Source of the DNA: Oxalicibacterium flavum
GTDB lineage: Bacteria; Pseudomonadota; Gammaproteobacteria; Burkholderiales; Burkholderiaceae_D
Reading direction: 5' to 3'
DNA length: 64,000 nt
NCBI RefSeq assembly: GCF_014635065.1
Contig: NZ_BMCG01000001.1
Location: 496,001 to 560,000 of the forward strand
Within the stretch, counting starts at the first letter, position 1, and each line of letters begins with the position of its first letter. Of the stretch, positions 1 through 64,000 are shown one piece after another. Made by a program: the position numbers and the translations under genes. The notes under the pieces were generated by a model. It did no database searches and was not told the origin of the DNA. It saw only the letters and a list, made by a program, of their open reading frames with translations.

Positions 1-678
1 CGTGACGACGATGATGACGATCTGCGCCGGCACCGAAACCGGCACGCCGAACACTACCGACAGCCCGCCATTGATCTGCAACGCGCCCATGCCGAGCGAG
101 GCCGCCACACCGAAGGCGGTCGCGATCACGGCCAGGCCGTTGAAGATGCCGGACATGCGCTGGATCGGCCGCCACGGCAAGGCGCCGGTGGATTCGCTGA
201 CCAGCGAGACGCCGTCGCGGCGATAGAGAAAGAAGGCGATCGCGAGTGCGACGATGCTATAGACTGCCCATGGATGCACGCCCCAGTGAAAGAAGCTGTA
301 GCGCATGGCGGCGCCTGCTGCCTCCGGCGTCAGCGGAAGAATGCCCGGCGACGGCTTGGCGTAGTGCGAGAGCGGCTCCGACACGCCCCAGAATACGAGG
401 CCGATGCCCATGCCGGCCGCAAACAGCATGGCGAACCACGATGGCAGCGAGAAAGCGGGCTCTTCGTCTTCCTTGCCGAGCTTGAGGTTGCCATAGCGGC
501 TCAATGCGAGGAACACCGAAAACAATACCAATCCCAGCACGACCCACAGATAGAGCCAGCCGAAATTCCTCGTGATCGCCGCCATGGCGAGATGGGATAT
601 GGAACCAAGCGTGGCTGGCGACAAGACGCCCCACAACACGACAGCGGATATCAGGCAGGCCGGAAAGAGCAACTGCAT
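1..678 (-). CDS. BCCT-family betaine/carnitine/choline transporter, N-terminal part
   Basis: The frame is open from an ATG at 678 to the window edge, giving 226 residues without a stop, so the 3' end is missing. An inner-membrane carrier of the BCCT family imports quaternary-ammonium osmolytes by Na+ or H+ symport. The diagnostic run GMGIGLVFWGVSEP begins at residue 89, and several hydrophobic segments surround it (around residues 3-20, 35-57 and 80-97). An AGGAG ribosome site lies about 7 bases upstream of the ATG. Substrate cannot be told from this fragment. Family assignment is firm; choline (BetT-like) versus glycine betaine is open. Confidence 0.85.
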   Translation of the reverse strand, partial: MQLLFPACLISAVVLWGVLSPATLGSISHLAMAAITRNFGWLYLWVVLGLVLFSVFLALSRYGNLKLGKEDEEPAFSLPSWFAMLFAAGMGIGLVFWGVSEPLSHYAKPSPGILPLTPEAAGAAMRYSFFHWGVHPWAVYSIVALAIAFFLYRRDGVSLVSESTGALPWRPIQRMSGIFNGLAVIATAFGVAASLGMGALQINGGLSVVFGVPVSVPAQIVIIVVT

Positions 679-843
679 ATCTTTCTCCTGAAAACAGACA
701 AGCAGCACAAAGCGGACTTGCGGATGATGCGACAACCGGTCAACAGACCGATGAGCCTGGCGGCTCGTGAATGAAGAAGTGACATTGTACGCCTGTTGGA
801 CGCATGACCGGGCCGCGGTTGCCAAGCGGCGATCGAACGACCT

Positions 844-2826
844 TCAGTCTTCCGGCCAGCCGGATGCGATATAGACGGAGGCCACCGCCGCCGGCATCGG
901 CACATCCATGGCCACGCATATCGCGCGCAGCAGGTCCGCCATCACCAGCTGCAGCGGCTTTCCGGGTTCGGCTGCCGCCAGCAGCCCCTTGATCAGCGCC
1001 GGCTTGAGCAGCGGCGCCAGTTGATCGACGCGCTCGAGCATGGCCGTGATCCGGGTGCGGCGCAAGGCGACCGGCGGCAGCAGGTCGCCGGGTTCCAGCG
1101 CCAATTGCGGACAGGCGCCGATGATGCGGGAAAACACCGCGGACGGCGGCTGCTTCTCGAGCGGCGCCACCACATGCGCCGCCAGCGAAAACAGGCCCAT
1201 GCAGTCATGCCGCACGTCGGACAGGGAGTGGAAACGGATCGGCGCCGCGCGCTGGGCGCGCGCGTCAAGTCTGCGCAGCAGCACGATCTGCAAAATGAAT
1301 TCCTGCAGCGTCACGCGCCGGTCTTCCGCAACCAGCCGTTCCACATGATCGAGCATCGCCATGTGCGCGCCGACCGGCAGCCGCCGCAATGCGGGAATCG
1401 ACAGCTCCAGCAAGGGCAGACGGGCATTGTGCGGCAATGCGCGGATCGCGACCGCCATCGACAGGATGGCTTCGCTCTGCTGCGGCAGATGACGCTGCAG
1501 AAAATCGCGTTGTGCCTCCGCTTGCATGGTGCCGCTTTCCATGAACAGGGCCAGCACCAGCGCGACGGCGGCGTGCGGATCGTGCGCTGCCCGATCGATG
1601 TCCGGAGCCAGGCGAATCTGCCGCAAGGGACCATCGCCATAGGCCTGCGCCGCCGCGGCCGCGATGTCGCTCGCCGCCTCGCTCCTCGCAGCCTGCACTT
1701 CGACATCATCGACGTCGCTGGCGGTAAAGGACAGTTCCGGCAGGTGCCGTGCCGGTGCGGCGGTCGCCGCCCGCGATTCGGCTGCCGGCGCTTCCAGCCA
1801 GGTCCTGTTGCGACCGTAAATGCGATGCAGACGTTCCTGCAATGGCGGGTGCGTCGCGAACAGACCTTCGAGCAATCCCGGTTTGATCGCATTCAGAAAA
1901 AGATGCGAGAGATGCTCGGCATTGCCGTGCGCGATGCGCGCTTCTTCGCCGCCGTTGTGCACCAGCCCGCCGATCTTGCGCAGGGCATTGCCGATCCCGT
2001 CCGGATTGCGCGTGAACTGCACCGCGCTGGCATCGGCCAGGAACTCGCGCTGACGCGACACTGCCGCCTTGATCAGGCGCGCGAAGAAAAGACCGATATA
2101 TCCGACCACGAACAGAACGCCGCCAGCCGCCACCACGAACAGATGAAACGGCATGCCGTCATTGCCGTCGCGCCGGCGTGGCGCGCCCAGCAGCGAGGAG
2201 CGCGTGCTGATTCCCATCATCTGCTGTCCGAAACCGGCCACCATCTGGATGCCGAACAGCACGCCGATCAGCTGCAGGTTAAGACGCATGTCGCCGTTCA
2301 GGATATGACTGAACTCGTGCGCCACCACGCCTTGCAGTTCGTCGCGCGACAGGCGCTCGAGCGTGCCGCGCGTCACCGCGATCACCGCCTCATTGAGACT
2401 GTGGCCGGCGGCAAAGGCATTGATCGACGGTTCGCGGTCGAGCACATAGATACGCGGACAGGCAATGCCCGATGCCAGCGCCATTTCCTCGACCACGTTG
2501 ATCAGGCGACGTTCCTGCGCATCATGCGTGTCGGTGGCGAGCAGTCGCCCGCCCGCCATGCGCGCCACCGCGTCGCCACCCTCGCGCAGATTGAAGAATT
2601 CGACCAGCATGCCGCCCAGGATCAGCATGAGCGTCGCCAGCGTATTGGTCAGGAAAAAGTATTGCGGATAACCCTGTATGGCCTGCGCATGTCCCTGCAG
2701 CCAGCTCCACAGCAATGCCATGGTCACATTGACGGCAACGACGATGGCTGCAACGGCAAGGATGAACAGCGCGACCAGTTTTTTCGTCTGGCGCCGCGCC
2801 CTGTCCTGCTGCTCGAAGAACTTCAT
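844..2826 (-). CDS. M48-family membrane metalloprotease with long C-terminal extension
   Basis: A 660-residue zinc protease of the HtpX/M48 type, expected in the inner membrane. Two hydrophobic segments lie at about residues 18-40 and 57-75, and two more at about 187-200 and 226-250. The zinc motif HEFSH is at 170-174, and the third ligand is probably Glu261 in REFLAD. HtpX is about 290 residues long; here some 350 further residues follow the protease core, without a domain I recognise. The gene starts 70 bases after lemA on the same strand, a pairing common for LemA and M48 proteases. The likely role is membrane-protein quality control; the substrate is unknown. Confidence 0.85.
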   Translation of the reverse strand: MKFFEQQDRARRQTKKLVALFILAVAAIVVAVNVTMALLWSWLQGHAQAIQGYPQYFFLTNTLATLMLILGGMLVEFFNLREGGDAVARMAGGRLLATDTHDAQERRLINVVEEMALASGIACPRIYVLDREPSINAFAAGHSLNEAVIAVTRGTLERLSRDELQGVVAHEFSHILNGDMRLNLQLIGVLFGIQMVAGFGQQMMGISTRSSLLGAPRRRDGNDGMPFHLFVVAAGGVLFVVGYIGLFFARLIKAAVSRQREFLADASAVQFTRNPDGIGNALRKIGGLVHNGGEEARIAHGNAEHLSHLFLNAIKPGLLEGLFATHPPLQERLHRIYGRNRTWLEAPAAESRAATAAPARHLPELSFTASDVDDVEVQAARSEAASDIAAAAAQAYGDGPLRQIRLAPDIDRAAHDPHAAVALVLALFMESGTMQAEAQRDFLQRHLPQQSEAILSMAVAIRALPHNARLPLLELSIPALRRLPVGAHMAMLDHVERLVAEDRRVTLQEFILQIVLLRRLDARAQRAAPIRFHSLSDVRHDCMGLFSLAAHVVAPLEKQPPSAVFSRIIGACPQLALEPGDLLPPVALRRTRITAMLERVDQLAPLLKPALIKGLLAAAEPGKPLQLVMADLLRAICVAMDVPMPAAVASVYIASGWPED

Positions 2827-2896
2827 GAAGTGGAAAAGAAGATTGCCGTGCGCACCGCTGTATCCTCGCGCACGGGAAATGCCATGCTGCGTTCCT

Positions 2897-3487
2897 TCAG
2901 AACGACACCTTGACCGCCTTGCGCTCTTGCGCCGACTCGGTCGCCTCCAGCAGTTCCGCCGGTCGGAAACCGAAGGTGCCTGCGATCAGCGAACCCGGAA
3001 ACTGCTCGATCGCCGTGTTGTAACTCATGACGCTGTCGTTGTACCCCTGTCGGGCGAAGGCGATGCGATTCTCGGTACTGGTCAGTTCCTCGCTCAACTG
3101 CATCATGGTCTGGTTGGCCTGCAGTTCCGGATACGATTCGGACAGTGCGAACAGCCGGCCCAGCGTCGCGCCCAGCGCGCCTTCGGCGGCCGCCACCTGG
3201 CGCACCGCCGCTGCATCGGTCGGATTGCCGGCCACCTTGCCGACCGCCGCTGCCGCCTGATTGCGCGCGGCGACCACGGCTTCCAGCGTCTCGCGTTCAT
3301 GCGCCATGTAGGCGCGGGCCGTCTCCACCAGATTCGGAATCAGGTCATGCCGGCGCTTGAGCTGCACGTCGATCTGTGCGAACGCGTTGCGAAAATGATT
3401 GCGCAGGGCCACGATGCGGTTGTATATACCGATGGCCCAGAACACCACCAGTGCAACGATGGCCAGGACAGCAAGCACTGCAATCAT
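2897..3487 (-). CDS. lemA: LemA family protein
   Basis: A 196-residue protein with one N-terminal membrane segment (about residues 1-22) followed by a long helical domain. The conserved LemA stretch around RRHDLIPNLVETARAY is at about 45-60. LemA proteins are membrane-anchored helical bundles of poorly defined function, often encoded beside M48 proteases or TPM-domain proteins, and an M48 protease follows here 70 bases downstream. A terminator separates lemA from upstream dolP, so lemA and the protease form their own unit. Family is clear; molecular role is not. Confidence 0.9.
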   Translation of the reverse strand: MIAVLAVLAIVALVVFWAIGIYNRIVALRNHFRNAFAQIDVQLKRRHDLIPNLVETARAYMAHERETLEAVVAARNQAAAAVGKVAGNPTDAAAVRQVAAAEGALGATLGRLFALSESYPELQANQTMMQLSEELTSTENRIAFARQGYNDSVMSYNTAIEQFPGSLIAGTFGFRPAELLEATESAQERKAVKVSF

Positions 3488-3501
3488 CTCTTCTCCCCAA
3501 T

Positions 3502-3533
3502 AAAAAAGCTGCCCGACTTGCGCCGGGCAGCTT
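3502..3533 (-). terminator. Rho-independent terminator after dolP
   Basis: On the minus strand a 10-bp stem (AAGCTGCCCG at 3506-3515 pairing with 3524-3533) with an 8-base loop is followed by a run of T. It lies between the dolP stop and the lemA start, so it ends the yraN-diaA-dolP transcript. Confidence 0.85.
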
Positions 3534-3573
3534 CAATATACCATCCAATTATTTCTTTACGGAAACTTTTCTG

Positions 3574-4260
3574 TCATTCATCCAGTTGGGCATCGCGCAC
3601 GGCCTTCCGCTGCGTATCCGGCGTGGAAGCCAATGCACGGTACTCTTCGTCGCTCAGGTATTCGAACACGCGCACCACTTTCTGTACACCGCTCACGCCG
3701 CGCACCACCTCGGTTGCCAGTTCTGCTTCCTGATGCGTGACACGGCCCATCAGATAGACGGTGCCGCTCTCGGTCACGACCTTGATCGCATTGACGTAGA
3801 GACCTTCCTTGTCGATCAGCGCCGCCTTGACCTTGCCGGTGATCAGCGTGTCGTTGGAACGCGACGTGAAGCTGGACGTGCCGGCCACCGCAAGCTCGTT
3901 GATGACTTCGCGCACGCCTTCGACGCTCGCCACTTCCTGTGCCGCAATAGCCTTCGATTGCTCATCGCGCACCTGGCCGGTCAGCAGCACGCGCCGGTTG
4001 AAGCTCGTGATCTTGACGTTGTCGCCAGCGGCCAGCTTGCTGTAGACGCGCTCGTCGCCCTTGAAGGAAATGGTCTTGTCGTCGGTCTGGGTACCCAGCG
4101 TGCGGCGGTCGGTAGCCGCCAGCGTTCCCACTACCGCAGCGCCGCCGAGCACGACCCCCGCGCACCCTTGCAGTGCCAGGACCGAGGCGCCGCACAACAG
4201 CGCCATGGCGACAGGACGTCGCACCGCAACCAGACAACGATTCAGATCAATCATGTTCAT
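3574..4260 (-). CDS. dolP: BON-domain outer-membrane lipoprotein (DolP/YraP-like)
   Basis: 228 residues with a lipoprotein signal peptide (lipobox LQGC, Cys33) and two BON domains at about 69-125 and 135-202. DolP of E. coli has the same two-BON layout; it binds anionic lipid at the division site and supports outer-membrane integrity and BamA. The gene is last in a lpoA-yraN-diaA-dolP series that matches the E. coli yraM-yraN-diaA-yraP order, which supports orthology. Its start overlaps the diaA stop by 14 bases, suggesting coupled translation. A strong terminator follows. Confidence 0.85.
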
Positions 4261-4843
4261 CCCCTCCGAAAAGTGCGACGTCGATGCCGTCGCACAAACA
4301 ATGCAGCGTTAATGAATGTACTTCCTTGATGCGTGCCGCACGATCGTGCGGCACGCAAATATGGACGTCGGCATCGGTCAGCACCTTGCCGATCGCACCG
4401 CCTCCCTTTCCCGTCAGTGCCACTACCCGCATGTCCCGCTCCAGCGCCGCTTCGATCGCGGCCACCACATTGGCGGAATTGCCGGAAGTGGAAATCGCCA
4501 GCAGCACATCGCCGAACTGGCCGAATGCCTGCACCTGCTTGCTGAAAATTTCCTGAAAACCGTAATCGTTGCCGACGGCAGTCAGGATCGAGGTATCGGT
4601 CGTCAGTGTCATCGCCGGCAGCGGCAGGCGTTCGCGCTCGAAACGACCGACCAGCTGTGCCGCGAAATGCTGACAATCGGCGGCGGAGCCGCCGTTGCCG
4701 CAGGCGAGAATCCGGTTTCCATTAGACAAGGCGCCGAACATGAGTTCCACCGCCTGTGCAATCGGATGGGCAAGTTGGGAAGCGGCCTGGATTTTCAGCT
4801 CGGCGCTTTCGCGAAAATGGCCGAGTATGCGTTGAGTATTCAT
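4247..4843 (-). CDS. diaA: SIS-domain protein DiaA, initiator of replication regulator
   Basis: 198 residues forming one SIS (sugar isomerase) domain, with CGNGGSAAD near residues 48-56 and AISTSGNS near 113-120. DiaA binds DnaA as a tetramer and promotes timely initiation at oriC. The C-terminal part (CLCDGID..LF) resembles DiaA more than GmhA, and the neighbours yraN and dolP are those of E. coli diaA. The homologous alternative is sedoheptulose-7-phosphate isomerase GmhA. I chose the ATG at 4843 (MNTQRIL) because residues upstream of it in the open frame are not SIS-like. Confidence 0.8.
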
Positions 4844-4891
4844 GATGGTCACGATTATAGAGCAGGCCATCGCCTGCCAATGGCATGGCAC

Positions 4892-5272
4892 TCAGGTCTC
4901 GATCGCGTTTCTGAGCCAGTCCAGGACATCGCCGTCGATCGCGACCACGTCGAAGCGGCAGGGCGGCGGCTGGCGGTAGCGTTGCAGGAATATCTGGGCG
5001 GCCCCGATCAGGCGCCGCTGCTTGGCGGGCGTGACGCTGGCTGCCGCGCCGCCAAAGTCGCGACGCGCGCGTTTGCGCACCTCGACGAACACCAGCGTCG
5101 CGCCATCCTGCATGATCAGATCGATCTCGCCACCCTTGCAGAGGAAGTTGCGTTCGACCAGTTGCAGGCCATGCTGCCGCAGATGAAGCAGCGCGGCATC
5201 CTCGCCGCGGCTGCCTTCCTCCTGCCGTGCTGTTCGCGGACGCGGGAGGAAGGGAAGCGGCATGGCGCACAT
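4892..5272 (-). CDS. yraN: YraN/UPF0102 family endonuclease-like protein
   Basis: About 126 residues carrying the UPF0102 nuclease-fold core: GE near residue 23, then GEIDLIMQDG and FVEVRKRA, which fit the D/E-(x)-ExK pattern of the restriction-endonuclease superfamily. The biological role of YraN is not settled; in some bacteria it is linked to Holliday-junction or DNA processing. The start is either the ATG at 5272 or the one at 5263. An AAGG sits too close to the first (2 bases) and rather far from the second (11 bases), so the choice is uncertain. It lies 7 bases after lpoA. Confidence 0.85.
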   Translation of the reverse strand: MCAMPLPFLPRPRTARQEEGSRGEDAALLHLRQHGLQLVERNFLCKGGEIDLIMQDGATLVFVEVRKRARRDFGGAAASVTPAKQRRLIGAAQIFLQRYRQPPPCRFDVVAIDGDVLDWLRNAIET

Positions 5273-5279
5273 GACCTTG

Positions 5280-6527
5280 TTACTGCGGATCCAGCGGCCG
5301 CACCACGCCTTCGTGATAGATCGCCGGCTGCAACGTGCGCTCGAAACGCGGCGTGCCGCTGCCAAAGTGCACCGTCAGCTTGCCGGTCACACCGTCAATG
5401 GTGAAGTCGGTCTGGCGCAATGCAATGTTGTGCGCGACGCGATAGGCATCGATGCCGAGCGCATACAGGCGCTCGATATCGGTGCTGCGGCGCTGCTCGG
5501 GATTGGCCGGCAAATGCGGATAGGTCATCACCGCCGCATGGTCGGCCTGCAATTGCCATGGCATGTCGAGCAGCCGTACGCCCTCGAGATCGAGCAGCGG
5601 CGTGGCCGTTGCCCAGTCTTCGCGCGCGTGGGGATTCAATTGCGAAATGCCGTAGGTCGTCACCTCGCCGCCGATCGCCAATCGCAATTGCACGGTCTGT
5701 GCCGCGTCGAGCGCGACGAACAGCAGCGCCGGCCGCGCCGACTGGAGTCGGTTGCGCAGTTCGAGCAGACCATTGCCATCGATGAAGCCGCCGTTCATCG
5801 GCAACTCGACCGCTTCGGCCTGCAAGCCCATGCCACGCCATGCGGAGACGAAGGCAGCCGCCGCGCGGCGCTGCCACGATACGCCGGTCGAGATCGCCAC
5901 GGCCTTCATCGCGCTCTTGCCGCTGCCGTTGAGCGCGGCAATCTGGCGCGCCTCATCCTCTACCGACAACCCCATTGCGAGCAGACCGGGCGACAGGCCG
6001 GCTTCGCTCGCCTCGGGCTGCGCCAGCGCGATGGTCGGCTTGACCACCGCGTGGCTCTGCACGATGGCAGTCACGCCGCTGCGCGTCAGCGGACCCACCA
6101 CGATGTCGGCACCGGCGGCTGCCTGTTGATAGGCGATCAGAACGTCCTGCGGCACATCGCCGGTTTCAACGAGGTTGACCACGATATTGGCCGGCTCGTG
6201 CTGCCAGGCCGCCATGAATCCGGCGCGCACCGCGTTGGCGACGTGCACCAGTCCCTCGGACCGAGTCGGCAGCAGCAGCGCGATCCTGGTCGGCGCCACG
6301 ATGGGCACCACTTCCGGCGCCAGCACCGGTTCCGGAATGGCACTGCCGACCGGTTCGTTGACGAACTGCTCGAGCGTGAGGTCGGTCTGCGCCAGCTGCA
6401 TGCCGTCGAGCGACACCTGCGCGCCAGCGGCGACATCGTCGGCGAACGTTGCGTTTGCCCACACGGGAGCGCACAATCCGCTGATCAATCCCGCCAGTAC
6501 GAAACCTCTCGCCCAATGTCCCAACAT
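5280..6527 (-). CDS. lpoA: LpoA-type penicillin-binding-protein activator, periplasmic
   Basis: 415 residues with a signal peptide whose cut is probably after VWA at about residue 24. The rest is a type-1 periplasmic-binding-protein fold (IALLLPTRSEGL; later IVVGPLTRSGV), the C-domain of LpoA, which activates PBP1A. The usual LpoA N-terminal TPR region is reduced or absent and no lipobox cysteine is in the right place, so it may be soluble rather than outer-membrane anchored. The start at 6527 was preferred over the upstream in-frame ATG because it opens directly on the signal peptide. Divergent from rsmI with almost no gap. Confidence 0.8.
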   Translation of the reverse strand: MLGHWARGFVLAGLISGLCAPVWANATFADDVAAGAQVSLDGMQLAQTDLTLEQFVNEPVGSAIPEPVLAPEVVPIVAPTRIALLLPTRSEGLVHVANAVRAGFMAAWQHEPANIVVNLVETGDVPQDVLIAYQQAAAGADIVVGPLTRSGVTAIVQSHAVVKPTIALAQPEASEAGLSPGLLAMGLSVEDEARQIAALNGSGKSAMKAVAISTGVSWQRRAAAAFVSAWRGMGLQAEAVELPMNGGFIDGNGLLELRNRLQSARPALLFVALDAAQTVQLRLAIGGEVTTYGISQLNPHAREDWATATPLLDLEGVRLLDMPWQLQADHAAVMTYPHLPANPEQRRSTDIERLYALGIDAYRVAHNIALRQTDFTIDGVTGKLTVHFGSGTPRFERTLQPAIYHEGVVRPLDPQ

Positions 6528-6539
6528 TCGAATCCTCCC

Positions 6540-7469
6540 ATGACTGACCCTGCCGCCGATGCGGCTGCGATTGCACCGATTATGCATGATGTGGCGCAGC
6601 AGACTTTTCCTGCTGCCACATTATATGTGGTGGCCACACCGATAGGTAATGCCGGCGACATCTCGCTGCGCGCGCTGCACGTGCTGACCATTGCCGACGC
6701 CGTGGCCTGCGAGGACACGCGCAACACCGGCCACCTGCTGTCGCGCTACGGCCTGTCCAAGCCGCTGATCGCGGCGCACCAGCACAACGAGCGCGAGGTC
6801 GCCGAGCGGCTGATCGCGCGCCTGCAGCAGGGCGAGCGGATCGCGCTGGCGTCGGACGCCGGCACACCGGCGGTGTCCGATCCGGGCGCGCGCATCGTCG
6901 ACGCCGTGCGCGCGGCCGGCTTGCGCGTGGTGCCGCTGCCCGGCGCCTGTGCCGCGATCGCCGCGCTGTCGGCCAGCGGCCTGCTCGACGACGGCTTCCA
7001 TTTCGTCGGTTTTCTGCCGGCCAAGGCCGGGCAGCGCGAAACGATGCTGGCCGGACTGACTGCGGTGCGCGGCACGTTGATGTTTTACGAGGCACCGCAT
7101 CGCATCGAGGAAACCACGGCGGCGCTGGCCGCCGCCTTTCCGCCCGAGCGGCAGATCGTCTTTGCGCGCGAGCTGACCAAACTGTTCGAGGAAATCCACC
7201 GCTGCGCACTGGCCGATGCCGGCGACTGGCTGGCGCAGGATGCTACGCGCCGCAAGGGCGAATTCGTGATCCTGCTGGCGGGTGCAGCGACCGACACCGA
7301 CGACCGCCAGGCCGAGAGCGACCGCATCCTGTCCATCCTGCTGGAAGAATGCCCGGTCAAGCAGGCCGCCACGCTGGCGGCGCGCATCACGGGACAGAAG
7401 AAGAATGCGCTGTACGACCGCGCGCTGGAACTGAAAGCCGCCGGCAACGAATCGAGCCGGCTGGCATAG
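6540..7469 (+). CDS. rsmI: 16S rRNA (cytidine-1402 2'-O)-methyltransferase RsmI
   Basis: 309 residues from the ATG at 6540. The conserved start of the tetrapyrrole-methylase fold, ATPIGN, is at residues 32-37; later come SDAGTPAVSDPG and FYEAPHRI, all typical of RsmI. The enzyme methylates C1402 in the ribosomal P site using SAM. Candidate starts are 6516, 6540 and 6582; none has a clear Shine-Dalgarno. The 6516 start would overlap the lpoA coding region. Its pairing with lpoA and yraN mirrors E. coli yraL-yraM-yraN. A hairpin-rich stretch covers the first coding bases (6589-6630). Confidence 0.93.
   Translation: MTDPAADAAAIAPIMHDVAQQTFPAATLYVVATPIGNAGDISLRALHVLTIADAVACEDTRNTGHLLSRYGLSKPLIAAHQHNEREVAERLIARLQQGERIALASDAGTPAVSDPGARIVDAVRAAGLRVVPLPGACAAIAALSASGLLDDGFHFVGFLPAKAGQRETMLAGLTAVRGTLMFYEAPHRIEETTAALAAAFPPERQIVFARELTKLFEEIHRCALADAGDWLAQDATRRKGEFVILLAGAATDTDDRQAESDRILSILLEECPVKQAATLAARITGQKKNALYDRALELKAAGNESSRLA
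6589..6630 (+). repeat. Overlapping alternative hairpins at rsmI 5' end
   Basis: ATGTGG occurs at 6589-6594 and again at 6625-6630, and its complement CCACAT lies at 6616-6621. The middle element can pair with either copy. The left pairing extends through CAGCAG/CTGCTG (6597-6602 with 6610-6615) and has a 2-base bulge; the right pairing is a 6-bp stem with a 3-base loop. The two hairpins exclude each other. Confidence 0.5.
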
Positions 7470-7487
7470 GAGCATGTCGCGCCGGCG

Positions 7488-8576
7488 TCAGCGCTGCACG
7501 ATGAAAGGCTTGATGCCGCTGCTCTGCTCGACCTGACCGGCGATGGTCGCTGCGTCGTCGCGCGTGGCGAAGGGACCGCTGTAGATGCGATAGAGGTTGT
7601 CGACCGATTCCACATGCAGCGAAGCCAGCAGGTGCGCAGTGCTTTGCGACAGCCGTGCGCGCGCCGCTTCGGCATTGGCCGATTGCGAGTAGGCGCCGAA
7701 CTGCAGGTAGTAGCCGGCAGCGGCCTGCGGCGCGGCGGGCTGGGTGGAAAGCGCAGGCGCAGGTGCCGTTACCGGCGCCGCACGCTGCATCGCATCGGCT
7801 TGCGGTGCAGCCGACACCGGCTGCAGCACAGGTGCCGCCAGCGTGCTGGACTGCACGCTCGGCACCAGCGAATCGCTTCCGGCCTCGACGCCGGCAACCG
7901 CAGTGCGGCTCCTCTTCTCGGCCAGGATGCGTTCGATATCGGCCGGCAGCAGCCGCTCGACTTCGAGTTCGGTGCTGCCATGGCTGATGTAGCCGAGGCG
8001 CAGCGCCGCCGTATAGGACAGATCGATCACGCGGCCAGAACGGAACGGGCCGCGGTCGTTGACCCGCACGATCACCTGCCGGCCGTTGCTGACGTTGGTC
8101 ACGCGCGCATAGGACGGAATCGGCAGCGTCGGATGCGCGGCCGTCATCTTGTACATGTCGTACCGCTCGCCGGAGGAAGTTTTCTGGCCGTGGAATTTCT
8201 TGCCGTACCAGCTGCCATGGCCGCGCACCTTGTACGGGCGGTCATCGGTGAACGGAACGTAACGCTTGCCGAACACCACGTAGGGGCTGTTGCCGCGTTT
8301 CGAATACGGTTCGATGCGCGGTTCGGCATCGGCCACCTCCATCAACCCTTCCGGAATATTGTCGCCGGGACCATCGTCGAGATAGTAGCCGCCGCGCCCG
8401 GAACCTGCCGCCGGCAAGGCCGGATAACCGCTGGACTTGGTGCTGCCCGCCGTTTGCGCCGGCTTGCCCGAAGAAGAACTCGACGGCGGCGTGGTGCTGC
8501 AACCGGCCAGCAGCAGAAGCGTCAACGCAGACAGGACACCGGCTACCTGCGGACGGAAAAAGAATCTGGACAACAT
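7488..8576 (-). CDS. rlpA: RlpA-type septal ring lytic transglycosylase, lipoprotein
   Basis: 362 residues. A lipoprotein signal ends at LLAGC with Cys26. The double-psi beta-barrel domain (GHGSWYG at 119-125, then NDRGPF) lies at about 117-210, an Ala/Pro/Ser-rich linker follows, and a SPOR domain for binding denuded septal glycan fills the last 75 residues (YYLQFGAYS onward). RlpA cleaves stemless peptidoglycan in some species. It is last in the mre-mrdA-rodA series, 35 bases after rodA, as in many proteobacteria. Convergent with rsmI. Confidence 0.93.
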   Translation of the reverse strand: MLSRFFFRPQVAGVLSALTLLLLAGCSTTPPSSSSSGKPAQTAGSTKSSGYPALPAAGSGRGGYYLDDGPGDNIPEGLMEVADAEPRIEPYSKRGNSPYVVFGKRYVPFTDDRPYKVRGHGSWYGKKFHGQKTSSGERYDMYKMTAAHPTLPIPSYARVTNVSNGRQVIVRVNDRGPFRSGRVIDLSYTAALRLGYISHGSTELEVERLLPADIERILAEKRSRTAVAGVEAGSDSLVPSVQSSTLAAPVLQPVSAAPQADAMQRAAPVTAPAPALSTQPAAPQAAAGYYLQFGAYSQSANAEAARARLSQSTAHLLASLHVESVDNLYRIYSGPFATRDDAATIAGQVEQSSGIKPFIVQR

Positions 8577-8611
8577 TGCTTCTCCTCGAAACGCCACGGC
8601 ATGCGCGGCAT

Positions 8612-9724
8612 TCAACTCTGCATCAGCTTGCGATGCCGCTGGATGCTCATCAGTATTCCGACGCCGAGGCCCAGCGTCACGAACGCCGTGCCGCCATAGC
8701 TGAAGAACGGCAGCGGCACACCGACGACGGGCAGAATACCACTGACCATGCCCATGTTCACGAAGGCGTAGGTAAAGAAGATCATCGCCAGCGCTCCGGC
8801 CAGCAGGCGAGTGAACAGCGTCGGCGCCTGCGCCGCGATCACCATGCCGCGCCCGACCAGCAGCAGGTACAGGATCAGCAGCACGACGTTGCCGATCAGT
8901 CCGAATTCCTCGGAATAGACGGCGAAGATGAAATCGGTGGTGCGTTCGGGAATGAACTCGAGATGCGCCTGCGTACCGTTGAGCCAGCCCTTGCCGGTCA
9001 GCCCGCCGGAACCGATCGCGATCGTCGACTGGATGATGTGGAAACCCTTGCCAAGCGGATCGGTGGTCGGATCGATCAGCGTCAGCACGCGGCCACGCTG
9101 GTAGTCGTGCAGCATCGACCACGCGATCGGCAGGCTCGCCAGCACCGCCACGATGCCGGCGGCAATCACCTTCCACGACAGGCCGGCGAAGAAGACCACG
9201 TAGAAGCCCGCGCCCAGCACCAGCAGCGCCGTGCCCAGATCGGGCTGGCGCATGATGAGCGCGACCGGCACCATCAGCAACACGCCGGCGATCACGAATT
9301 CGCGCCAGCGGGTCGACTCTTCGCGTTTCTGAAAGAACCAGGCCAGCATCATCGGCATCGCGATCTTCATGATCTCGGACGGCTGGATCACCACGCCGAT
9401 ATCGATCCAGCGCCGCGCGCCGTTGCGGATCAGGCCGAACTGCGCCACCGCCAGCAGCAGCACGACACCGCCGACATAGAGCGGCACCGCGAACCGCATC
9501 AGCAGTTGGGGCGGCACCAACGCAGCGATCCACATCACCAGCAGCGACAGCGTGATGTTGCGCAGATGGTCTTCGATACGGCCCGGGAAATCGATGCCTG
9601 CAGAATAAAGCGTGATCGTACCGACTGTCATGATCAGGATCACGATCAGCATCAGCGGCCCATCGAATACGCGCACGTAGGGCGCGATCAGCTGCAGTGG
9701 GGAACGTTTTTCGAGACTCGCCAT
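8612..9724 (-). CDS. rodA: Peptidoglycan glycosyltransferase RodA (SEDS family)
   Basis: 370 residues, a polytopic inner-membrane SEDS polymerase that makes glycan strands for cell elongation with PBP2. About ten hydrophobic segments are evident, and the SEDS signature ERTTDFIFAVYSEEFG sits in the second half (about residues 250-265), followed by SYGG near the C-terminus. Two bases separate it from mrdA, so the pair is co-translated. Length agrees with E. coli RodA (370). Confidence 0.95.
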   Translation of the reverse strand: MASLEKRSPLQLIAPYVRVFDGPLMLIVILIMTVGTITLYSAGIDFPGRIEDHLRNITLSLLVMWIAALVPPQLLMRFAVPLYVGGVVLLLAVAQFGLIRNGARRWIDIGVVIQPSEIMKIAMPMMLAWFFQKREESTRWREFVIAGVLLMVPVALIMRQPDLGTALLVLGAGFYVVFFAGLSWKVIAAGIVAVLASLPIAWSMLHDYQRGRVLTLIDPTTDPLGKGFHIIQSTIAIGSGGLTGKGWLNGTQAHLEFIPERTTDFIFAVYSEEFGLIGNVVLLILYLLLVGRGMVIAAQAPTLFTRLLAGALAMIFFTYAFVNMGMVSGILPVVGVPLPFFSYGGTAFVTLGLGVGILMSIQRHRKLMQS

Positions 9725-9726
9725 GC

Positions 9727-11646
9727 CTACTCCACCATCTCGCCATCGAGCGCCATCATCACGGGCGCCGCGACCGGCTTGCCGTCCTTGTCTTCCGGAC
9801 GCTTGCCGAGCAGGTAATAGTCGAGCGCCATCTTGGCGATCGGCGCGGCAGCTGCCGATCCGAATCCGCCGTTTTCGACGATCAGCGCAATCGCGATCCT
9901 GGGCTTGTCGATCGGCGCGAACGCCGTGTACAGCGAGTGATCGCGATGCCGATCCTTCATTTTCGACGCATCGTATTTTTCATTCTGCCTGATCGTGATT
10001 GCCTGCGCCGTTCCGGTCTTTCCGGCCGACTCGTAACCGGCATTGCGGAAGACGCGCGAACTCGTGCCTTCCTTGACCACGCCGGCCATGGCGTGCTTGA
10101 CGAAGTCGATGTTCTCCTGCTTGAGCGGAATGCGGTAGCTCTCCTTGTGCACCGTCAGCGCGCGCTCTCCGCTCACGCCATCCTCAATGGATTGCACCAG
10201 ATGCGGCTTCATGACCACGCCGTTGTTGGCAAGCGTGGCCGTCGCATGCGCGAGCTGCAATGGCGTGAAGGCGTTATAGCCCTGGCCGATGCCGATCGAA
10301 ATCGTCTCGCCCGCGTACCAGCGCTTCTGCTCGGGCTTGCGATAGGCCTCGCGTTTCCACGCCGTCGAGGGCAACACGCCGCTACGCTCGAACTCGAGGT
10401 CGATGCCGGTCTTCTGGCCAAAGCCGAACGGCTTCATGAAATCGTGAATGGTATCGACACCGAGTTCACTGGCGAGAATGTAGTAATAGGTATTGCACGA
10501 CTGCGCAATGGACTTGTACATGTCGACGATGCCATGGCCGTTGGGCTTGTCGTCGCGGAACCGGTGGTTGCCGAACCAGAAATAACCGGGGTCAACGATC
10601 GAATCCGAGGGCTTGCGCTTGCCCAGCTCCAATGCCGCCAGCGCCATGAAGGGCTTGTAGGTCGAACCCGGCGGATAGGCGCCCGACAGCGGGCGGTTCA
10701 GCAGCGGATGATCGGGCGAATTATTGAGTTCATCCCAGCTCTGCTGGTCGATGCCTTCGACGAACAGATTGGGATCGTAATTCGGCATCGAGACATAGGC
10801 GAGGATGTCGCCGGTTTCCGGCTCGATCGCGATCAGCGCACCGCGCCGGTCGCCGAAGGCCTGTTCGACCACCTTCTGCAGTTCGATGTCGATCGACAGG
10901 ATCAGGTTGGAGCCGGGCGTGGCCGGCGTGCGCGACAGCGTGCGGATCGGCCGCCCGCCGGCCGAGACCTCGACCTCCTGATAGCCGGTGCGGCCGTGCA
11001 GGACTTCCTCGTAGCTGCGCTCCACGCCTTCCTTGCCGATATGCTCGGTGCCGCGATAGTTGGCCGATTCGCCATTTTCATCGATGCGCTTGACGTCGCG
11101 GTCGTTGATGCGTCCGATGTAGCCGATCACGTGCGCCGCGGTCGCGCCCTGCGGATACTGGCGGAACAGGCGCGCCTGCACTTCGACGCCGGGGAAGCGA
11201 TAGCGCAGCGCCGAGAAGCGCGCGACTTCCTCGTCGGTCAGGCGCACGCGGATCGGCGAACTGGCGAGGTTGCGCGACTCTTCGCGCAGCTTGCGGAAGC
11301 GGCGGCGGTCACGCGGCGTGATCTCGACCACGGTCGCCAGCTCGTCGATCAGTTCCTCGAGATCGCCCTGGATCTTGGACGGCGTGATCTCCAGCGTGTA
11401 GGCCGAGAAATTGCGCGCCAGCACCACGCCGTTGCGGTCGGTAATCAGGCCGCGATTGGGCACGATGGGAATCACCGAGATGCGGTTGTCCTCGGCCTGC
11501 GCCACATAATCGTCGTGCTTGAATACCTGCAGCCAGAAGAAGCGCGCCGCCAGGCAGACGAACAGCACGAACACCAGCGCACCGGCCACCGACAGGCGCA
11601 GCCGGAAGCGATGCAACTCGCGTTCGGTATCCTTGAATTCAGTCAT
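9727..11646 (-). CDS. mrdA: Penicillin-binding protein 2 (elongasome transpeptidase)
   Basis: 639 residues, a class B PBP that cross-links peptidoglycan during elongation. There is one membrane segment at about 22-42, a dimerisation/pedestal region, and a transpeptidase domain with the nucleophile Ser328 in STYK, the second motif SCN and the third motif KTG at 543-545. It lies between mreD and rodA in the usual elongasome order. No missing catalytic residue was seen. Confidence 0.96.
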   Translation of the reverse strand: MTEFKDTERELHRFRLRLSVAGALVFVLFVCLAARFFWLQVFKHDDYVAQAEDNRISVIPIVPNRGLITDRNGVVLARNFSAYTLEITPSKIQGDLEELIDELATVVEITPRDRRRFRKLREESRNLASSPIRVRLTDEEVARFSALRYRFPGVEVQARLFRQYPQGATAAHVIGYIGRINDRDVKRIDENGESANYRGTEHIGKEGVERSYEEVLHGRTGYQEVEVSAGGRPIRTLSRTPATPGSNLILSIDIELQKVVEQAFGDRRGALIAIEPETGDILAYVSMPNYDPNLFVEGIDQQSWDELNNSPDHPLLNRPLSGAYPPGSTYKPFMALAALELGKRKPSDSIVDPGYFWFGNHRFRDDKPNGHGIVDMYKSIAQSCNTYYYILASELGVDTIHDFMKPFGFGQKTGIDLEFERSGVLPSTAWKREAYRKPEQKRWYAGETISIGIGQGYNAFTPLQLAHATATLANNGVVMKPHLVQSIEDGVSGERALTVHKESYRIPLKQENIDFVKHAMAGVVKEGTSSRVFRNAGYESAGKTGTAQAITIRQNEKYDASKMKDRHRDHSLYTAFAPIDKPRIAIALIVENGGFGSAAAAPIAKMALDYYLLGKRPEDKDGKPVAAPVMMALDGEMVE

Positions 11647-11714
11647 GCTTTTCCGGTAGCGGATCGCGCGCGGACGCGGACCTCAACATTCTCTCTTCAT
11701 GACGCGCACGGCCG

Positions 11715-12230
11715 TCAAATCGGCCGCGTGTCGTCCTTGTCGGTGGCGCGGCGTTGCGGTGCCAGCAGCAGCCACGTGACGAACGGCCACAAGATGGCGG
11801 CCACCAGGCTCTCGGCAAAGATCAGCCAGCCCGGGAACGGGCCGCCCACCATCAGCCGCACCACCAGCCCGACCAGTTGCGCCAGCAACATCAGCGCGAA
11901 CACATGCAATGCCTGCACTCCCATCGGAAACCACAGCACGCGACGGTGGATCATGATCGCGAAGTAGGACAGCAGCGTATAGGCCAGCGCGTTCTCGCCC
12001 AGCAGCGATGCATCGTGCACGTCCATCAGCAATCCCATGAAGAAGGCGATGCCGATACCGACCTTGCGCGGCTGATGGATGCTCCAGAACACCAGCGTCA
12101 GCGCGACGAAGTCAGGAATGCCGACCCACTGCCCCCATGGCAGCAGATTGAGCAGGAAGGCAATCAGCAGACTGAACGCGATGAACAGCGGGCTGGCCGG
12201 CAGCAGGATGTAATGCGGATGCTGGCTCAT
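11715..12230 (-). CDS. mreD: Rod shape-determining protein MreD
   Basis: 171 residues, mostly hydrophobic with about five or six membrane segments, the size and place of MreD. It links MreC to the RodA/PBP2 complex in the inner membrane. Its ATG overlaps the mreC stop (ATGA type), indicating translational coupling. Assignment rests on hydrophobic pattern plus position between mreC and mrdA. Confidence 0.9.
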   Translation of the reverse strand: MSQHPHYILLPASPLFIAFSLLIAFLLNLLPWGQWVGIPDFVALTLVFWSIHQPRKVGIGIAFFMGLLMDVHDASLLGENALAYTLLSYFAIMIHRRVLWFPMGVQALHVFALMLLAQLVGLVVRLMVGGPFPGWLIFAESLVAAILWPFVTWLLLAPQRRATDKDDTRPI

Positions 12231-13207
12231 TGCGGCGCCTCCGGAGCGGTTTCTTCCTGCGCGGCAGGCGCTTCAGGCGCCTTTTCCTCCACTACGTCGC
12301 CGCGACTAGTCGCATGCTGCAGCAAGCCTTTCTTGCGGCCGGCCTGCTTGTTCTCATCGGGCGGACGCGGCTCGTACTTGTTTTCCACCAACAGGATCAG
12401 GAGCTGGCGATTGCGGTCGAAGCCGGCGGTCGGCTTGCAGACGATGCGCGCGAACATGTCCGACTTGCGCTCGACCTCGGTGACGGTCGCCACGGCCAGT
12501 CCCGCCGGATAGATGCCGTCGATGCCCGAAGTAACCAGCACATCGCCTTCCTGGATATCGACGTTGGACGGCTGGAACCGCAGTTCCAGCAGGTTCGACT
12601 GGCCACGGCCGTAGGCCACGCTGCGCAGGCCGTTGCGCACCACCTGCACCGGCAGCACCTGATCCTTGTCGGTCACCAGCGTGACTTCGGAACTGAACGG
12701 GAACACGCGCGTGACCTGCCCCACCACGCCGACATGGTCGATGACCGGCTGGCCGCGTTCGACGCCACTCTGGCTGCCGCGATCGAGCATGATCTTGCGC
12801 GTGAACGGATCGCGCGTGTCGTAGAGGATTTCGCCCATGATGGACTTGACCGGCAGGCGCTCCCTGGCTTCGAGCAGATTGCGCAACTGGGCGTTTTCCA
12901 TCAGCAGCAACTGCCCCTGCTGCAAGGCGTGCGCATCGATGGTCTGTTGCCGCTTGAGTGCCTCGTTCTCGGCCTTGATGTCGGTCAGCGTGGTGAAATA
13001 GTCGCCCACGTAATACAGTACGTCGCGCGGCGCCATGGCAACGACCTGCAAGGGATAGAGTGCGGTGGACACCACCTGCCGTACCACGCCGAGCGTGCGC
13101 ATGTGGGAATCGATGAACAGCAACACCAGCGCAATCAGTGCAAAGCACACCATCTTCGCGCGTGCCGAGGCACCTTGTTTGAAAAGCGGTGGTGGGCTGT
13201 ATTCCAT
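12227..13207 (-). CDS. mreC: Rod shape-determining protein MreC
   Basis: 326 residues. One membrane segment at about 20-40 is followed by a coiled coil at about 70-110 and two beta-barrel domains in the periplasm (IMGEILYDTRDPFTRKIMLDRG, residues about 122-143, is a typical MreC stretch). The tail of about 45 residues is Pro/Glu/Ala-rich and low in complexity. MreC scaffolds and activates PBP2. The gene lies 174 bases after mreB, with a hairpin in between. Confidence 0.93.
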   Translation of the reverse strand: MEYSPPPLFKQGASARAKMVCFALIALVLLFIDSHMRTLGVVRQVVSTALYPLQVVAMAPRDVLYYVGDYFTTLTDIKAENEALKRQQTIDAHALQQGQLLLMENAQLRNLLEARERLPVKSIMGEILYDTRDPFTRKIMLDRGSQSGVERGQPVIDHVGVVGQVTRVFPFSSEVTLVTDKDQVLPVQVVRNGLRSVAYGRGQSNLLELRFQPSNVDIQEGDVLVTSGIDGIYPAGLAVATVTEVERKSDMFARIVCKPTAGFDRNRQLLILLVENKYEPRPPDENKQAGRKKGLLQHATSRGDVVEEKAPEAPAAQEETAPEAPQ

Positions 13208-13274
13208 TTAATGCCTGGGGGAGCTGCCGGGGATGGCTGAAATGCGGGTCGCCAAAGTGCGGATCACGGACTGG

Positions 13275-13304
13275 CGCCGCCGGTCCTGCATGAGGCCGGC
13301 GGCG
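13275..13304 (-). repeat. GC-rich hairpin between mreB and mreC
   Basis: A perfect 9-bp stem, CGCCGCCGG at 13275-13283 pairing with 13296-13304, with a 12-base loop. No T-run follows on the minus strand, so it is not a standard terminator. It may act as an mRNA-stability or partial read-through element that keeps mreB expression above mreC. Confidence 0.45.
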
Positions 13305-13381
13305 GCAAGAGACTCTGTTTCGCTACGGACTTTCTTCATCGGTTCATGCGTTCATCGAAGAATGCGCACAAGCCGGGACGA

Positions 13382-14551
<1,170 letters not shown>

Positions 14552-14568
14552 TTAGCCGCGTATTCTAC

Positions 14569-14597
14569 CTTATAATTCCGCTTGATTTGACCCACAA
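14569..14597 (-). promoter_or_regulatory. Candidate sigma-70 promoter for mreB
   Basis: On the minus strand TTGTGG (14592-14597) and TATAAG (14569-14574) are separated by 17 bases, about 144 bases upstream of the mreB ATG. The -10 element matches five of six consensus bases; the -35 matches four. The same AT-rich patch holds TATAAT on the plus strand (14571-14576), but no good -35 lies upstream of that copy. Confidence 0.4.
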
Positions 14598-14717
14598 AAA
14601 TCGCAAAAACAAGCGGCTTGTGCACGATCTTGCCGCCAACGGGCAGGAACAGACACGCATTTTGTCCAAACCGGTTTTTCTTAACATTTTGTCAGCGGCC
14701 CGGCCGCTTCCCGACCC

Positions 14718-15020
14718 ATGTCTCTCGAACTTTCCGACGTCAAACGCCTATCGATCCTCGCGCAGATCGAACTGACCGACACCCAGTCTGCCCAGACACT
14801 GGACAAGCTCAACGGCATCTTCGCCCTCGTCGAGGAATTGCGCGCGATCGATACCAGCGGCGTCGAACCGCTGAACCACCCGATCGCCGCCGTGCTGCCC
14901 GAACTGTCGCTGCGCCTGCGCGAGGACGTCGCCAGCGAACCCGACCGCCGCGACAACTACCAGAAGCCGGCACCGGCCACGCAGGACGGCCTGTACCTGG
15001 TTCCCAAGGTCATCGAATAA
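14718..15020 (+). CDS. gatC: Asp/Glu-tRNA amidotransferase subunit C
   Basis: 100 residues matching GatC throughout ([15 protein letters not shown] at the start, GVEPLNHP in the middle, DNYQKPAPA near the end). GatC is the small linker that stabilises the GatA-GatB complex. It leads gatC-gatA-gatB and is divergent from mreB, with 292 bases between. No strong ribosome site is visible; a 7-bp inverted repeat (14694-14708) lies just upstream of the start. Confidence 0.94.
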
Positions 15021-15084
15021 CAAAGACGGCAAGGCCCGCTCTGCCCTCGACGCCTGTTCGTCGCCACCGCATCCGATTCTCACC

Positions 15085-16545
15085 ATGCACACCAAGACCC
15101 TCAAAGAACTCTCCGACCTGCTGCACGCCAAGGAAATCTCGGCGACCGAGCTGGCCTCGCTGTTCCTCGCGCGCATCCACGCCAGCGACCTCAACGCCTT
15201 CCTGCACGTGGACGACGAACTGACGCTGCAGCAGGCCAGACAGGCCGACCAGCGGCTGGCTGCCGGCGACGCCACCGCGCTGACCGGCATCCCGATCGCG
15301 CACAAGGACATCTTCGTCACGCGCGACTGGCGTTCGACCGCGGCCTCGAAGATGCTCGAAAACTACGTGAGTCCGTTCGATGCCACCGTGGTCGAGCGCT
15401 TTAATCAAGCCGGCACCGTCACGCTCGGCAAGCTCAACTGCGACGAGTTCGCGATGGGTTCGTCCAACGAGAATTCGTACTTCGGCGCGGTGAAGAATCC
15501 GTGGGACACCAGCGCGATTCCGGGCGGCTCGTCCGGCGGTTCGGCCGCCGCGATTGCCGCGCGCCTGGCACCGGCCGCCACTGCCACCGACACCGGCGGC
15601 TCGATCCGCCAGCCGGCCGCGCTGTGCGGCGTGACCGGCATCAAGCCGACCTACGGCCGCGTCTCGCGCTTCGGCATGATCGCGTTCGCGTCCTCGCTCG
15701 ACCAGGGCGGTCCGATCGCGCAAACCGCCGAAGATTGCGGCCTGCTGCTCAACGCCATGTGCGGCTTCGACGAGCGCGATTCGACCAGCGTCGAGCGCCC
15801 GTCCGAGGATTTCACGCGCGAGCTGAACGCGCCGCTGCAGGGCCTGCGCATCGGCATTCCTCGCGAATACTTCGGCGAAGGCCTGGCAGCCGACGTCGAG
15901 CAGGCGGTACGCGCCGCGCTGACCGAGTTCGAGAAACTCGGCGCCACGCTGGTCGATATTTCGCTGCCCAAGACCGCGCTGTCGATCCCGACCTATTACG
16001 TGATCGCGCCGGCCGAAGCGTCGTCCAACCTGTCGCGCTTCGACGGCGTGCGCTACGGCTACCGCGCCAGCGACTACAAGGACCTGTCCGACATGTACCG
16101 CAAGACGCGCGCCGAAGGTTTCGGCGACGAGGTCAAGCGCCGCATCCTGGTCGGCGCCTACGTGCTGTCGCACGGTTATTACGATGCCTATTACGTGCAG
16201 GCGCAGAAGATCCGTCGCCTGATCGCGCAGGACTTCCAGCAGGCCTTCACCCAGTGCGACGTCATCATGGGGCCGGTCGCGCCGACCGTGGCGTGGGACC
16301 TCGGTGCGAAGGCCGACGATCCGGTCGCCAACTATCTGGCCGATATCTATACACTCTCGACCAGCCTCGCCGGCCTGCCCGGCATGTCGATTCCATGCGG
16401 CTTCGGTCAGGGCGAGAAAAACGGCAAGCGCCCGGTCGGCCTGCAGTTAATCGGCAATTATTTCGCGGAAGCGAAGCTGCTCAACGTCGCACACCAGTAC
16501 CAGCAGGCGACCGACTGGCACGCGCGCCAGCCGGCCGGCATCTGA
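15085..16545 (+). CDS. gatA: Asp/Glu-tRNA amidotransferase subunit A
   Basis: 486 residues of the amidase-signature family. The Ser-cisSer-Lys triad is complete: Lys74 in AHKD, Ser149 in GGSSGGS and Ser173 in TGGS. GatA releases ammonia from glutamine and passes it to GatB for amidation of mischarged Glu-tRNA(Gln) or Asp-tRNA(Asn). It lies 64 bases after gatC. Length is as expected. Confidence 0.97.
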
Positions 16546-16590
16546 AGAACCAAACACATCAGCACACAACGCTCGAGAGCGAGGAAAACT

Positions 16591-18051
16591 ATGCAGTGGG
16601 AAGTAGTCATCGGTATGGAAACGCATGCGCAGTTGACGACCGCATCCAAGATCTTCAGCGGTTCGCCGACGCGCTTCGGCGCCGCGCCCAATACGCAGAC
16701 GTCGCCGGTCGATCTGGCATTGCCGGGCGCGCTGCCGGTCATGAACCGCGCCGCCGTCGAACGCGCGATCCAGTTCGGACTCGCGATCGATGCGCACATC
16801 GCGCCGACCTCGGTGTTCGCGCGCAAGAATTACTTCTATCCCGATCTGCCCAAGGGCTACCAGATCAGCCAGATGGACCTGCCGGTAGTGCAGGGCGGCA
16901 AGGTCTCGTTCGCGCTCGAGGTTGACGGCAAGACCGAGATCCGCTCGGTGCAATTGACGCGCGCGCATCTGGAAGAAGATGCCGGCAAGTCGCTGCACGA
17001 GGATTACCACGGCATGAGCGGCATCGACCTCAACCGTGCCGGCACGCCGCTGCTCGAGATCGTGACCGAACCCGACATGCGCAGCGCAGCCGAAGCGGTC
17101 GCCTACGCCAAGGCGCTGCACACGCTGGTGACCTGGCTGGGCATCTGCGACGGCAACATGCAGGAAGGCTCGTTCCGCTGCGATGCCAACGTCTCGGTAC
17201 GCCCGGTCGGCCAGAAGGAATACGGCACGCGCTGCGAGATCAAGAACCTCAACTCGTTCCGCTTCCTCGAAGAGGCGATCAACTACGAGGTGCGCCGCCA
17301 GATCGAACTAATCGAGGACGGCGGCCGCGTAGTGCAGGCGACGCGCCTGTACGACCCGGACCGCAAGGAAACGCGCGAGATGCGCAGCAAGGAAGACGCG
17401 CAGGATTACCGCTACTTCCCCGATCCCGACCTGCCGCCGCTGGTCATCGGCGAGGAATGGATCGCGCGCGTAAAGGCCGCCATGCCGGAACTGCCGGGCG
17501 CGATGCGCGAACGCTTCGTGCGCGACTATGCGCTGTCCGAATACGATGCCGCCGTGCTCACGCAGTCGAAGGCGATGGCCGCCTACTTCGAAGCCGTGGT
17601 CGCCAAGGGCGGCAAGGATCAGGCCAAACCCGCCGCCAACTGGCTGATGGGCGACGTCGCCTCGACCCTGAACCGCGAAGGCATCGAGATCGACGCCGCA
17701 CCTGTGCAGCCCGCGCAACTGTCGCTGCTGCTGCAGCGCATCACCGACGGCACCATCTCCAACAAGATCGCCAAGGAAGTGTTCGGCGGCATGTGGGAAG
17801 CGAAATCGGACAATGCCGCGCTGGCCGACGAGATCATCGAAGCCAAGGGCCTCAAGCAAATTTCCGACAGCGGCGCGCTCGAGAAGATCGTTGACGACGT
17901 GCTGGCCGCCAACGAGAAATCCGTCGCCGAATACCGCGCCGGCAAGGAACAGGCGATCAACGCGCTGATGGGCCAGGCGATGAAGGCCAGCCGCGGCAAG
18001 GCCAATCCGGCACAGCTGACGGAAATGCTGAAGAAGAAGCTGGCCTCCTGA
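16591..18051 (+). CDS. gatB: Asp/Glu-tRNA amidotransferase subunit B
   Basis: 486 residues. The N-terminal kinase/amidotransferase domain begins [15 protein letters not shown] and contains the conserved [13 protein letters not shown] (about 76-88) and [11 protein letters not shown]. The C-terminal YqeY-like tail domain, which holds the tRNA, covers about the last 150 residues. GatB phosphorylates and amidates the mischarged aminoacyl-tRNA. It is the last gene of the operon and is followed by a strong terminator. Confidence 0.97.
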
Positions 18052-18067
18052 CCGCACGTGGCTCAAC

Positions 18068-18097
18068 AAAAAAGCGCGCCGGCTGGCGCGCTTTTTT
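18068..18097 (+). terminator. Bidirectional terminator between gatB and DUF805 gene
   Basis: A perfect 13-bp stem (18068-18080 with 18085-18097) closes a GGCT loop; the arms end in six A and six T, so it works on both strands. It sits between convergent gatB and the leftward DUF805 gene. Confidence 0.92.
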
Positions 18098-18212
18098 CAT
18101 GCAGGAGCGATTCATGCGGATTCGCCTTCAAGCGCAGAACAAGGCGGAGTGCCGAAGGCAGTGCCGATGCACGGCAAGGTCCCCAACGCAGTTATGCGCT
18201 GGCGAATCCGTA

Positions 18213-18530
18213 TCAGTCGAAGCGCGTGGTCTGCTTGCTGTCTTGCACGTACCAGATGACCAGCACGATCCAGCCGATGATCGGAACGAAACCGATCAGT
18301 TGCCACCAGCCGCTGCGATCGGTGTCGTGCAAGCGTCGCGCCGAGACCGCGATGTTCGGCAGCAGCAGCGCCAGCGACAACAGTTGCGGTAGCCGTTCGC
18401 TGATCAAACCCAGCACGAAGGCGGCGATCACGTTGAACAGCACCCACCACCAGAATTCCGAACGTGTGGCGCGGCCCTTGAAGTCGGCGTATTTTCTGAA
18501 GCAGGTACGTATCGATTCCGTGAACGTCAT
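18213..18530 (-). CDS. DUF805 small membrane protein
   Basis: 105 residues matching the DUF805 family: an N-terminal YADFKGRATRSEFWWWVLF motif, several hydrophobic segments, and a conserved ARRLHDTDRSGWWQL before the last segment. These are small integral membrane proteins of unknown function, the E. coli relatives being YhaH/YhaI. The ATG at 18530 was chosen because GGGGAG lies just upstream. It is the last gene of a leftward series with pyrE, facing the gatB terminator. Confidence 0.88.
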   Translation of the reverse strand: MTFTESIRTCFRKYADFKGRATRSEFWWWVLFNVIAAFVLGLISERLPQLLSLALLLPNIAVSARRLHDTDRSGWWQLIGFVPIIGWIVLVIWYVQDSKQTTRFD

Positions 18531-18667
18531 GATGCTCCCCTCTCCTTGTCGTTGCGGTGGCTGAATCCTGCCCGCATCATACGCTGCGCATGGCGCAATG
18601 GTGATTTTTTGGCAAACGCCGCATTGCAGGCGTGCGTTGCAAGAAAAAACGTCTGACTGCGCGCAAT

Positions 18668-19255
18668 CTATTTTGCGGATTGCACGGACAACTGCCGGCC
18701 GGCGAGTTCGCGGTAACGCTGCAGGATGCTGTCGTACTTGCCGTTGAGGCGCACCAGATCGTCTTCGGCGTCCTGCAGGCTGCGGCCGATGGCGCGCATG
18801 CGCACTGCGGCGCGTTCCTGCGCGGCGGCATCGCCATCCGCCGCCTCCCATTCCTGCCGTGCAACCAGCAGCGCTCCCTTGTGCTGCACGACCAGGTTGC
18901 CGAGCGAGGCGCTTTCGCGCTGGCGTGCGACTTCGATGTCATCCTCGCTGCGGTAGCGCGACATCAGCGCATGGTCGGCACGCTGGCGTTCGCGACGCGC
19001 ATCTTCCTCGGCCTGGCGCTGGCGCCGTTGCTGGTCGAGGACGCGCTGCTGTTCCGCCGTCGGCGGCGCCGCGATCTCGCGCCGGAACACACCGTTGCGG
19101 CCGTATTCGCGCACCGTGCGGTCGGCGCATTCGGGAATCGGACGGTCGGAGGTCAGGGTGCGGCCGGCGGCATCCTTGCAGGCAATGATGCCCGCGTGCG
19201 CCGCCATCGGGTACAGCAACCAGAGAACCAAGAGTTTTCCTGCCATACCCGCCAT
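18668..19255 (-). CDS. DUF4124-containing periplasmic protein
   Basis: 195 residues. A signal peptide (residues about 1-22, ending AAHA) precedes a short DUF4124-like segment (IIACKDAAGRTLTSDRPIPEC) with two cysteines. The rest is a charged, mostly helical region rich in Gln, Arg and Glu, probably coiled coil (about 65-185). Function unknown. A GGGAGG five bases before the ATG at 19255 decides the start; an ATG at 19273 would overlap the pyrE stop. It probably rides on the pyrE transcript. Confidence 0.75.
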   Translation of the reverse strand: MAGMAGKLLVLWLLYPMAAHAGIIACKDAAGRTLTSDRPIPECADRTVREYGRNGVFRREIAAPPTAEQQRVLDQQRRQRQAEEDARRERQRADHALMSRYRSEDDIEVARQRESASLGNLVVQHKGALLVARQEWEAADGDAAAQERAAVRMRAIGRSLQDAEDDLVRLNGKYDSILQRYRELAGRQLSVQSAK

Positions 19256-19272
19256 GCTGCCTCCCTGCTGCA

Positions 19273-19938
19273 TCAGCTCACGCCATATCTCCTGCGATAG
19301 GCGGCCACCGCTTCCTTGTATTGCGCGAGCTCCGGATTGGCGCCCGCGTTGGAAATGTATTCGAACAGATCTTCCAGATTGCCGATCGACACCACCGGGA
19401 TGCCGTAGGCCTTGCTCACTTCCTGCACCGCCGAATGCGCGGACAGCGCATCGTCCTTGCCCGAACGCTCCATGCGGTCGAGCGCGATCAGCACCGCGCA
19501 TGGCGTGGCACCGGCGGCGCGGATCATATCGACCGATTCGCGCACCGAGGTGCCGGCCGAGATCACGTCGTCGATGATGACCACGCGTCCTTCGAGTTTG
19601 GCGCCGACGATGGTGCCGCCTTCGCCGTGGTCCTTCGCTTCCTTGCGGTTGAAGGCGAACGGCACGTCGCGTCCCTTGTTGGCCAGCGCCACCGCGGTCG
19701 CCGACGCCAGCGTGATGCCCTTGTAGGCGGGGCCGAACAGCATGTCGAATTCCACGCCCGATTCGAGCAGCGTCTGCGCATAGAACTCCGACAGGCGCGC
19801 CAGCGTGCCTCCCTGGCTGAACAGGCCGGCATTGAAAAAGTACGGCGAGGTGCGGCCTGCCTTGGTGACGAATTCGCCGAAGCGCAAGACGCCGGTTTCT
19901 ACCGAAAATTGGATGAATTCCTGCCGTAAATTGTTCAA
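19273..19938 (-). CDS. pyrE: Orotate phosphoribosyltransferase
   Basis: 221 residues. PyrE joins orotate to PRPP to make OMP in pyrimidine synthesis. The type-I phosphoribosyltransferase fingerprint [13 protein letters not shown] is present near residue 120, and [10 protein letters not shown] is the flexible catalytic loop. No ATG precedes the conserved NNLRQEF, and ACGGAG lies 5 bases before a TTG at 19938, so I read TTG as the start. The intergenic region is shared with divergent xth. Confidence 0.93.
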
Positions 19939-20142
19939 GACGACTCCGTAACGGGATGAAAAGTGACGAAATTTGTCGCGCCGCAGCGCGCCAGGGCCAC
20001 ATTTTAAATCCTTCCCGCCCGCGCAGGACCACAATGCAAGCCATGTGCCTGCCCTCCTGCCACGACGATTGCCGTGACGGCTGCCGGGGCCGGCCGGCGC
20101 CGAATCGGGTATCCTGTCGCCTCTTTCCGCATTGCCCACATC

Positions 20143-20916
20143 ATGAAGATCATTTCCGCCAACCTGAACGGCATCCGCTCGGCTGCCAGAAAAGGCTTCT
20201 TCCCCTGGATGGCCGCCCAGAAAGCCGATTTCGTCTGCGTACAGGAACTCAAGGCGCAGGCCACCGACATGACGACCGAGTTCCTGACGCCGGAAGGCTA
20301 TCTCGGTTACTTCCACTACGCCGAGAAGAAAGGCTATTCGGGCGCGGGCGTCTATTGCCGCCGCGAACCGGACAACGTGCAGATCGGCTTCAACTGCCCC
20401 GAGTTCGACGCCGAGGGCCGCTACGTGCAGTGCGACTTCGGCAACCTCAGCGTGATCTCGGTCTATTGTCCTTCCGGCTCGTCGAGCGAGGAACGGCAGC
20501 AGGCCAAGTTTCGCTTCATGGACCTGTTCCTGCCGCACCTGATCGAACTCAAGGCGCTGGGCCGCGAGTTCGTCATCTGCGGCGACTGGAACATCGCGCA
20601 CAACGAGATCGACCTCAAGAACTACAAGGGCAACCGCAAGAATTCGGGTTTCCTGCCCGAGGAGCGCGCGTGGCTGACGCGCATCTTCGACGAGGTCGGC
20701 CTGGTCGATGTATTCCGCAAGATCGATGCGCGCCCCGAGCAATACACGTGGTGGAGCAACCGTGGCCAGGCCTGGGCCAAGAACGTCGGCTGGCGCATCG
20801 ATTACCAGATCGCCACCCCCGAGTTCGCAGCGGCTGCGCAGAGCGTCGCCATCTACAAGGACGAGCGCTTCAGCGACCATGCGCCACTGACGATCGATTA
20901 CAACTGGCCAGTCTGA
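20143..20916 (+). CDS. xth: Exodeoxyribonuclease III
   Basis: 257 residues of the exonuclease-endonuclease-phosphatase fold. Conserved pieces are [14 protein letters not shown] at the start, QELK (metal-binding Glu), GDWNIAH (catalytic Asp/Asn) and the final [10 protein letters not shown] (catalytic His). The enzyme acts on abasic sites and degrades duplex DNA 3' to 5'. The ATG at 20143 opens directly on the fold; the upstream in-frame ATG adds an unlike stretch. A terminator follows at 20965. Confidence 0.95.
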
Positions 20917-20964
20917 CGGCACGCCGCTTCATCGAGGCGTCATGAAGGCGCGCCATACTCGAAG

Positions 20965-20998
20965 GCCGATACAGGCGACACCGCCGTATCGGCTTTTT
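20965..20998 (+). terminator. Terminator after xth
   Basis: GCCGATAC (20965-20972) pairs with GTATCGGC (20986-20993), extended inside by GGCG/CGCC beyond a one-base bulge, and five T follow. It is 49 bases past the xth stop. Confidence 0.85.
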
Positions 20999-21102
20999 CA
21001 ATTCGACTTTTCCAACCCGGCCTGTTCCGCTACGGCGTGCCAAGCGCAGCGCGCGCGGCCGCACTACAATGCCGTTTGCATCGCCCCAGTCCGGCTCATT
21101 CC

Positions 21103-22245
21103 ATGTCTTCCGTCGTCATTCCTGCCCCCTCTCGTCTCACGCGCATCGCCGCACCCTTCCTGTTCATCCTGCTCGGCGTGATCTATGCGTCGTGGGCGGC
21201 GCGCATTCCGGCGATCCGCGACAACCTGACGCTCGATCCGGCGCAGCTCGGCTTCGTGCTGCTGGGCGCAGGCATCGGCGCGGTCACCTCGTTCCCGCTG
21301 GCGGCATGGATGGTTGACCGCTTCGGCGGACCGCGCGCTGCCTGGTATGCGGGGCTTGGCCTGCTGCTCACGTTGCCGTGCCTGGCACTGGCGCCCTCGC
21401 TGTTCTGGCTGATCGCGGCAGCGTTCTGCCTCGGCGCCGGCTCGGGCTGCTTCGACGTCGCCATCAATGCCATCGGCACCGAGCAGGAACGTCTGGCCGG
21501 GCGCTCCACCATGTCGCTGCTGCATGCATGGTTCTGTGTCGGCACGCTGTCCGGCGCGCTGCTGGGAGCGGCGATGGCCGGCATGGGCATCACGGTCGCC
21601 GTGCATTTCAGCCTGATCGCCATCGCCATGCTGCCGCTGCTCTATCTGTGCGCGCACAGCCTGCCGTCCATGCGCGCCGAACGCGATCCGACCCGCAAGC
21701 TGTTCGCGGTGGCGCACGGTCCGCTCGTGATGCTCGGCATCATCGGTTTCTGCGGCGCGGTGGCGGAAGGCTCGATCGCCGACTGGAGCGGCGTCTTCAT
21801 GACTGACCGCCTGCACGTGCACGACGGCGTGGCACCGCTCGCCTTCGCCGGCTTCGCCTGCCTGATGCTGCTGGCGCGGCTGGTATGCGACCGATTCAAG
21901 GACCGCTTCGGCGCGCGCAGGGTGGTGGCGAGCGGCGCGCTCCTGGCCGCCGCCGGACTCGTGATCGCACTGCTGGCAGTCAATGTACCGGTCACGATCG
22001 CAGGCTTCGCCCTGGCCGGCGCCGGACTGGCCGCGGTATTTCCATTCGTGTTCAGCGCTGCCGGCCGTCACGGCTCGACCGCGCTGGCGGCGGTCGCCAC
22101 CTTCAGCTACAGCGGCGGCCTGATCGGCCCGCCGGTGATCGGCTTCTTCGCGCATCACTGGGGCTTGTCGTTCGGCCTGTGCTTCGTCTCCGTGCTGGCG
22201 ATCGGCATCGCGATTGCGGCCAGCCGCGCGCGCTGGCTCGAGTAA
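21103..22245 (+). CDS. MFS transporter, YbjJ-like
   Basis: 380 residues with about twelve hydrophobic segments. It begins SRLTRIAAPFLFILLGVIYASWAARIPAIRDNL, a start seen in the YbjJ/FucP-like subgroup of the major facilitator superfamily. The central CFDVAINAIGTEQER motif is also typical. Substrate unknown. The ATG at 21103 puts the first membrane segment at the usual distance; there is no clear ribosome site. It is alone on the plus strand and convergent with phoX. Confidence 0.8.
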   Translation: MSSVVIPAPSRLTRIAAPFLFILLGVIYASWAARIPAIRDNLTLDPAQLGFVLLGAGIGAVTSFPLAAWMVDRFGGPRAAWYAGLGLLLTLPCLALAPSLFWLIAAAFCLGAGSGCFDVAINAIGTEQERLAGRSTMSLLHAWFCVGTLSGALLGAAMAGMGITVAVHFSLIAIAMLPLLYLCAHSLPSMRAERDPTRKLFAVAHGPLVMLGIIGFCGAVAEGSIADWSGVFMTDRLHVHDGVAPLAFAGFACLMLLARLVCDRFKDRFGARRVVASGALLAAAGLVIALLAVNVPVTIAGFALAGAGLAAVFPFVFSAAGRHGSTALAAVATFSYSGGLIGPPVIGFFAHHWGLSFGLCFVSVLAIGIAIAASRARWLE

Positions 22246-22273
22246 ACGGCAAGAACCTCTCTGCCGGCCGCGA

Positions 22274-24259
22274 TCAGACGGCGCCGATCACCCCGCCATC
22301 GTCACGCGTGATGAGCACGGTGGTCGAGCGCGGGCGCGTGACGCCATCGCTGGCCGGATAGCTGATGCCCGGATGCTGGATGTTGATCCACATCGCGCGG
22401 CTGTCGGGACTCCAGGTCAGGCCGGTGATTTCGCAGCCGCGCGGGCCGACCAGGAAGCGCCGCACCTCGCGCGTGGCCGGATCGGCGCACAGGAGCTGGT
22501 TGCAGCCCATGGTCTGCATCACCGGTTCGGCATCGTCGTAATCCGTCTCTATCCAGAGCCGCCCGTCCTTGTCGAAGGCGAGCCCGTCCGGCGAGGAAAA
22601 CAGGTCGCCCTTGATGTTGCCGGTCAGATGCGCCGGCACCGGCCTGCCGTCGGCATCCTTGCTGCCGTCCGCCTCGCCCGCCAGCAGGAACAGTTCCCAG
22701 CGGAAGGTGGTGGCGGCCGGATGGTTGCCGGCTTCGTTGATGCGCAGGATCTGTCCGTGCAGGTTCTGCGGGCGCGGATTGGCGGCATCGACCGCGAACT
22801 TGTCGCCGCGCTGGTCGTTGTTGGTCAGCGTGACGAACACGTCGAGCGACTGCGGATGCACGGCAGCCCATTCCGGCCGGTCCATCGGCGTGGCGCCGAG
22901 CAGGTCGGCGGCGGCGCGCGCGTTGAGCAGCACCTCGGACTGGCTGGCGAAACCGTTCTCCGCAACCAGTCCTTCATTACCATGCACGAGCGCCTTCCAT
23001 TCACCGGAACCGTCGGCCGCCAGCCTGGCGACGTACAGCGTGCCGCTGTCGAGCAGGTCGCGGTTGGCCGCCGGATTGGCGGCATCGTAACGGCCGGCCG
23101 GGACGAATTTATAAACGTATTCGCCGCGCGTATCGTCCCCGGAATAGAAGGCCATGCGGCCGTCGGCCGCCACCGACGGCGTGGCGCACTCGCGGCAGAA
23201 GCGGCCGAAGGCGGTACGCTTGACCGGCTTGCTGTTCGGGTCGAAGGGATCAATTTCCACCACCCAGCCGAAGCGATGCGGTTCGTTGACGTAGCCGCCG
23301 TGCGGTTGCGTCGCGTCGGGCGTGGCGTCGAAGCGCGGATCGGCGCTTTCCCACGAGTAGGTCTTGCTGGCGCTGCCGTTCGAGATGCCGTAGCGCTTGT
23401 GCGAAACGCGCTGCGCATAATCCTCGCGATCGCGGTTGACGAAATAGTTGTGCCAGTTTTCCTCGCACGCGAGATAGGTGCCCCACGGCGTGAAGCCGCG
23501 CGAACAGTTATTGAGCGTACCCAGCACCTCGCGCCCCGACGGATCGGCCGCCGTCTTCATCGATGCGTGGCCGGCCAGCGGTCCGCTGATGCGCATCGGC
23601 GTCAGCGCCGAGATGCGCCGGTTGTAGTGCGACGGATAGATGCGCTGCCACTGTCCCTGGGCATCCTTGCTCACCTCGATCACGCTCACGCCGTGCGCTG
23701 CCTGCTCCTTGCGCACCTCGGCCAGCGGCCGCCTGCCGCCGACTTTGCTCATGCCTTGCGGATGCAGGGTCGGGTTGACGTATTCGTGATTGATGACCAG
23801 CAGGCCGTGACGATCGGGATCGTCTGCGAACGGAAAATAATGCATGCCGTCGTGGTTCTCGCCCGCCTGCAGCGACTGCGCCTGCCAGCCGTCGCTGGCG
23901 TCGGCCTTCCAGGCCGGCGCACCACGCTCGACCGGATCGCCCCACGAGAAGAAGGCACGCGCGGTATAACCTTCGGCCACGATCACGCGATCGAATGCCG
24001 GATCCTGCTGCACCGGGATGCCGTCGAATCCGATCAGGCGCGCCGGCAGTTCGCCTGACGCCTTCTGCCCGCCTTCCAGCCCGCAGCCGCCGAGAAATCC
24101 CAGCGCCGCCACACCGAGGCCGCCCTTCAGGACATGGCGCCGTGTGACGCTGGAAAGAGCTGCCAGCGCCGGGTTGTTGCTGGGGTTGATCGCCAGATCG
24201 TCATGCGCCTGCATCTCCTGATGGAAGCGTGCGCATTCCTGTTCCATATGCTTTTTCAT
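22274..24259 (-). CDS. phoX: PhoX-family phosphatase (DUF839), Tat-exported lipoprotein
   Basis: 661 residues. A twin-arginine signal (RRHVLKGG, Arg40-Arg41) is followed by a lipobox LGGC with Cys59, so it is likely Tat-exported folded and lipid-anchored. The rest is a beta-propeller of the PhoX/DUF839 family (EGYTARAFFSWGDPV, then CSRGFTPWGTYLACEENWHNYF). PhoX is a Ca2+/Fe-dependent alkaline phosphatase that releases phosphate from organic esters. It is the last gene of the receptor-phytase-tolQR-tonB series, 43 bases after tonB, fitting final dephosphorylation of phytase products. Confidence is high in family, moderate in substrate. Confidence 0.85.
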   Translation of the reverse strand: MKKHMEQECARFHQEMQAHDDLAINPSNNPALAALSSVTRRHVLKGGLGVAALGFLGGCGLEGGQKASGELPARLIGFDGIPVQQDPAFDRVIVAEGYTARAFFSWGDPVERGAPAWKADASDGWQAQSLQAGENHDGMHYFPFADDPDRHGLLVINHEYVNPTLHPQGMSKVGGRRPLAEVRKEQAAHGVSVIEVSKDAQGQWQRIYPSHYNRRISALTPMRISGPLAGHASMKTAADPSGREVLGTLNNCSRGFTPWGTYLACEENWHNYFVNRDREDYAQRVSHKRYGISNGSASKTYSWESADPRFDATPDATQPHGGYVNEPHRFGWVVEIDPFDPNSKPVKRTAFGRFCRECATPSVAADGRMAFYSGDDTRGEYVYKFVPAGRYDAANPAANRDLLDSGTLYVARLAADGSGEWKALVHGNEGLVAENGFASQSEVLLNARAAADLLGATPMDRPEWAAVHPQSLDVFVTLTNNDQRGDKFAVDAANPRPQNLHGQILRINEAGNHPAATTFRWELFLLAGEADGSKDADGRPVPAHLTGNIKGDLFSSPDGLAFDKDGRLWIETDYDDAEPVMQTMGCNQLLCADPATREVRRFLVGPRGCEITGLTWSPDSRAMWINIQHPGISYPASDGVTRPRSTTVLITRDDGGVIGAV

Positions 24260-24302
24260 GGGTCATTCTTCATCGTTGAAAGTACCGGGCACCTGCTCGC
24301 GC

Positions 24303-25090
24303 CTATTGCACACCCTGCGCGATGCGGTACTGGAAAGTGTTGTTTACGTCGGGCACGGCCACGGCCCGGCCATCGATCACGCGCGGTTCGTAGCGGAATC
24401 CCCTGGCCGCCTCGAGCGAGGGGCGAATGAAGAGCGGATGACAGTCGCCCACCACCTGCGGCTGCTCGACGCGTCCCATGGCGTTGACCGTGTAGCTGAC
24501 GGTGCAACTACCCTCGATGTTCTTGTCCAGCGCCCGTTGCGGATAGGCGGGCGCCTTCTTCTCGATGGGCAGATACTGCCGGCTGGCCGCCAGCCGCTCC
24601 GCTTCCATCTGCCGCACTCGCGCTGCCTGCTCGGCTGCCTCGCGCGCGCGTTGCTCGGTTCGTTGCTGATCAGCCTGACGCTGCGCCTCGGCCTCTCTCT
24701 GCACAGTATCGTCTTGCGATTCCTGCCGATCTTCGCGCGGTGCCGTCTCCGGCACGGCCTTGGTCTCCGGCTTCATCCGCTTGTGCGCCAGCTCGGCGCG
24801 CTCAGGGCTGGGCGGCGCGATCGGACGAGGCAATTCTTTCTTCTGCGGCGCAGGTTCAGGTGCCGCCGTCACCGGCTCGGCGACCGGCTGCGGTGCAGAG
24901 ACAATCATCGCAATACGGATACTGGCAGGCGGCGGTGCGGGCGGCATCGGCGCCTGCCAGTTCAGCAACAACGAAGCACCGATCAGCAGGTGAAAGCCGA
25001 TTGCCAGCCCGCCCGCCGTCAGCTTGCGAGCCGGCAGATCGGGCTTCATGGACAACGCAAACATCGGGCTCTCGGACATGGCCGCTGCAC

Positions 25091-25094
<4 letters not shown>
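24303..25094 (-). CDS. tonB: TonB energy-transducing protein
   Basis: 263 residues: one N-terminal membrane segment (about 26-46), a Pro-rich stretch (about 48-100), a charged helical region rich in Gln, Arg and Glu (about 105-165) resembling TolA spacers, and a TonB C-terminal domain (APAYPQRALDKNIEG onward). It carries proton-motive energy to outer-membrane receptors, here presumably the receptor encoded upstream. Its start overlaps the tolR-like gene by 4 bases. Two cysteines in the C-domain are unusual for TonB and might form a disulfide. Confidence 0.85.
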
Positions 25095-25534
<440 letters not shown>

Positions 25535-25547
25535 GCCGTTCCGCTCC

Positions 25548-26261
25548 TTACGCCGCCATCGCTTCGGCCGGCCGGCGCACGGCGCCATGCAGGAGTCGAT
25601 GCAGGCGCATCTGCAGCTCGTTGCCGAAATGGTAGTAATGCGCGCCCAGCGTGGCGGCACGCGCACTCAGGCGGTTGTAGGCGATGACGGCCGGAATCGC
25701 CGCGAACAGGCCGATGGCCGTGGCGATCAGCGCTTCGGCAATGCCGGGAGCGACGGTCGACAAGGTGGCCTGCTGCACCTGCGACAACCCGATGAAGGAA
25801 TTCATGATGCCCCACACGGTGCCGAACAGACCGATGTAGGGGCTGACCGAACCGACCGTGGCGAGAATCGACAGGCCCTGCTCGAGCTGCGTTTCCTGTT
25901 CGCCGATGGCGACCAGCATGGCGCGCTCGACGCCTTCGCGCACTTCGTCGGCGGCCATGCCGGGTTCGCCCGCCAGCTGCAGGTATTCGTGGTAGCCGGC
26001 CAGGAACACCGGCAGCACGCCGCCGTCGTCCGGCGCGCGGCGCGTGTCCTGATACAGACGGTGCATGTCGGCCGTCTGGCGGAAGCGCGCGCGGAACTGT
26101 TGCAGTTCCTTTTCGCGCCGGCGCAGGCCCGCATTGCGCAGGATGATCAGATACCAGCTCAATACGGACGCCAGTACCAGGATCAGCATCACCGCCTGTA
26201 CCAGCAGACTGGCGTCGGCGATCAGCCCCCAGATCGTCATGTGTTCAAGTGTGTCTTGCAT
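25548..26261 (-). CDS. ExbB/TolQ-type motor subunit
   Basis: 237 residues with three membrane segments (about 14-36, 140-162, 172-195). The stretch SVSPYIGLFGTVWGIMNSF followed by VAPGIAEALIATAIGLFAA is the MotA/TolQ/ExbB proton-channel signature and reads as TolQ. It forms the pentameric channel around TolR/ExbD. The neighbours are a TonB and a receptor, not tolA-tolB-pal, so it likely serves the Ton function. It lies 13 bases before the tolR-like gene. Confidence 0.9.
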   Translation of the reverse strand: MQDTLEHMTIWGLIADASLLVQAVMLILVLASVLSWYLIILRNAGLRRREKELQQFRARFRQTADMHRLYQDTRRAPDDGGVLPVFLAGYHEYLQLAGEPGMAADEVREGVERAMLVAIGEQETQLEQGLSILATVGSVSPYIGLFGTVWGIMNSFIGLSQVQQATLSTVAPGIAEALIATAIGLFAAIPAVIAYNRLSARAATLGAHYYHFGNELQMRLHRLLHGAVRRPAEAMAA

Positions 26262-26280
26262 GGGAGATTCCTCGCTGTCC

Positions 26281-26303
26281 GTCCCGCCGCATGCGAGCGG
26301 GAC
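26281..26303 (-). repeat. Intra-operon hairpin between phytase and tolQ-like genes
   Basis: GTCCCGC (26281-26287) pairs with GCGGGAC (26297-26303) around a 9-base loop. It lies in the 87-base gap between the phytase stop and the tolQ-like start. No T-run follows on the minus strand, so it looks like a stability or partial-attenuation element. A palindrome TGAATG-A-CATTCA lies beside it at about 26311-26323. Confidence 0.45.
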
Positions 26304-26348
26304 GCTTCATTGAATGACATTCATGTTGCAGCTTGATGACCACGGCGT

Positions 26349-28322
26349 TCATTCCAGTCCGAGCGCGTCAGCCACCGCCGACCACGGCAGGTACTTGTAA
26401 TTCTGGTTGCCTTCCGGCATGCGCTTGCGGCCGTCCTGCACCACCAGCATGCCGCGCTGCCAGATGCCGCCGAGATTGGCCGAGGTCACCTCGAGGCCAT
26501 CGGTTTCCGACACGCCGTCTATGCCCTTCTCGGCATCGAGGCCGATGCGGAAGGCGCCGCGCGGCGCATAGGGCGGCCTGCCATCGAGCACGACATAACT
26601 GTCGTTGCCCTGGCTCGAAATCACCAGATAATCGTTGCGCTGTCCCTGATAGAAGGCGAGTCCCTCGATATCGTCATGCACCAGCGGACCGACGCCGATC
26701 ACCTTGTCGAGCTGCGGCGCCACTTCGGCACGCGCATCGAGCGCCCACACCGCAACATCTTCCTCGCCAACGAACAGGCGCTGGTTGCGGTCATCGGCCA
26801 CGCAGCCTTCGGGCTGGCTGGCGACCCGGAAGCGGCGCACTTCCTCGCTGGCGATGCGTCCCTGCACGGAACGCAGGCGGTATTGCACGAAGGTGCCGTC
26901 CTTGCCATTGGGAATCGCATACACGCGGCCCTTGTCGTCCTTGAACATGCAGATGCCATAGATGTCCTTGAGCGTGGTCGCCTGCTGTCCGAGATCGCTG
27001 ACCTTGCCACTGCTGCGATCGATGCCGAACAGGTGCAGGCTGTCATGGTCGCGGTTGGTCGCCACCGCAAGATCGATCAGGCGGCCGTTGTGCATGAAAC
27101 CGGCACGGATATCGACATTGTTCAGACGTCCCACGCGCAGGTCCTGCAACTGCCGACCCTGCAGGTCATAGACCAGCAGGCCGCCCTGCTTGTCGGTCGC
27201 CAGCACGCGGCTGCGCGCCGGATCGGTCGGATGCACCCAGATCGCCGGATCGTCGGCGGCGTCACCCAGGCTCGGCACGCCATCGGTCTGCACCTGCGCC
27301 GGCAGTACCGGCAATGCGGCACGCTTCTGCGGCGCCGGCGGCAGCCAGTCGAGCGATGCACGGTGCAGGCCGCGCTCGTCCTGGATCAGCAGCGCAAGGC
27401 CAGCGCCATCGACACGCGCGCTCAGGTTTTCCGGTTCATCGAAGGCATCAAGCGCGATTACCGGCCGGGCCTGCCAGCGCTTCTTCCTTCCCTCCTGCAC
27501 ATAGCGATGCAGCGTCTTTTGCTCGGCATCGAGCAGCAGCACGCCGCCCGGCACCACTGCCATGCCGGCCGCGCTGCCGGCAATGTCGCCGAACGGCTTG
27601 ACCGCCGCCACCGGGTAACGCACCAGATCGGCTTCGGCATGCGCCTCGTAGGCCCACAGGCCGACCTTTTCCTCGTTCACGTAGAGCAGTTCCGCTTCGT
27701 CATCGACGCGGCAGAACTCGCTGGCAGGCGGCAGGCTCAGCGCGCGCACGCGCTGCGGCCGGCCCAGCGGCGTCGCATGGTGTGCCACCAGCCATTGTTC
27801 GCCCAATCCTTCTTCGCCAACCAGGAACAGAAAGGCATTGGCCGTGCTGTCGCGATAGAGGCAGACGCCATCCACCTTGAACGACGGTCGCGGCAGATAC
27901 TGCGGCGCGCTCCAGCGGCCGGCCGTCATGCCGACCACCATCGGCTGCTGGCGATCGACATCGACGGTTGCCAGCAGAAAACCCTGCGCATCTATACGGT
28001 GATCGATGGCGCCGAATTTTCCAGGCAGGCGGCTCAGTTCCCGACCGTCCTGCGCCAGCACCAGCAGCCCCTTCTTCTTGTGCACGACCAGGCGGTCGGC
28101 GCCAGCCAGAAAACGGTCGTCGGACAGCAGCTGCGCGCTTTCCACCTTGAGTTCGCGATCGATGGCCGCTGCCTGCAAGGCAGGAACCGCCGCCGGTGCA
28201 GGCACCGGCGCCTGCTGTTCGGCCACCTGCGCCGACACGCTGCGCGGATGCTGACAGGCAGACAGTCCCAGCACGAGCGCCAGCAGCAGGCCGCCTTTCA
28301 TGAATGGATGTTGCATAGGCAT
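26349..28322 (-). CDS. Dual-domain beta-propeller phytase, lipoprotein
   Basis: 657 residues. A lipoprotein signal (lipobox LSAC, Cys23) precedes a diverged propeller-like first half (about 40-320) and a complete beta-propeller phytase domain (about 325-650). The second half carries typical strands: GDAADDPAIWVHPTDP, LNNVDIR, TNRDHDSLHLF, QPEGCVADD, and DDIEGLAFY. These enzymes use Ca2+ to remove phosphates from inositol hexakisphosphate. It lies 19 bases after the receptor gene, so substrate capture and hydrolysis are co-expressed. A first half that is incomplete is known in dual-domain phytases and may help with short substrates. The lipid anchor suggests outer-membrane location. Confidence 0.88.
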   Translation of the reverse strand: MPMQHPFMKGGLLLALVLGLSACQHPRSVSAQVAEQQAPVPAPAAVPALQAAAIDRELKVESAQLLSDDRFLAGADRLVVHKKKGLLVLAQDGRELSRLPGKFGAIDHRIDAQGFLLATVDVDRQQPMVVGMTAGRWSAPQYLPRPSFKVDGVCLYRDSTANAFLFLVGEEGLGEQWLVAHHATPLGRPQRVRALSLPPASEFCRVDDEAELLYVNEEKVGLWAYEAHAEADLVRYPVAAVKPFGDIAGSAAGMAVVPGGVLLLDAEQKTLHRYVQEGRKKRWQARPVIALDAFDEPENLSARVDGAGLALLIQDERGLHRASLDWLPPAPQKRAALPVLPAQVQTDGVPSLGDAADDPAIWVHPTDPARSRVLATDKQGGLLVYDLQGRQLQDLRVGRLNNVDIRAGFMHNGRLIDLAVATNRDHDSLHLFGIDRSSGKVSDLGQQATTLKDIYGICMFKDDKGRVYAIPNGKDGTFVQYRLRSVQGRIASEEVRRFRVASQPEGCVADDRNQRLFVGEEDVAVWALDARAEVAPQLDKVIGVGPLVHDDIEGLAFYQGQRNDYLVISSQGNDSYVVLDGRPPYAPRGAFRIGLDAEKGIDGVSETDGLEVTSANLGGIWQRGMLVVQDGRKRMPEGNQNYKYLPWSAVADALGLE

Positions 28323-28341
28323 GTTTCGTTCTTTCGTATGA

Positions 28342-30858
28342 TCAGAAATCGGTCAGGGTCAGGCTGATCTTGTAGGTCGGGCCGTACTTTTCGTACTGCG
28401 CGTTGAGATCGCGGCGACCGCTGTAGATGTAGTAAGACTCGTTGGTCAGGTTCTGCGCCATGAACGAGAGCTTGATCTTCGGCGTGATGTAGTAGCTCGC
28501 GCTGAAATCGACGAACAGCTGCGAATCGGCGTGGCGATCGCGATTGGCGTCATCGACGGCCGCCACCTCGGCCAGATAGCTCGACTTGTAGTTGGCCGAC
28601 AGGCGCGTGCTGAACTTTCTGTTCTCCCAGCCCAGCATCAGGTTGCCGACCTTGCTCGACTGGTTGGGCAGATCGATGGTGCGGCGCGTGCCCAGTCCTT
28701 CGATCTCGGCGCGCGAATGGCTGAAGGTGGCATTGGCGCCGACCAGCAAGCCGTTCCACGGCGACGGCAGCCAGTCGAGCTTCTGCGAATAGGCCAGTTC
28801 CAGACCATAAAGTTTGGCCTCGTTGCCGTTGGCGAAGGTCACGGCCTCGCTGAAGTCGGCCCATCTGCCGTTGCCGGCCAGATCGGTCTGATAGACGAAG
28901 TTTTTGATGTCCTTGTGGAACACGAAGGCCGACAGCACGCCGGCACGGCCCATGTAATGCTCGATGCCGACGTCGATGTTGCGCGCCTTCAGCGGATCGA
29001 GATCGGGATTGCCGAAGCTGGCTTCGTCGTCGTCGATCACGAAGCCCGGCGCCAGCGCCTCGAAGGTCGGACGCACCACGGTATTGGTCCAGGCCGCGCG
29101 CAGCTTGGTGCGGTCGTTCAACTGATAGCTGCCATGCAGGCCCGGCAGCCAGTGGTGATAGCGCTTGATGCTGTTGTTCTCCTCGAACTCGCCATCGTTG
29201 ATGCCGGTGCCGCTGGCCGAGAAACGCGTGCCCTCGTAGCGCAGGCCGGCGATCACGCGCCATTTGTCGATGTCGATGGTGTTCATCACATAGGCGGCGT
29301 TGATGTCTTCGCTCATGCGGAAATCGTTGATGCGCGATTCTTCCTCGTCGTAGGCAGCGTTGTGGTCGAGCGTGGCCAGCAGGCGGCGGATCGCGGCGTC
29401 GCTGATGCCGGGGCCGAAGTAGCCGAGACCGTAACGCGCATTGCTGCCGGCATAGCTGTCGAGTCCCGTGGGCGCACTGCCGAAATCGTCATACTTCCAG
29501 ACGTTCAGTTCGTTGCGCTTGTCGCGGCGGCTGATCTTGCCGCCGAACTTGATTTCGGACGCATGGCCGTTCCAGTCGTACTGGCGCGCAAGGTCGAGGC
29601 GGATGCTCTTTTCGGTATCGGTGGTCTTCTGCGATTCCGCTTCCACCTCGTCCAGCGTGAATTCGGTCGGATCGTAGAAGCCGGCACCAATGTTCAGGCG
29701 CGGCCGGCCCGGATTGGTGTAGCCTGCATTGGAGAAGTCGTCATTGCCTTCGAAGCCGGCGCCGGCGATGCCGAACGGCAGCTTTTCGCTGGCCTTGCTG
29801 TAGCCGAGCTGGCCGCTGGCGGTCCACAGGCCGAACGAGCGTTCGCCGCCCAGCACATAGGACTGGATCTGCTGCGTTTCCTTGCGACTCTTCAGTTCAC
29901 GGTAGCCTTCCGCATCGCCGGTCTCGCCCGGCGCCAGCGGATCGGCGAATTCCACGCCGGCCGCATTGCGCTGCTCGGTATCCGAATAGCGGCTGAACAG
30001 CGTGCGCAGATAATAGTTGGACGTGTCGTCCGGCTGGTAATCGAAGTTCAGACCCACGCCCAGGCGTTCGCGCGTGATGTCGTAGCGGCGCTGCTCCATT
30101 TTCTCCAGCCGCGGCACGGCCGGGTCCGACAGGTCCCAGGCGCCTCCGGTCTCGACGTTATCGGAACCGAACTTGCGCTTCTGCCAGCTCACGGCCGCCG
30201 CCACGCCGAAGTTCTTGCGACCGCCGCCGATGTCGAAGCGGTTACTGATCGCGCCCGAGATCTTGGGGCTGTTCTCGCCGCTGTTGTCGTCGTGGCTGCC
30301 TTCGACCGACAGCGTGCGGAACAAACCTTCGTGATCGAAGGCCGACAGGCTGTGCACCTCGACCGTGCCGCCCAGCGAGTTGGCGTCCATGTCGGGCGTC
30401 AGCGTCTTGACCGCGGTGATCGACTGGATCAGTTCGCTCGGCAGCACGTCGAGCGCCACCGCGCGACGATCGCTTTCCGGCGCCGGCACCAGCGTGCCGT
30501 TGATGGTGACGCTGTTGAGATCGGGCGCGATGCCGCGAATGCTGACGAAGCGCCCCTCGCCCTGATCGCGCTCGACCGAGATGCCGGGAATCCGCTGCAG
30601 GGCTTCCGCCGCGTTGTCGTCCGGCAGCTGGCCGATACCGTCGGCATGCACCACGCTCTGGATACGATCGGAACGGCGCTGCTCGCCGAGCGCCTTGTCG
30701 ATCTGCACCGCCTGGCCGACGACATCGACGTATTCGACCGCATTGCCGTCCGCGCTCTGCGCGGCCGCCGTGGTCGAGAGGCTCGCCATGGCAATCGCCA
30801 TCAGGCTCAGCCTGAAACCTGCAGCACAGGTCTTCCCTGAATTCATGCACACATTCAT
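28342..30858 (-). CDS. TonB-dependent outer-membrane receptor
   Basis: 838 residues. A signal peptide ends at STTAAAQ (about residue 32), a TonB-box-like segment EYVDVVG follows, then the plug domain (RIPGISVERDQGEGRFVSIRG, about 80-100) and a 22-strand barrel ending in Phe (YKISLTLTDF). It resembles the Xanthomonas/Caulobacter class of receptors that import complex organic nutrients rather than siderophores. The first ATG at 30858 has GGGGAG at good spacing, which decides the start. It is the first gene of the phytase operon with a Pho box upstream, so its ligand is probably phytate or a breakdown product (inference). Confidence 0.9.
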   Translation of the reverse strand: MNVCMNSGKTCAAGFRLSLMAIAMASLSTTAAAQSADGNAVEYVDVVGQAVQIDKALGEQRRSDRIQSVVHADGIGQLPDDNAAEALQRIPGISVERDQGEGRFVSIRGIAPDLNSVTINGTLVPAPESDRRAVALDVLPSELIQSITAVKTLTPDMDANSLGGTVEVHSLSAFDHEGLFRTLSVEGSHDDNSGENSPKISGAISNRFDIGGGRKNFGVAAAVSWQKRKFGSDNVETGGAWDLSDPAVPRLEKMEQRRYDITRERLGVGLNFDYQPDDTSNYYLRTLFSRYSDTEQRNAAGVEFADPLAPGETGDAEGYRELKSRKETQQIQSYVLGGERSFGLWTASGQLGYSKASEKLPFGIAGAGFEGNDDFSNAGYTNPGRPRLNIGAGFYDPTEFTLDEVEAESQKTTDTEKSIRLDLARQYDWNGHASEIKFGGKISRRDKRNELNVWKYDDFGSAPTGLDSYAGSNARYGLGYFGPGISDAAIRRLLATLDHNAAYDEEESRINDFRMSEDINAAYVMNTIDIDKWRVIAGLRYEGTRFSASGTGINDGEFEENNSIKRYHHWLPGLHGSYQLNDRTKLRAAWTNTVVRPTFEALAPGFVIDDDEASFGNPDLDPLKARNIDVGIEHYMGRAGVLSAFVFHKDIKNFVYQTDLAGNGRWADFSEAVTFANGNEAKLYGLELAYSQKLDWLPSPWNGLLVGANATFSHSRAEIEGLGTRRTIDLPNQSSKVGNLMLGWENRKFSTRLSANYKSSYLAEVAAVDDANRDRHADSQLFVDFSASYYITPKIKLSFMAQNLTNESYYIYSGRRDLNAQYEKYGPTYKISLTLTDF

Positions 30859-31264
30859 CACAACTCCCCTTGGATAATTTGCCCACGCCCTGTCGAGGAC
30901 ATCGGGGCGCATCTTGACCATGCGATGTGACAGTTCCATGACAGACCAGACGGGAGTCGCGTGAAACGGGTGGAATTGCGTGGTGTTGCCGATGAATCTG
31001 AGCTGATTTGACCATCCGGCGACTGGCCTGCGAGCAGTCCGCGCATACTCGGCGGCATGGACAAAAAGTGCTCGCAATGCATGGCCAGCCTTGGTGCACG
31101 CCACCGGCCGATACCGGATGCTCTGCGCGTTCGGTAAAAAAATCTGCACGAGCGCTGCGCTGAATTGACCCGTTGCAGCCATGCCGCATGTCACGGAACT
31201 GCAATGTTTGCGCATTAGCATGCAGCAGATCGTCAACCATCGCGGCCGCGCGCCGCACCATCCC
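30859..31264. other. Divergent intergenic region between receptor and GGDEF genes
   Basis: About 400 bases between the divergent receptor gene and the GGDEF gene. It holds the Pho box at 30927-30944 and the receptor leader. I see no other gene here; the part right of 31000 may contain the GGDEF promoter or the first codons if the GGDEF protein starts at 31181 or 31220. Confidence 0.6.
30927..30944 (-). promoter_or_regulatory. Pho box (PhoB binding site)
   Basis: On the minus strand the sequence is CTGTCAT-GGAA-CTGTCAC: two 7-base direct repeats with a 4-base spacer, both matching the PhoB consensus CTGTCAY. It lies 68 bases upstream of the receptor ATG. A weak -10-like CAAGAT is found 10 bases downstream, the usual distance in PhoB-activated promoters, where the box replaces the -35. 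Confidence 0.85.
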
Positions 31265-32179
31265 ATGCACCCGTTCTTCACGCATCGCACACTGACGCTG
31301 GCCGGGCTGGCACTGGCCGCCATCGCCGGCCTCTACCTCTATCTGCTGGCCGGCGACGTCAAGCCGTGGGCCGAGATCGACTGGATGGACGTCTTCGCCG
31401 AAGGCGGCACCGCGCTGTTCGCGCTGCTGTGGCTGATGCTGCTGCTGACCAGCCGGCCGTCGGGTCGCGTCACGCATCTGCTGGCCGTCGGCCTGTGCTG
31501 CTTCATCTTCTCGTGGTGGATGGACATGCTTGACGAATTCATCGTCATCCCATCCACCGTGTTCTGGGACAACTGGCTGGAAAACCTGCCGATCCCGATC
31601 GGGCTGCTCATCCTCAGTTGCGGCATCTATCAGTGGCATCGCGAGGAACTGGCAATCCGCCTGCAGATGACCAAGCGCGAGCGCGTGTTCCGCGAACATC
31701 GCCTGTTCGACAAGCTGATCCCGCTCGGCGGCGCCGGTTATCTGCGCGAACAAGTAAAGATGGCGGTGCGCGAATCGGGCCGCCAGCAGCAGCCGCTGGC
31801 GCTGGTCGCCATCGACATCGACGACTTCCACCAGATCAATCGCCACCACGGCCCACAGGAAGGCGACAACGTGCTGCAGTCGGTCACGCAACTCCTGCTG
31901 CTGAACCTGCGCGGCCAGGACCTGCTGTGCCGTCTGGCCGGCGACCGCTTCGTCGCCGTGCTGCCCAACACCGGCGAAGCGGCGGCACGGCAGATCGCCG
32001 ACGAATTGCGCAGCGCCGTCGCCAGCCTCGCCTACAAGACCACGGGACAAGGCGAGCGCATCCATCTGTCGGCCAGCACCGCCGTCACCATGGCACTGGA
32101 CGAGGATTCGGAAACACTGATCGCGCGCGTCAACCTCGACCTGGTGCACGCCAAGCAGAACATCACCGCCAGTTCCTGA
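31265..32179 (+). CDS. Membrane protein with degenerate GGDEF domain and intact I-site
   Basis: 304 residues from the ATG at 31265. Four membrane segments (about 8-29, 45-60, 70-90, 105-122) precede a GGDEF domain. The signature is AGDRF (225-229) instead of GGDEF, so diguanylate cyclase activity is probably lost. The allosteric I-site RGQD (216-219) is exactly five residues upstream, as in c-di-GMP-binding proteins. It may therefore sense c-di-GMP. ATGs at 31181 and 31220 are possible alternative starts; none has a good ribosome site. An AraC regulator follows after 3 bases. Confidence 0.8.
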   Translation: MHPFFTHRTLTLAGLALAAIAGLYLYLLAGDVKPWAEIDWMDVFAEGGTALFALLWLMLLLTSRPSGRVTHLLAVGLCCFIFSWWMDMLDEFIVIPSTVFWDNWLENLPIPIGLLILSCGIYQWHREELAIRLQMTKRERVFREHRLFDKLIPLGGAGYLREQVKMAVRESGRQQQPLALVAIDIDDFHQINRHHGPQEGDNVLQSVTQLLLLNLRGQDLLCRLAGDRFVAVLPNTGEAAARQIADELRSAVASLAYKTTGQGERIHLSASTAVTMALDEDSETLIARVNLDLVHAKQNITASS

Positions 32180-32182
32180 ACC

Positions 32183-33214
32183 GTGGCCATCAAGCTCAAG
32201 GGCTACGAGCGCGACAGCAGCTTCATCGCAGCGCGCCACCAGCCCGCCATCCTGCTCGACCTCGGCATGTCGCGCGGCATCGACAGCCATCTGCTGCTGC
32301 GCGGCACGCAGCTGTTTCTCGACGACATCCTGAGCGGACACAAGCAGATCAGCCCGGCGCAGTTCCTCGCCATCATGGCCAACGTGCACAAGCGGCTGGA
32401 CGCCGACGACACCAGCTTCCTGTACGGCCAGCGCCTGCTGCCGGGCCATCTTGGCGACGTCAGCCAGGCGCTGCATCACGCCGGCAACCTGCGCCAGGCC
32501 CTGCAGCACCTGTGCGCCTGCCATGCGCTGCTGTCGCCGCTGCTGACGCCACGCCTGGTCGAAAGCCGCACGCATGCCTTCGTCTATTGGCAGGACAGTT
32601 GCGGCGCCGGCAGCATGCGCACCTTTCTGGTGGAAGCCGGCGTCACCGCCGTGGCCGCCATGACGCGCTGGCTGTCGGGGGAACGGCTGCCATGGCGCTT
32701 CAGCTTCATGCATGCGCGGCCGTCCTACATCGAGCAGTACTGGGTACATCTGGGAGAAGACCTGGCCTTCGGCCAGCAGCTCGACATGATGGTGCTGCCG
32801 CGCGCCTGGCTCGACCGTCCGTGGCAAAACACCTCGGCCATCGGCCTGCAGACGGCGCTGGCCGGCAGCCGCGCGCAGATGGACGCACTCGAATGGCAGG
32901 AGAGTTTTCTCGACACGCTTTACAACCACCTGCGCCGGCACATCCGGCAACCGCTGCATCTGGATGGCGTGGCCGAGGCGTTCGACATGAGTCCGGCCTC
33001 ACTCAAGCGCAAGCTGCAAAAGCACGACACGCACTTCCAGGAACAACTCGATCTGGCGCGCAAGCATGTCGCGCTGTACCTGTATCAGGTCGAAGGCTGC
33101 AGCAACCAGGAAGTTGCGCATTACCTGCGTTTCAACGACATCAACAACTTCCGCCGTTCCTTCAAGCGCTGGACCGGCTGCGCGCCCGGCCACCTGCAAC
33201 CGGCCTGCTTCTGA
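32183..33214 (+). CDS. AraC-family transcriptional regulator
   Basis: 343 residues starting with GTG, three bases after the GGDEF stop, so the two are translationally coupled. The N-terminal part (about 1-200) resembles the arabinose-binding-like ligand domain of the OruR/ArgR-type AraC subgroup. The last 100 residues hold two helix-turn-helix motifs (DGVAEAFDMSPASLKRKLQ, then SNQEVAHYLRFNDINNFRRSFKRWTG). The target is unknown; candidates are its own operon, the divergent phytase operon or ampG downstream. Confidence 0.9.
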   Translation: MAIKLKGYERDSSFIAARHQPAILLDLGMSRGIDSHLLLRGTQLFLDDILSGHKQISPAQFLAIMANVHKRLDADDTSFLYGQRLLPGHLGDVSQALHHAGNLRQALQHLCACHALLSPLLTPRLVESRTHAFVYWQDSCGAGSMRTFLVEAGVTAVAAMTRWLSGERLPWRFSFMHARPSYIEQYWVHLGEDLAFGQQLDMMVLPRAWLDRPWQNTSAIGLQTALAGSRAQMDALEWQESFLDTLYNHLRRHIRQPLHLDGVAEAFDMSPASLKRKLQKHDTHFQEQLDLARKHVALYLYQVEGCSNQEVAHYLRFNDINNFRRSFKRWTGCAPGHLQPACF

Positions 33215-33333
33215 AGCTGCTTCCAACCCTGCTTGTGACGCCTTCGGCGCCGCTTGCCGCCCGTCGCCTCTTGTGTCAGCATCACTGACTTGTCGGCACG
33301 GCCGGCATTCCCTACAGGCAAGGCAATCACACA

Positions 33334-34665
33334 ATGATCTTTCGCAACAGCAGCGCCGGGCATCGGTCGTGGTCGGACACGCTCAAGGTCTATCTCGAAC
33401 CGGCCACGCTGCGCATGCTGTTCCTCGGCTTTTCGGCCGGCCTGCCGCTGATGCTGGTACTCGGTACGCTGTCCTTCTGGCTGCGCGAAGCCGGCATCGA
33501 CCGCAGCACCATCGGCTACCTGAGCTGGGTCGGCCTTGCCTATGCATTCAAGTGGATGTGGGCGCCGCTGGTCGATCGCATGCCGATCCCGCTGCTGACG
33601 CGCGCGATGGGCCGCCGCCGGAGCTGGCTGCTGCTGTCGCAACTGGCGATCATGGCGGGGCTGGCCGGCATGGCCTTCAACGACCCACGCCTCGCGCTCG
33701 AACCGGTGGTGTGGTGCGCACTGATGGTGGCCTTCGGCTCGGCCACGCAGGACATCGCGCTCGACGCCTTCCGCATCGAATCGGCCGACATCGACCGCCA
33801 GCCGGCGCTGGCGGCGAACTACCAGACCGGCTACCGGCTGGCGATGATCTGGGCCGGCGCCGGCGTGCTGTGGATCGCGGCGCGCGCCGAACTGGCCGAC
33901 GTCGGCGACTACCAGCCGCATGCATGGCGCGTCGCCTACCTGGTGATGGCGGCATCGATGCTGGTCGGCGTCGTCACTGTGCTGTTCTGCAAGGAACCGG
34001 CACGGCGTGAACTGCCGCCGGCGAAGAATCTCGCGGCATGGCTGGACGACGTGGTGATCGGCCCGTTCCGCGAATTCATCCTGCGCTATCGCTGGCAGGC
34101 CGTGATCGTGCTGTCGCTGATCGCGGTCTATCGGATCAGCGACGTCGTGATGGGCATCATGGCCAATCCGTTCTATGTCGATATGGGCTACACCAAGGAC
34201 GAGGTGGCGGCGGTGACCAAGGTGTTCGGCGTCATCATGACGCTGCTGGGTGCCTTCATCGGCGGTTCGCTGTCGATGCGCTTCGGCATGATGCGCATCC
34301 TGACGCTGGGCGCGATCCTGAGCGCGGCCAGCAACCTGCTGTTCGTCTGGCTCTCGGGCCATGGCCACGACGTCAGCGCGCTGGTGTTCGTGGTCTCCGC
34401 CGACAACCTGGCCGGCGGCATCGCCAGCGCCGCCTTCATCGGCTACCTGTCGAGCCTGACCAACATCAGCTATTCGGCCACGCAGTACGCGCTGTTCAGT
34501 TCGATGATGCTGCTGGTGCCGAAATTCATCGCCGGCTATTCGGGCGCCTACGTGGATGCTTTCGGCTATGCGAATTTCTTCACCGCGACCGCGCTGCTCG
34601 GCGTGCCGGTGATCGTGCTGCTGTGGCTGGCCGCGCGCGTGGTACCGCTCGGCAAACCCGAATAA
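33334..34665 (+). CDS. ampG: AmpG-type muropeptide permease (MFS)
   Basis: 443 residues with about twelve to fourteen membrane segments. The N-terminal half (FLGFSAGLPLMLVLGTLSFWL, then AYAFKWMWAPLVDR, ATQDIALDAFRIE) matches AmpG, which imports anhydromuropeptides for cell-wall recycling and controls beta-lactamase induction where AmpR is present. No ampD, ampR or lactamase gene is adjacent. It is convergent with metW; 77 bases separate the stops, with no clear terminator. Confidence 0.88.
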   Translation: MIFRNSSAGHRSWSDTLKVYLEPATLRMLFLGFSAGLPLMLVLGTLSFWLREAGIDRSTIGYLSWVGLAYAFKWMWAPLVDRMPIPLLTRAMGRRRSWLLLSQLAIMAGLAGMAFNDPRLALEPVVWCALMVAFGSATQDIALDAFRIESADIDRQPALAANYQTGYRLAMIWAGAGVLWIAARAELADVGDYQPHAWRVAYLVMAASMLVGVVTVLFCKEPARRELPPAKNLAAWLDDVVIGPFREFILRYRWQAVIVLSLIAVYRISDVVMGIMANPFYVDMGYTKDEVAAVTKVFGVIMTLLGAFIGGSLSMRFGMMRILTLGAILSAASNLLFVWLSGHGHDVSALVFVVSADNLAGGIASAAFIGYLSSLTNISYSATQYALFSSMMLLVPKFIAGYSGAYVDAFGYANFFTATALLGVPVIVLLWLAARVVPLGKPE

Positions 34666-34742
34666 TCCCGATGGAATCTGCGATCAGACGATGAGCGGCA
34701 ACGCCGTCGTCGTCCCGATTGCGGATGGTGGTTGAATCGCCG

Positions 34743-35345
34743 TTACTTCTTGCGCAGGCGGAACACGGCGAGGCTGCCGCGCCAGTTCGGCAGGAAATCG
34801 ACGGGCTTGCCGTCGTCGAGCGCCACGCATTCGAGCACGCGCAAGCCGACCTCGTCGGCCAGCTCCTCGAAATCGCGGATCGTCGCGCAGCGCAGGTTGG
34901 GCGTGTCGTACCACTCGTAGGGCAGGCTCTTGGAAACCGGCATGCGCCCGCGCAGCAGCGCGATGCGATGCGGCCAGTAGGCGAAGTTGGGGAAGGAGAC
35001 AATCGCTTCCTGCCCGACGCGCGCGATGTCGCGCAGCACGCCTTCCACGTCCTTCATCATCTGCAACGCCGACAGGCACAGCACGGTATCGAAGGTATCG
35101 TCACCGAAAATCGACAGGCCGGCTTCCAGATCGCGCTGGATCACCGACACGCCGCGCTCCACGCACAGCGGAATCATCGCGTCGTCGATCTCGATGCCGT
35201 AGCCGGTGCACTGCTTGTCCGACTGCAGATAATCCATCATCACGCCGTTGCCGCAGCCGAGGTCGAGTACGCGCGTGTTCTTTTCCACCCAGTGCGCGAT
35301 GAACGCCAGGTCGGGCCGCAGCAGGCTCAGTTGTTCGAAGTTCAT
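34743..35345 (-). CDS. metW: Methionine biosynthesis methyltransferase-like protein MetW
   Basis: 200 residues with a class I SAM-methyltransferase fold ([14 protein letters not shown] at about 28-41). MetW accompanies MetX in many beta- and gammaproteobacteria and is needed for its acyltransferase activity in some. The metX stop overlaps the metW start in an ATGA. Two ATGs compete (35351 and 35345); GGGAG is 7 bases from the second and 1 base from the first, so 35345 is chosen. Confidence 0.92.
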
Positions 35346-36505
35346 GCGCATGCTCCCGCCGTTTCGACCGTGGAGAATTCCGCCGCCATGCGGTTGAAAT
35401 AGGCGCGCACCACGTTCATGTAGCGCGCATCGTCGAGCAGGAAGGCATCGTGGCCGTGCGGCGCGTCGATCTCGGCATAGGTCACGATGCGCTCGTTGGC
35501 GACCAGCGCCTCGACGATCTCGCGGCTGCGCTCGGGCGCGAAACGCCAGTCGGTCGAGAACGACACCACCAGGAACTTCGCGCGCGTGGCTTCCAGCGCC
35601 TTCGCCAGGTTGCCGCCAAAGTCCTTGGCCGGATCGAAGTAATCGAGCGCCTTGGTGATCAGCAAGTAAGTGTTGGCGTCGAAGTAGTCGGAGAACTTGT
35701 CGCCCTGGTAGCGCAGATAGGATTCGATCTCGAAATCGATGCCGTAGCCGAACTGGTAGCTGCCCGAGCGCAGGTCGCGCCCGAACTTGGCCGCCATGTC
35801 GTCGTCGGACAGGTAGGTGATATGGCCGAGCATGCGCGCCACGCGCAGGCCGTTCCTCGGCACCACGCCATGTTCGTAGAAATCGCCGCCGTGATAATCC
35901 GGGTCGGTCAGGATCGCCTGCCGCGCGACGTCGTCGAAGGCGATGTTCTGCGCCGACAGTTTGGGCGTGGAGGCGATCACGAGACAATGCCGCAGCCGCT
36001 CGGGAAACTGGATGCTCCACGACAGCGCCTGCATGCCGCCCAGCGAACCGCCCATCACCGCCGCGAACTGCGCGATGCCAAGTTCATCCGCCAGCCGCGC
36101 CTGCGCCTGCACCCAGTCCTCCACCGTAATGACCGGGAAATGCGCGCCGTACGGCTTGCCGGTCGCCGGATTGGTATGCATGGGTCCGGTCGAGCCGAAG
36201 CACGAACCGAGGTTATTGACGCCGATGACGAAGAAGCGGTCGGTATCGAGCGGCTTGCCGGGTCCCACCATGTTGTCCCACCAGCCGCGCGTGCCGGCAT
36301 CGTCGCCGTAGGTACCCGCCACATGGTGCGAGGCATTCAGCGCGTGGCAGACCAGCACCGCGTTGGAACGGTCGGCATTGAGCGTACCGTAGGTCTCGTA
36401 GACCAGCGTGTAGTCGGAAATCTGCGCGCCGCTCTGCAGAGGCAGCGGCGTCGAAAAGAACATCGATTGCGGAGAAACGATCCCGAGAGAATTCATGTTG
36501 TCCAT
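35342..36505 (-). CDS. metX: Homoserine O-acyltransferase MetX
   Basis: 387 residues, alpha/beta-hydrolase fold. The nucleophile Ser lies in GGSLGGMQ (about 154-161), and the Asp and His of the triad are in [13 protein letters not shown] and APHGHDAF. It acylates homoserine (acetyl or succinyl group; the class cannot be settled here) in methionine synthesis. It is coupled to metW. A terminator-like hairpin lies just upstream and insulates the gene from the glycan block. Confidence 0.95.
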
Positions 36506-36545
36506 TCAGGTGGAGCACGCCCCGTCGGCACTTCCCGCGCCGAAA

Positions 36546-36578
36546 ACAAAAAAGCCCGAAAGCGTTGCGCTTGCGGGC
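36546..36578 (-). terminator. Terminator between glycan block and metX
   Basis: On the minus strand GCCCGCAAGCG pairs with CGCTTTCGGGC (one mismatch), and a run of T follows. It lies downstream of the leftward glycosyltransferase genes and upstream of metX, so it separates the two units. The remaining bases to 36732 show no gene. Confidence 0.75.
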
Positions 36579-36732
36579 TAATTCGGAACTCTGCTGAGCA
36601 CGCTTTAGCCGTATTTGTTACGCGCCCGCAAGCTGATATCAAATCGGCGCAATGGCATAAGGATAAACAAGTCCCGGAATGGCGTCAAACCGGATGGGAC
36701 CGACGTTGCATTTCCCACAATCCTTGGTGCCC

Positions 36733-37692
36733 CTATCTCAGGAATCGGTCGGCAATGCTGTCTTTCACATACAGTTGGCGCAACAGATACTGGTCGAGAC
36801 GTTTCCGGTCCGGGCTGCGCAGCTTGATCAATGACGGCAATTCTCCACGAACTCTCGAAAAGAAAAGCCGTATCTTGAGCGGCGTACGTCCCCATTTGCC
36901 CAGCACATGCAACGCATAGGGCCCGTCTTCCGCTTTCCCCAGACACAGGCGGTAACGACCGCCGCCCTGCAGAACGACCTGCATGGCCAGGTGAATGCTC
37001 AGATATTCGGGGATATCGATGTTCTGCCGGAGCTGGTCATAGCTTCCCCGTTCCCGCAGATACGCGACATATTCGGCACCACTGCGCGGAATCGCCGCTG
37101 CCACAAATTCGCGCAAGGCATCCCCGATAAACGCACTGCCTGCAGGCGCCGCCATGAACCAGCTTTCCACGACCGGAGATGTTGTCCGCGTCGTGTATTG
37201 TTCAAGGTAGTAACCGACGAAGTCGGCCCCGGCTTCAAGCTGCCGGCGTCCCACCCATTCAAGCGATTCGGTCAGTATCGTGCTCGCATCGAGCCAGATG
37301 CCGCCATGTCGATACAGCAGTTCGAGCCGAATCCAGTCAGAGCGCTTGGCAACGGGAATCCGGCCCAGATGGGCAGCCACCTCGGGAAGGTACTGGGGAA
37401 GCGTCTCGTCATTCAGGATACAGATGCGGAAATCCGGATTGAAGCGGCGCCAGTTCTCGAAACAGCGCTGGATCAGCAACGGTGGCTGTGCGCCGTTCCA
37501 GTATGCCCAGATAACAGACGGTATCTCTCCCGCAGGCGGCCTGTCGCTTCGCTCTTCCGGCGAGCCTGTTTCATAGGCGGCAAATCGCTGAGGAGCGATC
37601 TCTTCCAATGGCCGGGCACGCCAGCGATAAAAACGCTGGAACCAGCCTGCCAGCCAAAGTTCTGCTCTTGTCTTGAAAGTCAAATCTTGCAT
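36733..37692 (-). CDS. Capsular-polysaccharide-synthesis-type (GT32-like) glycosyltransferase
   Basis: 319 residues. The middle part (IPSVIWAYWNG at about 58-68, then FNPDFRICILND and KRSDWIRLELLYRHGGIWLD at about 117-136) matches the capsular synthesis/GT32 fold, where the last Asp belongs to the nucleotide-sugar site. Donor and acceptor are unknown. It is the last of four leftward glycan genes, four bases after the GT2 gene. Base composition looks less GC-rich than flanking genes. Confidence 0.8.
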   Translation of the reverse strand: MQDLTFKTRAELWLAGWFQRFYRWRARPLEEIAPQRFAAYETGSPEERSDRPPAGEIPSVIWAYWNGAQPPLLIQRCFENWRRFNPDFRICILNDETLPQYLPEVAAHLGRIPVAKRSDWIRLELLYRHGGIWLDASTILTESLEWVGRRQLEAGADFVGYYLEQYTTRTTSPVVESWFMAAPAGSAFIGDALREFVAAAIPRSGAEYVAYLRERGSYDQLRQNIDIPEYLSIHLAMQVVLQGGGRYRLCLGKAEDGPYALHVLGKWGRTPLKIRLFFSRVRGELPSLIKLRSPDRKRLDQYLLRQLYVKDSIADRFLR

Positions 37693-37696
37693 GGCT

Positions 37697-38743
37697 TCAA
37701 TTCCATTGCCGTGAAAACCAATGATGGAACTTCGACCACTTTATCCATTGCCCGCGTCTCAGATACGCCTGCTCCAGCTCGCGCGCCGACAAAGGGGAGG
37801 ACGCCTCGAAGTCCGCCCGGAATTGCAAGGCCAGCGCACGCACTTCGTCGCCCGACAATGCATCGGTCCGGCGGGACAGATATCGTGTCGCACCGATGAA
37901 ATTGCGCGCGCATTGATGCGCGAGCGCGAAACGAAACGATGCATCGCCAGCCCATCCCTGGCTATCGATCTGGTCATAGAAATTCATCAGCGCCGCGGAC
38001 TGGTCACACGCTTTTTTCGCATTCATCGACGCCAGAATACTGCTGATGCGCTGGCGATAGGCAACCCATGAATGCGCAACATGGTAAAAACTGTCCGCCC
38101 TGGCCGCCATCAGCAACATCGTGCGCATGTCTTCGAAATACCTGCCTTCGGGAAATCGCAAACCGCCATGCCACAGGGATCGACGGGAAATCTTCGACCA
38201 TGCATGCAACTGGCCGGTACGCAGCAAGCCGGTCAGCAGATGCGCACGATCATGCAGTAAAGCATTGGTTTTCCCCTTGAAGGTACGCCTGCAATGCTCT
38301 CCGCGCAGCCGATGCTTGAGTCTGGGCCTGTCCCGCCAGACCTGAAAATCGCAGAGAACAACATCAGGAGCGTGTGCATGCACCACGGCATGAAGCTCCG
38401 CCACCGCCTCGGGAAGCAGCTTGTCGTCCGAGTCGAGAAACCAGAGATACTGTCCCCTGGCCGCGTCGATCATCGTGTTGCGCGCAGCACTCAAGCCACC
38501 GTTCTTCGCATGCTGCAGAACCGTGATGCGCCCACGCCATTGTTCTTTCAACTGCAACATCAACTCCCACGATCCATCCGTGGAGCAGTCGTCGAGCAGG
38601 ATCACTTCCACTTCTTCGTCGACCTGGCTCATGACGGAGTCGACACACTCCTTCAAATACGCTTGCACGTTGAAAACCGGAATAAGTATGCTCAGCCAGG
38701 GAGAAGAAGGTGCCGGGTTCGCCGTGCCGATGAGGTTATTCAC
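37697..38743 (-). CDS. Glycosyltransferase family 2
   Basis: 348 residues with a GT-A fold at the N-terminus: LSILIPVFNVQAYLKECVDSV (about 18-38), EVILLDDCSTDGS (about 48-60) and WFLDSDDKLLPE (about 96-107), where DSD is the metal-binding motif. No membrane segment is clear. It probably adds a sugar to a surface glycan; the acceptor is unknown. It overlaps the upstream GT4 gene by 8 bases, so expression is coupled. Confidence 0.88.
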   Translation of the reverse strand: MNNLIGTANPAPSSPWLSILIPVFNVQAYLKECVDSVMSQVDEEVEVILLDDCSTDGSWELMLQLKEQWRGRITVLQHAKNGGLSAARNTMIDAARGQYLWFLDSDDKLLPEAVAELHAVVHAHAPDVVLCDFQVWRDRPRLKHRLRGEHCRRTFKGKTNALLHDRAHLLTGLLRTGQLHAWSKISRRSLWHGGLRFPEGRYFEDMRTMLLMAARADSFYHVAHSWVAYRQRISSILASMNAKKACDQSAALMNFYDQIDSQGWAGDASFRFALAHQCARNFIGATRYLSRRTDALSGDEVRALALQFRADFEASSPLSARELEQAYLRRGQWIKWSKFHHWFSRQWN

Positions 38744-39917
38744 GTCCGGCCCTCGTTTCCTGCGATGGCCGACCGCTCATGATCGTTGCAAACAGGGATT
38801 CATAGTCGCTTGTCATGCGTTCCATGCTGTAGTGACCGATGGCGTCGCGACGTGCGGCGTCAGCCATGCGCTGGGCGCCAACATCGTCACGCAGCAGATC
38901 TTCCAATGCATCCGCCAGCGAAGATGGAGAAGCGTGCTCCGCCAGCAGACCATTGTACCGATGATCGATGACTTCCTGCACACCGACGACCTGGCTGCCA
39001 ACCACCGCGCAGCCGGCGGCCATCCCCTCGATGAGGGACAACGGCATGCCTTCATAGTGCGTGGCCAATACGCATATCCGGTGCTGCATCAGCAAGGCAG
39101 GCACATCACTGCAGAAACCGATAAAGTTCACCTGCTCCTGCAACCCCAGTTGGTTGCACAATTCCTGAGCCGCATGCTTGTAACGCATCTTGCCGCCGCC
39201 GGCGAATTGCAATGTTGGTCGCAAGCCGCGATCGCGCAATAGCGCCAAGGCGCGAAGCAGGGTTTCATGATCTTTCTGCCGCGCAAAACGGGCTGCCATG
39301 ACAATACCGGGAATGCGCGCCGCCAGTTCCGGCACCGGCCCCTGATAGGGAACCAGACGAATGCCGTTTGGTATGGCCATCGTCTTTTCCGCAGGAAAAC
39401 CGCGCGCCAGCAAACTGGACCGCACGCCTTCCGAACAGCCGACGATGGCATCCGTGCATTTGCTCAACCACAAGGCCTGGCTCAAACGACATCGCGAATA
39501 TCGCTCACGCGAATTATGCTCGACGTGAATCATGTGCGGCACCTTTGCCAACAGCCCCGCATAGCGTCCCCACAAATGATCGCTGAAACCGTGCGCGACC
39601 AGAATGTCCGGACAAAACCGGCGACAGATTCGCGCGAGTTGCCAGATCGTGACGGCATGGGACCATCCCGCGACGACCTCGACATCCAGTCCTTTCTGTC
39701 GCAACGCCTCGACTCGCCCGGACTCCGTATTTCGCTTCCTGCGCAAGACCAGCTTGGCGTCGAAATTCCCCGATGCCCGATGCGCTTCCACCAAGTCGAT
39801 CGCGACCTGGGTGGCACCTGAGAAGCCACCCGTCACGAAATGCAGAACGCGCGGCGCACGTATGCCAGCCCGTGCATCCGCATCGACCCGATTGGCAACG
39901 GCTGGCATATCAGCCAT
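38736..39917 (-). CDS. Glycosyltransferase family 4
   Basis: 393 residues. The GT-B C-domain motifs are present: IVMAARFARQKDHETLLRAL (about 205-224), then THYEGMPLSLIEGMAAGCAVV (about 292-312) with the E-x7-E donor-binding pattern. The N-domain starts RVLHFVTGGFSGATQVAIDL. It likely extends LPS core or O-antigen. It overlaps the neighbours by 8 bases on both sides. Confidence 0.9.
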   Translation of the reverse strand: MADMPAVANRVDADARAGIRAPRVLHFVTGGFSGATQVAIDLVEAHRASGNFDAKLVLRRKRNTESGRVEALRQKGLDVEVVAGWSHAVTIWQLARICRRFCPDILVAHGFSDHLWGRYAGLLAKVPHMIHVEHNSRERYSRCRLSQALWLSKCTDAIVGCSEGVRSSLLARGFPAEKTMAIPNGIRLVPYQGPVPELAARIPGIVMAARFARQKDHETLLRALALLRDRGLRPTLQFAGGGKMRYKHAAQELCNQLGLQEQVNFIGFCSDVPALLMQHRICVLATHYEGMPLSLIEGMAAGCAVVGSQVVGVQEVIDHRYNGLLAEHASPSSLADALEDLLRDDVGAQRMADAARRDAIGHYSMERMTSDYESLFATIMSGRPSQETRAGRE

Positions 39918-41187
39918 AAGAAATATTCTCTTCGGAATCCTTCAGGCCCGACAGCGTCGACCAAAGGATGATGACGAAAAACGTGAAGGCAATGATGCCA
40001 ATGTTGTGCACGAAGAAATGCTGCGATTGCCCGAATACGAAATACATCACGGGCAGCGTGATGCCGCAAAGACGCAAGGCCAGTTCTTCCCTCCATAAAC
40101 GAGGCGTGGCTTCCCGCTTTTTCATGCGGCGCGCCGTGGGCCAGAAAATCCAAAGCGTATAGAGATAGAGAAAAGCCTGGACAAGCATCCCTGGTATCCC
40201 CGTTTTCACCCAAAGGTCGATGAACTCGTTGTGGATGAAATTGAATTGGCGAGTCGATTTCGCATACCGGCCATCATCCACCCGCTGGTGCATTTCCCTC
40301 AGATACTCACGCGCGCCCCATCCGAAGAACGGTTTTTCCTTTATCATCTCGACCGCCGTGCGATATTGCTCCAGTCTTATGCCGAGAGAGCTGGAAGTTC
40401 TGGTTTTGTCCGACAACTGCAGATATTCGCTCACTTCATGCTGGGCCTTTTCGAAACGGTCGCAAAGCATGTGCGTATTCGTTGCCGCGATAAGGACGGC
40501 CGCCACGATGATGGTCAGGCCAAACTTCTTGAAGAGATCGCGCCGATAAGAAAAAACGAAAATTCCCATCAGGGGAATGATCGCGCCCAGCGCAATCCAT
40601 CCGCCACGCGATGCCGACAATATCGACGCTTCCACGCCAAGTGCGATGCAAAACAGGATGCCGGCACGATGCATCCAGTTTTTTTCATGCCAGAAGACAC
40701 TGAGTTGTATCGCGAGCATTGTCGCCATCAGCAAGGCAACATTGCCCCATTGAATGGCATTCGTATAACCATTCGCTCTTTCAAGCTCCAGATGATAAAC
40801 CTGCCACAATCCCGTCAATCCGGCTCCCGCGCAGCCGATGGCCAGTCCCCAGTAGAACGCTTGGCGTTTGGGAGGAAATGTCACCGCATACATCAGGCAA
40901 AGTATGCTGACAACAAATTTGGCGGACCGGTCCACCCGACTCAATCCGTCGCCAAATGCGTATAGCTCGAACCACAAGACAGCCATCGCGAAAAAAGACG
41001 CTGCAATGCCTATGGTGACCCTGGAGTACGATTCGCGTACCAGGCGTGGCAGACAAAACAATGCGGCAAGAAGAAAAATCGCCACCCCATATTGATATCC
41101 CGATCTAAGCCATAAAGCAGTGGCTGGCATCATGAATGCCGCGATCGATGCAATCGTTCGCAGCAAGTCCTCATTGAGCTTCTTCAA
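39910..41187 (-). CDS. O-antigen ligase/polymerase-type membrane protein (Wzy_C)
   Basis: 425 residues with about ten to twelve membrane segments and a large periplasmic loop that contains FFGWGAREYLREMHQR and NFIHNEFIDLWVKTG (about 292-335), the hallmark of the O-antigen ligase family. It probably ligates O-antigen to lipid A-core (WaaL) or polymerises it (Wzy); the sequence alone does not decide. Nearby genes are glycosyltransferases and galE. The region is AT-richer than the rest of the window. Confidence 0.82.
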   Translation of the reverse strand: MKKLNEDLLRTIASIAAFMMPATALWLRSGYQYGVAIFLLAALFCLPRLVRESYSRVTIGIAASFFAMAVLWFELYAFGDGLSRVDRSAKFVVSILCLMYAVTFPPKRQAFYWGLAIGCAGAGLTGLWQVYHLELERANGYTNAIQWGNVALLMATMLAIQLSVFWHEKNWMHRAGILFCIALGVEASILSASRGGWIALGAIIPLMGIFVFSYRRDLFKKFGLTIIVAAVLIAATNTHMLCDRFEKAQHEVSEYLQLSDKTRTSSSLGIRLEQYRTAVEMIKEKPFFGWGAREYLREMHQRVDDGRYAKSTRQFNFIHNEFIDLWVKTGIPGMLVQAFLYLYTLWIFWPTARRMKKREATPRLWREELALRLCGITLPVMYFVFGQSQHFFVHNIGIIAFTFFVIILWSTLSGLKDSEENISYG

Positions 41188-41202
41188 AAAATCCTCTTCT
41201 TC

Positions 41203-42219
41203 TCAATCATCAAAACCGTGCGGATTCATCGTCTGCCATCGCCACGAGTCCCTGCACATCTCCGCCAGTCCTCTGTCTGCACGCCAATTCAGCAAGTTTT
41301 CTGCCAATCCCACATCTGCATAACACTCGGCGATGTCTCCCGGTCTGCGCGCCACCACCTGATAATCGATGGGCCGTCCACTCGCCTCGGCATAGGCACG
41401 GACCACTTCGAGAACGCTATAGCCGGTTCCCGTCCCCAGATTGACGGTAAAGGATGGCGCTCCTTCGAAAAGATGAGCGACGGCCCTGACATGTCCCAGC
41501 GCCAGGTCCACGACATGGATGTAATCGCGCACTCCCGTGCCGTCCCTGGTCGCATAATCGCCACCATAGACGTTCAGTTTCTCCAGGTTGCCGACAGCCA
41601 CATTGGCGACATAAGGAAACAGATTGTTCGGTATCCCCTTGGGCGACTCTCCCAGCAAACCGCTGGCATGGGCGCCAACCGGATTGAAGTAGCGCAGATA
41701 TCCGATACGCCATTCGGGATCGGCCGACTCGAGATCGCGCAGGATCCGCTCGCTCATCAACTTGGTGCGACCGTAAGGGTTGGTCGCGCTGACAGGGAAA
41801 TCCTCCCTGATCGGTACTGAAGCCGGATCACCATACACCGTGGCGGAAGAGCTGAAGATGAAATTCCTGACGCCGGCATTTCTTGCCGCCTGCAGCAGCG
41901 TCACCAATCCCGTCACGTTCACATCGTAGTACTCGAGCGGCTTGGCGACCGACTCGCCGACGGCCTTGAGGGCTGCAAAGTGAATGAGCGCATCGATGCG
42001 ATGGGAAGCAAATACATCGGCAAGCAGTTGCGCATCCCGCACGTCGCCCTTGATGAATACGGGATGTTTGCCGGCAATACCGGCAACGCGTTCGAGCACT
42101 TTCTCCGAGCTGTTGCACAGATTGTCGAGTCCGATGACCTGATAGCCGGCCTCCAGCAGTTCGCACCAGGTATGCGACCCGATGTAGCCCGTCGCACCCG
42201 TCAGTAATATGGTTTTCAT
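41203..42219 (-). CDS. galE: UDP-glucose 4-epimerase
   Basis: 338 residues, extended SDR family. The NAD motif GATGYIGSH is at about 8-16, and the catalytic pair is in SSSATVYG and YGRTK. GalE interconverts UDP-glucose and UDP-galactose, supplying galactose for the glycan genes downstream. The ATG at 42219 is used because it opens on the Rossmann strand; the upstream extension in the open frame is unlike the family. It lies 99 bases after ptsI, so it may share that transcript or have its own promoter. Confidence 0.94.
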   Translation of the reverse strand: MKTILLTGATGYIGSHTWCELLEAGYQVIGLDNLCNSSEKVLERVAGIAGKHPVFIKGDVRDAQLLADVFASHRIDALIHFAALKAVGESVAKPLEYYDVNVTGLVTLLQAARNAGVRNFIFSSSATVYGDPASVPIREDFPVSATNPYGRTKLMSERILRDLESADPEWRIGYLRYFNPVGAHASGLLGESPKGIPNNLFPYVANVAVGNLEKLNVYGGDYATRDGTGVRDYIHVVDLALGHVRAVAHLFEGAPSFTVNLGTGTGYSVLEVVRAYAEASGRPIDYQVVARRPGDIAECYADVGLAENLLNWRADRGLAEMCRDSWRWQTMNPHGFDD

Positions 42220-42317
42220 TATTCGTAGCGGTCCGTCAATGGCAATGCGCCGTTCAAATTGCTGCGCTACCCGGATCGGAGCAGTCGTTGCCACCTCGTC
42301 AGCATCAGTGGGGAGAA

Positions 42318-44066
42318 TTATAAGACCTGCAAGCGTTCAACCGCATCCGCGACAGCCGTCGGCTCGTAGGTACGCAGAATCCTGCGCGTGGCCGGCTCGA
42401 TCACACCCAGATCGCTGTTGATGATTTCGTTCTTCACCGACAGCAGTTGCGCCGGATGCATGGAGAACTCGCGCAAACCCATGCCGAGCAGCAGGCGCGT
42501 CATGCGCGTATCGCCGGCCATTTCACCGCAGACCGAAATCGGCACGCCGGCCTTGGCAGCGGTGGCGATCGTATGCGAGAGCAGGAACAGGATGGACGGG
42601 TGCAGCGGATTGTAGAGATGCGCCACTTCGTGATCGACACGATCGATGGCGAGCGTGTACTGGATCAGGTCGTTGGTGCCGATCGAGAGAAAGCTCAGGC
42701 GCTTGATGAATAGCGGCAGCGCCAGCGCCGCCGCCGGAATCTCGATCATGGCGCCGACCGGCAACTGTTCGTCGAACTTGACGTTCTGCTTGCGCAACTG
42801 CGCCTTGGCCTGCTCGATCAGCGCCAGCGTCTGATCGATCTCGAAGGCATGCGCCAGCATCGGAATCAGTAGCTTGATCGGACCGAAGGCCGAGGCGCGC
42901 AGGATGGCGCGCAGCTGGGTCAGGAACATCTGCGGTTCGGCCAGGCAGAAGCGGATCGCGCGCAGGCCGAGCGCCGGGTTGAGCGAGGTGTGCTCGATGA
43001 AATCGATGGGCTTGTCGGCGCCGATGTCGAGCGTGCGGATAGTGACCGGCCGTCCCTTCATGGCGATCACGGCCTGCTTGTAGGAAGCGAACTGTTCGTC
43101 CTCGCCCGGCAGCGCCGATTCGGCGGGACGGTTCATGAACAGGAACTCGGAACGGAACAGGCCGACGCCATGCGCGCCGCCGTCCAGCGCCTGCGGGCAG
43201 TCGTCCGGGAATTCGATGTTGGCCAGCAGCGTGACCGGCGTGCCGTCGATGGTGACGGCCGGCGTCTTCTTGAGCTTGCCGAGTTTCTTGCGTTCGCGCG
43301 CGAGTCGTGCCTGGCGTTCGCGGTACTGTTCGAGCACCAGGTTGGACGGTGCTACCACTACCACGCCGGCGTCGCCGTCGATGATGAGCCAGTCGTTCTG
43401 CTTGATCAGCGTGGAGGCATGCGAGACGCCGACCGTGGCCGGAATGTCGAGACTGCGCGCGACGATGGCCGTGTGCGAGTTCTGCCCGCCAAGATCGGTG
43501 ATGAAGCCGCTGAAGGCGCGGTCGCGGAACTGCAGCATGTCGGCCGGCGAAATGTCGTGCGCGACCACGATCATGGCGGGCGCGCCGTCACCGAGCTCGC
43601 CCGGCTTGGGCAGCAGGTTGGCGCTGCCGGTCAGTACCTTGAGCACGCGCTCTCCGACCTGTTCGATATCGGCCTTGCGTTCGCGCAGGTAGGCATCCTC
43701 GATCTCGGCGAACTGCGACGACAGTTCCTCGATCTGCGTCGCCAGCGCCCATTCGGCGTTGTAGTGTCGCGTGCGGATGATGTCGAGCGGCACTTCGGAC
43801 AGCATCGGGTCCGACAGGATCAGCACGTGCACGTCGATGAAGGCGCCCAGTTCGGCCGGCGCATCCTTGGGCAGCTCGCTCCACAGCGTCTGCAGCTCCG
43901 TGTGCACGGTGGCGATCGCCGACTGCAGGCGCGCGACCTCGGCCTCCACCTGATCGGCCGCGATCAGGTAATGCTGCACGTCCAGGGCGGCCGGCGACAG
44001 AATGTGCGCGCGCCCGATGGCGATGCCGCGCGAGACCGGGATGCCGTGAAGCGTGAAGGAAATCAT
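42318..44066 (-). CDS. ptsI: PTS enzyme I (PEP-protein phosphotransferase)
   Basis: 582 residues. The phosphohistidine motif GGQNSHTAIVARS is present, as are the PEP-binding LGLRAIRFCL and the CGEMAGD region. Enzyme I takes phosphate from PEP and passes it to HPr. The start at 44066 (MISFTLHGIPVSRG) is the family start. It is third in EIIA-ptsH-ptsI, 77 bases after ptsH. No sugar-specific EIIB or EIIC gene lies nearby. Confidence 0.95.
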   Translation of the reverse strand: MISFTLHGIPVSRGIAIGRAHILSPAALDVQHYLIAADQVEAEVARLQSAIATVHTELQTLWSELPKDAPAELGAFIDVHVLILSDPMLSEVPLDIIRTRHYNAEWALATQIEELSSQFAEIEDAYLRERKADIEQVGERVLKVLTGSANLLPKPGELGDGAPAMIVVAHDISPADMLQFRDRAFSGFITDLGGQNSHTAIVARSLDIPATVGVSHASTLIKQNDWLIIDGDAGVVVVAPSNLVLEQYRERQARLARERKKLGKLKKTPAVTIDGTPVTLLANIEFPDDCPQALDGGAHGVGLFRSEFLFMNRPAESALPGEDEQFASYKQAVIAMKGRPVTIRTLDIGADKPIDFIEHTSLNPALGLRAIRFCLAEPQMFLTQLRAILRASAFGPIKLLIPMLAHAFEIDQTLALIEQAKAQLRKQNVKFDEQLPVGAMIEIPAAALALPLFIKRLSFLSIGTNDLIQYTLAIDRVDHEVAHLYNPLHPSILFLLSHTIATAAKAGVPISVCGEMAGDTRMTRLLLGMGLREFSMHPAQLLSVKNEIINSDLGVIEPATRRILRTYEPTAVADAVERLQVL

Positions 44067-44143
44067 CGAATTGTCCGTGTCGTTGAACTTGAACGAAAGG
44101 TCTGAACGGCGAGTCGGCGCGCAACGCCGGACGCGCGCCGCAA

Positions 44144-44413
44144 TTATTCGTTTTCGCCGAATCTGTCCTGAATCAACTGCACCAGCGCATCGAAACATTC
44201 CTGCTCGTCAGGACCGTTGGTCTCCAGCGTGACCATGGAACCCTTGCCCGCCGCCAGCATCATGACACCCATGATGGATTTGGCGTTGACGCGGCGCTTG
44301 TTGCGAGTGAGCCAGACTTCGCTCTTGTATTTGGTGGCAAGCTGGGTCAGCTTGGCGGAGGCGCGTGCATGCAGGCCCAGCTTGTTGATGATTTCGATTT
44401 CCTGTTCGATCAT
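44144..44413 (-). CDS. ptsH: PTS phosphocarrier protein HPr
   Basis: 89 residues. The active-site His15 lies in LGLHARASAKL, and Ser46 in NAKSIMG is the position that HPr kinase modifies in species that have it. HPr passes phosphate from Enzyme I to EIIA. The start at 44413 matches the family. It lies between the EIIA gene and ptsI. Confidence 0.95.
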   Translation of the reverse strand: MIEQEIEIINKLGLHARASAKLTQLATKYKSEVWLTRNKRRVNAKSIMGVMMLAAGKGSMVTLETNGPDEQECFDALVQLIQDRFGENE

Positions 44414-44462
44414 TCTTTTGTCTTTTTGTATCTGAATGGAAGGGAAGAAAAAAGTCAGCAGG

Positions 44463-44870
44463 TCAGTTGGCCGCCAGGCGCACCCGGTTATCGACACGCA
44501 CGGCGCCTCCCTGCCCGCCCGCAAGCGCCATCTCGACCGTGACATCCAGCGTATCGTCACGGTAAGTCATCGCGCGCAGCAGCATCGGCAGGCTGATGCC
44601 GGCGATCACCTGCACGTTTTCGGCACCGCATAATCCCAGCGTGCAATTCGACGGCGTGCCGCCCATCACGTCGGTAATGACCATCACGCCGGAACCGTCG
44701 TCGAGGCGACCGATGGCTTCACGCGCCAGCCGTTCCACCTCCTTGGTGTCCTGATCGGCATTGACGTCGATCGCCTCCAGCCGCTCCGGCTGTGCGCGAA
44801 ATACGTGCGTCACCGCAGAGATGAATGCCTGCCCCAGCGGAGCATGCGTCAACAAGAGAATACCGACCAT
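44463..44870 (-). CDS. PTS EIIA component, mannose family
   Basis: 135 residues of the mannose-type EIIA fold. His9 in LLTHAPLG is the phosphorylation site, and VITDVMGGTPSN (about 64-75) follows. The usual partners EIIB, EIIC and EIID are absent from the surroundings, so this EIIA may be regulatory rather than a sugar importer (inference). A second ATG at 44885 would add five residues. The gene lies 47 bases after gshB. Confidence 0.88.
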   Translation of the reverse strand: MVGILLLTHAPLGQAFISAVTHVFRAQPERLEAIDVNADQDTKEVERLAREAIGRLDDGSGVMVITDVMGGTPSNCTLGLCGAENVQVIAGISLPMLLRAMTYRDDTLDVTVEMALAGGQGGAVRVDNRVRLAAN

Positions 44871-44917
44871 CCGTCTTTCATCCAAAAAGTGTCATCGTCG
44901 CAAAGAGACGGCGATGC

Positions 44918-45871
44918 TCAGCCATTCCAGCGCGCCGCATGCCGTTCCAGTGCATCGACGAACATCGCGGCGACGTCGAAACCGGTCTGCTGGCGAATTT
45001 CCTGGAAGCAGGTCGGGCTCGTCACGTTCAGCTCGGTCATGTAGTCGCCGATGGCATCCAATCCTACCAGCAACAGGCCGCGCTGCAGCAGCACGGGCGC
45101 CAGGCTTTCGCCGATCTCGCGGTCGCGCGCCGAGATCTCGCGCGCCTCGCCGCGGCCACCTACTGCCAGATTACCCCTGATTTCGGTCCCTTGCGGAATA
45201 CGCGCCAGGCAGTATGGCACGACCTCGCCGCCGATCAGCAGGATACGCTTGTCGCCGGCCGTGATCTCGGGAATGTAGCGCTGCACCATGATGGTCGCGC
45301 TGCCATTGCCGGTCAGCGTCTCGATGATGGAACCCAGGTTCATCGCATCGCCCTTCACGCGGAAGATGCCGATGCCGCCCATGCCATCGAGCGGCTTGAG
45401 GATGATGTCGCGATGCTCGGCGTGGAAAGCCTTGATGCGTGCCGCGTCGCTGGTCACCAGCGTCGGTGCGATGAACTGCGGGAATTGCGCGATCGCCAGC
45501 TTTTCGTTGAAGCTGCGGATCGCCTCCGGCTTGTTGAAGATGCGCGCGCCCTGCTTCTGCGCCAGTTCCAGCAGATAGGTCGCGTAGATGTATTCCATGT
45601 TGAACGGCGGATCGGTGCGTTCGAGCACCGCATCGAAGGCCGTCAGTCCGCTTGCAGCGGGCGCGTCCTGGCGAAACCAGTCATCGTCGTCACCGGTCAG
45701 CGTCACGCGCGACACGTTGGCGACCACGCGGCCGCCTTCGAACGCCATGTCCTTGTGCCGGAATACGTGAATCTCGTGGCCGCGCCGCGCCGCCTCGGCC
45801 ATCATGGCGTAGGTCGAATCCTTGTAGATCTTGAAACCCGCGAGCGGATCGGTGACAAAAGCCAGTTTCAT
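44918..45871 (-). CDS. gshB: Glutathione synthetase
   Basis: 317 residues, ATP-grasp fold. The conserved ILKPLDGMGGIGIF (about 146-159) and the ATP-binding MVQRYIPEITAGDKRILLI (about 185-203) are present. It joins gamma-glutamylcysteine to glycine. It follows gshA with 85 bases between. Length fits GshB (about 315). Confidence 0.96.
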   Translation of the reverse strand: MKLAFVTDPLAGFKIYKDSTYAMMAEAARRGHEIHVFRHKDMAFEGGRVVANVSRVTLTGDDDDWFRQDAPAASGLTAFDAVLERTDPPFNMEYIYATYLLELAQKQGARIFNKPEAIRSFNEKLAIAQFPQFIAPTLVTSDAARIKAFHAEHRDIILKPLDGMGGIGIFRVKGDAMNLGSIIETLTGNGSATIMVQRYIPEITAGDKRILLIGGEVVPYCLARIPQGTEIRGNLAVGGRGEAREISARDREIGESLAPVLLQRGLLLVGLDAIGDYMTELNVTSPTCFQEIRQQTGFDVAAMFVDALERHAARWNG

Positions 45872-45956
45872 TGCATGCTTTCCGTATATGCCGGGCCGTG
45901 CGCCGGCCAATCGTGCATTGTGCCATCAACGGCGGCAGGCTGCGGCCGGCGCGGCA

Positions 45957-47255
45957 TCAATAGACTTCGGGATTCGGATCGGTCTTTTCCATTTCGAGCG
46001 AGGCCGCCAGCAGCGCCAGCCGCGCCACCACGCCATAGATATAGAAGCGATTCGGCGCCGCCGTGCCCGGCTTGGCCTGGTAATCGGGCAGCGCGTGCTG
46101 GTGCGCGAATGCCAGCGGCACGAAATGCGCGCCCGGCGCATTCAGATTCTCGTGATTGCCGCGGTCCGCATGCACACGATAGAAACCGCCGACCACGTAG
46201 CGGTCGATCATGTAGACCACCGGCTCGGCCACCGATTCGTTGATGTGCTCGAAAGTCGGCACGCCTTCCTGGATGATGACGTCCGACACTTCCAGGCCGT
46301 CCTTGACTACCGACATCTTGTTGCGCTGCTTGCGGTTCAGGCCCTTGACCTCGCTCGCGTCGTGCACCGACATGATGCCCATGCCGTAGGTGCCGGCATC
46401 GGCCTTGATGACGACGAAGGGCTTTTCCTTGATGCCGTATTCCTTGTACTTCTTGCGCATCTTGGCCAGCAGCGTATCGACGTTGGCCGCCAGCCGGTCC
46501 TCGCCGGTCGCCTCGTTGAAATTGACGTCGTCGCACTTCATGAAGAAGGGATTGAGCATCCACGGATCGACGTCGATCAGCTTGGCGAATTTCTTGACCA
46601 CCTCGTCGTAGGCGGCGAAGTGATTGGTCTTGCGACGCACCGCCCAGCCCGCGTGCAGCGGCGGCAGCAGATTCTGTTCGTTGAGGTTTTCCAGAATCGA
46701 CGGCAGACCGGACGACAGATCGTTGTTGAGCAGGATGGTGCAGGGATCGAAGTTCTTCAGACCCAGCCGGCGGCCGTTGGCCGAACGCTCGAGCGGTTCC
46801 AGCGTCAGCGTGGTGCCGTCCGGCAATTCGATCGGCGTCGGCGCCGTGACTTCGGGCGACAGCGAGCCGAGACGTACATTGAGGCCGGTCTGGCGGAAGA
46901 TCTGCATCAGGCGCGCCACGTTCTGCAGATAGAACGTGTTGCGTGTATGGCCTTCCGGAATCAGCAGCAGGTTCTTGGCATCCGGACAATATTTTTCGAT
47001 TGCCGCCATCGCCGACTGCACGGCCAGCGGCAGCATCTCGGGCGACAGGTTGTTGAACCCGCCCGGAAACAGGTTGGTGTCGACCGGCGCCAGCTTGAAG
47101 CCGGCGTTGCGCAGATCGACCGAACAGTAGAACGGCGGCGTATGTTCCTGCCACTCGAGCCGGAACCAGCGCTCGATGGCCGGCGTGGCTTCGAGAATCT
47201 TTTTCTCGAGATCGAGCAGGGGGCCGTTCACGGCCGTGACGAGATGCGGAACCAT
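45957..47255 (-). CDS. gshA: Glutamate-cysteine ligase, proteobacterial type
   Basis: 432 residues. It belongs to the class of ligases found in betaproteobacteria and some others, unlike E. coli GshA. Diagnostic pieces are APVDTNLFPGGFNNL (about 68-82), LLIPEGHTRNTFY (about 107-119) and KADAGTYGMGIMSV near 275. It catalyses the first step of glutathione synthesis. The ATG at 47255 was preferred over one 39 bases upstream because conserved sequence begins here. It heads the gshA-gshB-PTS series. Confidence 0.92.
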   Translation of the reverse strand: MVPHLVTAVNGPLLDLEKKILEATPAIERWFRLEWQEHTPPFYCSVDLRNAGFKLAPVDTNLFPGGFNNLSPEMLPLAVQSAMAAIEKYCPDAKNLLLIPEGHTRNTFYLQNVARLMQIFRQTGLNVRLGSLSPEVTAPTPIELPDGTTLTLEPLERSANGRRLGLKNFDPCTILLNNDLSSGLPSILENLNEQNLLPPLHAGWAVRRKTNHFAAYDEVVKKFAKLIDVDPWMLNPFFMKCDDVNFNEATGEDRLAANVDTLLAKMRKKYKEYGIKEKPFVVIKADAGTYGMGIMSVHDASEVKGLNRKQRNKMSVVKDGLEVSDVIIQEGVPTFEHINESVAEPVVYMIDRYVVGGFYRVHADRGNHENLNAPGAHFVPLAFAHQHALPDYQAKPGTAAPNRFYIYGVVARLALLAASLEMEKTDPNPEVY

Positions 47256-47300
47256 AAAAACCTTTTCTGCGGGAACGATTGCTTCGGCCTGCAATTTTAA

Positions 47301-47320
47301 GGGAAAGTCCGTTCTTTCCC
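47301..47320 (-). repeat. Inverted repeat upstream of gshA
   Basis: GGGAAAG (47301-47307) and CTTTCCC (47314-47320) form a perfect 7-bp stem with a 6-base loop, 46 bases upstream of the gshA ATG. It could be an operator or a leader hairpin; no matching regulator is known to me. Confidence 0.35.
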
Positions 47321-47404
47321 TGCACGAAAGACATCGCCTGATTGAAGAAGGCTATCCAGATGGGGCCGATCATCGCAAATAAAACCCCGAAAAACTTCTG
47401 AAAC

Positions 47405-47430
47405 AAAAAAAGCGCCCCGATCGGGGCGCT
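47405..47430 (-). terminator. Terminator after amtB
   Basis: On the minus strand the palindromic stem AGCGCCCCGA/TCGGGGCGCT (47411-47430) is followed by a T-run (47405-47410). It ends the torF-glnK-amtB transcript 42 bases past amtB. Confidence 0.9.
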
Positions 47431-47471
47431 TTCGAAAACCCGGCAAACCCGGGCAGGAACAATGAAACGGA

Positions 47472-48857
47472 TCAGGAATGGTAGGCCGATTCGCCGTGGC
47501 TGGTGATGTCCAGACCTTCGCGTTCCGCTTCGTCGGAGACGCGCAGACCGATGACCATGTCGACCAGCTTGTAGGCCACGAAGGACACCACGCCGGACCA
47601 CACCAGGGTGATCGCCACGCCCTTGAGCTGGATCAGCACTTGATGGGCCATGTTGAAGTCTTCCGCACCGGTACCGCCCAGCGAGGGAGCAGCCAGCACG
47701 CCGGTCAGGATGGCGCCGACGATACCGCCAACGCCGTGGACGCCGAACACGTCGAACGCGTCATCCGCACCCAGCATGCGCTTGAGGCCACCGACACCCC
47801 ACAGGCAGACCACGCCGGCGATCAGGCCCAGCACGATCGAACCCATCGGACCGACGAAACCGGCAGCAGGCGTGACCGCCACCAGACCGGCAACCGCACC
47901 GGAAGCCGCGCCCAGCATCGAGCCCTTGCCCTTGAGCATGGATTCGGCAGCGATCCACGACACCGCGGCAGCGCCGGTTGCCAGGATGGTGTTGATGAAG
48001 GCCAGGCCTGCACCGCCGCCAGCACTCAGCGCCGAACCGGCGTTGAAACCGAACCAGCCGACCCACAGCAGCGAAGCACCGATCATGGTCATGACCAGCG
48101 AGTGCGGCGGCATGGCTTCCTTGCCGAAACCGACACGCTTGCCAACCATGTAGGCGCCCACCAGACCGGCCACACCGGCGTTGATGTGAACCACGGTACC
48201 GCCGGCGAAGTCGAGCGCGCCGTCTTCAAACAGCAGGCCGCCTGCAGCCCAGACCATGTGTGCCATCGGGATGTAGCTGAAGGTGAACCACAGCACGGCG
48301 AAGGCGATCACGGCAGCAAACTTCATGCGCTCGGCGAACGAACCGACGATCAGCGCGCAGGTGATGGCGGCAAAGGTCGATTGGAAGGCAACGAACACGT
48401 ATTCCGGAATCGTGCCGGACAGCGTGTCGGGCGTGATGCCGCTCAGGAACAGCTTGTCGAAGGTGCCGTAGAACGAACCGCCGCCGGCGAACACCAGGCT
48501 GTAGCCGTAGATCACCCACAGGATCGGGATCAGCGAGAACAGCATGAATACCTGCATCAGCACAGACAGCATGTTCTTGGAACGGCCGAGGCCGCCATAG
48601 AACAGCGCCAGGCCAGGCACGATCATCAGGATGACCAGCATGGTCGAGGTCAGCATCCAGGCGGTATCGCCCGCGCTCAGGACCGGCTCTGCCTCTGCGG
48701 CAGCCGGTGCTTCGGCGGCAGGCGCTTCCGTCACGGTCACCACGGTTTCGGCAGCCGGCGCCGTGCCTTCCTGCGCGAACGCAGGCGTGCCCACACCCAT
48801 TGCCATCAACAAGGCTCCCATTGCCAGAGCACTTGCGAACAGTTTCTTGATACTCAT
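47472..48857 (-). CDS. amtB: Ammonium transporter AmtB
   Basis: 461 residues. A cleaved signal peptide (ending AFAQ, about residue 28) and a 40-residue Ala/Glu-rich leader precede eleven membrane segments. The ammonium-channel signature includes FYGGLGRSKN near 90 and the two pore histidines in DFAGGTVVHINAG and FDVFGVHGVGG. GlnK binding blocks the channel. AAGGGG precedes the ATG. It follows glnK after 10 bases. Confidence 0.96.
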   Translation of the reverse strand: MSIKKLFASALAMGALLMAMGVGTPAFAQEGTAPAAETVVTVTEAPAAEAPAAAEAEPVLSAGDTAWMLTSTMLVILMIVPGLALFYGGLGRSKNMLSVLMQVFMLFSLIPILWVIYGYSLVFAGGGSFYGTFDKLFLSGITPDTLSGTIPEYVFVAFQSTFAAITCALIVGSFAERMKFAAVIAFAVLWFTFSYIPMAHMVWAAGGLLFEDGALDFAGGTVVHINAGVAGLVGAYMVGKRVGFGKEAMPPHSLVMTMIGASLLWVGWFGFNAGSALSAGGGAGLAFINTILATGAAAVSWIAAESMLKGKGSMLGAASGAVAGLVAVTPAAGFVGPMGSIVLGLIAGVVCLWGVGGLKRMLGADDAFDVFGVHGVGGIVGAILTGVLAAPSLGGTGAEDFNMAHQVLIQLKGVAITLVWSGVVSFVAYKLVDMVIGLRVSDEAEREGLDITSHGESAYHS

Positions 48858-48867
48858 TGTTATCCCC

Positions 48868-49963
<1,096 letters not shown>

Positions 49964-50024
49964 GATATTCCCTTTAAGGTTGAAAGTAGAAACCAAATAT
50001 TGGTTGTCCTCGATCACCCATTTA

Positions 50025-50040
50025 GCAGAACTCATGCCAG
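50025..50040 (-). promoter_or_regulatory. Sigma-54 promoter for torF-glnK-amtB
   Basis: On the minus strand TGGCATG-AGTT-CTGCT matches the consensus TGGCACG-N4-TTGCW at ten of twelve defined positions, and the essential GG and GC are 10 bases apart. It would start transcription near 50014, about 50 bases before the torF ATG. Confidence 0.8.
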
Positions 50041-50151
50041 CTTTTTCCCGCAGGATGTATTATCGTTTTTATCAGTAACCGCCGTTCCCGTCTCTGCATC
50101 TTCGTGCGGGCACGTTCGATACGCACCTTTCATGCGCAATCCACTGCGGAA

Positions 50152-50168
50152 TGCACAATATTGGTGCG
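50152..50168 (-). promoter_or_regulatory. NtrC-type enhancer site
   Basis: TGCAC-AATATTG-GTGC has the GCAC-N7-GTGC dyad of NtrC sites and differs little from the well known glnA enhancer. It lies about 130 bases upstream of the sigma-54 element, a normal enhancer distance. A weaker second dyad (GCAC-N7-ACGC) lies at 50110-50124. Confidence 0.75.
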
Positions 50169-50197
50169 AAAACAGTGCATTTTTATAAGAGGTCGCC

Positions 50198-50443
50198 ATG
50201 GATAAGTCCAATTTTATTAACGATATGCAAAACCGTATCAACCAGGTACTCGAAAATTCACCAGCAAAGGACATCGAGAAGAATCTGAAAGCGATGATGA
50301 CGCAGGGATTCTCCAAACTGGACCTGGTCACGCGCGAGGAATTCGATATCCAGGCGCAGGTGCTGGCCAATACGCGCGCCAAACTCGAAGCGCTGGAGGC
50401 ACAGGTCGCCATCCTGGAAGCCCAGGCCAAGGACAAGGCCTGA
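50198..50443 (+). CDS. ubiK: UbiK-family ubiquinone biosynthesis accessory factor
   Basis: 81 residues, mostly helical, with a C-terminal coiled coil (LANTRAKLEALEAQVAILEAQ, about 57-77). It matches the BMFP/YqiC family; UbiK binds lipids and UbiJ and helps the aerobic ubiquinone hydroxylation complex. AAGAGG lies upstream of the ATG. It is divergent from torF and shares that regulatory region; the NtrC-type site ends 30 bases before its start. Confidence 0.9.
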   Translation: MDKSNFINDMQNRINQVLENSPAKDIEKNLKAMMTQGFSKLDLVTREEFDIQAQVLANTRAKLEALEAQVAILEAQAKDKA

Positions 50444-50596
50444 TCCACACCATGCCGGGCTGACAAGGCTGCGTGTGCCAAATGCAGCCTGACAAAGAGG
50501 GAGGCCGTCGATGCGAACCGGCGACGAAGAATACTTCCGCACCTGCGTGGCCCAGGAACGTAGGCTCGCGCACCTGCTCGGCCATGCCATCACAAC

Positions 50597-50872
50597 ATGG
50601 AAGAGCTGCACGACAGCGCAGGCGTGCTGTGGGACGGCAATCAACCCCTGCCGCAATGGACGCGCCAATGGGAGGCGTGCGGCCCGCTCCTGGCACAATA
50701 CAGACTGACGATCGATTACGGCCGGGATGCCAAGGCGCCGCAGGATACCGTCATCACGGTCGGCGGCGCCACGGTCCATTGCAGCGACCATCCTTCCGCC
50801 GACCATGCCCTGCGTCATGCGATCGTCAAGGCAGTCATCCAGCACATCGAGCACGAACAGCATCACCCGTAA
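50597..50872 (+). CDS. Hypothetical small protein
   Basis: 91 residues, not recognised. It has no signal peptide or membrane segment. The middle reads DTVITVGGATVHCSDHPSADHALRHAIVKAVIQHIEHEQ, with many His near the C-terminus. It lies in the gap between ubiK and comM, in the same direction, ending 37 bases before comM. No clear ribosome site precedes its ATG, so the gene call is tentative; the composition is consistent with coding. Confidence 0.5.
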   Translation: MEELHDSAGVLWDGNQPLPQWTRQWEACGPLLAQYRLTIDYGRDAKAPQDTVITVGGATVHCSDHPSADHALRHAIVKAVIQHIEHEQHHP

Positions 50873-50909
50873 CGACCGCCGCACACCCATAAAAACAAAA
50901 GGGAGCGCA

Positions 50910-52427
50910 ATGAGTCTTGCCGTGTTAACCAGCCGGGCACTGGCCGGCATGCAGGCGCCTGAAGTCATGGTGGAGGTCCATCTCGCCAACGGCCTGCCTT
51001 CGTTCACCATCGTCGGCCTGCCCGAGACCGAGGTCAAGGAAGCGCGCGACCGCGTGCGTGCCGCGCTGCAGAACGCGGGCTTCGAGTTTCCGACACGGCG
51101 CATCACGGTCAACCTCGCGCCAGCCGATCTGCCCAAGGAATCCGGCCGCTTCGACCTGCCGATCGCGCTCGGCATTCTCGCCGCCTCGGGCCAGATGCCG
51201 GCCGACACGCTGGCGCAATACGAATTCGCGGGGGAATTGTCGCTGTCGGGCGAACTGCGCCCGATCCGCGGCGCGCTGGCGATGACCTTCGCCATGCAGC
51301 GCGCGCAAACGACGCCCGCCCGCGCCTTCATCCTGCCGCGCGCCAATGCCGACGAAGCCGCCCTGGTCGGCAATGTCGCCATCCTGCCGGCCGACTCGCT
51401 GCTGCAGGTCGTCGCGCATTTCGCCGCGCACGATGCCGACGCGCGTCTTGTCGCACATGTCCCGCAGGCCGATGCGACACAGCCCGTCTATCCGGACCTG
51501 GCCGACGTCAAGGGCCAGGCGCAGGTCAAGCGCGCGCTCGAGGTGGCGGCAGCCGGCGCGCACAGTGTGTTGATGGTCGGTCCGCCCGGCACCGGCAAAT
51601 CCATGCTGGCAGCGCGCTTCGCCGGCATCCTGCCACCGATGACGGATACCGAGGCGCTCGAATCGGCCGCCGTGCAATCGCTGACCAATGGTTTCAGCGC
51701 CAGCCGCTGGCGCATGCGTCCGTACCGCGCGCCGCATCACACGGCCTCCGGCGTGGCGCTGGTCGGCGGTGGCGGCACGCCGCGCCCCGGCGAAATCTCG
51801 CTCGCGCATCACGGCGTGCTTTTTCTTGATGAATTGCCGGAGTTCCAACGCTCCGTGCTCGAAGTGCTGCGCGAACCGCTGGAGTCGGGCCGCATCACGA
51901 TCTCGCGCGCCGCCCGGCAGGCCGATTTTCCGGCACGCTTCCAGTTGATCGCGGCGATGAATCCGTGCCCGTGCGGCTACCTTGGCCATGCTTCCGGAAA
52001 ATGCCGCTGCACGCCCGACCAGGTCGCGCGCTACCAGGGAAAGATTTCGGGACCGCTGCTCGACCGCATCGACCTGCAGATTCAGGTCGGCGCCTTGCCG
52101 CATGAGGAACTGCTCGACGGCACGCCTGGCGAAAGCTCTGCGGATATTGCGCAGCGTGTGGCGCGCGCCGCACTGCTGCAACATGCGCGACAAGGTAAAC
52201 GCAACAATCTTCTGTCAGGCAACGAAATCGAGACGCATTGCCGGCCCGATGCGGCCGGCGAACAGTTGCTACGCACCGCCATGAGCAAGCTGAACTGGTC
52301 GGCGCGCGCCTATCATCGCGTGCTCAAGGTCGCGCGCACGATTGCCGATCTTGCGCAGGCAAGCCGCATCGAACAGCCGCATGTGGCAGAGGCGATCCAG
52401 TACCGACGCGCGATGCGGGATCAGTAA
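50910..52427 (+). CDS. comM: YifB-family Mg-chelatase-like AAA+ ATPase (ComM)
   Basis: 505 residues. The N-domain starts SLAVLTSRALAGMQAPEVMVEVHLA. An AAA+ core follows with Walker A GPPGTGKS (about 218-225) and Walker B FLDELPEF, then a C-terminal lid with CPCGYLGH and a zinc-like Cys pattern. ComM is a branch-migrating helicase that aids natural transformation in some bacteria. GGGAG precedes the ATG. Length and layout fit the family; competence itself is not shown here. Confidence 0.93.
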   Translation: MSLAVLTSRALAGMQAPEVMVEVHLANGLPSFTIVGLPETEVKEARDRVRAALQNAGFEFPTRRITVNLAPADLPKESGRFDLPIALGILAASGQMPADTLAQYEFAGELSLSGELRPIRGALAMTFAMQRAQTTPARAFILPRANADEAALVGNVAILPADSLLQVVAHFAAHDADARLVAHVPQADATQPVYPDLADVKGQAQVKRALEVAAAGAHSVLMVGPPGTGKSMLAARFAGILPPMTDTEALESAAVQSLTNGFSASRWRMRPYRAPHHTASGVALVGGGGTPRPGEISLAHHGVLFLDELPEFQRSVLEVLREPLESGRITISRAARQADFPARFQLIAAMNPCPCGYLGHASGKCRCTPDQVARYQGKISGPLLDRIDLQIQVGALPHEELLDGTPGESSADIAQRVARAALLQHARQGKRNNLLSGNEIETHCRPDAAGEQLLRTAMSKLNWSARAYHRVLKVARTIADLAQASRIEQPHVAEAIQYRRAMRDQ

Positions 52428-52473
52428 GCTAAGCGCGAAACAGGAAAACGATCGTTCCGCACCGGTTCCGCCC

Positions 52474-52761
52474 TCATGGCGATTCGGCTATTTCCGCCCG
52501 GCCTTTCGGATAGGGATGCAGGCAATAGACCGTCCCCTTCTGTGCATTCATGTGCGGCTGCGGATACGTGCCTTCGATGCGGTAGAAAATGGCCTTGGAA
52601 AAGACCACGCGCTCGCCAACTGCATGCGCATCCTTCAGTGCACTTTTCTTGAGGCAGGCCTTTTCGGTGCGTTCGTACAGGGCCTGCCATGCGGCGTCCG
52701 AGGAAGCAAAGGCCGAAGCAGACGCCAGCAGCAATGCAAACAGGGAAAAACGTTTTTTCAT
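52474..52761 (-). CDS. Hypothetical secreted protein
   Basis: 95 residues. A signal peptide (MKKRFSLFALLLASASAFA) is followed by a mature part of about 75 residues with two cysteines (in KACLKK and VYCLHP) that could form a disulfide. GAGGAG six bases before the ATG at 52761 supports the start. I do not recognise the family. It lies between comM (convergent) and the nuclease gene. Confidence 0.75.
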   Translation of the reverse strand: MKKRFSLFALLLASASAFASSDAAWQALYERTEKACLKKSALKDAHAVGERVVFSKAIFYRIEGTYPQPHMNAQKGTVYCLHPYPKGRAEIAESP

Positions 52762-52840
52762 GATGCGCTCCTCAACCGATACGACATAGCCGCAATGAAT
52801 GATGGAGCAGGCGAATCGTGCGAAGTTCCTGCCTGCGGCA

Positions 52841-53626
52841 TCAGGAAAACCGGTCCGCATCGAAAGCCAGCCGGTTCCAGGTCACACCCAGATGCACATC
52901 CGTTTTCAATGCGACCAGTTGCCGCGACACTGCCAGTTGCCCGGCATCCCGACGCAGGCGCTCGCCCATCGCATCTTTCAGGATGCCGGCACCGGCCATG
53001 ATGCGCTCGATGCTGCCGTAATTCTGCAGCAGGCGTGCCGCCGTCTTGACGCCGACCTTTTCCACGCCCGGAATGCCGTCGGCGGCATCGCCGGTCAACG
53101 CGAGCAGATCGGCAAGCATTGCGGGCGGCACGCCGAATTTCTCCTCGACCCACGCAGCATCGTGCCACTCGTTGCGAAAATGATCCCACAGCAACGCGCC
53201 ATTCGCGATCAGCACATGCAGGTCCTTGTCGGTCGAGGCCACGATCGCCTCGCCGCGTCCCTCGTCCAGCCAGCGCAGCACGCAGGTGGCGATCGCATCG
53301 TCCGCCTCCACCTGCGGCACGCTGACCACCTGCATGCCCCACTCGGCCAGCCGCGCATGAAAGTCGATCAACCCGTCGCGCAGCGCCGCCGGCATTTCCT
53401 CGCGATGTTCGCGATAGCGCGGGTAGAGCGCGTGCCGCCACGTCGGACCGCCGTGATCGAAAGCGGCCAGCACGTGCGTGGGCCGATGCGTGACCAACAG
53501 CTTGCGAAAGGAAGACAGCGAGTGGCGCAGGGCGGTCTCGGCCTTCAGCACCGGATCGGTTTCGGCATTGGCCTCGTAAACGCGGCGCACGATGTTGAGG
53601 CCGTCGATCGCGAGCAGTTTTCCCAT
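52841..53626 (-). CDS. xni: 5'-3' exonuclease/flap endonuclease, Xni type
   Basis: 261 residues of the FEN family, like the N-terminal nuclease domain of DNA polymerase I. Metal-binding acidic patches are visible: LAIDGLNIVRR, FDHGG, QVEADDAIA, STDKDL and TGDAADGIPG (helix-hairpin-helix follows in VEKVGVKTAARLL). It probably processes flaps in replication or repair. It is divergent from the lipoprotein gene at 53739. Confidence 0.92.
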   Translation of the reverse strand: MGKLLAIDGLNIVRRVYEANAETDPVLKAETALRHSLSSFRKLLVTHRPTHVLAAFDHGGPTWRHALYPRYREHREEMPAALRDGLIDFHARLAEWGMQVVSVPQVEADDAIATCVLRWLDEGRGEAIVASTDKDLHVLIANGALLWDHFRNEWHDAAWVEEKFGVPPAMLADLLALTGDAADGIPGVEKVGVKTAARLLQNYGSIERIMAGAGILKDAMGERLRRDAGQLAVSRQLVALKTDVHLGVTWNRLAFDADRFS

Positions 53627-53738
53627 CCGTGCTGTCCTGACTGGTGAAATGACAATAGATCGATTTTACGCGCCCTGCCGCCTGCCGCAAGATGGAACGC
53701 CGGGTGTACCATGCAGCATCTCACCGGGAGTTCTCCGC

Positions 53739-54290
53739 ATGCGACCGTTCCTGCCTTGCCGAAGCCTGCTGTACGCCGCGCTGGCACTGACGCTCGCTGC
53801 CTGTACGCCTGCACTGGACTGGCGTGAAGTGCGCAGCGATGACGGCGGCTACGCGATCCTCATGCCCGCGCGGCCGGCCACTGCATCGCGCACCATCGAC
53901 CTCGATGGCCTGGCCGTCGCCATGACCATGACGGGCGCAGAAGTCGACGGCGTCGCATTCGCGGTCGGCACCGCCGAACTGCCGAACGCGGCGGCAGCCC
54001 ACCAGGCCCTGGCCGCCATGCAGGAAGCATTGGTGCGCAACATGCACGGCGCCGTTACGGCCGACAGGACACTGGCGGTGCCGCGCGGCACGCAAGGTGG
54101 CGCAATGGTAGTGCGTGAAATCCATGCGAACGGCCCTGCTTCTCCGGCCACGCATGGCCAGGCACGCACCATGCGTGTGCGGCTGACAGCCGTCGAGCAA
54201 CGCGTCTATCAGATTCTGATCAGCGGTCCCCAAAACCATATCGACGACGACATGGCCACTATCTATTTCTCTTCCTTCCGGTTGAACTGA
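53739..54290 (+). CDS. Hypothetical lipoprotein
   Basis: 183 residues with a lipoprotein signal ending LAACTP (Cys about 24). The mature part has a beta-rich pattern (DGGYAILMPARP, then AMTMTGAEVDGVAFAVGTAE) and no recognised domain. GGGAG precedes the ATG at 53739. It is probably located in the inner or outer membrane. It shares a short promoter region with divergent xni. Confidence 0.8.
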   Translation: MRPFLPCRSLLYAALALTLAACTPALDWREVRSDDGGYAILMPARPATASRTIDLDGLAVAMTMTGAEVDGVAFAVGTAELPNAAAAHQALAAMQEALVRNMHGAVTADRTLAVPRGTQGGAMVVREIHANGPASPATHGQARTMRVRLTAVEQRVYQILISGPQNHIDDDMATIYFSSFRLN

Positions 54291-54462
54291 GCACACCGTC
54301 TTGCTGTCCATCATGCATGCTCCGCCGGCAGGCAAATGCGACATTTCCCCGCCTGCGGCAATGCCTGATTGCCATGCGCGAGAAGGAAAAAGACAGCGCT
54401 GTTGCGCACCGACAAAATCGTGCTATCGTTTCAGCACACCTAACAAGAAAAGGAGGCCGCCC

Positions 54463-54822
54463 ATGTTAGTCACTTTCAAATCCAGGGCCAGCGCGGAAGT
54501 TCTGATGTACGAAGAACATGCGAACCGGATTCTCGATCTCCTGCACAAAGATCACAAACAGGGTGTCATCACCGCCGGGGAAACCGCCGCCGCCATCAAG
54601 ATTCTCGAAGCGGAAATCAGCACGCTCAAGGCCAAGGAAATTCACGCCACCTCCGAAGCCATCGAACGCGACGTGGTTGCCCATCACAACGAAAACGGCG
54701 ACGACAACGAGCATGAACAACTCGAAACCGTCAGTTTTTCCTCGCGCGCCTATCCGCTGCTGGAAATGCTGCGCGCAGCCAACAAGGAAAACCGCGATGT
54801 CCTGTGGGGCGTCCTTCCATGA
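54463..54822 (+). CDS. DUF1840 family protein
   Basis: 119 residues: an N-terminal half of short strands and a helix (MLVTFKSRASAEVLMYEEHANRIL), an acidic, His/Asn/Asp-rich middle stretch and a helical end (SFSSRAYPLLEMLRAANKEN). This is the DUF1840 pattern, seen mainly in betaproteobacteria; function unknown. AGGAGG eight bases upstream sets the start. A terminator follows. Confidence 0.85.
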   Translation: MLVTFKSRASAEVLMYEEHANRILDLLHKDHKQGVITAGETAAAIKILEAEISTLKAKEIHATSEAIERDVVAHHNENGDDNEHEQLETVSFSSRAYPLLEMLRAANKENRDVLWGVLP

Positions 54823-54843
54823 TTCGATCGCCAGTTCCCGTTC

Positions 54844-54875
54844 AACGGCACGCCATGCGCGTGCCGTTTGTTTTT
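54844..54875 (+). terminator. Terminator after DUF1840 gene
   Basis: AACGGCACGC (54844-54853) pairs perfectly with GCGTGCCGTT (54859-54868) around a 5-base loop; TGTTTTT follows. It is 22 bases past the stop codon. Confidence 0.85.
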
Positions 54876-54985
54876 CAGCGCCATCCTCGGCTTCTCAGCT
54901 TTGGCCGCTACAATGACGGTCCGAATGTTTCGTACGGTCGCCGGCATGCATTGCCGTCAGGCCGTGCCTCTTTGCCCGATTTCCC

Positions 54986-56302
54986 TTGAGTAAGCCAAAC
55001 CTCCCTCCCGACTCCCTCGCCTTCAGCCTGCACGGCGCCGCACAAGCCATCGCGGCTGTCGGGCGCGGCGTGGCACTGCCGCAGGCACTGATCAAGGTAT
55101 GGGCGCAATGTTCCGCCTCGCCGCAGGCGCGCGGCGCGATCCAGGACCTGTCCTACCACGCCATGCGCAACATGGGGCGAGCCGAAGCCCTGCTCAACGC
55201 CATGACCACGCGGCAGACCGAGCCGGCCGAGCTGCATGGCCTCATCTGCTGCGCACTGGGCCTCTTGTCCGATCCGGCAGAGCAGGGCGAACACGCGCGC
55301 TATCCCGCCTTCACGCTGGTGGATCAGGCGGTTGCCGCGGCAGCAGGCGATCCCAGGCTTGCGCATGCCAAGGGCATGGTCAATGCCATCCTGCGCCGCT
55401 TTCTGCGCGAACGCGAAGAATTGATGAAACGCGCGGCCGGCACGCAGATGGCACGCTGGAATTATCCGAACTGGTGGATAGACCGCATGCGTTCGGCCTA
55501 TCCGCAGGACTGGGAAGCCATACTGGAAGCCGGCAACCGGACGCCGCCGCTGACATTGCGCGTCAATCGACGCAGGATCGCCGTCGAGAAGTATCTGGCC
55601 GACCTGGCCGCACAAGATATCGCGGCGACGCGCATCGGCGAGGATGCCGTCCGCCTGGCGCAAGCCGTGCCGGTCGGCCAGATTCCGGGGTTCGCGGACG
55701 GCCTGGTTTCGGTACAGGATGCGGCAGCGCAATTCGCAGCCGGCCTGCTCGATGTGCAGGACGGCATGCGCGTGCTCGATGCCTGCGCCGCACCCGGCGG
55801 CAAGACCTGCCATATCCTGGAGCAGGCGCAGGTTGATCTGCTGGCGCTCGATCACGATGCGCAACGGCTCAAGCGCATCGACGAAAACCTGCAGCGCCTG
55901 CAACTGCCGGCCACGTTGCGGCAGGGCGATGCAGGCAAAACGGACTGGTGGGATGGACGGCATTTCGACCGCATCCTGGCCGATGTCCCTTGTACCGCCT
56001 CGGGCATCGTGCGGCGCCACCCGGACATTCGCTGGCTGCGGCGCAAGGGCGATACAACACAATTGGCCGCCATTTCGGCCGGAATTCTCGACAACCTTTG
56101 GCAGATGCTCGAGCCGAATGGTAAATTGCTGTTTGTGACATGTTCGTTGTGGCCGCAGGAATCGGAGGCGCAGGCCGCAGCCTTCGCGCAGCGCCACGGC
56201 GCGTTGCGGCTGCCGGCGCCAGGACAATTGCTGCCGACCGCGACCGACGGACGCGACCACGACGGCTTGTTCTATGCACTGTTCCAGAAGCCTGCCGCAT
56301 GA
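54986..56302 (+). CDS. rsmB: 16S rRNA (cytosine-967 C5)-methyltransferase RsmB
   Basis: 438 residues. A NusB-like N-domain (about 1-150) precedes a SAM-methyltransferase domain with ACAAPGGKTCHILE (about 263-276) and the two catalytic cysteines in PCTASGI and TCSLWPQE. It methylates C967 of 16S rRNA. The start appears to be TTG at 54986, as no ATG precedes the NusB domain; the ribosome site is weak. It leads rsmB-DUF4390-ntrY-ntrX. Confidence 0.93.
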   Translation: MSKPNLPPDSLAFSLHGAAQAIAAVGRGVALPQALIKVWAQCSASPQARGAIQDLSYHAMRNMGRAEALLNAMTTRQTEPAELHGLICCALGLLSDPAEQGEHARYPAFTLVDQAVAAAAGDPRLAHAKGMVNAILRRFLREREELMKRAAGTQMARWNYPNWWIDRMRSAYPQDWEAILEAGNRTPPLTLRVNRRRIAVEKYLADLAAQDIAATRIGEDAVRLAQAVPVGQIPGFADGLVSVQDAAAQFAAGLLDVQDGMRVLDACAAPGGKTCHILEQAQVDLLALDHDAQRLKRIDENLQRLQLPATLRQGDAGKTDWWDGRHFDRILADVPCTASGIVRRHPDIRWLRRKGDTTQLAAISAGILDNLWQMLEPNGKLLFVTCSLWPQESEAQAAAFAQRHGALRLPAPGQLLPTATDGRDHDGLFYALFQKPAA

Positions 56303-56349
56303 ATCCCTGACCGACCAATCCATTCCGGCGACCACCTGCCGCAACACGC

Positions 56350-56925
56350 GTGAACAGAAAACGAATCTCTGGCTTCTTCTGGCTGATCAGCATCGTGCTG
56401 CTTGCATTCTCGCTTCATCTTCCCGCCGCGCATGCGGAAGGCATCGAGGTAAGCGAAGCGCATCTCGAACATTCGGAAGAAGGCTATCGTCTTTCTGCCA
56501 GCTACGCGCTGGATCTCAACCGCGGTCTCGAGGATGCGCTGAACCGCGGCATCCCGCTCTACTTCACGACCGAGATCGAGATCGTGCGGCCGCGCTGGTA
56601 CTGGTTCGACGCCAAGGACGTGGTGCGCAGCCAGACCATCCGCATCTCGTACAACCTGCTGACACGGCAGTACTACGCCGCCATGACCGGCCGCATCCAC
56701 CAGAGCTTTGCCACGCTCGACGATGCGCTGTCGATGGTGCGCCGCCCCAACCGCTGGGTGATCGCCAGCAACGACGAACTCAAGCCGGGCCAGAGCTACG
56801 ACGTCAGCGTGCGCATGCAGCTCGACGTCGCCCAGCTGCCCAAGCCGTTCCAGGTGCATGCAATGAACAGCAGCGACTGGAAGCTGGCTTCCGACTGGTA
56901 CCGTTTCTCCTTCACGGCGGACTGA
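56350..56925 (+). CDS. DUF4390 secreted protein
   Basis: 191 residues with a signal peptide (ending AAHA, about residue 29) and a beta-rich periplasmic domain, including IEIVRPRWYWFDAKDVVRS near 77-96, of the DUF4390 family. Function unknown; it nearly always precedes an ntrY-like kinase gene in betaproteobacteria, which hints at a role in sensing. It starts with GTG; ntrY begins one base after its stop. Confidence 0.85.
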   Translation: MNRKRISGFFWLISIVLLAFSLHLPAAHAEGIEVSEAHLEHSEEGYRLSASYALDLNRGLEDALNRGIPLYFTTEIEIVRPRWYWFDAKDVVRSQTIRISYNLLTRQYYAAMTGRIHQSFATLDDALSMVRRPNRWVIASNDELKPGQSYDVSVRMQLDVAQLPKPFQVHAMNSSDWKLASDWYRFSFTAD

Positions 56926-56926
56926 C

Positions 56927-59269
56927 GTGACCAGGCTGCTGCGCTATCTGCTGGTGGTCGGCGGCGCCGTCGTCAGCATCCTGCTGTTCCTGCTGGCGTC
57001 GGCCTCCGAGAATTCCAATCTCTTCGAACGCAACTATCCGTGGCTGCTGATCCTGAACGCGGCGGTCGCGGCGTCGCTGCTGGCGCTGGTCGGGCTGCTG
57101 CTGTTCCGCCTCTACAAGCGTCACCGCGCCGGCAAGTTCGGCTCGCGCCTGATGGCACGGCTGGTGCTGCTGTTCGCGCTGATCGGCATCCTGCCGGGCG
57201 CGGTCATCTATACGGTGTCAGTGCAGTTCGTCTCGCGCTCGATCGAATCGTGGTTCGACGTGCGCGTCGAATCGGCACTCGAGGCCGGCCTCAACCTGGG
57301 CCGCTCGGCGCTCGACTCCTCGCTGCGCGAACTGCAGGTCAAGGCGCGCAACATGGCGCTCGAACTGGCGGAGATGTCGGATGCCACGCAGATCACGCAG
57401 CTGTCGCGCATGCGCGACCAGAACCTGCAGCAGGATGCGCTGATCGTCACCAGCAACGGCCAGATGATCGCCAGTTCCGGCTCGCAGCTCGGCTCGCTGC
57501 TGCCGGACTTCCCGAGCGCCGAGATGATGCGCCAGGCGCGCCTGACGCGCAGCTATGGCGCCATCGAAGGCACCACCGAGTTCCAGGACAATACCAGCGA
57601 AGCCGGCAACAATACGAACACCATCACGGCGCCGGCCGCCAGCACGCCGAGCCTGCGCTTCCGCGTGCTGGTCGAGATTCCCAATTCCACGCGCGCGCTG
57701 TCGCTGCAGACCGAGCAGCGCTATCTGCAGCTGATCCAGCCGGTGCCGGAGCAACTGGCGCGCAATGCCGAAGCCCTGCGCGTGGCCTACAGCGAATACC
57801 AGGAACGCTACCTGGCGCGCACCGGCCTGCGCAAGATTTATATCGTCACGCTGACGCTGACGCTGCTGCTGGCGATCTTCGGCGCCATCGCCGCCGCCTT
57901 CCTGATTGCCAGCGACCTCGCCAAGCCGCTGCTGCTGCTGGCGCAGGGCACCAAGGCGGTGGCCGAGGGTGACCTGTCGCCGCGCCCCATCGTCAGCACT
58001 TCCGACGAGCTCGGCACGCTGACGCAGTCGTTCAACACCATGACGCGCCAGCTGTCCGACGCGCGCGCCTCGGTGGAAAGGAACCGCACCGAGCTGGAAG
58101 CGGCCAAGGCCTATCTCGAATCGGTGCTCGCCAACATGTCGGCCGGCGTGATGGTGCTCGATCGCCAGTTCCGGCTCGTGACCTGCAACGAATCGGTGGA
58201 ACGCATCCTGCAGCACGATTTTTCGCAGCATGTCGGCAAACCCCTTGGAGAAATCGAGGGACTCGCGCATTTCGCGCAGGTCATCACGCAATCGTTCTCG
58301 GCGCAAAGCGCGCAATCGGCAGCCGGCAGCACGGCCGACGCCAACCTGCACTGGCAGCACCAGATCGACGTGCCGCGCCCCGACGGCGGCGAAGGCGAGA
58401 ACGATATCTCGCTGCTGGCACGCGGTTCGCGCCTGCCGGCGGTGCGCGAGGGCGGCTACGTGGTGGTGTTCGACGACATTTCCGACGTCATCTCGGCGCA
58501 GCGATCGATCGCCTGGGGCGAGGTCGCGCGCCGCCTGGCGCACGAAATCAAGAATCCGCTGACGCCGATCCAGCTGGCGGCCGAACGCCTGCACATGAAA
58601 CTCGAAGGCAAGCTCGAGGATACCGACGCCAGAATGCTCGAACGCAGCACCGAAACCATCGTCAACCAGGTCGCCGCCATGAAGCGCATGGTTGATGACT
58701 TCCGCGATTACGCGAAGACACCGCCTGCCATGCTGACCTCGCTCGACCTCAACGCGCTGATCGAGGAAATCCTGCACCTCTATCTGGCCGGTGACGATCG
58801 GGATATCATTCACGCGTCGCTGGCGAACGGCCTGCCGCAGATCATGGGCGACGAGACACAGCTGCGGCAAGTGATTCACAACCTGCTGCAGAACGCGCAG
58901 GATGCGGTGATGGAAAAACACCTCGCCGCCAAGGCGGCGGCCGGCGAAACGCCGCTGCAGACCGACGCGCCTCGGGCTGACCCACCCCGTATTGATATCA
59001 TTACCGAGGAAATCCACTATCGCAGTTCGGATGGCGCGGTCAGCAACGCGGTGCAGTTGACGATCACCGACAACGGGCCCGGTTTCTCGGCGAAGATTCT
59101 CGCGCACGCATTCGAACCCTACATCACGTCCAAACCGCGCGGCACCGGGCTGGGCCTGCCGATGGTGAAGAAGATCATCGAAGAACACGGCGGACGCATA
59201 GACATCCGCAACCGCAGCACTGGCAGCGGTGCAAAAGTGGCAATTTTGCTGTTAAAGTTATCTTCCTGA
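56927..59269 (+). CDS. ntrY: NtrY-type sensor histidine kinase
   Basis: 780 residues, starting GTG. Three membrane segments (about 5-28, 40-63, 82-104) precede a periplasmic sensor part (about 105-300), a fourth membrane segment (about 305-330), a HAMP domain (about 332-385), a PAS domain (about 400-520) and the kinase core. The phospho-acceptor is His539 in RRLAHEIKNPLTP, and DNGPGFS and GTGLGL are the ATP-binding boxes. NtrY proteins act in nitrogen, redox or envelope control. Its partner response regulator follows. Confidence 0.92.
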   Translation: MTRLLRYLLVVGGAVVSILLFLLASASENSNLFERNYPWLLILNAAVAASLLALVGLLLFRLYKRHRAGKFGSRLMARLVLLFALIGILPGAVIYTVSVQFVSRSIESWFDVRVESALEAGLNLGRSALDSSLRELQVKARNMALELAEMSDATQITQLSRMRDQNLQQDALIVTSNGQMIASSGSQLGSLLPDFPSAEMMRQARLTRSYGAIEGTTEFQDNTSEAGNNTNTITAPAASTPSLRFRVLVEIPNSTRALSLQTEQRYLQLIQPVPEQLARNAEALRVAYSEYQERYLARTGLRKIYIVTLTLTLLLAIFGAIAAAFLIASDLAKPLLLLAQGTKAVAEGDLSPRPIVSTSDELGTLTQSFNTMTRQLSDARASVERNRTELEAAKAYLESVLANMSAGVMVLDRQFRLVTCNESVERILQHDFSQHVGKPLGEIEGLAHFAQVITQSFSAQSAQSAAGSTADANLHWQHQIDVPRPDGGEGENDISLLARGSRLPAVREGGYVVVFDDISDVISAQRSIAWGEVARRLAHEIKNPLTPIQLAAERLHMKLEGKLEDTDARMLERSTETIVNQVAAMKRMVDDFRDYAKTPPAMLTSLDLNALIEEILHLYLAGDDRDIIHASLANGLPQIMGDETQLRQVIHNLLQNAQDAVMEKHLAAKAAAGETPLQTDAPRADPPRIDIITEEIHYRSSDGAVSNAVQLTITDNGPGFSAKILAHAFEPYITSKPRGTGLGLPMVKKIIEEHGGRIDIRNRSTGSGAKVAILLLKLSS

Positions 59270-59326
59270 TGCCAACAGCGGCGTAAAGTCGCGGGCAAGG
59301 GAGGGCAAACATGAAGGGGGCAACCG

Positions 59327-60061
59327 ATGGCCAATATTCTAGTTGTTGACGATGAGATGGGAATCCGGGAATTGCTGTCCGAGATTCTCGGCGACGAGGG
59401 GCATGTCGTCACCACGGCGGAAAACGCGCATCAGGCGCGCACCGAACGCGCCGCGGCCAAACCCGATCTCGTGCTGCTCGATATCTGGATGCCGGATACC
59501 GATGGCGTCACGCTGCTCAAGGAATGGCAACGCGACGGCCTGCTGACGATGCCGGTCATCATGATGTCGGGCCACGCCACCATCGATACCGCGGTCGAGG
59601 CGACTCGCATCGGCGCCCTCAACTTCCTCGAAAAACCGATTTCCCTGCAGAAGCTGCTCAAGGCCGTGCAACAAGGCCTGTCGCGCGGACAGGAACCGGC
59701 GCGCACGGCGCCCCCGGTACGCGCGCCGATCGCGCCGATCGACCAGCCGATTTCGCGCCCGCTCGACCATGCCGCCGTAACGCCGCAGCCAGCCGCGCCT
59801 GCCTACAGCAATACCCCCGCCGCCGTGGCGGCACCGCTGCCCAGCGCGCCGGATGCGCACTTTTTTTCCGCCTCGTTCGACCTGCCGCTGCGCGAAGCAC
59901 GCGACGCCTTCGAACGCGCCTATTTCGAGCATCACCTGGGACGCGAGGGCGGCAGCATGACGCGCGTGGCCGAGAAGACCGGTCTGGAACGCACGCATCT
60001 GTACCGCAAGCTCAAGCAGCTCGGCGTCGAGCCCGGCAAGATCGCCAAACGGGGAGCATGA
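59327..60061 (+). CDS. ntrX: NtrX-like response regulator lacking the AAA+ domain
   Basis: 244 residues. A receiver domain (1-120) has the phospho-acceptor Asp52 and the acidic pair DDE (8-10). A Pro/Ala-rich linker (about 122-182) leads to a Fis-type helix-turn-helix at the C-terminus (SMTRVAEKTGLERTHLYRKLK). The AAA+ sigma-54-interaction domain of classical NtrX, with GAFTGA, is absent. It therefore cannot act as a standard sigma-54 activator; it probably binds DNA and works with another sigma factor. Its stop overlaps the next ATG. Confidence 0.9.
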   Translation: MANILVVDDEMGIRELLSEILGDEGHVVTTAENAHQARTERAAAKPDLVLLDIWMPDTDGVTLLKEWQRDGLLTMPVIMMSGHATIDTAVEATRIGALNFLEKPISLQKLLKAVQQGLSRGQEPARTAPPVRAPIAPIDQPISRPLDHAAVTPQPAAPAYSNTPAAVAAPLPSAPDAHFFSASFDLPLREARDAFERAYFEHHLGREGGSMTRVAEKTGLERTHLYRKLKQLGVEPGKIAKRGA

Positions 60062-60414
60062 CCACCGCCACACTCGTCACCGGCGGCACCGCAGCCTCGC
60101 GCGAAGCAGCCATCCATTCCCTGCTCGACTCCTCCGCCACCGCCGTCATCCTCGAAGGTTTGCCCGACGGCCATCCGTTACTGGATACTTCCGCTTTTCC
60201 CTCGTTGCAACTTTCCCGCATCGCTCCCGGCTGTCTTTGCTGCACGGGAAATCTGGTCATGCGCGTGACACTCAACCGGCTGCTGCGCACTCGCCCGGAA
60301 CGGCTGTACATCGGCGTAGCCAGCGATGAACACCTGCCTGCCTTGCGTACCTTCCTCCAAAGCGCACCATACGACCGCCTGCTGACGCTGACCGATGATG
60401 TCGAATTGACATAA
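60058..60414 (+). CDS. Mini CobW/COG0523-like protein without P-loop
   Basis: 118 residues. The centre has GCLCCTG (about 60-66), the metal-binding signature of CobW/COG0523 GTPases and metallochaperones, followed by the usual helix (NLVMRVTLNRLLRTRPERL). The N-terminus has TGGTAASRE where CobW has a P-loop with GKT, so GTP binding is unlikely. The C-terminal half of a normal 300-plus-residue CobW is missing. It overlaps ntrX by an ATGA. Function unknown; metal binding is the plausible part. Confidence 0.7.
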   Translation: MTTATLVTGGTAASREAAIHSLLDSSATAVILEGLPDGHPLLDTSAFPSLQLSRIAPGCLCCTGNLVMRVTLNRLLRTRPERLYIGVASDEHLPALRTFLQSAPYDRLLTLTDDVELT

Positions 60415-60631
60415 GCCGGGCAACTTCCTTCCCTTTTTTCTGTCTTTCGTGTGAGGGGAGGAAAAAATGTCCGGACAAGGCATCCTTCTTGCTCAATCTC
60501 TGTTGCAATCTGCCGTTAATGAAGTGCAAGCAATTGTTTCAATGCCGCACGGCAATCTTGAAAATGTTCATTCAAGCGCCATGTTCCTATCAACGCAATG
60601 CTTTCGATTGCGATCGCCACAGGAGGGTCTA

Positions 60632-60889
60632 ATGAACCTGATCTACAACAGTGAGCAATACAGCGTCGTCGAATTCGGGGTGGATGACGAGCAGGACGCG
60701 TTGCGTTTCGGCGGCTACGAAATCATGGACAAACCGGCGCAACGCGAGATCTTCATCGCCGGACCGATGGCGGAAACGTTCCGCCAGAGCGTGCGCAACC
60801 TGATCGCAAGCGAACCGAGCGAGGAAGAGATCGACGATTTCCTCGGCGGCTACGACGTGATGATGAGCCAGCCGATGACTTTCCACTGA
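60632..60889 (+). CDS. DUF3567 family protein
   Basis: 85 residues. The sequence from MNLIYNSEQYSVVEFG to the end (DDFLGGYDVMMSQPM) fits the DUF3567 family, small betaproteobacterial proteins of unknown function. AGGAGG seven bases upstream decides the start at 60632. An in-frame ATG at 60467, with its own GGGGAGG, would give a 140-residue form; the extra 55 residues are unlike the family. A strong terminator follows. Confidence 0.85.
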   Translation: MNLIYNSEQYSVVEFGVDDEQDALRFGGYEIMDKPAQREIFIAGPMAETFRQSVRNLIASEPSEEEIDDFLGGYDVMMSQPMTFH

Positions 60890-60912
60890 ACGTCGTCTGG
60901 CTTAGAATCCGG

Positions 60913-60953
60913 ATGCCTGCACGATCGCAGCGATCGTGCAGGCATTTCTTTTT
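60913..60953 (+). terminator. Terminator after DUF3567 gene
   Basis: A perfect 15-bp stem (60913-60927 with 60931-60945) and 3-base loop are followed by a T-rich run. It is 23 bases past the stop and separates the gene from the trmB-like gene. Confidence 0.92.
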
Positions 60954-60985
60954 CCGGTTTCCTCTTTTTCGTTTCGACTGCGTGC

Positions 60986-61663
60986 ATGCGCGCCAATTCT
61001 TCTCCCATTGTCAGCAGCCAGACCGGCATTCATGAGCAACTGCATGCGCTGGTGACGCGTCACGCGCAGCACCCGTTCCGCAAGCCGGTGGCCGCCTACA
61101 ACCAGGCTGCCTTCGACGACAGCATCGCGCACTGGCAGCGTGCCGGCGGGCGGCCGCTGATCCTGGATACCGGCTGCGGCGTCGGCCTGTCGACACTGCA
61201 CCTGGCGACGCAGTATCCCGACCATTTCGTGATCGGCATCGACCAGTCGCAGGACCGCATGGAACGCAACACGCACTGGCCGGCGCCGCTGCCGGACAAT
61301 CTGGCCTGGGCGCGCGCCGACCTCGTCGACTACTGGCGGCTGCTGCTGGATCACCGCATCTTCCCGGCACGGCAATATCTGCTCTATCCGAACCCGTGGC
61401 CCAAGATCGGGCATCTCGCGCGGCGCTGGCATGGCCACGCCGTGTTTCCGACCATCGTCGCACTCGGTGGCCACATCGAATGCCGCAGCAACTGGCGCAT
61501 CTACGTCGAGGAATTTTCTGCCGCGCTCACGCAGTTGAGCGGCATCGCGGTGGCGGCGGAACCCTATCGTCCGCAGACGACGATCACGCCCTTCGAGGCC
61601 AAATACCAGGCGTCGGGCCACGCGCTGTGGCGCTGCCATGCGCAGCTGTCGCGGCGAACGTGA
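60986..61663 (+). CDS. TrmB-like tRNA (guanine-N7)-methyltransferase
   Basis: 225 residues, class I SAM-methyltransferase. LDTGCGVGLSTLHLA (about 60-74) binds SAM. YPNPWPK (about 134-140), SNWRIYVEEF and TPFEAKYQASG are typical of TrmB, which makes m7G46 in tRNA. A second trmB elsewhere cannot be excluded, since this one differs in some positions (IGHLARRWHGHAVFP where TrmB usually has RHHKRRL). I therefore leave the symbol blank. Confidence 0.8.
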   Translation: MRANSSPIVSSQTGIHEQLHALVTRHAQHPFRKPVAAYNQAAFDDSIAHWQRAGGRPLILDTGCGVGLSTLHLATQYPDHFVIGIDQSQDRMERNTHWPAPLPDNLAWARADLVDYWRLLLDHRIFPARQYLLYPNPWPKIGHLARRWHGHAVFPTIVALGGHIECRSNWRIYVEEFSAALTQLSGIAVAAEPYRPQTTITPFEAKYQASGHALWRCHAQLSRRT

Positions 61664-61705
61664 TACCGTATTGCCCCGTCTCCCGTCTTTTTTCAGTGTT
61701 TCGCC

Positions 61706-62476
61706 ATGTGCCAGCTTCTTGCAATGAATTGCAACGTCCCGACCGACATCGTGTTCAGCTTCACCGGTTTCGCGACACGCGGCGGCGGCACCGACCATCA
61801 TGCGGACGGCTGGGGCATCGCCTTCTTCGAAGGCGCCGGCGTGCGCCACTTCGTTGATCATGAAGCGGCCGTCAAATCGCCGATCGCCGACCTGATCCGC
61901 AAGTATCCGATCAAGTCCAAGAACGTCATCGCGCATATCCGCAAGGCCACGCAGGGCCGCGTCTCGCTCGAGAACTGCCACCCCTTCGTGCGCGAGCTAT
62001 GGGGCCGCTACTTCGTGTTCGCACACAACGGCGACCTCAAGAATTTCGTGCCGGAACTGAACGGCCCCTACCAGCCGGTCGGCACCACCGACAGCGAAGC
62101 CGCCTTCTGCTACATCCTGCAGGAACTGCGGCGCCGCTTCGACGATGCGCTGCCGATGCTGCCCGAACTGACCGCCGCGATCGGTGAACTGTGCGCGGAG
62201 ATTGCGCGCCACGGCACCTTCAACATGATGCTGTCGGACGGTTCGGCGCTGTTCGCGCACTGCTCGACCAGCCTGCACTACATCGTGCGCCAACATCCGT
62301 TCTCGGAAGCCGTGCTCAGCGACGAGGAAGTCAAGGTCGATTTTTCCGAAGTCACCACGCCCGACGACCGCGTCGCCATCATCGTCACCGAACCGCTGAC
62401 CACCAACGAAACCTGGACCTCGTTCGGCGAAGGCGAGCTCAAGGTCTTCATCGACGGTCTGCCGCTGGACGACTGA
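61706..62476 (+). CDS. Class II glutamine amidotransferase, YafJ type
   Basis: 256 residues. The N-terminal nucleophile is Cys2 in MCQLLAMN. Other family pieces are HADGWGIAFFEG (about 32-43), HIRKATQG and FAHNGDLKNF. The domain releases ammonia from glutamine; the acceptor substrate of YafJ-type proteins is not known. It lies 42 bases after the trmB-like gene and is convergent with the cardiolipin synthase gene. Confidence 0.9.
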   Translation: MCQLLAMNCNVPTDIVFSFTGFATRGGGTDHHADGWGIAFFEGAGVRHFVDHEAAVKSPIADLIRKYPIKSKNVIAHIRKATQGRVSLENCHPFVRELWGRYFVFAHNGDLKNFVPELNGPYQPVGTTDSEAAFCYILQELRRRFDDALPMLPELTAAIGELCAEIARHGTFNMMLSDGSALFAHCSTSLHYIVRQHPFSEAVLSDEEVKVDFSEVTTPDDRVAIIVTEPLTTNETWTSFGEGELKVFIDGLPLDD

Positions 62477-62483
62477 CTTACAT

Positions 62484-63791
62484 TTACAGCAGTGGTGCCA
62501 ACAGGCGCGCCGCCTGCTCGTGCAGCTTTTCGGTCCATGGCCGGTTCCGCCATTCCTCATAGGTGATGCGGTGCGCATGGCGCAGGTCGTCGTTGAATAC
62601 CGCCACCTGATCCCTGGCGAACGCGGCGTTATAGACGTTCAGGTTGGCTTCGTCGTTCATGCGGAAAGAGCGGTCGTCAAAGTTGGTAGAGCCGACCGAG
62701 ACCATCAGGTCGTCAACGATCATGACCTTGCAGTGATACATGGTCGGCTCGTACTCGTAGATCTCGATGCCGGCCTGCAGCAATTCGCCCCACATGCCGC
62801 GCGACGAGCGCCGCACCACCTCGACGTCCATGTGCTCGCCCGGCACGATGATCTGCACCTTGACGCCGCGCCGTGCGGCATCGATCAGCACGCGCCGCGT
62901 CATCTCGTCCGGCACGAAATACGAGACCGCCAGCTGGATGCTCTTCTGCGCCGCCGTCAGCGCCAGCAGGTACATCAGGCGCATGCTTTCGCTGCCGCCC
63001 TGCGGCGAGCTGCTGAAGACCTGCGCGTGGTCGTCGCCGACCGGCTTCAGTTCGGGAAAATAATCGGGGCCGTCGAGCACATGGCCGGTGGTCTTGATCC
63101 AGTTGTCGATCGCCACCGCCTGCATCTGCGCCACTACCGGTCCTTCGACGCGATAGTGCGAATCGCGCCAGTGATCCGGGTCCTGCGCGTGGCCGGTCCA
63201 CTGGCCGGCGATGCCGACGCCGCCGGTGAAGCCGATGCGCCCATCCACCACCAGCAGCTTGCGGTGCGTGCGGTTGTTCATGCGCGCCAGGTTGTACCAC
63301 TTGAGCGGGTGGTACTTGCGCACCTCGACGCCAGCCGCTTCCATCAGGTCCAGATAGGACTGTTCCATCTTGCTGCTGCCGACCCAGTCGATCAGCACGT
63401 GCACCTTGACGCCGGCACGCGCGCGTTCGGCAAAGGCTTCGGCGAACTCCTTGCCGATCGCTTCCGACCAGTAGATGTAGGTTTCGAAATTGATGGTCTT
63501 CTGCGCGCCGCGGATCGCCTCCAGCATGGCCGGAAAAATTTCCTCGCCGTTCTGCAGCGCCTGCGCGCGATTGCCGCCGACGATGGCCGGTCCCAGCAGT
63601 ACACCCATGGTGCGTTCGAACTGCGGATCGGCGACCGAATACAGGCGCGGGATGTCCTCGCGGATCTTCTTTTCGCCGAGCGTCAGGTTGAGCGCGAGAA
63701 GCACGACCACCAGCGTCGTCAGCACGCTGCCGAGAATAATGAGGATTTTGCTTTTTCTTGAGCGGTCTTTCCAGATTATTCTCGTGCGCAT
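62484..63791 (-). CDS. cls: Cardiolipin synthase (phospholipase D superfamily)
   Basis: 435 residues. One N-terminal membrane segment (about 15-37) precedes two PLD domains with HKD motifs HRKLLVVD (about 176-183) and HCKVMIVDD (about 353-361). These form the active site that joins two phosphatidylglycerols, or phosphatidylglycerol and phosphatidylethanolamine. ClsA, ClsB and ClsC types cannot be told apart with certainty; one membrane segment fits ClsB or ClsC better than ClsA. Confidence 0.9.
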   Translation of the reverse strand: MRTRIIWKDRSRKSKILIILGSVLTTLVVVLLALNLTLGEKKIREDIPRLYSVADPQFERTMGVLLGPAIVGGNRAQALQNGEEIFPAMLEAIRGAQKTINFETYIYWSEAIGKEFAEAFAERARAGVKVHVLIDWVGSSKMEQSYLDLMEAAGVEVRKYHPLKWYNLARMNNRTHRKLLVVDGRIGFTGGVGIAGQWTGHAQDPDHWRDSHYRVEGPVVAQMQAVAIDNWIKTTGHVLDGPDYFPELKPVGDDHAQVFSSSPQGGSESMRLMYLLALTAAQKSIQLAVSYFVPDEMTRRVLIDAARRGVKVQIIVPGEHMDVEVVRRSSRGMWGELLQAGIEIYEYEPTMYHCKVMIVDDLMVSVGSTNFDDRSFRMNDEANLNVYNAAFARDQVAVFNDDLRHAHRITYEEWRNRPWTEKLHEQAARLLAPLL

Positions 63792-63803
63792 GTCGATGTT
63801 CTT

Positions 63804-64000
63804 CTACGTTAGGTTGGGTGCCAGCCAGCGCTCGACGTCTTCCTTCGCGACGCCCCTGCGCGCAGCCATGTCGCTGACCTGATCGTCGCCGATCTTGCCG
63901 ACGACGAAGTACTTTGCCTCCGGGTGCGCAAAGTAGAAGCCGGATACCGCCGCGCCCGGAAACATCGCGAACGAGTCGGTCAGCATCATGCCGATCTCCT
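63804..64000 (-). CDS. metH: Cobalamin-dependent methionine synthase, C-terminal end
   Basis: The last 65 codons of a gene whose 5' part lies beyond the window. The residues [32 protein letters not shown] and a final helix with YA/DVE-type residues match the AdoMet-dependent reactivation domain of MetH. MetH methylates homocysteine with methyltetrahydrofolate. The cls gene follows 12 bases downstream in the same direction. Confidence 0.93.

What the first reader, a model, noticed from the sequence alone, without database searches (positions are those of the whole stretch)
22274..30944. PhoB-type phytate scavenging operon: receptor, phytase lipoprotein, dedicated Ton motor and PhoX
Six leftward genes with gaps of 19, 87, 13, -4 and 43 bases encode a TonB-dependent receptor, a dual-domain beta-propeller phytase, TolQ/TolR-like motor proteins, TonB and a Tat-exported PhoX phosphatase. 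A near-perfect Pho box (CTGTCAT-N4-CTGTCAC) stands 68 bases before the first start. The sequence shows order, motifs and box. Known biology: phytases of this type have been found beside receptor genes in other bacteria, and PhoX removes phosphate from esters. The inference is one self-contained unit: capture at the outer membrane, hydrolysis on lipid-anchored enzymes and energy from its own motor.
Basis: partly seen in the sequence, partly recalled or inferred. Interest (0 to 1): 0.85.

Follow-up and report, generated by a model that had tools for sequence, protein, structure and literature searches.

The report
Phytate-scavenging locus with its own switch
A bacterial gene cluster that appears to capture the plant phosphorus store phytate, cut it up and power its own uptake is also tied, in almost every relative examined, to a paired regulator (an AraC-type switch and an apparently inactive c-di-GMP enzyme), probably acting through a newly seen DNA site next to the phosphate-starvation box.

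Summary
In detail: six leftward genes (receptor, dual-domain phytase, TolQ, TolR, TonB, PhoX) with the stated gaps and a 13/14 Pho box 68 bases before the first start. Receptor-phytase-TolQ-TolR-TonB recurs in 77 of the 80 nearest phytase relatives; PhoX follows in 31. In 392 genomes of the family, phytase (108) and this AraC (106) coincide in 105; the 104 pairs on one contig are divergent and within 6.4 kb. All 88 adjacent GGDEF proteins compared have a degenerate catalytic motif and 86 keep the RxxD I-site: a c-di-GMP receptor rather than a cyclase. A new element, GTCAnnTCAGCTCA, precedes the receptor in 84 of 93 upstream regions (11/12 or better), mostly 53-54 bases before the Pho box; a second Pho box often faces the GGDEF gene. 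Best reading: a mobile phytate module under joint PhoB and AraC control with its own TolQR-type Ton motor. Cargo, c-di-GMP binding and regulation are inferred. A published exoproteome study found no evidence of PhoBR control of Pseudomonas phytases; the conserved boxes make that testable.

The parts
32183..33214 (+). AraC-family regulator (PF12625 N-domain, HTH_18), candidate activator of the locus
   Evidence: both above cut-off; conserved beside the phytase
31265..32179 (+). Membrane protein with degenerate GGDEF domain (AGDRF; RxxD I-site kept). The longest ORF starts at 31181; the ATG at 31265 fits the 305-aa relative in L003. Membrane nature judged by eye from hydrophobic stretches
31188..31205 (+). 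Weak Pho-box-like site (10/14) facing the GGDEF gene; 11/14 or more in 50 of 88 regions compared
31156..31169 (-). Distal copy of the conserved element, GTCAATTCAGCGCA (11/12)
30999..31012 (-). Proximal copy of the conserved element GTCANNTCAGCTCA (12/12), 54 bases upstream of the Pho box; candidate AraC operator
30927..30944 (-). Pho box CTGTCATGGAACTGTCAC (13/14)
28342..30858 (-). TonB-dependent receptor, TonB-Xanth-Caul subfamily (TIGR01782)
30712..30735 (-). Candidate TonB box of the receptor, EYVDVVGQ; the pattern is in 76 of 80 motor-bearing receptors, 0 of 16 motorless ones and 0 of the 47 other receptors of this genome
26349..28322 (-). Dual-domain beta-propeller phytase, lipobox LSAC; phytase motifs only in the C-terminal domain
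25548..26261 (-). TolQ-class proton channel protein
   Evidence: (TIGR02796 248.2 over cut-off 221)
25091..25534 (-). TolR/ExbD-family protein
   Evidence: TIGR02801 127.6 over cut-off 127.3
24303..25094 (-). TonB energy transducer
   Evidence: PF03544 50 over 24.6
22274..24259 (-). PhoX-family phosphatase with twin-arginine motif followed by a lipobox-like LGGC

Best explanation
It is a mobile organic-phosphate (most likely phytate) utilisation locus of eight genes in two divergent operons. Under phosphate starvation PhoB binds the Pho box before the receptor gene (shown: conserved box; inferred: binding) and, in many relatives, a second box before the GGDEF-AraC operon. Full induction also needs the AraC-family protein bound at GTCAnnTCAGCTCA, mostly 53-54 bases upstream of the Pho box (shown: conserved element and spacing; inferred: that AraC binds it, and what it senses, perhaps an inositol phosphate or inositol). 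The GGDEF protein probably does not make c-di-GMP; it looks like a c-di-GMP receptor that tunes the response (inferred from a degenerate A-site motif and a kept I-site). The receptor imports phytate or partly dephosphorylated inositol phosphates, energised by a dedicated TonB driven by a TolQ-TolR-class motor rather than ExbB-ExbD (shown: sequence class and linkage; inferred: energising and cargo). The phytase and, where present, PhoX release phosphate at the cell envelope (inferred from families and signals).
For: Gene identities. Conserved order with short gaps in the 80 nearest relatives. AraC and phytase coincide in 105 of 392 genomes, Fisher p = 5.5e-91 without correction for kinship; 104 of 104 same-contig pairs are divergent and within 6.4 kb. 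Pho box: best forward site 11/14 or more in 68 of 92 distinct upstreams, 67 of 1840 shuffles reach the observed score. Element: 12/12 in 63 and 11/12 in 21 of 93, reverse strand at most 9, 20 of 4650 shuffles reach the observed score; spacing 53-54 in 72 of the 90 (of 94) with a proximal copy. Two 10/12 copies in Catenovulum, where no Pho box was found. Signature AG[DE][RK][FY] in 88 of 88 adjacent orthologues, RxxD in 86. Motor is TolQ-class. TonB-box pattern in 76 of 80 motor-bearing receptors, 0 of 16 motorless, 0 of 47 others of the genome. Second, different motor-plus-PhoX arrangement in G183. Divergent Pho box of 11/14 or more in 50 of 88 regions, against 7 of 1760 shuffles.
Against: A published exoproteome study found no evidence that the phytases of P. 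stutzeri DSM4166 and P. fluorescens SBW25 are PhoBR-regulated (PMC5082522, passages). No binding, transport or expression data here. PhoX is missing behind TonB in 46 of 77 motor-bearing loci (one of the 46 has under 2 kb downstream) and the motor from 16 of 18 family loci, so neither is needed for a receptor-phytase pair to persist. Many upstream regions come from close Pseudomonas relatives. The window's divergent Pho site is weak (10/14). In G183 the element is at best 9/12, and 4 of 94 upstreams have no proximal copy of 10/12 or more. The TonB-box contrast follows the receptor phylogeny. The genome's own ExbB also scores higher with the tolQ than the exbB model (168.7, 128.2), though under both cut-offs, and its own tol-type TolR (112.7) falls under the TolR cut-off that the operon's just passes, so the class labels are soft.
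Confidence: 0.72

Rival explanations
1. A plain PhoB operon: the six genes are induced by phosphate starvation alone, and the neighbouring AraC/GGDEF pair regulates something else and is only a passenger.
For: Strong, conserved Pho box; in Caulobacter and Flavobacterium phytase and TonB receptors respond to PhoB or phosphate starvation (PMC11208175; PMC8115612; passages).
Against: 105 of 108 phytase genomes carry the AraC gene, adjacent and divergent in 104 of the 105; the element sits on the receptor promoter even where the GGDEF gene is 1-2 kb away, e.g. L010, L019-L022.
Confidence: 0.15
2. The receptor imports another organophosphate, or a metal chelated by phytate, and the phytase mainly frees that metal or clears the ligand.
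For: TonB receptors classically import metal chelates (recalled), and this genome has 48 Plug-domain matches.
Against: Pho boxes at the promoter, a PhoX gene in the operon, and the receptor next to the phytase in 80 of 80 named loci and 17 of 18 family loci.
Confidence: 0.15
3. The TolQ-TolR-TonB genes are a general spare Ton system serving many receptors and sit here for no special reason.
For: The genome has 9 MotA/ExbB-family matches, 7 TonB_C matches (5 over cut-off) and 48 receptors, so motors could be shared.
Against: Same position in 77 of 80 relatives, a distinct TonB-box pattern in these receptors, and a different motor in the same slot in G183.
Confidence: 0.12

Closest known systems
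Fjoh_1367 phytase / Fjoh_1368 TonB-dependent transporter of Flavobacterium johnsoniae (PMC8115612, passages seen)
   Same: Phytase beside a TonB receptor, both induced by phosphate depletion; authors propose that such transporters target organic phosphorus
   Different: Bacteroidetes; no dedicated motor, AraC or GGDEF pair in the passages seen
PhoB regulon of Caulobacter crescentus (PMC11208175, passages seen)
   Same: A phytase and several TonB receptors under PhoB
   Different: The passages seen do not describe one operon with motor, AraC or GGDEF
Phytase-adjacent TonB receptor of Citromicrobium bathyomarinum (PMC3400609, passages seen)
   Same: Receptor next to phytase, phytic acid proposed as substrate
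   Different: Prediction from neighbourhood; no motor or regulator in the passages seen
Phytases of P. stutzeri DSM4166 and P. fluorescens SBW25 (PMC5082522, passages seen)
   Same: Same genera (by older names) as many of the closest relatives of this locus
   Different: Authors found no evidence of PhoBR control and suggested induction by phytate itself; the AraC and element found here fit the second idea, the Pho boxes speak against the first. These strains' own loci were not read here
Degenerate GGDEF proteins acting as c-di-GMP receptors (class recalled, no paper read)
   Same: Broken catalytic motif with RxxD I-site kept
   Different: None recalled as tied to a phytase or an AraC gene

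Membership tests
Beta-propeller phytase | PF02333 above cut-off and phytase motifs | tested here: met
   283.1 bits against 21; DDPAIW, NNVDIR, DIEGL, NQNYK once each, all in the C-terminal domain (motifs chosen by eye); aligns to 3AMR over 342-656
TonB-dependent receptor | Plug plus barrel | tested here: met
   PF07715 and PF00593 over cut-off; TIGR01782 604.8 against 310
Tol-Pal system | TolQ and TolR together with TolA, TolB, Pal | tested here: not met
   TolQ and TolR equivalog cut-offs are passed, but the next gene is TonB and the neighbours are phytase and PhoX; another TolQ-TolR pair lies at C1:48356
Ton system (ExbB-ExbD-TonB) | ExbB and ExbD equivalogs with TonB | tested here: not met
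   exbB model 169.8 under 206.2, ExbD models 76.1, 67.1 and 44.6 under cut-offs 216, 152.95 and 123.45; TonB_C present. It may still work like a Ton system
PhoX phosphatase | PF05787 | tested here: met
   531.4 against 24; 532.1 bits to solved PHOX 4AMF
PhoX phosphatase | Tat export signal | tested here: inconclusive
   TRRHVLK present, but PF10518 19.4 is under its cut-off 22.7; RR pattern in 28 of 32 PhoX of the set
Pho regulon | Pho box before the operon | tested here: met
   13/14; conserved in position
Pho regulon | PhoB-dependent expression | not testable with these tools
   Needs expression or binding data
Diguanylate cyclase | GG[DE]EF catalytic motif | tested here: not met
   AGDRF; 88 of 88 adjacent orthologues degenerate (L062 dropped, its GGDEF hit is not adjacent)
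c-di-GMP receptor (degenerate GGDEF) | RxxD I-site kept | tested here: met
   RGQD aligns with PleD RAID (that this is the I-site is recalled); 86 of 88, the other 2 HxxD
c-di-GMP receptor (degenerate GGDEF) | Binds c-di-GMP | not testable with these tools
   Needs a binding assay
AraC family regulator | PF12625 and HTH_18 | tested here: met
   94.4 against 27.6 and 47.6 against 33.6; no NCBIfam equivalog cut-off reached

The most novel reading that the evidence does not exclude
Phytate scavenging in many Proteobacteria is run by a two-key switch: PhoB (phosphate starvation) and an AraC activator (substrate) on a composite promoter of fixed spacing, with a catalytically dead GGDEF protein feeding c-di-GMP status into it; uptake is driven by a private TonB powered by a TolQR-class motor. 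I saw no description of such a c-di-GMP-gated nutrient regulon in the listings and passages.
Probability: 0.4. Interest if true: 0.78.

Novelty: new variant of a known kind. Interest (0 to 1): 0.62.

Why it matters
Phytate is a major organic phosphorus store in soils and seeds. The locus gives a marker set (AraC, degenerate GGDEF, receptor, phytase, motor) for bacteria that scavenge it, a candidate operator, and a direct test of the published view that Pseudomonas phytases lie outside the Pho regulon. A private TolQR-TonB motor and a dead GGDEF protein in a nutrient locus would each be unexpected.

Tried and rejected
Lipid anchoring as a conserved principle: rejected (the pattern is crude, missed at least one likely lipobox in L030, and some ORF starts were read too far upstream). 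An own promoter for phoX: one 11/14 Pho-like site lies inside tonB at 24444, left as chance. The element searched exactly in 13 genus genomes gave 5 sites (G000 2, G127 1, G140 1, G172 1; backwards control 1); two are at phytase promoters. The second one of this genome (C4:232748) lies inside a 721-codon ORF and is taken as chance. A cyclase reading of the GGDEF protein: rejected. No structure prediction was run. By title and the start of the abstract, no paper in the listings describes the AraC/GGDEF link or a phytase operon with its own TolQR motor; two searches listed 20 of 40 and 20 of 1,315, only open-licence PMC papers are held, and six papers were opened (passages only).

Changes made on rechecking: the count of genus genomes with GatB and MetW on one contig was mended from nine to eleven; signature counts were spelled out; the TonB-box count and the second-copy count were recomputed.
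Full report
Observation. The stated parts are present at the stated coordinates. The Pho box scores 13/14 and is the only site of 12/14 or more in the window. CTGTCAYN4CTGTCAY occurs twice without mismatch in the 3.2 Mb genome, once here, and 7 times with up to one mismatch, backwards control 1. One of those other sites stands 30 bases before a gene that I read by eye as polyphosphate kinase, another 64 bases before one read as LepA, which I would not expect in the regulon (no family search was run on either). No terminator-like site lies on the minus strand in the gaps.

Surroundings. The operon's neighbour is a divergent pair: a GGDEF protein and an AraC-family regulator. One search kept the best 80 of 544 phytase relatives, so this set is biased to near kin. 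Of these 80 loci, 72 hold both genes in divergent orientation; the other 8 have the receptor start within 96-1160 bases of the end of the locus (L062 shows only a GGDEF that is not adjacent). Receptor and phytase are adjacent in 80 of 80, TolQ-TolR-TonB follow in 77 of 80 (L008 and L015 end too early; L082 lacks them there), PhoX in 31 of 80. Of 18 loci sampled from the organism's own family, 17 have AraC, GGDEF, receptor and phytase; L140, a distant phytase, has none of the other three. Only L128 and L129 show motor genes.

Co-occurrence. In 392 genomes of the family (an even draw from a larger group) PF02333 is in 108 and this AraC at E <= 1e-45 in 106; 105 have both, 3 phytase only (G001, G237, G370), 1 AraC only (G249); Fisher p = 5.5e-91, not corrected for kinship. 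Of the 105, 104 have both on one contig, all on opposite strands, match starts 5.2-6.4 kb apart; in G385 they are on two contigs. Annotated records repeat the core: a Catenovulum plasmid has AraC, GGDEF, receptor, acid phosphatase and phytase; an Acinetobacter pittii plasmid has AraC, a cyclase-like gene, a phytase in two pieces, tolQ, tolR and tonB. A Sphingomonas plasmid has receptor and phytase without AraC or GGDEF beside them.

GGDEF protein. The catalytic signature reads AGDRF. Of 89 distinct rows, L062 (GGEEF, not adjacent) was dropped; the other 88 are 84 AGDRF, 2 AGDKF, 1 AGERF and 1 AGDRY. The I-site RxxD is kept in 86 of 88, HxxD in 2; its place was set by alignment to PleD, the meaning of that site is recalled. 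Catenovulum and A. pittii proteins also read AGDRF. This is the pattern of a c-di-GMP receptor rather than a cyclase; binding is inference.

Promoter. Aligning upstream regions of seven distant loci shows two strongly conserved blocks: the Pho box and GTCAnnTCAGCTCA. Over 93 distinct upstreams of 350 bases the best copy scores 12/12 in 63, 11 in 21, 10 in 5, 9 in 4; the reverse strand never exceeds 9; 20 of 4650 mononucleotide shuffles reach the observed score. Of 94 upstreams, 90 have a copy of 10/12 or more before the Pho box; the nearest lies 53-54 bases before it in 72, and 13 of the other 18 lie at 32, 42-43, 64 or 75, that is in 11-base steps. This could be helical phasing or a register shift within the 11-base Pho repeats; I cannot separate the two. 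A second forward copy exists in 43 of 74 intergenic regions at 9/12 or more, in 26 at 10/12 and in 17 at 11/12, the window among them; on the reverse strand 15 of 74 have a 9/12 copy and none a 10/12 copy. Catenovulum has two 10/12 copies and no Pho box above 9/14 there, which ties the element to AraC rather than PhoB. On the receptor side the best Pho site is 11/14 or more in 68 of 92 distinct upstreams of 250 bases and lies 30-110 bases before the start in 87; the reverse strand reaches 11 in 6 of 92; 67 of 1840 shuffles reach the observed score. With 400 bases the reverse strand reached 11 in 32 of 79; this is the second box: facing the GGDEF gene, 50 of 88 regions hold a Pho site of 11/14 or more, 33-72 bases before its start, against 7 of 1760 shuffles. 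The window itself has only 10/14. Related strains are over-represented in all these counts; only identical upstreams were merged.

Motor. The channel protein passes the TolQ equivalog cut-off (248.2 over 221) and fails ExbB (169.8 under 206.2); TolR passes narrowly (127.6 over 127.3). As controls, three operon relatives also pass TolQ (254.3, 239, 236.4), the genome's own TolQ passes (289.5), its own ExbB (168.7) and the G183 ExbB (148.4) do not, though both score higher with tolQ than with exbB; the genome's own TolR (112.7) fails the TolR cut-off. The best solved relatives are TolQ. In a tree of 25 rows (18 of the 80 named loci) the operon TolQs and the genome's own TolQ (47% identical) stand apart from four ExbB-type rows, the G183 motor among them (98/96, long branch); most other forks are weak. 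So the operon pairs a TolQR-class motor with TonB. Its receptors match the TonB-box pattern E[YHRKI]VxV[VIF][GS] in 76 of 80 (the other 4 have close variants), motorless receptors in 0 of 16 (motorless L082 has ERIVVIGQ), and the 47 other receptors of the genome in 0. This fits a private TonB but also follows the receptor phylogeny. In same-genus G183 the receptor and phytase (52% and 53% identical) are followed by TonB-ExbB-ExbD and a 485-aa PhoX-family gene.

Mobility. In a quick tree of 49 receptors (32 of the 80 named loci, 16 family loci, the window) the window joins the mainly gammaproteobacterial operon receptors, with KBW02 as sister (100), apart from 15 family receptors (100); G183 is a long branch between. 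Window 10001-45000 and the 22 kb held of Herminiimonas sp. KBW02 share matches only at 22268-33211. The GatB-MetW interval that holds the operon here is 16.7 kb; in the 11 of 12 other genus genomes with both genes on one contig it is 5.4 to 12.6 kb by subtraction (G194 has them on two contigs), and the phytase loci of KBW02 and G183 lie on other contigs. I infer that the unit has moved; what fills the interval elsewhere was not examined. 10 of 13 genus genomes lack phytase and AraC matches.

Known biology. Receptor-phytase neighbours or their phosphate control are known in Flavobacterium, Caulobacter and Citromicrobium (PMC8115612, PMC11208175, PMC3400609; passages seen). A phytase gene of P. 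syringae pv. phaseolicola was induced 3.2-fold by bean leaf extract, not by apoplastic fluid (PMC2803797, passages). Lidbury and colleagues found no evidence for PhoBR control of the phytases of P. stutzeri DSM4166 and P. fluorescens SBW25 and suggested induction by phytate (PMC5082522, passages). The two conserved sites reconcile part of this: starvation alone may not suffice. Those strains' own loci were not read here, and a cell-bound phytase could also escape an exoproteome.

Verdict. The finding is real, conserved and larger than described. The parts are of known kinds; their combination with a private TolQR-TonB motor, an almost constant AraC plus dead-GGDEF pair and a composite promoter is a new variant, with function still to be tested.

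Noticed in passing
whole genome G000: 48 Plug-domain matches (candidate TonB receptors) in a 3.2 Mb genome, which seems many
   Followed up: partly
L129:5300-12988: Same-genus genome with receptor-phytase-TonB-ExbB-ExbD and a different 485-aa PhoX-family gene: a second assembly of the same layout
   Followed up: yes
window 24427-24444: Pho-like site (11/14) inside tonB, about 170 bases before phoX
   Followed up: no
L019-L022, L025, L028 between GGDEF and receptor: 1.8-2.1 kb instead of about 0.3 kb between the two divergent operons; contents not examined
   Followed up: no
L206:4610-5593 and 10939-13509: Catenovulum locus with an acid phosphatase between receptor and phytase, and a phosphoinositide phospholipase C and PhoX nearby
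   Followed up: no
L205:1-9190: Acinetobacter pittii plasmid locus with two alkaline phosphatase genes beside AraC, a receptor region in two frames and a phytase annotated as two genes
   Followed up: partly
L155: Pho box 30 bases before a gene read by eye as polyphosphate kinase in the window's genome
   Followed up: no
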